Below, piece after piece: positions 1 to 33,023 of a stretch of DNA of 33,023 nucleotides. The translations under genes and the position numbers were made by a program. Location: IMG/VR virus record IMGVR_UViG_3300045997_000109, positions 1-33,023 of that record; one strand, given 5' to 3'. The notes beneath the pieces are model-generated. The model was not told where the DNA came from, ran no database searches, and worked only from the letters and a program-made list of their open reading frames with translations. Position 1 is the first letter of the stretch. Each line of letters starts with the position of its first letter. Origin of the DNA: a virus.

Positions 1-43
1 GTGCGGCGTGGGGGGGGTAACGGTGTCCCCCGGTGGGGGGTGG

Positions 44-238
44 CTAGACCTCGAGGCCGGCGGCTCTGAGTTGCTTGCGGGCGTTGGCGTAGGCGTGGGG
101 GCATCGTGGTGTGCCGGCGATGGTGGTGATGAGGCGGTTGCCGAGGTAGACCTTCCAGTGTCCTCGGCCTTTGACGGTGTGCGCGCCGGCTCTGTTGAGG
201 TCGCGGAGCAGGGTTCGGAGGTCGCCGCGTGTGGTCAT
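44..238 (-). CDS. HicA-like protein
   Basis: A 64-residue protein from ATG 238 (ATGA coupling); an ATG at 262 is possible but lies inside the preceding gene. RGDLRTLLRDLNRAGAHTVK, GRGHWKVYLGNRLITTIAG and TPRCPHAYANARKQLRAAGL follow the double-stranded-RNA-binding-like fold of HicA/YcfA proteins: helix, strand with the conserved His (here His27), strands, helix. HicA toxins cut mRNA and are paired with HicB antitoxins, which are not visible next to it. Phage versions may be non-toxic regulators. Confidence 0.65.
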   Translation of the reverse strand: MTTRGDLRTLLRDLNRAGAHTVKGRGHWKVYLGNRLITTIAGTPRCPHAYANARKQLRAAGLEV

Positions 239-327
239 TTGGGCCAGCGTGTTAGGGGCCATAGTGCTGCGGTGATGATGGCGAGGCCGGCGAGTAGGCC
301 GGCTAGTGCGGCGAGGGTGTAGGTCAT
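235..327 (-). CDS. Tiny membrane protein (30 residues)
   Basis: Reads MTYTLAALAGLLAGLAIITA, then ALWPLTRWPK: one membrane helix with a basic end. ATGA overlaps at both its start (with 324-554) and its stop (with the HicA-like gene) argue that it is translated. A small holin-like, toxin-like or membrane-regulator role is possible. Confidence 0.6.
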   Translation of the reverse strand: MTYTLAALAGLLAGLAIITAALWPLTRWPK

Positions 328-554
328 GGCTCGAGGTTGGGTGTGCCGAGGGTGGGGTCGGTAGTGACTTCGAGGTGTTGGGGTGTGGCGGTGACGCGTA
401 GGCCGCCGGTGCAGTAGGGGCATTGGAAGGGCACGACTGTGGTGGTGGTGAGTGCTGCTCGGGCTAGCTTCTCGGCGAGGCCGGGGGGTAGTGCTCGGCC
501 TGTTTCGGCTGCGTATTCCTGCCAGATCTGTTGGGCTATGTCGTCGGTGGTCAT
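324..554 (-). CDS. Small protein with CPYC motif (76 residues)
   Basis: From ATG 554. Residues 1-38 are helical (TDDIAQQIWQEYAAETGRAL); then VPFQCPYCTGGLRVTATPQH, one zinc knuckle that may pair in a dimer. Its stop overlaps the next ATG as ATGA. Confidence 0.65.
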   Translation of the reverse strand: MTTDDIAQQIWQEYAAETGRALPPGLAEKLARAALTTTTVVPFQCPYCTGGLRVTATPQHLEVTTDPTLGTPNLEP

Positions 555-558
555 GGGT

Positions 559-756
559 CTAGCCGCCTAGTTCGGGGTAGCCGGCGGGGTATGGGGTGTC
601 GGGTGTTGCGCCGAGGGGTGGTGACCAGATCCCGCCGTTTACTGAGACTTTGAAGCCTTCGGGTGAGGTGGTGACGCGGATGCTGGTGGCTCGGGCTATG
701 GCGAGGCGTAGCTGTTGCAGTTGGGTGCCGGCGATGGTTACGACGGGGGTGTTCAT
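559..756 (-). CDS. Small beta-rich protein (65 residues)
   Basis: From ATG 756, with AGGACC upstream. It reads MNTPVVTIAGTQLQQLRLAI, then RVTTSPEGFKVSVNGGIWSP and a proline/glycine-rich end. A helix followed by two strands. Function unknown. Four bases separate its stop from the next start. Confidence 0.62.
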   Translation of the reverse strand: MNTPVVTIAGTQLQQLRLAIARATSIRVTTSPEGFKVSVNGGIWSPPLGATPDTPYPAGYPELGG

Positions 757-771
757 GGGGTCCTGTTCGGG

Positions 772-894
772 TTAGTAGGTGGGGCGTGGGTTGAGGGCGG
801 CGGCCCATGCGATGAGGTCGGCGTCCTGGCGGGCGGCGAGGGCGCGGCGGTAGCGGTGTAGGCATAGCAGGGCGCGGAGTCGTCTAGTCGTCAC
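772..894 (-). CDS. Small basic protein (40 residues)
   Basis: Starts at GTG 894 with an 11-base overlap into the preceding gene. It reads MTTRRLRALLCLHRYRRALA and ends ADLIAWAAALNPRPTY: two helices, basic N-terminus. Too short for family assignment; evidence is the tiling of the operon and the fit of the overlap. Confidence 0.5.
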   Translation of the reverse strand: MTTRRLRALLCLHRYRRALAARQDADLIAWAAALNPRPTY

Positions 895-1033
895 AGCCGC
901 GCTCCAGGGTGTGGTAGGTGTGGCAGCGGCCGCACCAGCCGTATGAGCCGGTCGGGGCCGGTTTGGGTGGGCGGGCTTCCTCGTAGTACCAGTCGTCGCG
1001 GCGGTCGCGGCGGGCGTCTTCCTCGTAGGTCAC
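884..1033 (-). CDS. Small acidic protein with C-terminal cysteines (49 residues)
   Basis: GTG 1033 is chosen because GGAGGA lies at the right distance and GTGA couples it to the gene upstream; an ATG at 1045 would place that ribosome site inside the gene. It reads MTYEEDARRDRRDDWYYEEA and ends CGRCHTYHTLERGC, a CxxC..H..C zinc motif. Function unknown. Confidence 0.65.
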   Translation of the reverse strand: MTYEEDARRDRRDDWYYEEARPPKPAPTGSYGWCGRCHTYHTLERGCDD

Positions 1034-1452
1034 TGTTTCCTCCATACGCTCGGGGAATGGTTGGCCTCGACTGCGGCCTTGTCGGTGTCGTTGGCGTACG
1101 GGCGTATGACGAACACGCACAGGTCGATGCCGTCCTCGAACGCTTGGTCTTCGGCTTCGGTGGTGGGGGTGCTGTCGTGGGTGGTGCAGACGGGTGGGCC
1201 GCAGTAGCCGGCGAGGATGCCGGCGTGTAGCCACGCGTCGGCCTGCTCGTAGACGGTGGGGCCTTCGCCGATCAGGGCTAGGGCGCTGGCGAGGAACGCG
1301 CCGGAACAGGTGCGGCACGTTTTCAGGCCGTCGCTGTCGAGGTTGTCGGCCATCTCTTGGTAGCGGTGTTCGCCGTATAGACCGGCGGCGGCCATGACGC
1401 GGCGTCGCCAGTAGAAATAGTCGCTGGCGGGGGCGGGGTGGTGGTGGGTCAT
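1030..1452 (-). CDS. Cysteine-containing protein of unknown function
   Basis: A 140-residue protein from ATG 1452, coupled by ATGA. It starts THHHPAPASDYFYWRRRVMA, has CRTCSG near residue 46, a helical centre (ADAWLHAGILAGYCGPPVCT) and ends DKAAVEANHSPSVWRKQ. Cys pairs may bind zinc. Its stop overlaps the next GTG start. No family recognised. Confidence 0.65.
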   Translation of the reverse strand: MTHHHPAPASDYFYWRRRVMAAAGLYGEHRYQEMADNLDSDGLKTCRTCSGAFLASALALIGEGPTVYEQADAWLHAGILAGYCGPPVCTTHDSTPTTEAEDQAFEDGIDLCVFVIRPYANDTDKAAVEANHSPSVWRKQ

Positions 1453-1745
1453 GGGCGGGCCTCGGCGTCGCGGCAGTATCGGCAGAGTGGTTCGTGGTCG
1501 GCGCGGTGTTGCGCGGCGGCGGCGCGGGTGCCGTGCGGGGCCGGCCAGCGGCCGTCGGGCGGGTGTAGGCCTTTTACCGTCCATTGGCCGGTGTCGGGGT
1601 GGTGTTCGATGATGCCGCGCTGTTCGAGGGACTCGAGCATCTGGCGGTCGGCGGCGCGGATGACGGTGTGGGGCCAGCGGCCGCCGTGGCGGCACATATG
1701 GGCCAGCAGGGTGCGTTGCCGGATGCCGAGCTTGTTGTCGGTCAC
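1449..1745 (-). CDS. Winged-helix-like small protein
   Basis: A 98-residue protein from GTG 1745 (GTGA). Residues 10-60 look like a winged helix: RTLLAHMCRHGGRWPHTVIR, DRQMLESLEQRGIIEHHPDT and WTVKGLHPPDG as the wing. The end has a CRYC pair that might complete a metal site with histidines in AQHRADHEPL. DNA binding is likely; target unknown. Confidence 0.65.
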   Translation of the reverse strand: MTDNKLGIRQRTLLAHMCRHGGRWPHTVIRAADRQMLESLEQRGIIEHHPDTGQWTVKGLHPPDGRWPAPHGTRAAAAQHRADHEPLCRYCRDAEARP

Positions 1746-1933
1746 GATTTGCCGAGCCAGACGCGGACGGTTTGGCGTGTCACGCCGAGCTTGAGGGCGA
1801 GGGTGGTTTCGGGGGTGCCGGCGTCGGCTGCTTCGATGCAGGCGGTGCGGGCGTTGCGTATGGCGTTGTCGGCGTCGATGCGGGCTTGCCGCAGGATCCG
1901 GCCGGCGCGTTCGAGGTCGCCTTCAGCGGGCAT
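1742..1933 (-). CDS. Small helix-turn-helix protein (63 residues)
   Basis: Residues 40-60, TPETTLALKLGVTRQTVRVW, form a clear helix-turn-helix as in resolvase or Lsr2-type C-terminal DNA-binding parts. Residues 6-38 are a helix (ERAGRILRQARIDADNAIRN) that could mediate dimerisation. Probably a small DNA-binding regulator. It is coupled to genes on both sides by overlaps. Confidence 0.72.
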   Translation of the reverse strand: MPAEGDLERAGRILRQARIDADNAIRNARTACIEAADAGTPETTLALKLGVTRQTVRVWLGKS

Positions 1934-2084
1934 CAGCGGCCTCGAGGTCGCGGATGCGGGCCAGGACCTCGCGGGCCTGTAGCAGGGCGAGGGTGCGGTC
2001 GGGGCCGTGAAGCATGTCGGCGCACCACGATAGGCCCTTCAGTTCGGCGCGGGCCTGCTCGAGCGGGGTTGGGTTGGTGGTCAT
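1923..2084 (-). CDS. Small helical protein (53 residues)
   Basis: Starts at ATG 2084 in an ATGA overlap. It reads MTTNPTPLEQARAELKGLSW, then a CADMLHGPDRTL segment and LLQAREVLARIRDLEAADAR: two helices that may pack as a hairpin or dimer. It overlaps the following HTH gene by 11 bases. Function unknown. Confidence 0.65.
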   Translation of the reverse strand: MTTNPTPLEQARAELKGLSWCADMLHGPDRTLALLQAREVLARIRDLEAADAR

Positions 2085-2479
2085 GCGATGCGCCTCACGT
2101 CGTTTATCTCGAGGTCGCTGGTATCGCGGCCCGGGATGAGTCGGAATCGGTCGCCGTGGGTGCCGTTTTCCACCCAATCCCACTCGAGGGCGGTTGGGTT
2201 GTCCTCGACAAGAGTTTCGATGGCGGTGCGGACGAGAGCCTCGAGGACGAGGGTCGGGTCGGCCGCGTTGTACTTCGCGGCGAGGGTGGCGAGGTTGTTC
2301 GGCGTGGGCGGGTCATAGATGCCGGCGAGTAGGCCTACCTCGATCCAGTCATGGTCGCGGTCAGCGCCGAGGTCAGCCAGCAGGCCGACCACGTAGTGGC
2401 CGGCGTCGCCGAGCAGGTCGATTTCGCGGGATCTGAAAGCGATAGGCGGTAAGTGCGGGTAGTCGGGTCGGTCGTTCAT
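2081..2479 (-). CDS. Acidic protein of unknown function
   Basis: A 132-residue protein, first in an operon of eleven genes, with the CCGAAAGGA motif 12 bases before ATG 2479. It is helical with segments REIDLLGDAGHYVVGLLADL, VLEALVRTAIETLVEDNP and a C-terminal beta part, GDRFRLIPGRDTSDLEINDV. It is acidic overall. The stop overlaps the next start (ATGA). No family recognised. Confidence 0.68.
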   Translation of the reverse strand: MNDRPDYPHLPPIAFRSREIDLLGDAGHYVVGLLADLGADRDHDWIEVGLLAGIYDPPTPNNLATLAAKYNAADPTLVLEALVRTAIETLVEDNPTALEWDWVENGTHGDRFRLIPGRDTSDLEINDVRRIA

Positions 2480-2519
2480 GGTGGGGGTAGGTCCTTTCGG
2501 GCGGTTTAGGGTGTCTACC

Positions 2520-2548
2520 ACCTTACAGGTGTGCGCGGTGCGCGGCAA
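2520..2548 (-). promoter_or_regulatory. Promoter of the leftmost operon
   Basis: TTGCCG (2543-2548), 17 bases with GCACCGCGCAC, and TAAGGT (2520-2525) on the minus strand. It is placed between the HNH stop and the 2081-2479 gene. Confidence 0.65.
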
Positions 2549-2549
2549 C

Positions 2550-2837
2550 CTACCAGTTGCGGGTGGTCAGGTAGGTGACGGTCGCCGGCTGGCCGAGCAG
2601 CCGGTCAGACTTGTCGCGGTTGCACTTGCGGTGCGCCGGCGCGATGTTGTCGAGGGTGTCGGGGCCGCCACGGGCCAGCGGTATCACGTGGTCGAGTGTG
2701 AATGCGTCTGGCTCGAGGTAGTGGGCGCGGTAGTCGATGTCTTCGCCGCAGAGGTAGCACGGTGGGCGGCGGCGTCGGATGGTGGCGCGGTGCTTGTCTC
2801 GGCGTGTGGTGGAGCGGGCTGCCAGTCGAGGGGCCAT
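2550..2837 (-). CDS. HNH endonuclease, small
   Basis: A 95-residue protein from ATG 2837 with GGAGAGG upstream. The basic N-terminus (RLAARSTTRRDKHRATIRRR) leads to CYLCGEDID, LDHVIPLARGGPDTLDNIAP and HRKCNRDKSDRLLG: a compact HNH domain with two zinc-binding cysteine pairs. It matches in size the HNH proteins that help terminase or act as free homing enzymes. Here it is far from packaging genes. It ends just before the promoter of the next operon. Confidence 0.85.
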   Translation of the reverse strand: MAPRLAARSTTRRDKHRATIRRRRPPCYLCGEDIDYRAHYLEPDAFTLDHVIPLARGGPDTLDNIAPAHRKCNRDKSDRLLGQPATVTYLTTRNW

Positions 2838-2977
2838 GAGTCATACACCTCTCCGGTCGCGGTGTTAAAGCTGGCGTGGCCGGTGTGCGCGCCGACCTCG
2901 GTGCAGCGGAAGCCGGCCGGCCCGACAGCGAAACACATGCCGGTGATGCGGTGCGCGGCGTATATGTCGGCTCTCAC
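2684..2977 (-). CDS. Small protein overlapping an HNH gene
   Basis: A 97-residue reading from GTG 2977 (GTGA overlap). Residues 1-53 look real: RADIYAAHRITGMCFAVGPA, CTEVGAHTGHASFN, then VYDSWPLDWQP. After residue 54 the sequence becomes low-complexity Thr/Ser/Ala, and this half overlaps the HNH gene by 154 bases in another frame. Either the tail is a by-product of the overlap, or a base change has joined or split frames. No family recognised. Confidence 0.5.
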   Translation of the reverse strand: MRADIYAAHRITGMCFAVGPAGFRCTEVGAHTGHASFNTATGEVYDSWPLDWQPAPPHAETSTAPPSDAAAHRATSAAKTSTTAPTTSSQTHSHSTT

Positions 2978-3381
2978 GCCGGGAGCCGTTCCACATTCTC
3001 GAGGCGAACGGTGGTCGCGGTGGCGGGGGCTACGAAGCTGAACGGTTCGAGGGTGCGTTCGCCGCCGTCGTACACCACGCGGGAGAACTCGACGCGGTAG
3101 GTCAGCTGCCCGGGCTGCAGGCCGATACCGCTGTTCGCGACGAGCGCGACGCCGGCCTCGCCGTCGAGGGTGTGCAGGGTGCCGTCTTCCTCGAGCCGGC
3201 CGACGATGGGCGGCAGGATGAGGCGAATATCGGGGGTGGACACTTCGCGGTGGTTCGCGGTGAACGTCACCAGCGCGGACACGCCCTGCATGTCGGGGTA
3301 GTTGTTGGGGTCAGCGCCGTCAGTCGTCGCCGCGACGTAATCGGCGGTGACGGTGAAGTACACCAGGGGGGTGACGGCCAC
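2974..3381 (-). CDS. Tail-protein-like product in the early region
   Basis: A 135-residue protein from GTG 3381. It looks beta-rich: TPLVYFTVTADYVAATTDGA, ALVTFTANHREV, IRLILPPIVGRLEEDGTLHT, YRVEFSRVVYDGG and FSFVAPATATTVRLENVERL. The pattern of strands with an L..DGTL turn recalls small tail or baseplate domains of actinobacteriophages. Lying among early genes, with its own leaderless promoter, it is unlikely to be an ordinary tail gene. A morphogenesis part, decoration protein, or surface protein made by the lysogen are alternatives. Confidence 0.6.
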   Translation of the reverse strand: MAVTPLVYFTVTADYVAATTDGADPNNYPDMQGVSALVTFTANHREVSTPDIRLILPPIVGRLEEDGTLHTLDGEAGVALVANSGIGLQPGQLTYRVEFSRVVYDGGERTLEPFSFVAPATATTVRLENVERLPA

Positions 3382-3387
3382 GGCTTC

Positions 3388-3393
3388 ATGCTA
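3388..3393 (-). promoter_or_regulatory. -10 element of a leaderless promoter
   Basis: TAGCAT on the minus strand, with TGC in front (extended -10), ends seven bases before GTG 3381. Mycobacterial leaderless genes have just this spacing, so the RNA would start with the start codon. No ribosome site is close enough to serve that GTG. Confidence 0.55.
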
Positions 3394-3423
3394 GCATCGT
3401 GGCTGCGCTTCTTTCGGGTGCAT

Positions 3424-3487
3424 GGGCCGGTTCGCCGGCCCGGGTTTTGGGGTTCTGAGCAGGCCTTCGTCTTCGGACGGGGGCCTG
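3424..3487 (+). terminator. Two hairpins with plus-strand terminator features
   Basis: GGGCCGG-TTCG-CCGGCCC (3424-3441) is followed on the plus strand by CGGGTTTTGGGGTT. CAGGCC/GGCCTG (3460-3487) has an inner CGTC-TTCG-GACG hairpin and is followed by TTTGGTGTTTAGG. UUCG loops and T-rich tails exist on the plus strand only, so they face against the genes on either side. Confidence 0.45.
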
Positions 3488-3495
3488 TTTGGTGT

Positions 3496-3870
3496 TTAGG
3501 CGTCGGCGATGGGTTCGATGGTGCCGAGGTCGGTTAGGAACACGTACACGGGCCGCTGTTTGGTGCGGGTGCGCCACCAGATCGGGATGACGCTCGGCGG
3601 CATGGGGTGCCGGATGAGGAAACCGTGGCTGTAGGCCCACGCCCGCCGGCGTTCGATGGTGTCGTGGCAGGGCCGGCAGATCGCTAGTCCGTTCGACGCG
3701 CCGACGGTTTCGGGGTCGTGTGAGCCGCCTTTGCCGCGTGGTCGCCGGTGGTGAATGTCGGTCGCGGTGTGCTGACAGATGCCGTCGAGCATCACTTCGC
3801 AGTTCCCGCCGGCGCGTAGGTCGATGAGGGCGCGGACGTGGCGGGGAAACTCGCCGGGTTTAGTGGGCAC
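3496..3870 (-). CDS. HNH endonuclease
   Basis: A 124-residue protein from GTG 3870. Cys residues in NCEVMLDGICQHTA, then DIHHRRPRGKGGS, NGLAICRPCHDTIE form the HNH core; the pair HH and the later N and H are the expected catalytic and metal residues. The C-terminal part (HPMPPSVIPIWWRTRTKQRP) ends in a beta segment. It resembles host-type HNH proteins used by phages as homing or repair enzymes. Part of the 4009-4539 operon. Confidence 0.82.
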   Translation of the reverse strand: MPTKPGEFPRHVRALIDLRAGGNCEVMLDGICQHTATDIHHRRPRGKGGSHDPETVGASNGLAICRPCHDTIERRRAWAYSHGFLIRHPMPPSVIPIWWRTRTKQRPVYVFLTDLGTIEPIADA

Positions 3871-4012
3871 GGTTGAGGACCTCGGCGCAGAGCGGGCAGG
3901 GGCCGACGGTCGCTAGTTCCCACAGCACGCGGGTGTGGTCGTCGCGTACGCGGCTGTAGGTGTCGGCGCGGAGCACTTCGCGGCGGTCGCCGCAGACGGG
4001 GCACGGGTTCAC
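3860..4012 (-). CDS. Small zinc-ribbon protein (50 residues)
   Basis: From GTG 4012, overlapping the preceding stop as GTGA. It reads MNPCPVCGDRREVLRADTYS and ends GPCPLCAEVLNRAH: two CPxC knuckles 35 residues apart form a zinc ribbon. The gene overlaps the following HNH gene by 11 bases. Small zinc ribbons next to HNH genes are common, but no function is known to me. Confidence 0.7.
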   Translation of the reverse strand: MNPCPVCGDRREVLRADTYSRVRDDHTRVLWELATVGPCPLCAEVLNRAH

Positions 4013-4539
4013 GGCAGTGCCCGGGCGTAGTGGGCGGCCGGCTGGCCGGCGAACGTGTAGGGCTGGCCGTCGGTGAGGGTGCGGCATGGTTCGCCGGGTT
4101 TCGCGCGGCATAGTTCGCAGCGGTTTTTCAGGATCTTAGGGGTGGGGGTGGTCATGGTTCCTTGCGGTGGGGGTGGGGTGGTGGTCCAGAGGATAGCCCA
4201 CCTGTTGCTGGGCAGTTTCTCCTTAAGGCCGCTGTTGAAGATGAGGCCGGCGTCGGCTAGCTCGCGGCGGCGGGTGCGGATGCCGGACGGTTCCTGCCAG
4301 GGCACGCCCGGGGTGCGGGGGTAGACGTGCTCGAGGTGTTTGTCGGTGGCTATTTCGAGCCGGCGCATCACGCGTAGGACGGCTTGCTGACTTTCCCGTA
4401 TCGTCGCCTCGTCGTGTGACTCGGCGGCGGCGTGGCTGGTCCAGGGGTCGGTGCGGCGCGCGTGGGCCTCGCGGGGGGCGTTGGACAGGTCGGCGTCGTC
4501 GTCGGGGTTAAACAGGGTGTATTCGTCGTCGTCGGTCAT
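4009..4539 (-). CDS. Two-part protein: winged helix plus zinc motif
   Basis: A 176-residue protein. Residues 25-115 resemble a winged-helix domain of phage regulators (TDPWTSHAAAESHDEATIRES, QQAVLRVMRRLEIATDKHLE, SGIRTRRRELADAGLIFNSG). After a threonine/proline linker near 120-130, residues 138-165 hold CELCRAKPGEPCRTLTDGQP, a short zinc motif common in actinobacteriophage small proteins. The two parts are separate genes in some phages, as far as I recall, so this may be a fusion. It is the first gene of an operon with two genes downstream. Confidence 0.7.
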   Translation of the reverse strand: MTDDDEYTLFNPDDDADLSNAPREAHARRTDPWTSHAAAESHDEATIRESQQAVLRVMRRLEIATDKHLEHVYPRTPGVPWQEPSGIRTRRRELADAGLIFNSGLKEKLPSNRWAILWTTTPPPPQGTMTTPTPKILKNRCELCRAKPGEPCRTLTDGQPYTFAGQPAAHYARALP

Positions 4540-4562
4540 GGGGTGCTTTCAGGGGGGTAGGG

Positions 4563-4599
4563 GGCGGCCCCACCTCTGGGATGGTGAGGTGGGGCCGCC
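4563..4599 (-). terminator. Hairpin after the winged-helix gene
   Basis: Perfect 13-base stem, GGCGGCCCCACCT with AGGTGGGGCCGCC, and an 11-base loop, 11 bases past the stop. No T tract. Confidence 0.6.
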
Positions 4600-4609
4600 G
4601 GCCGGGGGG

Positions 4610-5068
4610 TTAGAACAGTGCGGGGGGGCCGCCGTCCGCGTCGATCATGCGGATATCCTCGAGCGCCCGCGTCATGTGCACTTGCAGCGCGCGGGCCTTG
4701 CGGCCTTTGGCGCTGCGCCCATCTGTGGACCGCACCGCCGTGGCGAGTACGGACATCAGAGTGAGCAGCCGGCGGTCGAGGTCATTGGTGCGGTTGTTGA
4801 CCCACCGGCTGGCCTCGCCGTCCACTACTTGCCCGCCGTCGATCAGGCGGTAAAGCCATGGCTCGCGGAAGCCGTTCGGCTCGGCGATCACCGTAAGGGT
4901 GTCGCCGGTGCCGAGGTTGTCCCGCAGCCATTGGAGCGCCGCGCGGAATTGCGCGCCGGACCAGTCTTCGGCGTAACAGATGTCCTCGGCAGTCATGCCG
5001 TCGGGGCTGTTGGCGAGTAGGTCGAACAGGATTTCGGCCCGTATCTCGCGGGCCTTCTTTTTTGCCAT
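4610..5068 (-). CDS. Winged-helix-like protein
   Basis: A 152-residue protein with AAAGGA before ATG 5068. Residues 7-75 look like a winged helix: REIRAEILFDLLANSPDGMT, AEDICYAEDWSGAQFRAALQ, WLRDNLGT, then LTVIAEPNGFREPWLYRLI as the wing. Residues 85-150 are helical (NNRTNDLDRRLLTLMSVLAT). It forms a two-gene unit with the HTH protein upstream and ends before a strong hairpin. A DNA-binding role is likely; the target is unknown. Confidence 0.7.
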   Translation of the reverse strand: MAKKKAREIRAEILFDLLANSPDGMTAEDICYAEDWSGAQFRAALQWLRDNLGTGDTLTVIAEPNGFREPWLYRLIDGGQVVDGEASRWVNNRTNDLDRRLLTLMSVLATAVRSTDGRSAKGRKARALQVHMTRALEDIRMIDADGGPPALF

Positions 5069-5083
5069 GTGGTGATCCTTTAC

Positions 5084-5842
5084 CTAGTTGGCGATCTTCT
5101 GTAGCTCCGCGTCCCAGTCGATGTCTGGGGCTTCCCCTGCGATCCGCAGATCTATCAGGTTCATCAGCGCGCGGCACTTGCCGAGGGCCTCGGTGATGAA
5201 CTCGCGCTCGTCGTCGGTGAAGCCGACGCCTTCGGCGGTATTCAGCACCTTGCGGAGCCGTTGCATTGCTACTGCGAGGTCGGCCTCGATGTTGAGCCAC
5301 CGGCTGGTGTGGTTAGCGCGGTGCTCGGCGTCGAGGCGTTCCTGCGTGGCCGCCGCTTTGGCGTCCCACTCGACTACGGCCTCGATTTCCTCGAGTACGG
5401 CTTCGGTGTCGGCGCGGCCCTTGCGTTCGGCGCGTTCCCGGGCGCGGTTGACCACAGCGGTGAGGTCCTCGCGCTTGTTCGCGGCGATGTTGCTGACCGA
5501 GGTGCCTCGAGCCTTAGCCATGGCCTCGGCGGCCGTCCGCTTGACTTCGCTGAGCTTCGCCATCTCGCGGTAGTCGCCTGCGGTTTTGGCGGTTACGATA
5601 TCGTAACCGCCCTCGGCTGCCTTGGCGTCGTCGGCGAGTTTGTCCCGCCAGCCGTTCGCGTCGGCGCGGATGATGCTTATGCCGCGTCCGACCTCGTGGG
5701 CGTACTCGCGGATGCTGACGCGTTTGGGGTTGGACGCATCGAGCGTCCAGTGCCAGCGCAGTTCCATGATTTCCATGCCGACGCTTTCGTAGTCGGACAT
5801 CAGATCGCGGTCCTTTTTGACCACGGTTTTCGGTAGTGCCAT
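5084..5842 (-). CDS. Large helix-turn-helix protein
   Basis: A 252-residue protein. Residues 28-70 hold LRWHWTLDASNPKRVSIREY and AHEVGRGISIIRADANGW, a helix-turn-helix of the kind in ParB-like or replication-linked phage proteins. Residues 110-175 are a charged helix (RERAERKGRADTEAVLEEIE) that may be a coiled coil. The end is helical (DDEREFITEALGKCRALMNL). With its own promoter and followed by another winged-helix-like gene, it may be a regulator or partition-type protein. The perfect 24-base palindrome at 5588-5611 lies inside its gene. Confidence 0.65.
   Translation of the reverse strand: MALPKTVVKKDRDLMSDYESVGMEIMELRWHWTLDASNPKRVSIREYAHEVGRGISIIRADANGWRDKLADDAKAAEGGYDIVTAKTAGDYREMAKLSEVKRTAAEAMAKARGTSVSNIAANKREDLTAVVNRARERAERKGRADTEAVLEEIEAVVEWDAKAAATQERLDAEHRANHTSRWLNIEADLAVAMQRLRKVLNTAEGVGFTDDEREFITEALGKCRALMNLIDLRIAGEAPDIDWDAELQKIAN
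5588..5611. promoter_or_regulatory. Perfect 24-base palindrome, copy 1 of a repeated 20-base sequence
   Basis: All 24 bases pair around the GATATC centre, with GGCGGTTACGAT as the left arm. It encodes GGYDIVTA in the HTH protein gene. The first 20 bases recur at 16086-16105. A binding site for the HTH protein itself (autoregulation or partition) is an attractive but untested idea. Confidence 0.55.
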
Positions 5843-5904
5843 GTTGTGAATTGCCTACTTTCGTGTTGCGGTTTTGTCCTCGGCCGGTTGGCGTCGGACC
5901 TGCC

Positions 5905-5934
5905 ACCTTACCATACGGTGCACGGTGTGCGGTA
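5905..5934 (-). promoter_or_regulatory. Promoter before the 5084-5842 gene
   Basis: -10 TAAGGT at 5905-5910 on the minus strand with CACACCGTGCACCG upstream, the same spacer type as the other promoters; the -35 (TACCGC at 5929-5934) is weak. Confidence 0.5.
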
Positions 5935-5938
5935 GGGG

Positions 5939-6301
5939 TTAGCGGATGCGGTTGTAGTCCTGCTCGGCGCGCAGCGTCGCGGCGGCCGTGCGGACAACGC
6001 CGATACGGATGCCGAGGGTGTCGATCTGGCGCTTGCGGCCGCGCACCAGAATCTCGGCGGTTTTCGCGCGGATCCGTTCAGCGTGGGTTGCGAGCATCAC
6101 CTCGGCGTCGCGGGCCGCGACGGTCGCGCCGCCGGCGGCCAGTTCGGCGCGGGCCTTCGCCAGCGTGTAGTCCTCGGCGGCCTGTAGGGCCTCCTGCTCG
6201 AGGGCGTCTAGCCCGTAGTTGAGGTTCTCGAGGTCGTGCTGCAGCTGTAGGGCCAGCTGGACCACGCCTAGCGGGGTGTCGGGTAGGTGCTCGTCAGTCA
6301 C
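5939..6301 (-). CDS. Coiled-coil protein next to the annealing protein
   Basis: A 120-residue protein from GTG 6301 overlapping the annealing gene by eight bases. It is almost all helix: LGVVQLALQLQHDLENLN, DYTLAKARAELAAGGATVAA and KRQIDTLGIRIGVVRTAAAT. Similar short coiled-coil proteins stand next to RecT or Sak genes in many actinobacteriophages. A helper role in recombination is inferred; no activity is known to me. Confidence 0.7.
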   Translation of the reverse strand: MTDEHLPDTPLGVVQLALQLQHDLENLNYGLDALEQEALQAAEDYTLAKARAELAAGGATVAARDAEVMLATHAERIRAKTAEILVRGRKRQIDTLGIRIGVVRTAAATLRAEQDYNRIR

Positions 6302-7016
6302 CAGCGTCGCCCTGGTATTGCATGGCGAGGTCGGCGTCGGCCGGCTCGGCGGCCGGCTCGGCGTCGGCCGGCTCGGCGGCCGGCTCGGCGTCGGCCGGCG
6401 CTGCGGGGGCCGGCGCGAACATGAGCAGGGTGCGTTCGGGCGGCGGGGCCTCGAGTTGCGCCTTAAACGCGCGGACCTGCTCGGCCGTCGCGGTGCCGAG
6501 GGGCCGTTTATGCTCGGCGATGTAGGCCTCGGCCACTACCTGCAGGTCGATGCCGTTGCGTTGGCACCAGCCGCGCAGATCAGCGCGGGCCTCGGCGGCC
6601 GCCACCTCGGCCGGGTCGGGTGGGGCGTCGAGGTCGCCGCCGCACCACAGGGCCAGGGCAGCGCCGAACCGCATGGCCGCGTTCCGCAGCGCGTCGCCGA
6701 TAGCCTCTTTCACGGCGTTAGGGCCTCGGTCGCCGTCGGCGTGGCCGTAGCCGATACGGGTCACGCCGGCCACGGTAAGCCGGATCCATAGCCCGCCGTC
6801 GGGGTCGAGGGCCGGCAGCCCGTCGGCGTCGAGGGCGAACGGTTCCCAGTTCCAGCACGGGTCTACGTCGAGTAGCCGCGCGGTCAGGTAGCCGTGGCCT
6901 ACGAAGTCGAGGTAGACGGTGCCGCCGGTCTTCGTTTTCTTGGGTAGCTTGCCGATCTGGTCGGCCGGGAACGGTTGCCGTAGCCGGCGCAGCGCGTCGA
7001 GGTCCGGTTCGGTCAT
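6294..7016 (-). CDS. Rad52/Sak-like single-strand annealing protein
   Basis: A 240-residue protein. Residues 5-130 match the Rad52/Sak-type annealing fold: LRQPFPADQIGKLPK, VYLDFVGHGYLTARLLDVDP, WNWEPFALDADGLP, RIGYGHADGDRGPNAVKEAI, then GDALRNAAMRFGAALALW. Residues 140-195 are helical; the end is a repeated Ala-Asp-Glu-Pro linker. It would pair complementary single strands during recombination-dependent replication and act with SSB encoded upstream. Erf or RecT types are less likely because of the GDALRNAAMRFG.A motif. A 27-base tandem repeat encodes the linker. Confidence 0.82.
   Translation of the reverse strand: MTEPDLDALRRLRQPFPADQIGKLPKKTKTGGTVYLDFVGHGYLTARLLDVDPCWNWEPFALDADGLPALDPDGGLWIRLTVAGVTRIGYGHADGDRGPNAVKEAIGDALRNAAMRFGAALALWCGGDLDAPPDPAEVAAAEARADLRGWCQRNGIDLQVVAEAYIAEHKRPLGTATAEQVRAFKAQLEAPPPERTLLMFAPAPAAPADAEPAAEPADAEPAAEPADADLAMQYQGDAGD
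6331..6399. repeat. 27-base tandem repeat, 2.6 copies
   Basis: Units at 6331-6357, 6358-6384 and a partial one at 6385-6399 are identical. They code for the nine-residue ADAEPAAEP linker of the annealing protein, which could expand or contract by slippage without a frameshift. Confidence 0.85.
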
Positions 7017-7555
7017 GCCGCGCCGCCGGCGTGGTCGTGAATGTTGCCGGCGAGGGTGCCGTCGAGGCGGGGGGCCGGCGGTTTCACGCCCTCGAGGCTG
7101 ATCCGGCCGTGGGCCAGCAGCGCCGCCACGGTGTTGCGGGCCTCGTCGGTCTTGCGGATGCTCACGTACGGGTCGCCGGCGGTGAACTCGCAGCCGGCGA
7201 TCACCAGGCCGTCGGGGCTGACGGGGGTGCCGTCCACGTTCGTCGCCGACAAGGTGACGGCCTGCTTATAGGCGGGGTTGACCACCTCGAGGATCTCGCT
7301 CGGGTGGTGCTCTTTGACCCACGCGAGGAACGCGTGCGGGTCGGTGACGGTCAGCGTGGTTTTACCGCCGGCCAGCGAGGCGCGGCCCACGGTCACGCCC
7401 TGCGCGATGGCCGCGACAGCGAGGCTATCCGCGCCCATATGGTCGGCTAGCCACGCCCGGGCGGCGTCTTTGCGTTCTTTCGCCACGTCAGCGATGAGCG
7501 CCCAGACCACGGCCTCGGCCGCGACGTGCGATAGCGGGGTGGTGTCGTCGTACAT
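7013..7555 (-). CDS. Conserved-looking recombination-module protein
   Basis: A 180-residue protein from ATG 7555 with AAAGTAGG upstream. Residues 1-65 are helical (AAEAVVWALIADVAKERKDA, RAWLADHMGADSLAV). The remainder is mixed (TVTDPHAFLAWVKEHHPSEIL, VIAGCEFTAGDPYVSIRKTD). Its stop overlaps the start of the annealing protein (ATGA), so the two are coupled in translation. Its place fits a host-nuclease inhibitor or recombination partner, but I cannot name a family. Confidence 0.65.
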   Translation of the reverse strand: MYDDTTPLSHVAAEAVVWALIADVAKERKDAARAWLADHMGADSLAVAAIAQGVTVGRASLAGGKTTLTVTDPHAFLAWVKEHHPSEILEVVNPAYKQAVTLSATNVDGTPVSPDGLVIAGCEFTAGDPYVSIRKTDEARNTVAALLAHGRISLEGVKPPAPRLDGTLAGNIHDHAGGAA

Positions 7556-7587
7556 GTGCCTACTTTCGGGTTGGGGTGTTGAGGTGT

Positions 7588-7728
7588 TCAGTGGCCGCGT
7601 TTGCGGCCGCGTTTCTTGCCGGCTTGCGCGTTGCTGATCTTCGCGGCTTTCTCCTTACTCATGCCGTGCTTGCGGAGGGCCTCGTAGACGCGGCGGTTGA
7701 GGATGCCAGCCATTTTCTTACCGGGCAT
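7588..7728 (-). CDS. Small basic helical protein (46 residues)
   Basis: Reads MPGKKMAGILNRRVYEALRK, then HGMSKEKAAKISNAQAGKKR and GRKRGH. The pattern K.Y..LR..G.SKEKAA.I.NA is a widespread short family of actinobacteria and their phages (DUF7218-like), with a helical core and a basic tail; function unknown, DNA binding likely. It starts 12 bases after the SSB stop and is too short to be found by length filters. Confidence 0.7.
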   Translation of the reverse strand: MPGKKMAGILNRRVYEALRKHGMSKEKAAKISNAQAGKKRGRKRGH

Positions 7729-7740
7729 GTCGCTATCTCC

Positions 7741-8181
7741 TTAGAACGGGGGTTCGTCGTCGCTGTTGATGGCCGGCGCGGATCCCCACGGGTCTTCAGC
7801 CGGCGATGCCGGCTTCGCCGCCGAGCTACGCGTCGCCTTCGTCGCCTTGACGGTCGCCCACTTCAGCGACGCGCCCACATCTTGCGCGGTCACCTCGATG
7901 ACGGTGCGCTTCTCGCCGTCGCGTGTCTCGAAGCTGCGTTGCTTGGCTTCGCCGACCACAATGACGCGCTGGCCCTTGGTCAGCGATTCGGCGAGGTTCT
8001 CGGCTGCGGTGTCCCAGATCGAGCAGCGCCAGAACGTCGAGTCGCCGTCGCGCCAGGTGCCGTCGGGGTCCTTGACGCGGGACGATTCCGCGACGGTGAA
8101 GCTGGCGACGGCCTTGCCGGTCGCGGTGAACCTCAGTTCAGGCTCGGCGGTCAGATTGCCGGTGATGGTTACGTGGGTCAT
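7741..8181 (-). CDS. ssb: Single-stranded DNA-binding protein
   Basis: A 146-residue SSB. Residues 1-108 are the OB fold: THVTITGNLTAEPELRFTATG, ASFTVAESSRV, STFWRCSIWDTAAENLAESL, KGQRVIVVGEAKQRSFE, VEVTAQDVGASLKWAT-like end. Residues 109-140 are a flexible linker, and the tail DDEPPF is the conserved acidic tip that recruits replication and repair proteins. Four subunits would coat single-stranded DNA during phage replication and recombination. It lies upstream of the annealing protein gene, as in many phages. Confidence 0.92.
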   Translation of the reverse strand: MTHVTITGNLTAEPELRFTATGKAVASFTVAESSRVKDPDGTWRDGDSTFWRCSIWDTAAENLAESLTKGQRVIVVGEAKQRSFETRDGEKRTVIEVTAQDVGASLKWATVKATKATRSSAAKPASPAEDPWGSAPAINSDDEPPF

Positions 8182-8342
8182 CGTCGTCGCTTTCGTCGCG
8201 GGGTTGCGGATGGGGTGGGACAGCCGTCGCGGTGCCCTTGGGTGGGGATATGGAAACCGCACGCGGCGCAGCGGCCGTATCCGGTGGGGGGTGTGAAGCC
8301 GGCGCGTTTCGCGGCCTCGAATCTGGCCCATTCCTCGGACAT
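8178..8342 (-). CDS. Small protein with cysteine motif
   Basis: A 54-residue protein from ATG 8342 to 8178. It reads MSEEWARFEAAKRAGFTPPTG, then CAACGFHIPTQGHRDGC, a likely zinc knuckle, and a basic end, PRRKRRR. Its start is coupled to the end of the gene upstream and its stop to the SSB start (ATGA). It may bind DNA together with SSB. A fusion with the upstream frame is discussed under that gene. Confidence 0.65.
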   Translation of the reverse strand: MSEEWARFEAAKRAGFTPPTGYGRCAACGFHIPTQGHRDGCPTPSATPRRKRRR

Positions 8343-8492
8343 CAGAACGGCACCTCGAAGAAGTCGAGGCAGCGGCCCGGGGGGGCATTCGCGGCAGGGC
8401 CAGGGGCCGGCGTCTACGCCGTTGTCGTGGGCGTCGATGTCGTGGCCGCAGACGCAGCGCGGCGCGGTGTAGGCGGGTGCGCCGGGGTTCAC
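8342..8492 (-). CDS. Small zinc-finger protein interrupted by a frameshift at a run of seven C
   Basis: Starts at GTG 8492 (GTGA overlap). The first frame reads MNPGAPAYTAPRCVCGHDID, AHDNGVDAGPWPCREC, then meets seven C on the minus strand (8379-8385). If one base is skipped there, the product ends CLDFFEVPF and its stop overlaps the next ATG as TGATG. The pattern CxCGHxxxxHD..CxxC.C..FxEVPF is one I know from small phage zinc proteins, so the second frame is the family's real ending. Without the shift, the frame runs on into the next gene and fuses with it. Sequencing error, real mutation or programmed slippage are all possible. Confidence 0.6.
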
Positions 8493-9262
8493 GGTTTGAA
8501 CCTCGGGTTGCGGAATAGCCGGCGGCGCGGCGGCGCTGGCGCGGGGGCCGGCTCGGCCGGCGGCACGCCATGGAAACCCTCGGCGGGTGGCTCGAGGTGC
8601 TCGAGGCCGCCGGCCCACCAGTCGCGGCCGTACAGCTGCGGCGGCCCGTCGGGGATGACGAGGAACTGGCGGTCGGGGTGGTCGTCGCTGTAGCCGATAC
8701 GCGCGCCGTGGCCGCCCGGGACTAGCTCGGAGCGGTGCACAGTGATCGAGGCCTCGGCGGGCGGCGGGACCTCGGGGCGGGCGTAGTACGCGCGGGTCAC
8801 GTGGTTGACGTGGCCGGCCGGCGGCGGTACTTCGCGGTAGTCCTCGGTCCAGTACCGGGTGACGGGTTGCGCGGGGGCCGGCTCGGGTGCGGGGGCCGGC
8901 GCGTTGAGGGCGTCGGCGGCCAGCTGCCGCCAGCGGGCCTCGGCGGCCGGGTCGAGGTGAAGCGTCCAGTCGAGGTCGCGCCGCGCCGGGTCGAGGTGCA
9001 GCGTCCAATCGGCCGGCCGCACGCCGTCGAACTCACGCGCGGGGGCCGGCTCGGGCCGGCGGTGCTTCGCCATATCGTCCTCCCAACGGAACTCGAAGTC
9101 ACTCGAGTCGAAACTCGGCTGCGGCCCTAGATCAGCCACTACAGCATCGAAGATAGGCGTCGAGGCCGACATACAGCTAGGCACGTCCAGGGCCGTCAGG
9201 CGGCCGCCGAGGGCCAGCGGGGGGCCGGCCGGCGCGGGCCGGGTCAGAGTCGCCGTGCCCAT
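8489..9262 (-). CDS. Proline/alanine-rich protein of unknown function
   Basis: Up to 257 residues from ATG 9262, which overlaps the preceding gene by 19 bases; an internal ATG near residue 64 (MAKHRRPEPAP) is possible. It contains two copies of DWTLHLDPA (about residues 85 and 98), low-complexity PAPAPEPAPAQP stretches and two PPPA segments. The central part (YWTEDYREVPPPAGHVNHV, SITVHRSELVPGGHGARIGY) is beta-rich. It may be a scaffold with flexible linkers. The stop overlaps the next start as GTGA. Confidence 0.6.
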   Translation of the reverse strand: MGTATLTRPAPAGPPLALGGRLTALDVPSCMSASTPIFDAVVADLGPQPSFDSSDFEFRWEDDMAKHRRPEPAPAREFDGVRPADWTLHLDPARRDLDWTLHLDPAAEARWRQLAADALNAPAPAPEPAPAQPVTRYWTEDYREVPPPAGHVNHVTRAYYARPEVPPPAEASITVHRSELVPGGHGARIGYSDDHPDRQFLVIPDGPPQLYGRDWWAGGLEHLEPPAEGFHGVPPAEPAPAPAPPRRRLFRNPRFKP

Positions 9263-9522
9263 GGCGGCACCTCGCTGTCGTCGGCGTCGATGGGGTGCAG
9301 GAACAGCACGCGGGCCAGCGCCGGCGCGATGAGGGTGCCTCGGTCCACCTCGAGGGGCTGCCAGCCGGCGTCGGCGTCGGCGGCCGCAATTGCCAACCGC
9401 TCGCCGAGGTCGTCACCAGCAGCCCACCGGGCCAGTCGGTCAGCAGAGTCGCCGAGCCAGTCGGCTAGATACGTCACACCAGCGCACGCGGTAACGAGCA
9501 CACGGATTAGATAGCGGGTCAT
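9244..9522 (-). CDS. Small protein with hydrophobic N-terminus
   Basis: A 92-residue protein from ATG 9522 with AAGGA seven bases upstream. Residues 3-22 (RYLIRVLVTACAGVTYLADW) are amphipathic to hydrophobic and may be a membrane anchor. The rest is acidic and helical (ERLAIAAADADAGWQPLEVD) with LIAPALARVLFLHPIDADD. First gene of the operon driven by the promoter at 9558. Function unknown. Confidence 0.6.
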   Translation of the reverse strand: MTRYLIRVLVTACAGVTYLADWLGDSADRLARWAAGDDLGERLAIAAADADAGWQPLEVDRGTLIAPALARVLFLHPIDADDSEVPPWARRL

Positions 9523-9557
9523 CAGGGTGTCCTTGTTCGGTTATGGGGGTCGCGTTC

Positions 9558-9577
9558 ACGCTAGCACACGGTGCGCG
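9558..9577 (-). promoter_or_regulatory. Extended -10 promoter before the 9244-9522 gene
   Basis: TGTGCTAGCGT on the minus strand (-10 TAGCGT at 9558-9563), with GCGCACCG upstream, as at 13261-13280. It probably starts the replication and recombination operon. Confidence 0.55.
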
Positions 9578-9589
9578 GCGGGCGGCTGT

Positions 9590-10024
9590 TCATGGGGTTG
9601 CCCACTTGCTGAACTGTTGCGCGGCCCGTTGCTGCTCACGTACTAGGCGTTTTTCGTCGGCCGTCGTCCGTTTGCGCCGGCGGCGTTCACGGTCTTTAGC
9701 CCTCTTGTCAGAACGCCGTTTAACGATCACGGCTCTACCCTGCGCCACTACCCGCGTCGCCACGGTCAGAGTCACTCGGTTACTGCGGTGATAGTCGTGC
9801 ACTGCGTCATGGCAGGAAACGCACAGCGGTACTAAGTCCTCGTCTAGCTCGCGGCCCATGCGGTCGTAAGTGTGATGGTGCAAGTGAATGTCGTCGGTAG
9901 TGCCGCAGAACGCGCATACCCGGGCGTAGGTGCTGAAGTAGGCGCGCTTGCGATCAGACCACGCCGGCGAATTGATGTAACGGTTGTAACGCTCTCGAGC
10001 ACTGCGCCGCGCTGGTTTGCTCAT
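9590..10024 (-). CDS. HNH endonuclease
   Basis: A 144-residue protein from ATG 10024, with GAGG seven bases upstream; an earlier ATG at 10057 lacks a ribosome site. After a basic N-terminus, CAFC, then IHLHHHTYDRMGRELDEDLVPL and CVSCHDAVHDYH make the HNH core with a zinc-binding cysteine set. The C-terminal third is arginine- and lysine-rich (KRRSDKRAKDRERRRRKR). Free-standing HNH enzymes in phages act as homing nicking enzymes or in packaging. It sits alone beside the structured non-coding region, which fits a mobile element. Confidence 0.85.
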   Translation of the reverse strand: MSKPARRSARERYNRYINSPAWSDRKRAYFSTYARVCAFCGTTDDIHLHHHTYDRMGRELDEDLVPLCVSCHDAVHDYHRSNRVTLTVATRVVAQGRAVIVKRRSDKRAKDRERRRRKRTTADEKRLVREQQRAAQQFSKWATP

Positions 10025-10265
10025 GTGGGTGACCTCGGCTTTACAGATGAAGTACATAGCGGAAGCGGCTTCGCCGCTGCGGACACAAAGGTGGCCCTCC
10101 CCTTAAAGGTCCTCCCACCAGCCACACGGTAATGCCAACCGCCGGCTACCCGGGAAACCTCAGCGCACCCATGACTCATAGCCTCACGTCGATGAGGACG
10201 CAAGGCGTTGAGATATGGCTAGACCCGACGCGTACGGGTTAGCAACAGGGCCGGTTCACTGTCGA

Positions 10266-10277
10266 GGCTTTAGACCG
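10266..10277 (+). repeat. Direct repeat GGCTTTAGACCG, copy 1
   Basis: Twelve identical bases with 10360-10371, 94 bases apart, in the non-coding region. Could be protein sites or parts of a repeated RNA element. Confidence 0.5.
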
Positions 10278-10359
10278 GAGCAGTCGAGTTTCGGCTGACT
10301 TGCCAGATAGCGCCGCGTCCTAGTGGTGAGCGGCCGCCGGGTATGGCATACTCGGAACT

Positions 10360-10371
10360 GGCTTTAGACCG
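10360..10371 (+). repeat. Direct repeat GGCTTTAGACCG, copy 2
   Basis: Second copy, followed at once by CTAGGACAC, which is nearly the reverse complement of GCGTCCTAG at 10315-10323, so the two could pair. Confidence 0.5.
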
Positions 10372-10376
10372 CTAGG

Positions 10377-10421
10377 ACACGCCCTCGGCCCGTATCGGGT
10401 TCGGGGGCGTGTTTCTGTTCT
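10377..10421 (+). terminator. Rho-independent terminator pointing right
   Basis: Stem ACACGCCC (10377-10384) with GGGCGTGT (10405-10412), an inner CCCG/CGGG stem, then TTCTGTTCT on the plus strand. On the minus strand no T run follows. It is thus oriented against all genes here. Confidence 0.6.
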
Positions 10422-10437
10422 ACCACAGCGCGCCGCG

Positions 10438-11211
10438 CTAGTGGCCGATTGCGGTTACGCGTTCGTCGCCTTCGTCATCGAGCGGCCCTATCACCAGCGT
10501 CGCCGAGGTCCGTAGCAGCCGGGTCGGCCGGCCCCACGCCTCGAGGTGCTCGGTGTGTTCCTCGAGGGTGCAGTCGAGGCCCGATAGGTCGGTCATGCCC
10601 GGGGGGCACGGCTCGGCCGGCCTGGTCCAGTGCATGAACATGCCCTCGGCGTCGGGCACCACGTCGATGCGGTAGGTGCGCTGGCTGAGGTCATAAACCG
10701 AGGACAGGACATCGACCACGCACGTCGCGCTGTAGTCCTCGCGGGGGTGCCGCATGTAGACGGGGTGGTGCACGCGCCGGGGGGCGAAATGTTCGCGGTA
10801 GGGCCGCGCGTAGACGCGGCGGGCGGGGATGGTGTGAATGAGGCCGTCGGCCTCGATGCTGACTGGCTCGGCGTCGGCGTAGCCGAGGAAATGGAAACCC
10901 TCGCGGATGCCAAGCTCGGGGCGCTGAAACCCGCCGCGTAGCTGCTCGAGGTCGTCTATCGCGTAGTAGGCCTGCGCGACTACCTCGGCCTCGATGTCGC
11001 GGCGCGCGTGGTAGGCGCGTATCTCGTCGTCGGTGGCGAACGCGCCCGGGCAGCAGCCGCCTCGGCCGCCGGCCAGCCCGTGCCACTCGCCGCCGCAGTG
11101 CTCGCACTGTTCGTCATACGGGGCGTTGTAGTCGTCGGTCGGGCCGTGCTCGAGGGACTCATCGACTAGGGCCGCGATGCGGTCCAGTACGTCATCCTCG
11201 GGGTTGGTCAT
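10438..11211 (-). CDS. Protein of unknown function with N-terminal zinc motif
   Basis: A 257-residue protein. Residues 33-53 hold CEHCGGEWHGLAG and GGCC, probably a zinc site. Residues 65-160 are mixed (IEAEVVAQAYYAIDDLEQL, FHFLGYADAEPVSIEADG), then RRVHHPVYMRHP and a beta-rich C-terminal half (YRIDVVPDAEGMFMHW, LLRTSATLVIGPL). The ribosome site before ATG 11211 is weak. It follows the DUF932 gene by 71 bases. I recognise no family. It ends at the edge of a long non-coding region. Confidence 0.7.
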   Translation of the reverse strand: MTNPEDDVLDRIAALVDESLEHGPTDDYNAPYDEQCEHCGGEWHGLAGGRGGCCPGAFATDDEIRAYHARRDIEAEVVAQAYYAIDDLEQLRGGFQRPELGIREGFHFLGYADAEPVSIEADGLIHTIPARRVYARPYREHFAPRRVHHPVYMRHPREDYSATCVVDVLSSVYDLSQRTYRIDVVPDAEGMFMHWTRPAEPCPPGMTDLSGLDCTLEEHTEHLEAWGRPTRLLRTSATLVIGPLDDEGDERVTAIGH

Positions 11212-11228
11212 GGTGCGGAAACCGTTCT

Positions 11229-11264
11229 GCCGGCCGGCGGCCCGGGTGGGGGCTGCCGGCCGGC
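11229..11264 (-). terminator. Hairpin after the DUF932 gene
   Basis: Two GCCGGCCGGC blocks, each self-complementary, at 11229-11238 and 11255-11264, 18 bases past the stop. They can pair with each other. They might also be overlapping NgoMIV/NaeI-type sites by chance in GC-rich DNA. Confidence 0.4.
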
Positions 11265-11282
11265 GTCGAAGGGATACGGGGT

Positions 11283-12326
11283 CTAGCTGGCTGCTAGGGC
11301 CGCGAACGCGTTGCCCTTCAGCTTCGCCACGTCGGGACTCATCAGGGTGCGTAACGCCCGCGTGTCGGCGGCGTCGGCGCTCGAGCGGGCACCGCGTACC
11401 GGCCAGTGGTGGTCGGCGTACTCGGTCACCGCGTTGTACACGCCGTAAGCCGTGCCGTACCAGGGGGCCTGAGACTCGGATCCGCTGCCGTAGATCGCCA
11501 GCACGCCGGCCGCGTGCTGCCGGCGGGTGTCGGCCTGCCGGGGGCTGTCGGCGTCCTCGACTGCGAACAGCCGGTCGAGGAACTCGCCGACCCACGCGCC
11601 CTCGCGCTCGGCCGCGATCAGCCGCTCGCACTGCTCGACGTAGGTGTCCCGATAGGCGAACGTCATGCCGAGCACGTTGCGGACCTCGGCCAGCCGGCCG
11701 GCGGGGTCGCCGGTGTGCCGCAGCGCGACACTGCTGACGGCTGCCCGTTCGGCCAGCTTTTGCGTGTTTCTGCAGACCACGCGCACGGGGCTGACGAGCG
11801 CCCGCAGGCTGCCCTCGCCGTCGTGCCGGTTGAGGACCGCGAGGTACAGGTCGGTCGTGTCGGTGCTGCCGTCGAGCGGGCTGGTAAAGCTCATGTGCTC
11901 GGGCATCTTCATGGTGACGAACGTCTGCCGGCCGCCGTCGAGCGCGCCGATAGTTTCGATGTGCGCGCCTGACTGGTCGGTGATGTCGTACAGCAGGCCG
12001 GTCGTCGCTTCGTTCTGGAACGGCTGCCACTTGGAGCCGACCACCGCGAGGGCCTCGGGCTGGTGTGTGTGCGGGTTGTCGCGCAGCACGGTGAAACGCC
12101 CGGGGGCGGCCAGCACGTGCACGCCGCTGTCGTCGGCGTAGGTCTGCTGGTGCGGGATGGTGCGGACATTCCAGCCGGCCATATGGGCTAGCTCGAGGGC
12201 CTCGGCGGGGTCCATGGGCCGGCCGATGGTTTGGCCGAGCCGGTGCCACGCGTCGGTGGTGCCGTCGGCGCGCTGCCGGCTGTCGGCGTAGCTGGCGATC
12301 CCGTTGGTGGTGTCGATGTCGTGCAT
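11283..12326 (-). CDS. DUF932 phage/plasmid-like protein
   Basis: A 347-residue protein that matches the TIGR03299/DUF932 family over its length: DAWHRLGQTIGRPMDPAEAL at the start, VLAAPGRFTVLRDN, GSKWQPFQNEATTGLLYDI, then LVSPVRVVCRNTQKLA and NAVTEYADHHW near the end. Proteins of this family are common in phages and mobile plasmids of many bacteria; no activity is firmly established. An AAGAGG ribosome site decides ATG 12326 over a longer in-frame extension. It probably forms a unit with the gene at 10438-11211. Confidence 0.8.
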   Translation of the reverse strand: MHDIDTTNGIASYADSRQRADGTTDAWHRLGQTIGRPMDPAEALELAHMAGWNVRTIPHQQTYADDSGVHVLAAPGRFTVLRDNPHTHQPEALAVVGSKWQPFQNEATTGLLYDITDQSGAHIETIGALDGGRQTFVTMKMPEHMSFTSPLDGSTDTTDLYLAVLNRHDGEGSLRALVSPVRVVCRNTQKLAERAAVSSVALRHTGDPAGRLAEVRNVLGMTFAYRDTYVEQCERLIAAEREGAWVGEFLDRLFAVEDADSPRQADTRRQHAAGVLAIYGSGSESQAPWYGTAYGVYNAVTEYADHHWPVRGARSSADAADTRALRTLMSPDVAKLKGNAFAALAAS

Positions 12327-12498
12327 GGTGGTGCCTCTTTTCTTGGGTTGCGCCGGCGTTGTTGCCGGCGGGTCTGGGGGTGGCTGTTGAGCGGAGAAAG
12401 GTGCCGCAAGGTTGCCATCCTGACTTGCTGATACCGTCGCCGTAGGTCGGAGAAACCTTCGGGGTCGGTGTTGTCGCGCTCGGCCAGTCATCGACGCG

Positions 12499-12532
12499 GG
12501 GCCGGCGGCAGCGGATAGCGCGCCGCCGGCCC
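12499..12532 (-). terminator. Hairpin after the 12542-12874 gene
   Basis: Eleven-base perfect stem, GGGCCGGCGGC with GCCGCCGGCCC, and a 12-base loop, ten bases past the stop. No T tract. The 170 bases from here to the DUF932 start hold no gene I can support. Confidence 0.55.
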
Positions 12533-12541
12533 GGGGTGAAG

Positions 12542-12874
12542 CTAGACGGCCGCCCAGTGGGCCTCTACGGCCTCGTCGGCCGCGATCCACGCGCCGAGGG
12601 CCAGCTTCCACGCCCACTCGGTGGGCAGGCCCAGCATGGCCTCGAGGGTGCCGGCGCAGCGCGCCCAGCCGTCGGCGTCGCTGACGGTCCAACCGTCGGC
12701 CAGCCGGCAGTCCACCTCGGCGTAGCACGCCTTGCAGGCGTACCCGCGCGTGGTGCCGGTGACGGCCGCGCCACAGCAGCCGGTCAGGTAGCCCACCATG
12801 GGGTCGAAGCCGGCGGCCGTGGTGACGGCCAGCGCGCCGCCGATGAAGGTGGTGATGGTGGTTGTGGTGGTCAT
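12542..12874 (-). CDS. Cysteine-containing protein of unknown function
   Basis: A 110-residue protein from ATG 12874, with AAGGAGG upstream; a longer reading to 12937 would include the promoter. The N-terminal part is hydrophobic (TITTFIGGALAVTTAAGFDP). CCGAAVTGTTRGYACKACYAE contains two cysteine pairs that may bind metal. The end is tryptophan-rich and helical (WAWKLALGAWIAADEAVEAHW). It has its own strong promoter and terminator, so it is probably expressed at a high level. Function unknown. Confidence 0.7.
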   Translation of the reverse strand: MTTTTTITTFIGGALAVTTAAGFDPMVGYLTGCCGAAVTGTTRGYACKACYAEVDCRLADGWTVSDADGWARCAGTLEAMLGLPTEWAWKLALGAWIAADEAVEAHWAAV

Positions 12875-12928
12875 GGGGGCCTCCTTGGCCTCGGGGCGCG
12901 GGCGGGGTGCCCTGCGCGGGTAAGAACG

Positions 12929-12957
12929 AATATACACGCGCCGCGCGGTGCGTGCAA
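12929..12957 (-). promoter_or_regulatory. Strong promoter before the 12542-12874 gene
   Basis: TTGCAC (12952-12957), 17 bases, TATATT (12929-12934) on the minus strand. It matches the promoter at 14915-14943 in both hexamers and nearly all of the spacer. Confidence 0.75.
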
Positions 12958-12972
12958 CTCTTGGGGTAAAAG

Positions 12973-13017
12973 GGTGGCCGGCAGCGCCGGGGGAAGGGTT
13001 GGCGTCTGCCGGCCACC
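12973..13017 (-). terminator. Hairpin after the excisionase-like gene
   Basis: Perfect 12-base stem, GGTGGCCGGCAG with CTGCCGGCCACC, around 21 bases, starting 19 bases past the stop. No T tract. Confidence 0.55.
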
Positions 13018-13035
13018 GGCCGGGACAAGCTCGAG

Positions 13036-13218
13036 CTACGCGTCAGCCCGGGCACGGGCCAGCGATTCGATGTCGGCCCTATCGAACAGGTACGGGCCGT
13101 TCTTCTGCGGCAGCTTCATAGCCGGCGCGAGGCGTTCCTCGCTGATCCAGCGGTACAGCGTGGCCTTGTCGATGTCGAGCAGCCGGCAGGCTTCTTTTGT
13201 GCCGATCAAGTTCTGCAT
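13036..13218 (-). CDS. Excisionase-like helix-turn-helix protein
   Basis: A 60-residue protein. Almost all of it is a MerR-type winged helix as in excisionase-family DNA-binding proteins: TKEACRLLDIDKATLYRWI is the helix-turn-helix and RLAPAMKLPQKNGPYLFDRADI the wing. Such proteins steer integrase to excision or act as small transcription regulators. It has its own promoter, a strong AAAGGAGG ribosome site and a terminator hairpin, so it is a separate unit. No integrase is nearby, so a regulator role is as likely as excision. Confidence 0.8.
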   Translation of the reverse strand: MQNLIGTKEACRLLDIDKATLYRWISEERLAPAMKLPQKNGPYLFDRADIESLARARADA

Positions 13219-13260
13219 GGTGTGTTCCCTCCTTTCCGGGGTCGAGGTCGAGCACGTTTC

Positions 13261-13280
13261 ACGCTAGCACGCGGTGCGCT
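13261..13280 (-). promoter_or_regulatory. Extended -10 promoter before the excisionase-like gene
   Basis: TGCTAGCGT on the minus strand (-10 TAGCGT at 13261-13266) with GCGCACCGCG just upstream. No good -35 is seen. Sixteen of the surrounding bases match the promoter at 9558-9577. Confidence 0.55.
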
Positions 13281-13428
13281 ACAGCGCGCCGAGCAGCGCC
13301 AGTATCAGCAGCAGCAGCAGCGGGGCCAGGGCTACCGTCGCCCATGCCTCTTGCTGCGCCGGCCGGGGCGGGCAGCGCCACAGCCCGATACAGCCGGCGA
13401 GGGCCAGGGCGGCCAGCGCGGCGGTCAC
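13279..13428 (-). CDS. Small two-helix membrane protein (49 residues)
   Basis: Starts at GTG 13428, overlapping the preceding stop as GTGA. It reads MTAALAALALAGCIGLWRC, a polar PPRPAQQEAWA loop, and LAPLLLLLILALLGAL. Two hydrophobic segments would make a hairpin in the membrane. The stop lies within the promoter of the following gene. Candidate roles are a second holin-like protein or a partner of the zinc-ribbon membrane protein upstream; neither is proven. Confidence 0.65.
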   Translation of the reverse strand: MTAALAALALAGCIGLWRCPPRPAQQEAWATVALAPLLLLLILALLGAL

Positions 13429-13766
13429 GATTCACCCGCGATCAGCCGCTCGCGTTTGGCGACGGGGCTGCCCGGGTGGGCATACCCGCCGTTATTCATG
13501 CAATCGCGGCAGATGTAGCGGTTAAACGTGGTCCACACCATGACGGTGTGGTCGGTGCAGTCGCACTCGGGGCACCAGTGCCGGACGGCCGGCCGGCGCG
13601 GCAGCGGGGTCGCTGGCCGGCCGCGCGCCGGCACGTATACCGGCGACGCGGGGGTGCTGGCCGGCGGCCGCTTGGCGAAATGATCGACCACGGCCGCCAG
13701 GGCGGCGACGCCGCCGACCACAAGCGTTATCAGAATCAGCGACGCCGCTGCAGTCGAGGCCATCAT
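13425..13766 (-). CDS. Membrane-anchored zinc-ribbon protein
   Basis: A 113-residue protein. Residues 7-28 (AASLILITLVVGGVAALAAVV) form a membrane helix. After a proline-rich spacer, residues 64-92 hold CPECDC and CRDC, a four-cysteine zinc ribbon, facing the cytoplasm or the outside. Its start overlaps the preceding stop and its own stop overlaps the next start. Two adjacent ATG codons are possible (13766 and 13763). Function unknown; part of an envelope-linked set with its neighbours. Confidence 0.7.
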   Translation of the reverse strand: MMASTAAASLILITLVVGGVAALAAVVDHFAKRPPASTPASPVYVPARGRPATPLPRRPAVRHWCPECDCTDHTVMVWTTFNRYICRDCMNNGGYAHPGSPVAKRERLIAGES

Positions 13767-13939
13767 TTCGGCGTTCCGAGGTCGTATAGCTCGAGGCCGG
13801 CGCTGTAGACACGCTCGACTAGGGCCTTGTCGCCGCCGTAAAGCTCGATGATGTTGGCGGCGTGGAAGATCACGCCGGCGCTATCGCGGGCTTGCTTGCG
13901 GGCGCTGGCGGTGCCGTCGGGTAGCTGCAGAGTCGTCAC
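13763..13939 (-). CDS. Small protein of unknown function (58 residues)
   Basis: Starts at GTG 13939, overlapping the preceding stop as GTGA, and its stop overlaps the next ATG as ATGA, so it fills the space between two genes exactly. The product reads MTTLQLPDGTASARKQARD and continues to LVERVYSAGLELYDLGTPK. It looks like one strand followed by helices. The double coupling is the main evidence that it is translated. No family recognised. Confidence 0.7.
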   Translation of the reverse strand: MTTLQLPDGTASARKQARDSAGVIFHAANIIELYGGDKALVERVYSAGLELYDLGTPK

Positions 13940-14334
13940 GCCACCGCGCCCATGATGTAGCCGGGTTCGTCGGGCAATACGGTGTCGTCGGTGACCGGAT
14001 AGGTTTCGGGGCCGATCTGGAACTCGGGCACCACGTGCGCCGGGTAGAACGTGCAGCTACTCGAGTAGTACCCGCCATAGCAGGATGAGCGGGCCGGCGC
14101 GACGTAGGCCGGGGCGTAGAACTCGCGTGCCCGGGTCCAGCTGCCATCAGGGCGGCGGGGGCCGTCGCAGATGATTCGGCTAGTCCAGCGGCCGAGCAGG
14201 CCGCCGTAGAGCCACGGCTGCGATACGCAACCGGGGGTGTCGGCGTGCGCCGGCGCGGGGTGGGTCAGGCCGGCAGCCAGTGCGCCGCCGAGGGCGATTG
14301 CGCCGAGCAGGGCGCGCGTGCGGGTGGTGTTCAT
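13936..14334 (-). CDS. Secreted CDGP-type protein
   Basis: A 132-residue protein. Residues 1-31 are a classic signal peptide (RTRALLGAIALGGALAAGL, cleavage near AHA-DT). The mature part has SRIICDGPRRPDGSWTRARE, matching the CDGP domain of small secreted proteins that I know from mycobacteria, and four to six cysteines that could form disulfides (CVSQ, ICDG, SSCYGGYYSSSC). It would be exported to the cell envelope. A phage copy of a host-type envelope protein suggests capture from the host and a role in the lysogen or in superinfection exclusion, which is inference. GTGA couples it to the next gene. Confidence 0.7.
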   Translation of the reverse strand: MNTTRTRALLGAIALGGALAAGLTHPAPAHADTPGCVSQPWLYGGLLGRWTSRIICDGPRRPDGSWTRAREFYAPAYVAPARSSCYGGYYSSSCTFYPAHVVPEFQIGPETYPVTDDTVLPDEPGYIMGAVA

Positions 14335-14376
14335 GGTTCCTACTTTCGGGTTGGTGGGGTCCTTCTACTGCCTCAT

Positions 14377-14401
14377 GCCCGCCACCTCGAGGGTGACGGG
14401 C
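14377..14401 (-). terminator. Hairpin, module copy 2
   Basis: GCCCGCCACC-TCGAG-GGTGACGGGC, the same as the hairpin at 15695-15719 except for one stem base, which leaves a C-A mismatch. It follows the stop of the gene at 14417. Flanking TTCTACTGCC and GGGGCGGGGCGGG sequences are shared too. Confidence 0.5.
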
Positions 14402-14416
14402 AGGGGGCGGGGCGGG

Positions 14417-14878
14417 CTACCGGGTGGCGCACACGGGGCCGATGCCGGCGGCCTTGCTGTCCTCGTTGGTCAGTTCAGCGCCGCAGCGGACGCAGTAGAC
14501 CAGCAGCCGGCCGGCCTCGGCGTCGGTCAGCAGGGTCGCGCCGGCGAGGTTCACGCGCTTGCCGAGGTAGTCCCACGACAGTCGGCCGCCGGCGGCCGGC
14601 TTGACCGCGATCTGGCCGTACCAGTTGCCGGCCTTGCTGGTCTTGATCCGCACCACGTCGTCGCCGACGCGGTAGAGGCCCTCGGCCGGCGCGGCGGGCT
14701 GGCCGGCGCGGGGGGCGTCGAACAGCGCGGTGATGAGCGCCGAGGCGGTGCCGTTGCGGCCGCCGGTGAGGGCGTCGAGGTCGAAGCCGTTGGCCTCGAG
14801 GTCGAAGGTGCGCTCGGTCAGCAGCCGGCCGATGAGGTCGATCTGCGGGGCGCTCGGGCGGGTGGCGGTTGTGGTCAT
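14417..14878 (-). CDS. Protein with C-terminal zinc ribbon
   Basis: A 153-residue protein from ATG 14878, with a CCGAAAGGA site upstream. Residues 10-60 are helical (QIDLIGRLLTERTFDLEANG). Residues 66-105 look beta-rich (LYRVGDDVVRIKTSKAGNWY). The end, CVRCGAELTNEDSKAAGIGPVC, is the DUF6011-like pattern of two CxxC-type half sites that bind zinc, common in actinobacteriophage and plasmid proteins. The substrate is unknown; binding to nucleic acid is a usual guess. It is the first gene after a strong promoter. Confidence 0.7.
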   Translation of the reverse strand: MTTTATRPSAPQIDLIGRLLTERTFDLEANGFDLDALTGGRNGTASALITALFDAPRAGQPAAPAEGLYRVGDDVVRIKTSKAGNWYGQIAVKPAAGGRLSWDYLGKRVNLAGATLLTDAEAGRLLVYCVRCGAELTNEDSKAAGIGPVCATR

Positions 14879-14914
14879 GGGGGTGTCCTTTCGGGTGTTG
14901 GGGTGGTGAGAACA

Positions 14915-14943
14915 AATATACACGCGGTGCGCGGTGCGTGCAA
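14915..14943 (-). promoter_or_regulatory. Strong promoter before the 14417-14878 gene
   Basis: TTGCAC (14938-14943), a 17-base spacer and TATATT (14915-14920) on the minus strand, close to the sigma-70/SigA consensus. The spacer GCACCGCGCACCGCGTG carries a CACGC-N10-GCGTG inverted repeat with its flanks. It is nearly identical to the promoter at 12929-12957. Confidence 0.75.
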
Positions 14944-14947
14944 GCAG

Positions 14948-15268
14948 TCAGCACCAGCGGGTGTGATTGCACGGGTTCAGCGGGTTGCGGACGTGCGGGT
15001 GCGGTATGTGCGGCTTCGGCACCACGATGACCGTATTACCGCCCTCGGCGGGCGGTGCCGGCTCGGCGGGCGGCGTCGAGGGTACGGGGGCCGGCGCTTG
15101 AATCGTCACTGTGACGGTAGGCGTCGGGGTGGGCCAGCTGGTCGAGGTCGGCGCGGGCCGGCTCGGGGCCGGCGCGGCGGGTGCGCTGTCGGTGATCGCG
15201 GACAGGATGGCCGCGCCCACCAGGACGATAAGGGCGGTGATCCATCCGGCGCGGGCGTTGTCTGACAT
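14948..15268 (-). CDS. Membrane-anchored or secreted proline-rich protein
   Basis: A 106-residue protein. Residues 8-25 (WITALIVLVGAAILSAI) form one membrane segment or uncleaved signal. The rest is rich in Pro, Ala, Thr and Ser (PTSTSWPTPTPTVTVTIQAP), then PKPHIPHPHVRNPLNPCNHTRWC with several His and two Cys. It would sit outside the membrane. Exported proteins of this kind in temperate phages may alter the infected cell's surface; this is speculation. ATG 15268 follows CCGAAAGGA. Confidence 0.65.
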   Translation of the reverse strand: MSDNARAGWITALIVLVGAAILSAITDSAPAAPAPSRPAPTSTSWPTPTPTVTVTIQAPAPVPSTPPAEPAPPAEGGNTVIVVPKPHIPHPHVRNPLNPCNHTRWC

Positions 15269-15315
15269 GGTGAGGGGTTCCTTTCGGGGGTTTAAGGGGG
15301 CTGAAAGCGGCCGGA

Positions 15316-15338
15316 GGTTTATCCACTGTGAATAAACC
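15316..15338. promoter_or_regulatory. Palindrome GGTTTAT-N9-ATAAACC between genes
   Basis: Same arms as the copy at 17496-17518, here with CACTGTG in the middle and with outer GGCCGG/CCGGCC arms (from 15310 to 15347) that would extend an RNA hairpin. It lies between the genes at 15356-15649 and 14948-15268, so it may be an operator, a terminator, or both. The TTATCCAC part resembles a DnaA box, but one copy is weak evidence. Confidence 0.45.
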
Positions 15339-15355
15339 CAACCGGCCCAAGGGGG

Positions 15356-15649
15356 TCAGTACCGGCGGGCGGGGTGTAGCCCGGGCTGCGGCTCGAGCCA
15401 TACCGCGTCGCGGCGGGAGATGGGCAGCGGGTCGATACCCGGGCGGTGCGCCGGCGTGCCTTTTTTGCGAGCCTTGCGGCGCTCGGCGGCCTCGGCCTCT
15501 TTGATGCGCTGCCATTCACGCTCGGCGCGGATACGGCGGCGGCGGCGCGCGGCCTGTTCGGCGGCGGCGGCCTTAGCTTTGGCCTGCGCCTTGCGGGCGG
15601 CCTTGGCGGCCTTGGGGCTGGTGTAGGTGACGGTGACGGGTCGAGCCAT
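15356..15649 (-). CDS. Basic, helical protein of unknown function
   Basis: A 97-residue, strongly basic protein. Residues 10-65 are an alanine/lysine/arginine-rich helix (KAAKAARKAQAKAKAAAAEQ, then RRRRRIRAEREWQRIKEAEA), probably a coiled coil or nucleic-acid-binding arm. The C-terminal part is proline-rich (PLPISRRDAVWLEPQPGLHP). ATG 15649 follows CCGAAAGGA at eight bases. Such proteins are often DNA- or RNA-binding, but no family can be named. Confidence 0.65.
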   Translation of the reverse strand: MARPVTVTYTSPKAAKAARKAQAKAKAAAAEQAARRRRRIRAEREWQRIKEAEAAERRKARKKGTPAHRPGIDPLPISRRDAVWLEPQPGLHPARRY

Positions 15650-15694
15650 TCGGGTGTTTCCTTTCGGGGTTGAGGGGTGGTTCTACTGCCCGTA

Positions 15695-15719
15695 GCCCGT
15701 CACCTCGAGGGTGACGGGC
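15695..15719 (-). terminator. Hairpin, module copy 1
   Basis: Ten-base perfect stem (GCCCGTCACC with GGTGACGGGC) and TCGAG loop, 14 bases past the stop at 15734. No T tract. A near copy lies at 14377-14401 in the same position behind another gene. Confidence 0.55.
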
Positions 15720-15733
15720 AGGGGCGGGGCGGG

Positions 15734-15979
15734 TTAGAGCCGGCCGGCCTCGAGCCGGCGCACGATGTCGGCCTTAGCGTCGGCCAGGGTCGGGTAGGTC
15801 ATCGACAGGACGGCCGCGACGTGGTGCTCGCCGGCAACCATCGAGGTGCGGGTGACGAACGCGTACCACATGCCGGGGGCGGCAGAGTCGGCGGCGCACT
15901 TTTCGATGGTGGCGACGACGGGGCCGATTTGGGTCTTGTACTCGCCGGCGGTGATGCGGCGGTAGGAGAGTGAGCGCAT
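15734..15979 (-). CDS. Small protein of unknown function
   Basis: An 81-residue protein from ATG 15979, preceded by the CCGAAAGG ribosome-site motif seen before several genes here; a longer reading to 16075 would run through the promoter and is rejected. The sequence (RRITAGEYKTQIGPVVATIEKC, MWYAFVTRT, then LADAKADIVRRLEAGR) suggests a small beta sheet with a C-terminal helix. It resembles the small single-domain proteins often found downstream of mycobacteriophage lysis genes. Function unknown. The hairpin at 15695-15719 ends its unit. Confidence 0.7.
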   Translation of the reverse strand: MRSLSYRRITAGEYKTQIGPVVATIEKCAADSAAPGMWYAFVTRTSMVAGEHHVAAVLSMTYPTLADAKADIVRRLEAGRL

Positions 15980-16016
15980 GGTGTGGGCCTTTCGGTTCGG
16001 TGGGTTGGTAGAACCT

Positions 16017-16046
16017 ACCTTACCGTGCGGTGCGCGGTGCACACAA
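16017..16046 (-). promoter_or_regulatory. Promoter of the 15734-15979 gene
   Basis: On the minus strand TTGTGT (16041-16046) and TAAGGT (16017-16022) are 18 bases apart, and the spacer carries the GCACCGCGCACCG core shared by other promoters here. An inverted repeat GGTAG-AAC-CTACC (16007-16019) overlaps the -10 and start point and may be an operator. Confidence 0.6.
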
Positions 16047-16085
16047 GTCCTTACGGTGTGAGGTCGATCACGCAAGGCAGCCGAG

Positions 16086-16105
16086 GGCGGTTACGATATC
16101 GTAAC
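16086..16105. promoter_or_regulatory. Perfect 16-base palindrome, copy 2 of a repeated 20-base sequence
   Basis: GTTACGATATCGTAAC (16090-16105) is a perfect palindrome. With four more bases on its left it is identical over 20 bases to 5588-5607. It is between the holin candidate and the promoter of the gene at 15734-15979, a typical place for a regulator or partition site. Confidence 0.5.
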
Positions 16106-16116
16106 GGTGCGCGAGG

Positions 16117-16518
16117 CTACTTGGGGCGGCGGCGGCCGCCGAGGAAACCGACCACGCCGGCGATGACCGCGCCGACCAGCGAACCGAGCAGCGCCGACAG
16201 CGGGCCGCTGAGGTTCGCGGTGCCCGGGGTGTGGGTCCGCTGCCAGTCGAGCGAGTTAATGATGATGGCGTAGACGGCCGCGCCGGTCAGCGCGAGCACG
16301 GCAATCGAGGCGGTGACGGCCAGTATCAGCACGGTGATAGTCCGTAGCCGGGTGGGGGCCGGCGCGCTGCCGGTGTCATCCTCGTCGGTGGGGGTGTAGT
16401 CCTCGGGCATGGAGGGCGGCGTATCCCAGCCGGCCGGCGGGTAGCTCGGCGGCGTGGCCGGCGGGCCGAGCGGGTCGGCGTCGGCGTTGTCCGGTTCGCG
16501 GGAATGTGTGCCAGCCAT
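16117..16518 (-). CDS. Holin candidate with two membrane helices
   Basis: A 133-residue protein directly after the lysin gene. Residues 1-58 are acidic and proline-rich, likely cytoplasmic. Two hydrophobic segments follow: about 60-87 (ITVLILAVTASIAVLALTG) and about 106-127 (LSALLGSLVGAVIAGVVGFL), with a basic tail GGRRRPK. Small two-helix proteins next to lysins are usually holins that release the lysin into the cell wall space; this is inference from context, as holins share little sequence. A GAAGG ribosome site precedes ATG 16518. The stop is 11 bases from the palindrome at 16086-16105. Confidence 0.65.
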   Translation of the reverse strand: MAGTHSREPDNADADPLGPPATPPSYPPAGWDTPPSMPEDYTPTDEDDTGSAPAPTRLRTITVLILAVTASIAVLALTGAAVYAIIINSLDWQRTHTPGTANLSGPLSALLGSLVGAVIAGVVGFLGGRRRPK

Positions 16519-16597
16519 GGGCGGCCTTCAGTCGAGGGGGCGGGGGGCGGTGCCTCGAGCACACTGTCGGCGGCCTGCGCCGGCATCGTCCTCGAGT

Positions 16598-18472
16598 TTA
16601 CTGCCCGCCGCGCTGCTCGGGGATGATCCGCTCGGCGATGGCGTCGAGCTTGCGGTGTAGCAGGGCCAGGGAATCGACCACGGTCAAGTCGCCTAGTTGC
16701 GGCCAGCCGCGCCCGCCGGGGCCGCGTAGCGACGCCCAAACGTCCTCGAGTAGCTGCCGGTCGGTGCGGCCGTTAGCCGGTGCCGGCAGGATCGGCGGGG
16801 GCACCTCGGCCTCGGCGGCCGGCCGCCGAAACTCGCCGGCCATAGCTTTCGTGACCTCGCCGCGAAACCAGTTCATGTCGAGGTTCCCGGGATCCCATTT
16901 GCCCTGCGCCGCGCCGGCCCATTCTTTATGACCGATGACGTGGCTTGCGGGTAGGCCGAGGCGGGCGGTCAGCGCCGCGCACGTGTCGCGCATCGAGATG
17001 ATTTGCGCGTCGGGCCAGCGTTGGCGCGGGTTGTAGGTGCCGTCGGCCGTGATGTCCGGCCACGCGCACTCTATGCCGATCATGTGCCAGTTCGCGTCGT
17101 TGGTCGGCAGCCACGGGTATGCGCCTCGGCCGGCGTGCCAGCACACGCCCACCGCGACGATAGTGACGGTGCCGTCCGGCGCAATGTGCAGGTTGGCGAG
17201 GGGGCCGTCGAGGTCGGGGCGGCCTCGAGCTATCGACTCGGCCGGCTCGCGGCTGTTGCCGGTGTGGTGGACCATCACGCCGCGTATGTCCTGAAAGTCG
17301 CCGTGTCCTCGGTCTTGCCAGCCGTCGAGGGTGCGGAGCCGGTCGCCGAGGGCCGGCCGTAGCACGTCCTCGAGCCAGATCGGGTCGCCGGTCCAGCCGG
17401 CGCGGGGGGTGGCGGCCACGGGTGTTACCTCCGGTTGTGGGCTGGCCGGCTCGGGGGGTTTATTAGTCCCTAATAACTCGGGGGCCGGCTCGGGCGGTTT
17501 ATAGGTGACCGATAAACCTCCGCGTGCTTCGAGGGTGCCGTCGAACAGCAGCACGTGATACGGGTTGTTGCCGGCTGTTCCCCACTGCGACACCAGAAAC
17601 CGCATACCGCCGTCGCGGTTCAGTTCAGACCCGGGCACGATATAGCCGCCATAGAGTTGCGGGGTGTCCTGCCCGAACGCGTAGTCGATCCGGTTGCAGC
17701 GGGCCGGGTCGGCGAGGTCGTCCGGCGTCGCGGCGGTGACCGCCGTCTGGCAGTACCGCTCGGCGTCGAAGTAGGACAGCACCGCGTTGCCTTGCACGTT
17801 ACGCAGGCACAGTTCGCCGGCGCGGCCGCCAATGATGGGGGTGTCCTCGTTGGGGTGGCCCCACGCCCACCTCGAGCCGTCCCAGCCGTACGGTTCCCAA
17901 CGCCCATAGGGGAATGCGCCGGCGGGGCAGCGCCACAGCCAGATAGGGCGGTCGCGGGCTAGCCCGTTGGTGCCGCAGATGTGCACGTAGTCGCCGAACT
18001 GGTCGAACGTCAGCATGACGTTGCCGGGGTGGCCCGGGTGGCGTAGCTGTAGGAACGGGTCGGTGCGATACCAGGCGCACAGGTCGCGGGATTGCCAGAA
18101 CTCGGTCACGCGTTCGTTGCCGAGGCCTTGGGTCAGCATGACCGCGACGTACCACGTGCCGCGCAGCCAGATGAAGTCGCACGGTAGGACGGTCGAATAG
18201 TCGGGGTTGTTGTGCCCGTAGGGCCACAGCTGCCGGCGGGGCTGCAGGGCGATGCCGGACGGGGTGGGCACGCCGAGCACGTTAAGGTCGGCGTCGTACA
18301 TGACCAGCGACGGGGATTGCCAGTCTTGGCCCCAGCTGAACGAAAAGTTGTCGCCGAACATGAGGGCCAACGCGTTGCGTTGCGGGTCGAAGCGGGCTAT
18401 GCCGAGGTCGGCTAGTTCCATGGCGACGGCCGAGGTGATGCCGGGGCCGGTGACGGGTTTAACGAACGGCAT
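16598..18472 (-). CDS. Two-domain lysin: DUF4185/GH183-like arabinanase plus amidase_2
   Basis: A 624-residue protein. Residues 1-320 match the DUF4185 pattern (LADLGIARFDPQ, LMFGDNFSFSWGQDWQSPSLVMYD, VHICGTNGLARDRP, GELCLRNVQGNAVLSYFDA); members of this family have been shown to be endo-D-arabinanases, GH183, acting on mycobacterial arabinan. A proline linker with two KPPEPA repeats follows (about 320-370). Residues 375-540 are an amidase_2 domain with zinc-ligand candidates His402/His403 (VMVHHTGN), His515 (VIGHKEW) and Asp527 (GKWDPG), cutting the MurNAc-L-alanine bond. The C-terminal 60 residues (RQLLEDVWASLRGPGGRGWPQLG) match a segment common at the end of mycobacteriophage lysins. It could instead be a tail-borne hydrolase. 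Confidence 0.8.
   Translation of the reverse strand: MPFVKPVTGPGITSAVAMELADLGIARFDPQRNALALMFGDNFSFSWGQDWQSPSLVMYDADLNVLGVPTPSGIALQPRRQLWPYGHNNPDYSTVLPCDFIWLRGTWYVAVMLTQGLGNERVTEFWQSRDLCAWYRTDPFLQLRHPGHPGNVMLTFDQFGDYVHICGTNGLARDRPIWLWRCPAGAFPYGRWEPYGWDGSRWAWGHPNEDTPIIGGRAGELCLRNVQGNAVLSYFDAERYCQTAVTAATPDDLADPARCNRIDYAFGQDTPQLYGGYIVPGSELNRDGGMRFLVSQWGTAGNNPYHVLLFDGTLEARGGLSVTYKPPEPAPELLGTNKPPEPASPQPEVTPVAATPRAGWTGDPIWLEDVLRPALGDRLRTLDGWQDRGHGDFQDIRGVMVHHTGNSREPAESIARGRPDLDGPLANLHIAPDGTVTIVAVGVCWHAGRGAYPWLPTNDANWHMIGIECAWPDITADGTYNPRQRWPDAQIISMRDTCAALTARLGLPASHVIGHKEWAGAAQGKWDPGNLDMNWFRGEVTKAMAGEFRRPAAEAEVPPPILPAPANGRTDRQLLEDVWASLRGPGGRGWPQLGDLTVVDSLALLHRKLDAIAERIIPEQRGGQ
17457..17479. promoter_or_regulatory. 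Palindrome GGTTTAT-N9-ATAACTC inside lysin gene
   Basis: A 23-base inverted repeat with the right arm changed from ATAAACC to ATAACTC; the inner bases TTAG/CTAA extend the pairing. It lies in the linker-coding part of the lysin gene and makes two TTA leucine codons in a row, which are rare in GC-rich genomes. It is one of three similar elements. A repressor or other protein site is suspected. Confidence 0.4.
17496..17518. promoter_or_regulatory. Palindrome GGTTTAT-N9-ATAAACC inside lysin gene
   Basis: Perfect seven-base arms around nine bases (AGGTGACCG), 39 bases from the previous copy and in the same linker-coding stretch. The repeated KPPEPA peptide explains part of the similarity between the two lysin copies, but not the left arms, which encode different residues. 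AT-rich islands like this stand out from the surrounding GC-rich code. Confidence 0.45.
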
Positions 18473-18827
18473 GGCCGGCGATCCGCGCCAGGGTGTCCAT
18501 GGGCTGTTCTGCCCGGGTGGTGAAGTCGGCTAGCTCGAGGCGGGCGAGGGTGATGCTGTTGCCCGGGGTGTAGAAGCGGAACGGGTGCGCTAGGGGGGTG
18601 ACGGCCAGCAGCAGCGGCGAGGCGGGGTGGTGGGCGAACACTAGGTGCGTGAACTCGCCGGCCGGCAGCAGGATGGGGCCGGCCGAGCCGTATAGCGCGT
18701 CGCCGGCTGTGGCCCATCTGATTTGCGCCCGGGTGTAGTCGAGGTCGTCCCACGGCTCGCAGCCGGCCGCGTCGGTCACGCCGACATGCGTCGGCCACAC
18801 GGTGAAGGTCAGTAGCCCGTCAGGCAT
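18459..18827 (-). CDS. Tail-tip protein of unknown function
   Basis: A 122-residue protein with a mainly beta pattern (LLTFTVWPTHVGVT, FTHLVFAHHPASPLLLAV, PFRFYTPGNSITLARLEL). It begins two bases after the preceding stop and overlaps the lysin gene by 14 bases, so its expression is coupled to the lysin. No enzyme motif is visible. A structural tail role is a guess from position. Confidence 0.6.
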   Translation of the reverse strand: MPDGLLTFTVWPTHVGVTDAAGCEPWDDLDYTRAQIRWATAGDALYGSAGPILLPAGEFTHLVFAHHPASPLLLAVTPLAHPFRFYTPGNSITLARLELADFTTRAEQPMDTLARIAGHAVR

Positions 18828-18828
18828 G

Positions 18829-19173
18829 TCAGGTTTGGTTGTACTGCGGGGTACAGACGATTTGCCCGGGGCCGGTCATCACCACGTCCGCGAAGTCGTT
18901 CCAGTCGATGAGGTTCGAGCCGGACGCGGCCGAGCAGAGGATGCCGTGGGTGTAGGTGCCGGCCGCGCAATCGACGGCTACCGCTGAGCCGTTCGCGACG
19001 CCGCCGGTGCCAGGGGTCCAGGTGAACTGTTTACGGACGTAGCTACCGCCGGTCGCTTCGTTGGCGACAGCGGGGCCAGCGCCGGGGCTGGCCGTGGTCA
19101 GGCCGACATAGTTGCCCAGCTGCGTATAGCGGTCGGCGAGTGCCTGCCGGGTCGTTGCGACTGCGATTGCCAT
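18829..19173 (-). CDS. Small minor tail protein (tail fibre protein-like)
   Basis: A 114-residue protein. It starts AIAVATTRQALADRYTQLGNYVGL and continues TTASPGAGPAVANEATGGSY, RKQFTWTPG and VDCAAGTYTHGILCSA. This succession (a length of helix, a GDPG-like loop, NEATGG.Y.R, then a beta domain) is one I know from small tail fibre-associated proteins of actinobacteriophages. It stands one gene before the lysin region. Host contact or fibre attachment is inferred. Confidence 0.7.
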   Translation of the reverse strand: MAIAVATTRQALADRYTQLGNYVGLTTASPGAGPAVANEATGGSYVRKQFTWTPGTGGVANGSAVAVDCAAGTYTHGILCSAASGSNLIDWNDFADVVMTGPGQIVCTPQYNQT

Positions 19174-19197
19174 TGCTCCATGCTCCCTCGGTTGCCG

Positions 19198-20031
<834 letters not shown>

Positions 20032-21042
20032 CTATTGAACCGCCCGAATCCATATTTGACCGAGCGCGCCGGGGCCGCCCGCGCCGTTGCCGACGCCGCC
20101 GCCGATGCCAGCGCCGCCGGGGGCGTTCGAGGATTGGCCGAGCAGGCCTTGCGCGGTGTCGCCGCCGGTGTAGGTGATGCCGCCGAGCGACACGCTGCCC
20201 GCGCCTTGCCCGTTGACGCTGCCGCTGTTCGCGCCGCCGAGGCCGCCCGCGCCGGTCACGGTAGCGATGCCGGTGCCGGACACGCTCGACGCGCCGCCGT
20301 TGCCGGCGGGGTTGGGCTGCGACGCGTTACTCGCCGCCGGCCCGCGCGCCCCGACGCTGCACGATAGCGAGGTGGTGCTCCATGGGATATTCACGCCTCG
20401 GGTGTAAATCGCGGTTCCAAACTTGCCGGCGGTGCCGCCCTGCCCGGTTTGGAGGAGCTTGCCCTGACAGCCGCCGCCGCCGCCGCCGAGGACTACCACC
20501 TCGAGCCGGTTCGCCCACCAGGGGATCTGATACGAGCCGTTGATGGTGATAACCGCCGTCACGGGGTCGAAGGTGGGGATGGTGGGGGTGATCGTCAGGC
20601 CGCCGTCGCCGGACAGGGCCAGCGCCGCCGTTGTCTGCGCTTGCGTCGCGATGGACAGCGCGCCGACGCCGGCGAACGGGACCGGGATGGTGGGCTTCGC
20701 GGTCGTCGTCATGGTCAGGCCGCCGACGCCGGCGAGGTCGAGGGGCCGGCTGAACCCTAGCGCCGTCCAGATGGTGAGGCCGTCGAGCGGGGGCCGGTTC
20801 CCGCCGTCGGTGACCACCTCGAGGCCGCCGTCGCCGGCGAACAGCGCCGCCCGGGTGTACAGCTGCGCGAGGCCTACGGTCAGCTGCCCGTCGCCGGCCA
20901 GGGCCAGGGCGGCGCGGTACTTCAGGATGCGCGGCCACCAGCCCTCTACCGTGCTGCGCCGTGCGTCGAGGGGGGCGCGGCCCCAGCCGGCGACGGGTTG
21001 AGGCTGGCCGAGGGTTTCGGGGTGGTCAGGCGTCCACGTCAT
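20032..21042 (-). CDS. Glycine-rich tail protein with 20-residue repeats
   Basis: A 336-residue protein with two parts. Residues 40-155 hold five copies of a motif close to LALAGDGGLTI (at about 46, 66, 101, 121 and 141), spaced 20 residues apart except for one gap of 35. From residue 170 a beta segment (NRLEVVVLGGGGGG) opens a glycine-rich domain with polyglycine-II-like features (GAGGLGGANSGSV, GGAGIGGGVGNGAGG) and a hydrophobic end, GQIWIRAVQ. Glycine-rich fibre tips of this kind are known in phages and marine-phage tail fibres. It is a paralogue of the next gene; adhesion is inferred. Confidence 0.7.
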   Translation of the reverse strand: MTWTPDHPETLGQPQPVAGWGRAPLDARRSTVEGWWPRILKYRAALALAGDGQLTVGLAQLYTRAALFAGDGGLEVVTDGGNRPPLDGLTIWTALGFSRPLDLAGVGGLTMTTTAKPTIPVPFAGVGALSIATQAQTTAALALSGDGGLTITPTIPTFDPVTAVITINGSYQIPWWANRLEVVVLGGGGGGCQGKLLQTGQGGTAGKFGTAIYTRGVNIPWSTTSLSCSVGARGPAASNASQPNPAGNGGASSVSGTGIATVTGAGGLGGANSGSVNGQGAGSVSLGGITYTGGDTAQGLLGQSSNAPGGAGIGGGVGNGAGGPGALGQIWIRAVQ

Positions 21043-21298
21043 AGATCGCCGGCCACGGCAATGTCGGCTGTAGGTCGCTGTAGGTGTCGCCGTCCGGTTC
21101 GCTGACCCGCCATTGCGCGACGCCGTGGGCGGTGACGCGGTGCGCTACCTTGCCGCTGTCGGGGTCGCGGCGCACAGTGCCCACCGGGTCGCCGTCGGCG
21201 AGGGCCTTCTGCGCGGCGAGTACCGCGTCGATCTGCGCCTCGGTGATGTCGTCGCCGAGCAACGCTTTCATGGCCTGTATCTCGCTGTCTTTGCTCAT
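21026..21298 (-). CDS. Small tail-module protein of unknown function
   Basis: A 90-residue protein placed between the receptor-binding candidate and the glycine-rich proteins. Residues 1-40 are a helical segment, DSEIQAMKALLGDDITEAQIDAVLAAQKA read in two pieces around GDD. The rest looks beta-rich with VTAHGVAQWRV and a YSDLQPTLPWPAIYD end. Its gene overlaps the next by 17 bases. It could be a chaperone or capping piece for neighbouring fibres, but I cannot assign a family. Confidence 0.65.
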   Translation of the reverse strand: MSKDSEIQAMKALLGDDITEAQIDAVLAAQKALADGDPVGTVRRDPDSGKVAHRVTAHGVAQWRVSEPDGDTYSDLQPTLPWPAIYDVDA

Positions 21299-21314
21299 CG
21301 TTTCGCCCTTTAGC

Positions 21315-23171
21315 CTAGGTGTTGACGCTCGAGAAGCCGGCGAGGCTGCCGGGGGTCCGCGCGCTGTTGCCGCGTTTCATTTCCAGAATCATGCCAATGT
21401 TGCGGTAGTTCGCCGGCGTAGCTTGCGCTGACGGCAGCAGCGACACGGCTGACGGCTCGGTGTAGTCGATGATCTTGTTGTTGCCCGAATAGCCCTGATA
21501 GCGGCGCGCGTTGCCGCCGACGCCGAAATTGAGGGTTATCGACGTGTTCCAGTCCAGCCCGATGCCCTGCTGAAACACGTGCTCGACGCCGTTGACCCAG
21601 CAGCCGATATCGCACTTGTAGGTCAGGAATCCGGTGCAGTATCCGCGTATGAACACGAAATTGAGCCAGTCCGCGCTCATGCGGGCCACGCCCCACACGC
21701 GGGGGGTGCCGCCGCCGCTCGAGGATTGCGGTAGGTCCTTCAGTGTGGCTTTGAGGGTGCAGTTATCGCCGGTCGGCTTGTCGGCGAGGTAGCGGCCTCG
21801 AGCCATCCGGTCGGCGTCGTTGTTCAGCGAGATGAAGGTGACCGCGCCGGCGCTCACGCCGACGGTTGAGCTACCCGCGCCGGTGTAGGACACGTCGAAC
21901 TCATTCGATGGCAGCGGCCCGTTGGGGTAGTTCGCAAAGTTGATGCTGATATTTGCGCCCGTGGTCGGGGTCTGCAGGCCACGGATCGCCTCGGTGTTCG
22001 CGAGGATGTTTTCGCGCAAATACTTCTGCGCCGCCGACACGTTGGCTTTGGTCGGGTCGAGCACGTCGCCCTCGTCGGTCAGGTTGTAAAAGTCCGTAAT
22101 GACGTTGGTGAAGTGCTTCAGAAACATGCCGTTGACGTGGTTCTCGGTTGACCAGACGCGGGTGCCGTCGATCAGCGGGATATTGCCGAGGTTGAATAGC
22201 CGGCTCGCGTCGAACAGGCCGGCGAGGTCGAGGTTTTGGATGCGGTCCTGCAGGCCGGTGATCCAGTCGATTTTGAACGCCGGCGCTTTCGTCACGGAGC
22301 AGTCATCGACCCACGCCGTGCCGGCGGTCGCGAACCGCCGAGGCTTCAGGCCTATCGCCACGTACGCGGTTTCGGCCGGCGCGGTGTAAGAGCCGGTGAC
22401 CGCCGTCCACACGGTGCCCGTGGTGATGCCGCCGAGCAGGACCTCGGTTATTACGGTGTCGTCGGAACGGAACGCCGCCGCGTAGGCCTCGAGCGAGTTG
22501 CCGCCGGCCACGGTCACGCCCTGGCCGCGCATATGGGCAGTGACGGTGATCGCGTCGCCCGGGCCGGCTAGCACTTGGTTAGACCACAGCGGGGTCAGGT
22601 CGGTGCCGTTGAACGTGACGCGGGCGCTGCCCGGGGTGCTGCGGCCCTCGGCCGGGTCATAGGTGAACGCGCTACCGGGCTGCAGCGATATCGCGTCAGT
22701 AAAGCCGCCGTTCCACAGCAGGTTAGGGCTGACGTTGGTGATAGACGAGAGCGGCACTTGACCGAGCCACTCGGGCCGGATCGCGTTGATAACCGCGCTC
22801 ACCGCCGTCATCAGCGGCTCGATGACGGTGCCGTAGAACTGTTGCCGCGCCGCGTTAACGTCGAAGGTCGGCGAATCGAAGTCCAGATCGGCCCACGCCT
22901 GCAGGTTCGCGATCAGCTGGCCGAGGCCGCCGGACAGGCCCAGACCAGCCGATAGCCCGTCGATGAGGGTCTGCCACGTCGAGAGGTCGATGCCCGTCAA
23001 TTTGTACAGGGCGTCGGCTAGCTGTTTGTTGATGTTCGCGACTAGCTGCTCGATAATCGCTTTCCACATCTCGGCCTGTTGCTGCATCTGCAGGCTGATA
23101 TGGAACTCGCTGCCCGTCCTGTTCGGGTCGTGGGTCAGCTGCAGTTGCCGGCGGTCGAACGCCCGGGGCAT
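21315..23171 (-). CDS. Large minor tail protein, receptor-binding candidate
   Basis: A 618-residue protein. Residues 1-150 are helical (ADALYKLTGIDLSTWQTL). Residues about 150-300 resemble a carbohydrate-binding jelly roll of CBM4_9 type: LWNGGFTDAISL at its start, then TVTAHMRGQGV and VAIGLKPRRF, closing with WVDDCSV. A helical bridge to about 415 (LRENILANTEAIRGLQ) leads to a second beta-rich domain (SINFANYPNGPLPS, RGYCTGFLTYKCDIGCWV) that looks like a concanavalin-type sandwich. This architecture is typical of mycobacteriophage tail-tip proteins that bind surface sugars; receptor binding is inferred. Confidence 0.75.
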   Translation of the reverse strand: MPRAFDRRQLQLTHDPNRTGSEFHISLQMQQQAEMWKAIIEQLVANINKQLADALYKLTGIDLSTWQTLIDGLSAGLGLSGGLGQLIANLQAWADLDFDSPTFDVNAARQQFYGTVIEPLMTAVSAVINAIRPEWLGQVPLSSITNVSPNLLWNGGFTDAISLQPGSAFTYDPAEGRSTPGSARVTFNGTDLTPLWSNQVLAGPGDAITVTAHMRGQGVTVAGGNSLEAYAAAFRSDDTVITEVLLGGITTGTVWTAVTGSYTAPAETAYVAIGLKPRRFATAGTAWVDDCSVTKAPAFKIDWITGLQDRIQNLDLAGLFDASRLFNLGNIPLIDGTRVWSTENHVNGMFLKHFTNVITDFYNLTDEGDVLDPTKANVSAAQKYLRENILANTEAIRGLQTPTTGANISINFANYPNGPLPSNEFDVSYTGAGSSTVGVSAGAVTFISLNNDADRMARGRYLADKPTGDNCTLKATLKDLPQSSSGGGTPRVWGVARMSADWLNFVFIRGYCTGFLTYKCDIGCWVNGVEHVFQQGIGLDWNTSITLNFGVGGNARRYQGYSGNNKIIDYTEPSAVSLLPSAQATPANYRNIGMILEMKRGNSARTPGSLAGFSSVNT

Positions 23172-23173
23172 GG

Positions 23174-24247
23174 CTAGTCCACCGGCAGAAGCATGACGGC
23201 TAGCTGCGCCTGCTGTTTGTTGAACGCGTACGCGCCGGACACGCCATCGTTAAACAGGTTCACATACAGCGTTGATTGCGGACCGGACGCGCCGGCCGGG
23301 ACACGCGCCCAACCGTTCTCGGGGGTGATCGAATCGTTAGGGCTTTGGTTGGTCGAGGTGTGCGGGACAATCGTCGTCCAGGTGCTCGAGTTGCCGAAAC
23401 CACGGCCGACGAGCACGCCGGCCGACGCGTCGCCGAGCCGGACCTCGCAGCCCAGAATCAGCGGATCGGTGTCGGCCTCGAGGCCCACCGCGCGGATATG
23501 GCCCATCACCCACGGCACCCACGCCCACTCTTGCGGCGGGACGGTGAAACTGGCGATCTGCTGGCGGGTCGTGATGCCGCTAAAGCTGGTGAAGTTCGCC
23601 TCGGGGATGGTGTACATGAGGGGCCGAATCGAGCCGGCCTGCCGAGGTTCGTAGTCGCGGCCGTTCCACGTAATCACGTCGCCGGTCGTCGGCGCGCCGG
23701 ACGCTACTTCGCTGTAGTCGGTGGCGTCGCGGATCGTGGCGTTGTCGCCTTGCGGGCCTCGAGGGGCCTTCAGCTTCAGCAGCCAGCCCGGGGCCGCAGC
23801 GGTGCCCGACAGTTCGATAGAGCTAACGGTGTGCGGGTCGTCGGGGTCGAGCAGCTGCACCGACGGGTTGATACGCGGAACAGGCCCGGGGGGGCCTTGG
23901 CTGCCCATCTCCTTAGCGACGTACATGGTGCCGTCCCACATGTACACCAGCGAACCTATCCACCAGGCCTTACCGATATCAATGGCGGTATTGGTGAGGT
24001 TGAGCGGCAGGTCGGCGGGGTCGTCAATGCTCGAGCCGTACTGCATTTTCACTATCGGGGCGTTCTGCCCGGGGGTGCCTTGTGGGCCTACGATGGCGTC
24101 GAGGACTAGCGCGCCGTCATTGCCGAGGACCTCGAAGGTGGCCGTCGTCATGGCCGGCGTGTCGAGGTCCCGCACCACGCCCCAGCAGTGCACGTTCGCC
24201 AGAATCGAACCGAGGTACTGTTCGTCGCCGACCTTCGCTGTCGTCAT
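23174..24247 (-). CDS. Minor tail protein with short collagen-like stretches
   Basis: A 357-residue protein from ATG 24247, preceded by GAAGTAGG; an upstream in-frame GTG at 24262 overlaps the previous gene and is less likely. Gly-X-Y stretches occur three times (GPQGTPGQN, GSQGPPGPV, APRGPQGDN), between beta-rich segments, a pattern common in phage tail fibres, where they form short triple helices. The C-terminal 150 residues (WAWVPWVMGHIRAVGLEAD, TTIVPHTSTNQSPND, LYVNLFND) look like a fibre head domain. A role in host-cell contact is inferred. Confidence 0.75.
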   Translation of the reverse strand: MTTAKVGDEQYLGSILANVHCWGVVRDLDTPAMTTATFEVLGNDGALVLDAIVGPQGTPGQNAPIVKMQYGSSIDDPADLPLNLTNTAIDIGKAWWIGSLVYMWDGTMYVAKEMGSQGPPGPVPRINPSVQLLDPDDPHTVSSIELSGTAAAPGWLLKLKAPRGPQGDNATIRDATDYSEVASGAPTTGDVITWNGRDYEPRQAGSIRPLMYTIPEANFTSFSGITTRQQIASFTVPPQEWAWVPWVMGHIRAVGLEADTDPLILGCEVRLGDASAGVLVGRGFGNSSTWTTIVPHTSTNQSPNDSITPENGWARVPAGASGPQSTLYVNLFNDGVSGAYAFNKQQAQLAVMLLPVD

Positions 24248-24252
24248 GGGGC

Positions 24253-24756
24253 CTACTTCCACTCGATATCGTCTAGCGCGGTGTCCGGTTCGTCAGTAAT
24301 GGTAATCCGGTTCGGCTGTACCCAGCCGGTAGGTTGCGGCGGTTCCTCGGTCTTGACGCCGAGCCGGCGGGCCGCTTCGGCCCGTAGGTTCTCCGGTAGC
24401 GCCGCCAGATCCGCGACGGTCATGCTGGCGAGGTCGGCGAGGGGGTCGTCGGGGGCGTCGATGGACACCCACTCTTGCGCGTCCTCATACGTGCCGGGGC
24501 CGGCGCACGGCCGAGGCTTGATGAGGGCACGGTCGGGATACCATTCCCAGCCGGCGCGCACTAGGTGCCAGCCGATGGTCAGCGCCAGATCTGTGCGTAG
24601 CTCGATCACGCTGCCGTCGCGGGCCGCCGGGTAACGCAGATCCTCGAGGATCAGCGCCAGCGTCGCGGCGCGGCGGGCTTTGTCATTGCCGGCCTCGGCG
24701 GCCGCCAACACGCCGGCGTGGTAATAGTCGCGGTGCGCCGTCACGCTGCACCGCAC
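24253..24756 (-). CDS. Minor tail-associated protein of unknown function
   Basis: A product of up to 167 residues from GTG at 24756; a second GTG at 24744 would give MTAHRDYYHAGVL and is equally plausible because neither has a clear ribosome site. It lies nine bases after the Gp37-like gene and is surely cotranscribed. The N-terminal half is helical (KARRAATLALILEDLRYP) with a GWHLVRAGWEWYPDRA segment. The C-terminal half carries DLASMTVADLAALPENLRAEAARRLGV. I recognise no fold; a small tail-tip part or assembly factor is inferred from context. Confidence 0.65.
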   Translation of the reverse strand: MRCSVTAHRDYYHAGVLAAAEAGNDKARRAATLALILEDLRYPAARDGSVIELRTDLALTIGWHLVRAGWEWYPDRALIKPRPCAGPGTYEDAQEWVSIDAPDDPLADLASMTVADLAALPENLRAEAARRLGVKTEEPPQPTGWVQPNRITITDEPDTALDDIEWK

Positions 24757-24765
24757 GGTGTGTAA

Positions 24766-26634
24766 CTAAAAGACATCACCTTGTCCTAACGCCGAGGTAA
24801 TGCTGTTCCACACCACAGCCAGCGTCCGCATGGCCCGCGATACCGGGTCCTCGTCTTCGCGGTCGTCGCCGATGCGTAGCTGCACCTCGAGGGGGTTGTC
24901 GCGGTCATAGCGGCGCGTGATGCCGGTGCACTGGTCGGTATAGATGGTTTGGCCCATCTGGAAGCCGCAGCGGTCGCCGAGGGTGAAATCCACGTCAGCC
25001 AGCCACGGCCGGCCGTTACGCACGGTCGTATCGAAGCTGGTGTAGGCCCGGGTCTTATACGCGCCCGAACGTAGGTCTAGCTGCGCCGACACGGTGTACG
25101 CGGTGCCGGTGCCCGGTTCGTAGTGCTCGAGGAATCCGTAATCGCCCGACTCGAACGCCCGCTTAAACGGGGTGTATCGCTGCCACGCCGCGAACACGTC
25201 CGCTAGCTGATCCTGGTAGACCTCCTCGAGGCCGGGGGTGCCGGGGGCCTGCAGGCCGGTGACCTCGGGGCCGACGAGGGCCTGTATCACGGCTGACAGT
25301 TGGCTTAACCCGTACTTGATGCCGAAACTTATGGTTTGGTTCAGCCACGCAGGACTCTTTGAGCCGACCATGATCGTCTTGGCGGTCGATGCGTGGGCGG
25401 TGCGTTTCGACTCGATGATGCCGGAGTATTCGCCGTCGCGGAACAATACGTGCGGCTTCTTAGGGGCCACGGAGAACCATTTACGGATTACCGGGTCGGT
25501 GCTGCCGTCGTGGTCCTTGTCGAACGGCAGGAGAACCTCGGTCAGCAGGTCATCCCCAGTAGCCGCAATGAGGTTGAGCCAGCCGTCGGCCATGGTCCCG
25601 GTTGGGCCGCCGACGCCTGATTTATCCTCGACGGCCATGATGATCGCCGGCCGGGTGGGCCGCGCGAGGTCGGCGAGGGTGCCCGTCCCGGGCTGCTTAC
25701 CCGGCAGCAAGTCGTCTATAGCGTCCTGCACCAGCTGCAGCCCGGGCAGCCGTAGTTCTAGCTCGGGGTGGGGGCTGGTGTCGTCCTCGGGTAGCCACGT
25801 ATAGGCGCGAATGAAGCAGCCAGCATCCGCGAGTAGCGGGTCGGCGACGCTGTGAAAGTCGGTCCAGCGGCTCGAGAAGATCGAAAACCGCGACTGGTCG
25901 AAGATCGGGTTACAGAACTGCACCTGTATCGGCCAGCTACGCGGGTCGAGGCCCTGAAATATGCCGGTGCCGATCCAACCGCCCGGGTTGAACATGTTTG
26001 TCGGGATGGACAGGGCCGGGTGAAACTGGCGGGCCAGGTTAATGAACATCGAGATAGACAGGCCGCTACGCAGGTTCATAGGCAGGGTCCAGACGCGGGG
26101 CCACTGCACCTCGGGGGGGCTGAGGGGGTTACTGCCGGCGAGAATGTGTTTGCAGTGCTCGCGGTTGCTAATCATCTGCAACTCGACGGTGTGCAGGCCC
26201 TCGGCTGAGCGTTTCGCCTCGGTCGCCACCACTTTGCCGCCCCACCGGGTGCGCCAGTCCGGTTTAGTGGGGATGGGGTCAAGGGTGAAATGCAGGTCTT
26301 CGTAGGCGCGGCGGTCATGCAGGATGAAGTCCGATAGCCAGTTGTCCCGCCGGATCACCGCCGACGCAGCGCCGGCGTCGCTCATTAGCTCGGTGACCTC
26401 GACGCTGCGTTCCTGGGCTATCTGCCCGACGGGCCGCATATCGCGGTCCCAGAGCCGCAGCAGGGGCCGTTGTCGCACGCTGTCGATGAGGCTGCGCCGG
26501 CGCGACTCGGTGTACAGGAACGCCTCGAACGGGTTGGTGCGCGGGTCGGGGGGGCCGTCGGCGGCGATGGTCCGCTGCCCGATGCGGGGCGCGGCCGGCG
26601 GGCCGGCGATCCGGCCGAGGTCGATGACGGTCAT
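24766..26634 (-). CDS. Minor tail protein, Gp37-like
   Basis: A 622-residue protein. Residues 45-330 fit the siphovirus ReqiPepy6 Gp37-like family: PLLRLWDRDMRPVGQIAQE, a VIRRDNWLSDFIL segment, then SSRWTDFHSVADPLLADAG. The central part (LIAATGDDLLTEVLLP) and C-terminal part (AYTSFDTTVRNGRPWLADV) look like the beta-rich tail-hub proteins that sit second after the tape measure and close the tail tip. It is coupled to the previous gene by ATGA. No catalytic motif seen. Confidence 0.75.
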   Translation of the reverse strand: MTVIDLGRIAGPPAAPRIGQRTIAADGPPDPRTNPFEAFLYTESRRRSLIDSVRQRPLLRLWDRDMRPVGQIAQERSVEVTELMSDAGAASAVIRRDNWLSDFILHDRRAYEDLHFTLDPIPTKPDWRTRWGGKVVATEAKRSAEGLHTVELQMISNREHCKHILAGSNPLSPPEVQWPRVWTLPMNLRSGLSISMFINLARQFHPALSIPTNMFNPGGWIGTGIFQGLDPRSWPIQVQFCNPIFDQSRFSIFSSRWTDFHSVADPLLADAGCFIRAYTWLPEDDTSPHPELELRLPGLQLVQDAIDDLLPGKQPGTGTLADLARPTRPAIIMAVEDKSGVGGPTGTMADGWLNLIAATGDDLLTEVLLPFDKDHDGSTDPVIRKWFSVAPKKPHVLFRDGEYSGIIESKRTAHASTAKTIMVGSKSPAWLNQTISFGIKYGLSQLSAVIQALVGPEVTGLQAPGTPGLEEVYQDQLADVFAAWQRYTPFKRAFESGDYGFLEHYEPGTGTAYTVSAQLDLRSGAYKTRAYTSFDTTVRNGRPWLADVDFTLGDRCGFQMGQTIYTDQCTGITRRYDRDNPLEVQLRIGDDREDEDPVSRAMRTLAVVWNSITSALGQGDVF

Positions 26635-27764
26635 CCGTAGGCCCTCGCGTACCGCTGCGGCATAAACGCGGTGATCTGCCCGTCATCCTGCGAGTGCTGC
26701 ACTTTGATGTGACAGACCGAGCGGCCCGGCCAGGGGGTGGTAAAACGGCCTTCCATGCGCCGCCACACGGGCAAGGTGCTCACCAGAATGTCATGCAGCA
26801 GGAAGTCCAGCAGGTCGCTATTGCGGGCGATGCGGTAGAACAGCGGGTCTACCGGGTCGGTGGATCCGGTGAGGGTGCGGGCGTCGGGGTCGGTGTCCAC
26901 CATCATGTAGCCGTCTTTGTCGGTCAGCAGCGGCAGTTCCACCATGTCGCCGCCGGGGCCGTCCTCGATCCACGCGCGGCCGGGGCCGGTGACGAGGAAC
27001 TTAGGCCACGCCGGCTCGGGGGCGCGGTTCGGGACCACGATATTGCCCTCGCCTATGTGCATCCCGGGTATCAGGTTCGTGATGTCGGGGCCGAGCTTGC
27101 CGGCGATTATCGCCTCGATTAGCTCGAGTAGTTCATCCCACGGGGTCGAGGGTGCGGTGCCCTCGTCGTCGGTGTTGCGCCACGTGCCCACCTCGAGGCG
27201 TTTGCACCAGTACGGGTCGGCCGCCACTATCGTCATGTCCCACGCCATGAAATTGTTGCCGAACGCTACCGGGTCGAGGACAAACGGGGTTTTCGGTTCC
27301 TCGGCGAGGCGCACTTTGGTGAACCGCCAGCCGTGGGTGCGGGTGAATACGCCGCAGTAGCCGTCCTCGCGGGATGACCAGCTGGACCACCAGCGTTCCT
27401 CGAGCATCCGATACCGCCAGCTGGTGTCGGGGGCCACGGAGTTACTGACGAGTATTTGCCAGTCGATTTCGCGTTTCAGGTAGTTGGTGCGCTCATGGGT
27501 GGCACCGATCTGGTACGGGCCTTCGCTCATCAGTTGTTGGAACGGCACGTGCATGAGGCCGCCGATATTGGGGCCTAGCTCGAGGCCCTGTTCGCCGGCG
27601 TGGTTCCCCCATAGGTCCCAGATAGGCCGGTTCCCGTCGGCGTCGGGCACGCCGATATAGATAATTTTCGTCTCGAGGGCCTGCAGCTGTTTCGGGATCC
27701 GGCCGAATATCTCGTCGGGGGGGCCGCTGTACGGGTTCAGGGGGGCGACGGGCGGCCGGATCAC
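26631..27764 (-). CDS. Minor tail protein (distal tail protein-like)
   Basis: A 377-residue protein starting at a GTG whose first bases overlap the tape measure stop (GTGA). The first gene after a tape measure normally encodes the distal tail (Dit-like) ring protein. Segments such as YLKREIDWQILV, DTSWRYRMLEERWW and MAWDMTIVAADPYW match the pattern I know from the first minor tail proteins of mycobacteriophages, which form the platform for later tail-tip proteins. The following gene starts inside its stop codon (ATGA). Confidence 0.75.
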   Translation of the reverse strand: MIRPPVAPLNPYSGPPDEIFGRIPKQLQALETKIIYIGVPDADGNRPIWDLWGNHAGEQGLELGPNIGGLMHVPFQQLMSEGPYQIGATHERTNYLKREIDWQILVSNSVAPDTSWRYRMLEERWWSSWSSREDGYCGVFTRTHGWRFTKVRLAEEPKTPFVLDPVAFGNNFMAWDMTIVAADPYWCKRLEVGTWRNTDDEGTAPSTPWDELLELIEAIIAGKLGPDITNLIPGMHIGEGNIVVPNRAPEPAWPKFLVTGPGRAWIEDGPGGDMVELPLLTDKDGYMMVDTDPDARTLTGSTDPVDPLFYRIARNSDLLDFLLHDILVSTLPVWRRMEGRFTTPWPGRSVCHIKVQHSQDDGQITAFMPQRYARAYG

Positions 27765-30700
27765 TGGACCCTCGCAGTGCCGAGGTTGGTACGGGCCGTG
27801 GCCCGTTGCTGCCGGTTCTGCTGGTCACGCACCGCTACCGGGTCCTGGCCCACGACACCATTTTCGCCGATATGCACGCTGTTGTCGATTTTCATGCCGC
27901 CGCCTTCGGTGTCGGGTACAGCGCCGCTCGCGAGCGGGCCGCCGAGGCCGAGCGCGCCGGCTAGCCCGCCTTCGCCGGTGTCGAGGCTGCCGAACGGGGC
28001 CGGGATCACGCCCTTGATGGCATCGACTACGCCGCCGGCGTTGCCGGTCATGCCGGCCGACAGGCCGCCGAGGATGGCCCGGGTGGCCGGGTCGGGTGAC
28101 AGGCCGCCGAGGAAACCGATTAGCGCCGAGGCGCTCTTGATGCCCGAACCTTCGAGGGGGTTGTTAAACCCGGGGGGCAGCAGCGTTTCCGCGAGGCCGC
28201 CGGCCGCTATCGTCGCCATCTGCCCAAAGTCCGGCAGGATCTCGTTAATGGCCTCGAACAGCTTGTTATAGGGGTTGTCGCTGCCGGCGCTGCCGCCGCC
28301 GGTGCCGTCGTCGTACTCGCCGCCGCCGCCGCCGCCCGCGCCGCCGGCGCTGCCGAGGCCCGGGGTCACGCCGGGTACGCCGCCGCCGCCGGTCACGCCG
28401 CCTTTGTCGCCGCCGGTCGGTAGGTAATACTGCAGCGGAAAGTCCGCAGCGCCGGACGCGTCGCCGCCGTACTTCGTGGTCGAATCGCTGCCGCCGCTCT
28501 CGACGTTGGTGCCGTCCGGCAGGGTGCCGGCCATGTGGCTATTCGGGCCGCCGCCGCCGCGCCGTATGCCGATATTGAACGCGCCCGGTTGGTTGCCTTT
28601 GACGAAGCCGAGGGCCTCGAAGTCGGACTCGGTGGTGAAATACCGTTTGTTCGGGTCCTTGCCGGTCAGGACCGCGTAAATGCTGGACATGTAGCCCGAA
28701 CAGTCCCAACCGTCGGGGCCGACGCCGCCGTACACGTAGGGCCGGCCGTCGCCGGCGGCCCGGGCGAACGCCTCGGCCTTGCCGACGCGGCCGCCCTTCT
28801 TAAACCCGGGTAGCCGGCCGGCGTTCATGGCGGCCACTATCGCCGCGCCGCCGGCGGCCACAGCGTTCTTGGTCACCACGCCCTCGCCGGCTGTGAGCCA
28901 CGCCAGGACCTTATCGGTGCCGCCCGGGCCGGTCACCTCGCCGCCGCGCCGTAGGCCCTGCAGGCGTTGACCGAGGGACCTTGCCGCGCCGCCACCGGGC
29001 ACGGGGAACGGGCCGATGCTTTCGGGCACAGCCGCGAGGATCCCGCCGAGCGCCCGTAACGGTGTCTTCAGGGCGTTAAGGATCCCGTCGAACGCCGCTT
29101 TGATTGCGCCGGTGACGCCGGACCACACGCCGCTAATGAAGCCGGCCGTAGCCGAGAACGCCGCTTTGAGGTCGGCGAACACGCCGCTAATGGTGGACCA
29201 TGCGCCTTTGAACACGTCCACAAAGAAACCGACCACGTTGTTGAGGTTGGTAAACCCTTGCGCGAGGACGTTGTAAAACAGGGTGAAACCCTTACTCGCC
29301 ATCGAGAACATGCCGGCCGCGCCCTTCAGGGCCAGCAGCAGCGCCCCGCCGATCACCGCGCCAACCACTTTCAGGGTCGGCAGCGCCGCTTTAAACGCGT
29401 TCGCCATGGCCGCGATCTGTTCGCCGAGGGGGCCTTTGATCGTTTCCCACACCTGTTTCAGCGCGGGGCCGAGGTACTGGCCGACGGTCTGCCCTAGCGA
29501 GGTGAAGCCGGCGCGGAGGTCCTGCAGCCATTGCGGGCCGCCGCCGCTGGTCAGCTGCAGCATGAAATTGCCGACCGCCTGTAGGGGGCCGTCGATCACG
29601 CCGAATATCGCCAGCTTCAGCCCGTCCCACGTGTTCTTAAGGCCTTCCATGACGCCGGGTAGGCCCTGCATCTGCGCCGAGGCGAGTTTCTGCGCCGAGC
29701 CGGCCTGCCCGATCTGCTGTTTCAGGTTGTCCCACGCGTCAGCGCCGCCGTTCGCGGCCACCATCGAGGCGCGCATGGCGTCGGATCCGAACAGGACGGC
29801 CGTCGCCGCTTGGAACTGTTCCTGCGTCATGCGGGTCGAGGCTTCGCCCACCTGTTTCATCATGGACTCGACGCCGACAAACTTGCCCTGAGCGTCGTAC
29901 AGGGTTAGGCCTAGTTCCTCGATAGCGCCCTGCGCCGGGTTGCCCTGGTCGGTGATGGCCTGTAGCGACGTTTTCAGCATGGTGCCGGCGTCGCTGCCGT
30001 TAATCCCCCACTTGGAGAACATTGCCAGCGCGGTCACGGTGTCCTCGATGTTCACGCCGAAACCGGCGGCGACGTTGCCGCCTTGCTGCAGGGCTTGACT
30101 CATGTCGCCCATTTCGGCGGCCGAGGCGTTCACGGCGTTGGCGAGTAGGTCCGCTACCTTGCCGGCGTCGCTGGCCGGCAGCTGCCACATGTTGATCGCG
30201 GCGGCCTGCGTCTTGGCGGCCTCGGCGGCGCTGATCTGGCCGGCCGTCGCCAGCTGCACAGTGCCGCGCACGGCTTCCATGGCCTGGTCTAGGGTCATGC
30301 CGCCCTTGGCGAGTTCTACGAGGGCGTTCGCGGCGTCGCTGGCCGAGGTGCCGGCCAGGGTCACGTCCGAACCGAGCGCGGCGGCTTTCGCGCGGGCTGC
30401 GTCCATCTGCGCGCCGCTGGCCTGCGTCACGCCCTGCAAACTGTTCATGGCCTTTTCGTAGGACATGCCGGCCTCGGTCACGCCCTTGATGAGGTCGGCC
30501 GCGCCGAGGGCCAGCCCGATGCCGCCGGCTGCTTTCGCCGCCGTTTTCAGGCTGGTAGTCAGTGCGGCCGCCGCGCCGCCGCCGGCCTTTTTCGCCTCGG
30601 CTTTCAGCGGGTCGAACACACCTTTGCCGATGCCCTTGCTGCCCTGTTTGAAGCCTTGCGAGAACTGATCGCCGGCCTTTTTACCCGCGCCGGCCACGGG

Positions 30701-30853
30701 CCGGGTCACGCCGTCGGCGATGTTCTTGCCGGCGTTCTGCCCGGTTGTCTTCGCCGCCTTTTCGACGTTCTTAAAGCTGGTGTCGATCTGCCGCCACGCG
30801 TCCGCGTACTTAATGCTGAGCTTGACGTACCCGGCTGCTAGTTCTGTCGCCAC
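27761..30853 (-). CDS. Tape measure protein with NlpC/P60-like peptidase segment
   Basis: At 1030 residues this is the largest product and sits right after the chaperones. It sets tail length. The N-terminal 120 residues are helical and lysine-rich. Residues about 130-430 resemble the TP901-type tape measure core (SYEKAMNSLQGVT, ANALVELAKGGMTLDQAM, GSDAGTMLKTSLQAI). Several hydrophobic helices follow at about 480-620. Around residues 700-830 is a cysteine peptidase-like segment: PYVYGG, WDCSGY with Cys718, and NSHMAG with His773, the pattern of NlpC/P60 hydrolases that cut peptidoglycan during genome entry. Glycine-rich linkers flank it near residues 850. The start is GTG with a GGAGAT ribosome site. 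Confidence 0.9.
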   Translation of the reverse strand: MATELAAGYVKLSIKYADAWRQIDTSFKNVEKAAKTTGQNAGKNIADGVTRPVAGAGKKAGDQFSQGFKQGSKGIGKGVFDPLKAEAKKAGGGAAAALTTSLKTAAKAAGGIGLALGAADLIKGVTEAGMSYEKAMNSLQGVTQASGAQMDAARAKAAALGSDVTLAGTSASDAANALVELAKGGMTLDQAMEAVRGTVQLATAGQISAAEAAKTQAAAINMWQLPASDAGKVADLLANAVNASAAEMGDMSQALQQGGNVAAGFGVNIEDTVTALAMFSKWGINGSDAGTMLKTSLQAITDQGNPAQGAIEELGLTLYDAQGKFVGVESMMKQVGEASTRMTQEQFQAATAVLFGSDAMRASMVAANGGADAWDNLKQQIGQAGSAQKLASAQMQGLPGVMEGLKNTWDGLKLAIFGVIDGPLQAVGNFMLQLTSGGGPQWLQDLRAGFTSLGQTVGQYLGPALKQVWETIKGPLGEQIAAMANAFKAALPTLKVVGAVIGGALLLALKGAAGMFSMASKGFTLFYNVLAQGFTNLNNVVGFFVDVFKGAWSTISGVFADLKAAFSATAGFISGVWSGVTGAIKAAFDGILNALKTPLRALGGILAAVPESIGPFPVPGGGAARSLGQRLQGLRRGGEVTGPGGTDKVLAWLTAGEGVVTKNAVAAGGAAIVAAMNAGRLPGFKKGGRVGKAEAFARAAGDGRPYVYGGVGPDGWDCSGYMSSIYAVLTGKDPNKRYFTTESDFEALGFVKGNQPGAFNIGIRRGGGGPNSHMAGTLPDGTNVESGGSDSTTKYGGDASGAADFPLQYYLPTGGDKGGVTGGGGVPGVTPGLGSAGGAGGGGGGEYDDGTGGGSAGSDNPYNKLFEAINEILPDFGQMATIAAGGLAETLLPPGFNNPLEGSGIKSASALIGFLGGLSPDPATRAILGGLSAGMTGNAGGVVDAIKGVIPAPFGSLDTGEGGLAGALGLGGPLASGAVPDTEGGGMKIDNSVHIGENGVVGQDPVAVRDQQNRQQRATARTNLGTARVQ

Positions 30854-30862
30854 GGGTATCTC

Positions 30863-31542
30863 CTACCTGCCGAACAGGCGCTTTAGTCGGGGGCCGCGTT
30901 CACGCGCGGGCACCACCGGGCCGGGTATGGCTGCTTTGATCTTAGACAGCGGTTGCGGCGGCGGGGCCGAACCTGGCCGGCGGTTGGTGGTCTTACTGCC
31001 CGGGAGCACACTTGCCGGCCGGTTGCGGTTGCGGCGGCCGTCTTTCGTCTTGGCCCACGCCAGCCAGTTGAGGGCATCGACGGCCTGCCCGACGAGCCAC
31101 GCCAGCCGGGTGAAGCCGGCGCGCTCGGGGTAGACGGCAGCGTAAAGGTTGCTGTCAGGGTCACAGTGGCGGGTGATGACGAGCAGGTCGTGCCAGTTGC
31201 AGCGGTCACTCGGAAAGTCCCGCAGCCGCAGCCCTAACTCGATGAGGTCGGCTTCGAGCGCCCCGCCGTGCTGGTCGATGAGGCCGGCGAGGCCGAGGAT
31301 TCCCCCAGTGTCGTATCGTCGGCCGCCTGCCACAGCCGCATGATGTTCTCGAGTTCATTCGACGGCAGCTGGTCGAGCACCTCGAGGTCCTCGGCGGTCA
31401 ATCCCCACGCGAGGGTTTCCCACATCTGCGCCTCGTTGTCCTTGCTGTTGCGACGCAGAATGCCGATAGGCACTTGTGTGACGGGCTTGAACGTCAGGAC
31501 CCGCACCTCGCCGTCCGGCATGGTCGCTTTGTACTCGAACAA
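30863..31542 (-). CDS. Tail assembly chaperone, frameshift fusion product
   Basis: Read through a -1 shift at 31300-31306, this gives a product of about 226 residues (lambda gpGT type). After the shift the frame continues ILGLAGLIDQHGGALEADL and DLLVITRHCDP, then a basic C-terminal part ending RLKRLFGR. The second frame has no convincing start of its own and ends 10 bases before the tape measure gene, exactly the organisation conserved in long-tailed phages. Identification rests on position, overlap geometry and the slippery sequence; the exact slip codon is inferred. Confidence 0.8.
31234..31542 (-). CDS. Tail assembly chaperone, short (unshifted) product
   Basis: A 102-residue product starting MFEYKATMPDGEVRVLTFKP. 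It corresponds to the lambda gpG type chaperone that, with its frameshifted form, coats the tape measure protein during tail assembly. The helical part ends near residue 79 (LENIMRLWQAADD), after which the reading frame becomes a serine/threonine-rich tail without recognisable structure. That is the usual look of the unshifted chaperone once it passes the slippery site at 31300-31306. Confidence 0.8.
   Translation of the reverse strand: MFEYKATMPDGEVRVLTFKPVTQVPIGILRRNSKDNEAQMWETLAWGLTAEDLEVLDQLPSNELENIMRLWQAADDTTLGESSASPASSTSTAGRSKPTSSS
31300..31306 (-). promoter_or_regulatory. Probable -1 translational frameshift site GGGGGAA
   Basis: On the minus strand the codons CTG GGG GAA can be re-read as GGG GGA one base back, which moves ribosomes from the short chaperone frame into the long one. 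G-run plus A slippery sites of this kind are known from tail chaperone genes of actinobacteriophages. I did not find an obvious downstream pseudoknot by eye. Confidence 0.7.
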
Positions 31543-31573
31543 CTAGGCACTTCCGTTCTGTTCTCGGTGGGCT

Positions 31574-31613
31574 GGCCGGCCCGCGTTGCCCTCGAGGTTA
31601 GCGCGGGCCGGCC
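31574..31613 (-). terminator. GC-rich hairpin after major tail protein gene
   Basis: A perfect 12-base stem (31574-31585 with 31602-31613) around a 16-base loop lies 22 bases past the stop of the major tail gene and before the chaperone genes. There is no T tract. It could be a partial terminator or an RNA-stabilising hairpin that lowers expression of downstream tail genes. Confidence 0.55.
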
Positions 31614-31635
31614 CCACGGCCGGGGATTGACCCGC

Positions 31636-32307
31636 CTACTCGCCCTCGGTGCCGCTGTCGGCGGGTACGCCGAGGTTGGCAACCTGAGCGGCCGCGCCGG
31701 ACGCGTACGTCTTGGTGCCGGTGCCGTCGTCAATCCACGTGTAGATGGACACGCCGTTAGCGTCCTCGAATGCCCGCAGCGTTACCTCGTACATCACGGT
31801 GTCGGAGTGCACCAGCACCACGTCGCCGATTTCCACGATTTGAGCATCCGGCAGAAACGCGCGATACCGAGCGCCCTGGTCGCTGTCCACGGTGTCGATG
31901 CACCACATTTGATGAGGCAGCTTGAGGGCTGTTTTCCGCACCTCGATGATTGCGCCGTTTTCGCCGGCGGCCGGCGTCACATCGACGTTGTTCTCGCCGT
32001 AGACGGCCTTGAGCACGTCGCTGTTGACGCTCTCGAGGAACACAAACTTATACGTCCAGGTGACCTCGGTCTGTAGGACCTTGACCACGCGGCCGCCGAA
32101 ATTGCGCTTGTCCTCGAGGTTCACGTCCTTGGTTTCGGTGTACCCGTCTTCGCCGATATGACCAAGGTCGGTCCAGTCGGTATCACTGAGCGCGGTGCCT
32201 GAAGTGAAGTCCGTTTTCGTCAGCGCGGTGGTGCCCAGTTCAGCGACGAAGCACGTGCCCGTCGCCAGCGGCTCGGCCGCGTACACGTTGGCGTTCTTAG
32301 CTACCAT
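31636..32307 (-). CDS. Major tail protein
   Basis: A 223-residue protein that would form the tail tube. It has the usual size and place, between the tail terminator and the frameshifted tail assembly chaperones. The N-terminal part holds DWTDLGHIGEDGY and a TETKDVN segment, typical of phage tail tube proteins that begin with a marker for the distance from resting to assembled state. Most of the rest looks beta-rich (TWTYKFVFLES, DVVLVHSDTVMYEVTL). A GCAGGA ribosome site precedes the ATG. A strong hairpin at 31574-31613 follows the stop, as expected after a highly expressed structural gene. Confidence 0.85.
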   Translation of the reverse strand: MVAKNANVYAAEPLATGTCFVAELGTTALTKTDFTSGTALSDTDWTDLGHIGEDGYTETKDVNLEDKRNFGGRVVKVLQTEVTWTYKFVFLESVNSDVLKAVYGENNVDVTPAAGENGAIIEVRKTALKLPHQMWCIDTVDSDQGARYRAFLPDAQIVEIGDVVLVHSDTVMYEVTLRAFEDANGVSIYTWIDDGTGTKTYASGAAAQVANLGVPADSGTEGE

Positions 32308-32337
32308 GTCGATTTTCCTGCTTTCACGTTATTAGGG

Positions 32338-32793
32338 TCAATGGTCCCGCAGCATCACGTCTGCGGTCAGTTGCACACGCGGCGAATCGGTCGCCGGGTC
32401 GGGAAACAGTGCGGGTTCGCCGACGATACGCACGCGCCTCACGCCGATGCGCGCATATTTCGACGCGACTACATGCTCGCGCACTGTTTCGGCTAGGTCG
32501 CCGGCCGCTAGCTCGGTCGGTGCCCAGCATTGGATGATGAGCCGTCGCCAGGACAGCGCATCCGCTTGGTTGTCGGTGGCCCCAGCGGGGGCCGTAGACA
32601 GTCGTACGGCCTTCGGGTGGGCGGCCGAGGGTAATCCCTGCGTCGCCACGTGCACGCCGGCCAGCGGCCCGGGCGGGCGGGGCGGGTCGGCCTCGGGGTC
32701 ACCCGGGTCGGTCAGCGGTAGCCGAGGGGGGTTGGCCTCGAGGTCGCCGACCGCGAAGTAGTCGTAGAGCACCTTCGGCGCGTAGGCGAACAT
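32338..32793 (-). CDS. Tail terminator-like protein
   Basis: A 151-residue protein. It starts FAYAPKVLYDYF, has a proline-rich insert at residues 20-45, then a RRLIIQCW segment and a later REHVV/RVRIVGEP segment, an alternation of strands and helices that fits the small gpU/tail-completion fold. The start overlaps the previous stop by one base. In siphoviruses the gene directly before the major tail protein normally encodes the tail terminator that stops tube polymerisation and joins tail to head. The function is inferred from position and size more than from sequence. Confidence 0.55.
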   Translation of the reverse strand: MFAYAPKVLYDYFAVGDLEANPPRLPLTDPGDPEADPPRPPGPLAGVHVATQGLPSAAHPKAVRLSTAPAGATDNQADALSWRRLIIQCWAPTELAAGDLAETVREHVVASKYARIGVRRVRIVGEPALFPDPATDSPRVQLTADVMLRDH

Positions 32794-33023
32794 CAGCTGC
32801 CGCCGGCTAGGTGAAAGTTGTTGACGAGAGTCTGACGGGTGGCGTTGTCCTCGATGGCCGGCCAGTTCGCCGTGATGACGGTGGCGCTGTAGTCGCGGCG
32901 GTCGAGGGGGTCGTCGCCCTCGGTGGACACCATATAGCCGGACTCGGGGCCGCCGGCCACCATGGTGTCGCCGTCCCAGCTGGCACCTAGTTCGGCGTTG
33001 CACGCGTCGGCTACCCGGGTCAT
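32793..33023 (-). CDS. Head-to-tail connector candidate (possibly cut by window edge)
   Basis: Encodes at least 76 residues. An ATG sits exactly on the last three bases of the window, so the true start may lie outside. The stop overlaps the next start as TGATG. I infer a head-tail joining protein only from its place just upstream of the tail terminator and major tail protein genes, where siphoviruses keep their connectors. The residues (MTRVADACNAEL at the start, a WDGD and a DYSATV segment) show no motif I can assign. Confidence 0.5.
   Translation of the reverse strand: MTRVADACNAELGASWDGDTMVAGGPESGYMVSTEGDDPLDRRDYSATVITANWPAIEDNATRQTLVNNFHLAGGS

What the first reader, a model, noticed from the sequence alone, without database searches (positions are those of the whole stretch)
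15316..17518. Three GGTTTAT-N9-ATAAACC type palindromes, two within the lysin gene
Copies at 15316-15338, 17457-17479 and 17496-17518 share arms and total length of 23 bases. The two in the lysin gene force rare codons such as TTA TTA, so the DNA itself may be under selection. Symmetric sites placed both inside and between genes recall the dispersed repressor-binding stoperators of some mycobacteriophages, but with a different sequence. They could silence late and accessory genes in a lysogen.
Basis: partly seen in the sequence, partly recalled or inferred. Interest (0 to 1): 0.65.

Follow-up and report, generated by a model that had tools for sequence, protein, structure and literature searches.

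The report
Phage palindromes upstream of lysin starts
A fragment of a mycobacteriophage-like virus carries three copies of a rare 23-base palindrome, two of them inside its cell-wall-cutting gene just ahead of a hidden second start; they are real and not chance, probably a small regulatory site of a kind already seen with other sequences in related phages, but what it does is untested.

Summary
The palindromes are where stated: 15316 and 17496 match GGTTTAT-N9-ATAAACC exactly; 17457 has two mismatches in one arm. They are the only copies in the 33,023-base record, which is a virus fragment, so the whole-genome test cannot be run. Chance is excluded: no shuffle of 100 gives three sites, 0 of 2000 synonymous recodings of the lysin gives the site, and 301 genomes of the Mycolicibacter family hold no exact copy. 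Three of the 11 TTA codons counted lie in the lysin sites.

New context: the lysin pair sits 76 and 37 nt upstream of an in-frame SD+GTG that would start a separate amidase, the embedded start proven in phage Ms6 and visible in all 17 relatives printed. The third site lies 47 nt upstream of the next gene's ATG, just after a stop codon, inside a 17-pair hairpin. Cluster O phage Ryadel has two copies of its own, unrelated palindrome 20 and 55 nt upstream of lysA.

Best reading: a phage-specific, start-associated regulatory palindrome comparable to the Cluster O repeat, most likely bound by a phage dimer. A sequence-specific hairpin is the main rival, because the inner bases also pair while differing in sequence. 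It is not a Cluster A stoperator.

The parts
15316..15338 (.). Palindrome copy 1, GGTTTATCCACTGTGAATAAACC, intergenic
   Evidence: exact match
15309..15347 (-). Hairpin around copy 1: GGCCGG/CCGGCC clamp plus the palindrome, starting 8 nt after the stop of gene 15356-15649
   Evidence: fold of the - strand, -26.1 kcal/mol, z -2.4, 11 + 6 pairs
17457..17479 (.). Palindrome copy 2 (2 mismatches), in the lysin linker
17496..17518 (.). Palindrome copy 3, GGTTTATAGGTGACCGATAAACC, at the end of the DUF4185 domain and start of the linker of the lysin
   Evidence: exact match; domain boundary from the alignment to ScoobyDoobyDoo gp240
17427..17432 (-). Shine-Dalgarno GGAGGT of the embedded amidase start
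   Evidence: sequence; SD-like site before the start in all 17 relatives printed
17417..17419 (-). In-frame GTG (lysin codon 352), proposed start of an amidase-only product
   Evidence: best of two in-frame starts with an SD-like word in the lysin; same place as Ms6 lysA241
16598..18472 (-). Lysin, 624 aa: DUF4185 (about 17543-18436) + proline-rich linker + Amidase_2 (about 16883-17293)
   Evidence: Pfam and PHROGs
14948..15268 (-). Small gene of unknown function whose ATG is 47 nt downstream of copy 1
   Evidence: ORF with AAAGGA before ATG; no family
15356..15649 (-). Small gene of unknown function ending 8 nt before the copy 1 hairpin

Best explanation
The three sites are one phage-specific regulatory palindrome placed 37-76 nt upstream of translation starts: two in tandem (39 bp apart) ahead of the amidase start embedded in the lysin, one ahead of the small gene at 15268. 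Most likely a phage-encoded dimer binds the two GGTTTAT half-sites and tunes expression of the downstream unit, so that the amount of free amidase is set apart from the full-length lysin. Shown: the sites, their non-randomness, their placement, and the SD+start. Inferred: that a protein binds, that it is a dimer, that the embedded start is used in this phage, and the direction of the effect.
For: Invariant 7-bp arms in two copies with a different 9-base centre, in coding and non-coding DNA; synonymous recoding never yields the site; 3 of 11 TTA codons are spent on it; no exact copy in 301 genomes of the Mycolicibacter family, so it is not a common host site. SD+GTG directly downstream of the lysin pair, with an SD-like word and GTG/ATG at the same place in 17 of 17 relatives printed; that start is proven in Ms6 and supported for Corndog gp69. 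Parallel: the Cluster O repeat has invariant 7-bp arms, lies in and between genes, and its authors propose a dimeric regulatory protein; in Ryadel two copies lie 20 and 55 nt upstream of the lysA ATG.
Against: Only three copies, one imperfect, in 33 kb. No partner protein identified. The inner bases pair in all three copies although they differ, which a fixed half-site does not need. No promoter of the -35/-10 type was found near the sites, and the Cluster O authors think transcriptional regulation by their repeat unlikely. The placement rule was seen after the fact on three sites, two of which are neighbours.
Confidence: 0.42

Rival explanations
1. Sequence-specific hairpin. The element works as a folded strand, most likely mRNA: a stem upstream of a start that shields or exposes the ribosome site, ends or stabilises a transcript, or is bound by a phage RNA-binding protein. 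Copy 1 would be a terminator-like or 3'-end hairpin, as behind other genes here.
For: The inner four positions are complementary at 3 of 4 in every copy, with different bases (CAC/GTG, GGT/ACC, TAG/CTA); chance is 0.075 per site in this window, and 12 of 102 unrelated exact matches reach it. Copy 1 has a GC clamp and folds at -26 kcal/mol on the transcribed strand, with a U-G pair that only this strand allows. It starts 8 nt after a stop codon, where other genes of the window have strong hairpins (4610, 12542, 15734, 14417).
Against: A hairpin alone does not need the same 14 arm bases in each copy. Folding energy of the lysin stretch is within the shuffled range (z -1.6); there the copies pair with each other rather than separately. 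No U-tract after copy 1. No Rfam match.
Confidence: 0.3
2. Mosaic by-product. The DUF4185 and amidase parts were joined from different phages, and the linker is drifting sequence with a repeated KPPEPA motif; resemblance to the intergenic copy is partly that repeat and partly luck.
For: The linker is the junction: the first 355 aa match Myrna-group proteins, the rest match lysin A of other phages. The right flanks of copies 2 and 3 share a direct repeat encoding KPPEPA. Homologues lack the palindrome.
Against: The repeat does not explain the left arms or the match with copy 1, 2 kb away in non-coding DNA; recoding gives 0 of 2000.
Confidence: 0.15
3. Repressor operators or stoperators that silence late genes in a lysogen.
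For: Symmetric sites in and between late genes; an excisionase-like HTH protein is present.
Against: No repressor or integrase recognised in the fragment; stoperators are asymmetric, numerous and at gene ends; the sites do not sit on the repeated promoter-like motif.
Confidence: 0.1

Closest known systems
Cluster O mycobacteriophage 17-bp repeat, TGTTCGG-N3-CCGAACA (Corndog, Ryadel; PMC4351075)
   Same: Two 7-bp inverted arms that do not vary, variable centre, both intergenic and in genes, absent from the host genomes tested, tandem pair at lysA in Ryadel
   Different: Different arms; centre 9 instead of 3 bases and itself partly complementary; 3 copies in 33 kb instead of 34 in the Corndog genome; pair lies inside the lysin ORF, ahead of the embedded start
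Cluster K start-associated sequences and their extended 17-bp inverted repeats (PMC3203893)
   Same: Repeats close upstream of translation starts; inverted repeats with a variable spacer
   Different: No GGGATAGGAGCCC element here; arms are 7 bp, not 17; only 3 copies
Cluster A / CA stoperators (PMC13313380, PMC3029335)
   Same: Short repeats in and between late genes
   Different: Stoperators are asymmetric 13-14 bp sites in one orientation, many copies, at gene ends
Embedded second endolysin start of Ms6 lysA (PMC3111421)
   Same: SD + GTG in frame before the amidase domain
   Different: Ms6 has a different N-terminal part; the published text read here mentions no palindrome

Membership tests
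Cluster A-type stoperators | Asymmetric 13-14 bp core in one orientation | tested here: not met
   Sites are symmetric; definition
Cluster A-type stoperators | Many copies, intergenic or at gene ends | tested here: not met
   3 copies in 33 kb, 2 mid-gene; the rest of the genome is not held
Cluster A-type stoperators | Bound by the immunity repressor | not testable with these tools
   No repressor recognised in the fragment
Cluster O 17-bp palindrome | Sequence TGTTCGG-N3-CCGAACA | tested here: not met
   No such repeated family in the window by the scan that finds it in Ryadel
Cluster O 17-bp palindrome | Invariant 7-bp arms, variable centre, in and between genes | tested here: met
   Two exact copies, one with 2 changes
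Cluster O 17-bp palindrome | More than 30 copies per genome | tested here: inconclusive
   3 in the 33 kb held; record is a fragment
Ms6-type embedded lysA start | SD 4-9 nt before an in-frame GTG/ATG ahead of the amidase domain | tested here: met
   GGAGGT, 7 nt, GTG at 17419
Ms6-type embedded lysA start | Two protein products made | not testable with these tools
   Needs expression data
Intrinsic terminator | GC-rich stem followed by a U-tract | tested here: not met
   Copy 1 stem is followed by GCTTTCAGCCCC; the tool lists no terminator there

The most novel reading that the evidence does not exclude
A palindromic element, specific in both sequence and fold, placed inside a fused endolysin gene to control the embedded amidase separately from the full-length enzyme, as a timer of lysis; the same logic with an unrelated palindrome in Cluster O phages would be convergent.
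Probability: 0.12. Interest if true: 0.68.

Novelty: new variant of a known kind. Interest (0 to 1): 0.38.

Why it matters
Dispersed phage-specific palindromes are known in Cluster O phages, but their role is unknown. A tandem pair inside a lysin, directly ahead of the conserved embedded amidase start, gives a concrete testable link between such repeats and the expression of lysis enzymes. If false, it is a small unassigned repeat.

Tried and rejected
The nearest tail relative G001 and seven named phages have no exact copy; Nebkiss has one site with 2 mismatches. 399 genomes at order level have no match to the longer form. Close relative with the same lysin fusion: none found. Known RNA family: none. 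Intrinsic terminator: not met for copy 1. CRISPR repeat: the sequence ATAAACC at the end recalls the E. coli repeat (from memory), but the two lysin sites lie within a coding linker and there is no array; dropped. Sigma-70 promoter overlapping the sites: none found.

Full report
Observation. The pattern GGTTTAT-N9-ATAAACC occurs exactly at 15316-15338 and 17496-17518 and with two mismatches at 17457-17479; nothing else in the window reaches three mismatches, and shuffles give 0.18 on average with none of 100 reaching three. With up to five mismatches of 14 there is a gap between the three sites and the background. The record is a virus contig of 33,023 bases, identical with the window, so the complete genome is not available.

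Not chance, and not protein sequence alone. The window is 68% G+C. Nine overlapping A/T-rich palindromes are found against 1.65 in shuffles, and in none of 100 shuffles does one recur with the same arms and spacer. Recoding the lysin with the phage's codon use gives a mean of 0.108 such palindromes, three or more in 0.15% of trials, and the exact site in 0 of 2000. TTA is used for 11 of 804 leucines, and three of the 11 are in the two lysin palindromes. Gene calls for these counts were made by eye from the ORF list and are approximate. No exact copy occurs in 301 genomes of the family of a Mycolicibacter isolate, and none of the longer form in 399 genomes at order level; the same tool does find sites in records known to hold them.

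Setting. All predicted genes lie on the - strand: tail genes at high coordinates, then the lysin, then small genes. The lysin 16598-18472 is DUF4185 plus Amidase_2. Its first part matches Myrna-group proteins (56% identity to ScoobyDoobyDoo gp240) up to about residue 355, and the amidase matches lysin A of other phages, so the linker is a mosaic junction. Copy 3 starts at the end of the DUF4185 domain (GGL, where the relative has GAL with a CTG leucine) and copy 2 follows in the linker.

An embedded start. Directly downstream of the pair is GGAGGTAACACCCGTG: SD at 17432-17427 and GTG at 17419-17417, in frame, codon 352. In all 17 relatives printed, an SD-like word (AAGGAG, AGGAGG, GGAGG and similar) precedes a GTG or ATG at the same place, right before the amidase motif; many of these are related to each other, so they are not 17 independent events. 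In Ms6 this embedded gene was shown to make a second lysin, and a table lists many phages including Corndog (PMC3111421). For Corndog gp69 a fragment starting at codon 147 is the most active (PMC3314691). That this phage uses the start is an inference. Copies 2 and 3 lie 37 and 76 nt upstream of it. Copy 1 lies 47 nt upstream of the ATG at 15268. Thus all three are 37-76 nt upstream of a start on the transcribed strand; this regularity was noticed afterwards.

Hairpin evidence. Between copies the arms keep their sequence, whereas the inner bases change but stay complementary (3 of 4 pairs in each; 0.075 expected per site; 12 of 102 unrelated matches). Copy 1 has a GGCCGG/CCGGCC clamp (15309-15314, 15342-15347) and folds on the - strand into 11 + 6 pairs at -26.1 kcal/mol (z -2.4), helped by a U-G pair; the + strand folds less well. 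It begins 8 nt after a stop codon, like the hairpins behind genes 4610, 12542, 15734 and 14417. No U-tract follows. In the lysin, the predicted fold pairs the left arm of copy 3 with the right arm of copy 2 and is only moderately stronger than shuffles (z -1.6).

Parallels. The same mechanical scan that finds this family finds the Cluster O repeat in Ryadel, as a positive control, and a repeated palindrome GGTCATTACTAATGACC in G001, the nearest relative by tail proteins. In Ryadel two copies of the Cluster O repeat lie 20 and 55 nt upstream of the lysA ATG. The Cluster O paper reports 34 invariant-arm sites in Corndog, 14 intergenic, 10 near gene 5' ends and 10 inside genes, suggests binding by a dimeric protein, and doubts a role in transcription because most sites are not near promoters (PMC4351075).

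Judgement. The stoperator label is not. The most likely account is a phage-specific dyad site placed ahead of starts, probably protein-bound (0.42), with a sequence-specific hairpin next (0.30). What would decide it is listed under next steps. The copy number is small, and there is no close relative in which to watch the arms.

Noticed in passing
5588-5611 and 16086-16109: A second repeated palindrome, GTTACGATATCGTAAC, exact in both places: inside gene 5084-5842 (24-bp perfect palindrome) and in the gap upstream of gene 15734-15979. Two copies against 0.10 in shuffles; 15 unrelated viral contigs hold it once.
   Followed up: partly
about 5921, 9574, 13277, 14930 (- strand); variants near 12938 and 16027: Recurrent promoter-like motif GCACCG..TGnTAnnnT in intergenic gaps ahead of small genes; also a 39-nt direct repeat at 12919 and 14905.
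   Followed up: partly
14343-14411 and 15661-15729: 83% identical 69-nt intergenic repeat with a strong hairpin GCCCGTCACC...GGTGACGGGC directly after a stop codon.
   Followed up: partly
16598-18472: DUF4185 fused to an amidase; in Myrna-group phages the DUF4185 protein is a separate gene next to the endolysin. No other such fusion was found.
   Followed up: yes
17417-17432 and loci: SD plus in-frame GTG/ATG before the amidase motif in all 17 relatives printed, wider than the published list.
   Followed up: partly
G001 (L168:12533-12549 and 13368-13384): The nearest relative has its own repeated palindrome GGTCATTACTAATGACC, in or near coding frames (GVISNDP in both).
   Followed up: partly
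30863-31542: Two overlapping frames ahead of the tape measure gene look like tail assembly chaperones made by a frameshift; the slippery site was not examined (DUF5361).
   Followed up: no
13036-13218 and 13425-13766: Excisionase-like HTH protein and a weak recombination-directionality-factor hit, hints of a temperate phage.
   Followed up: no
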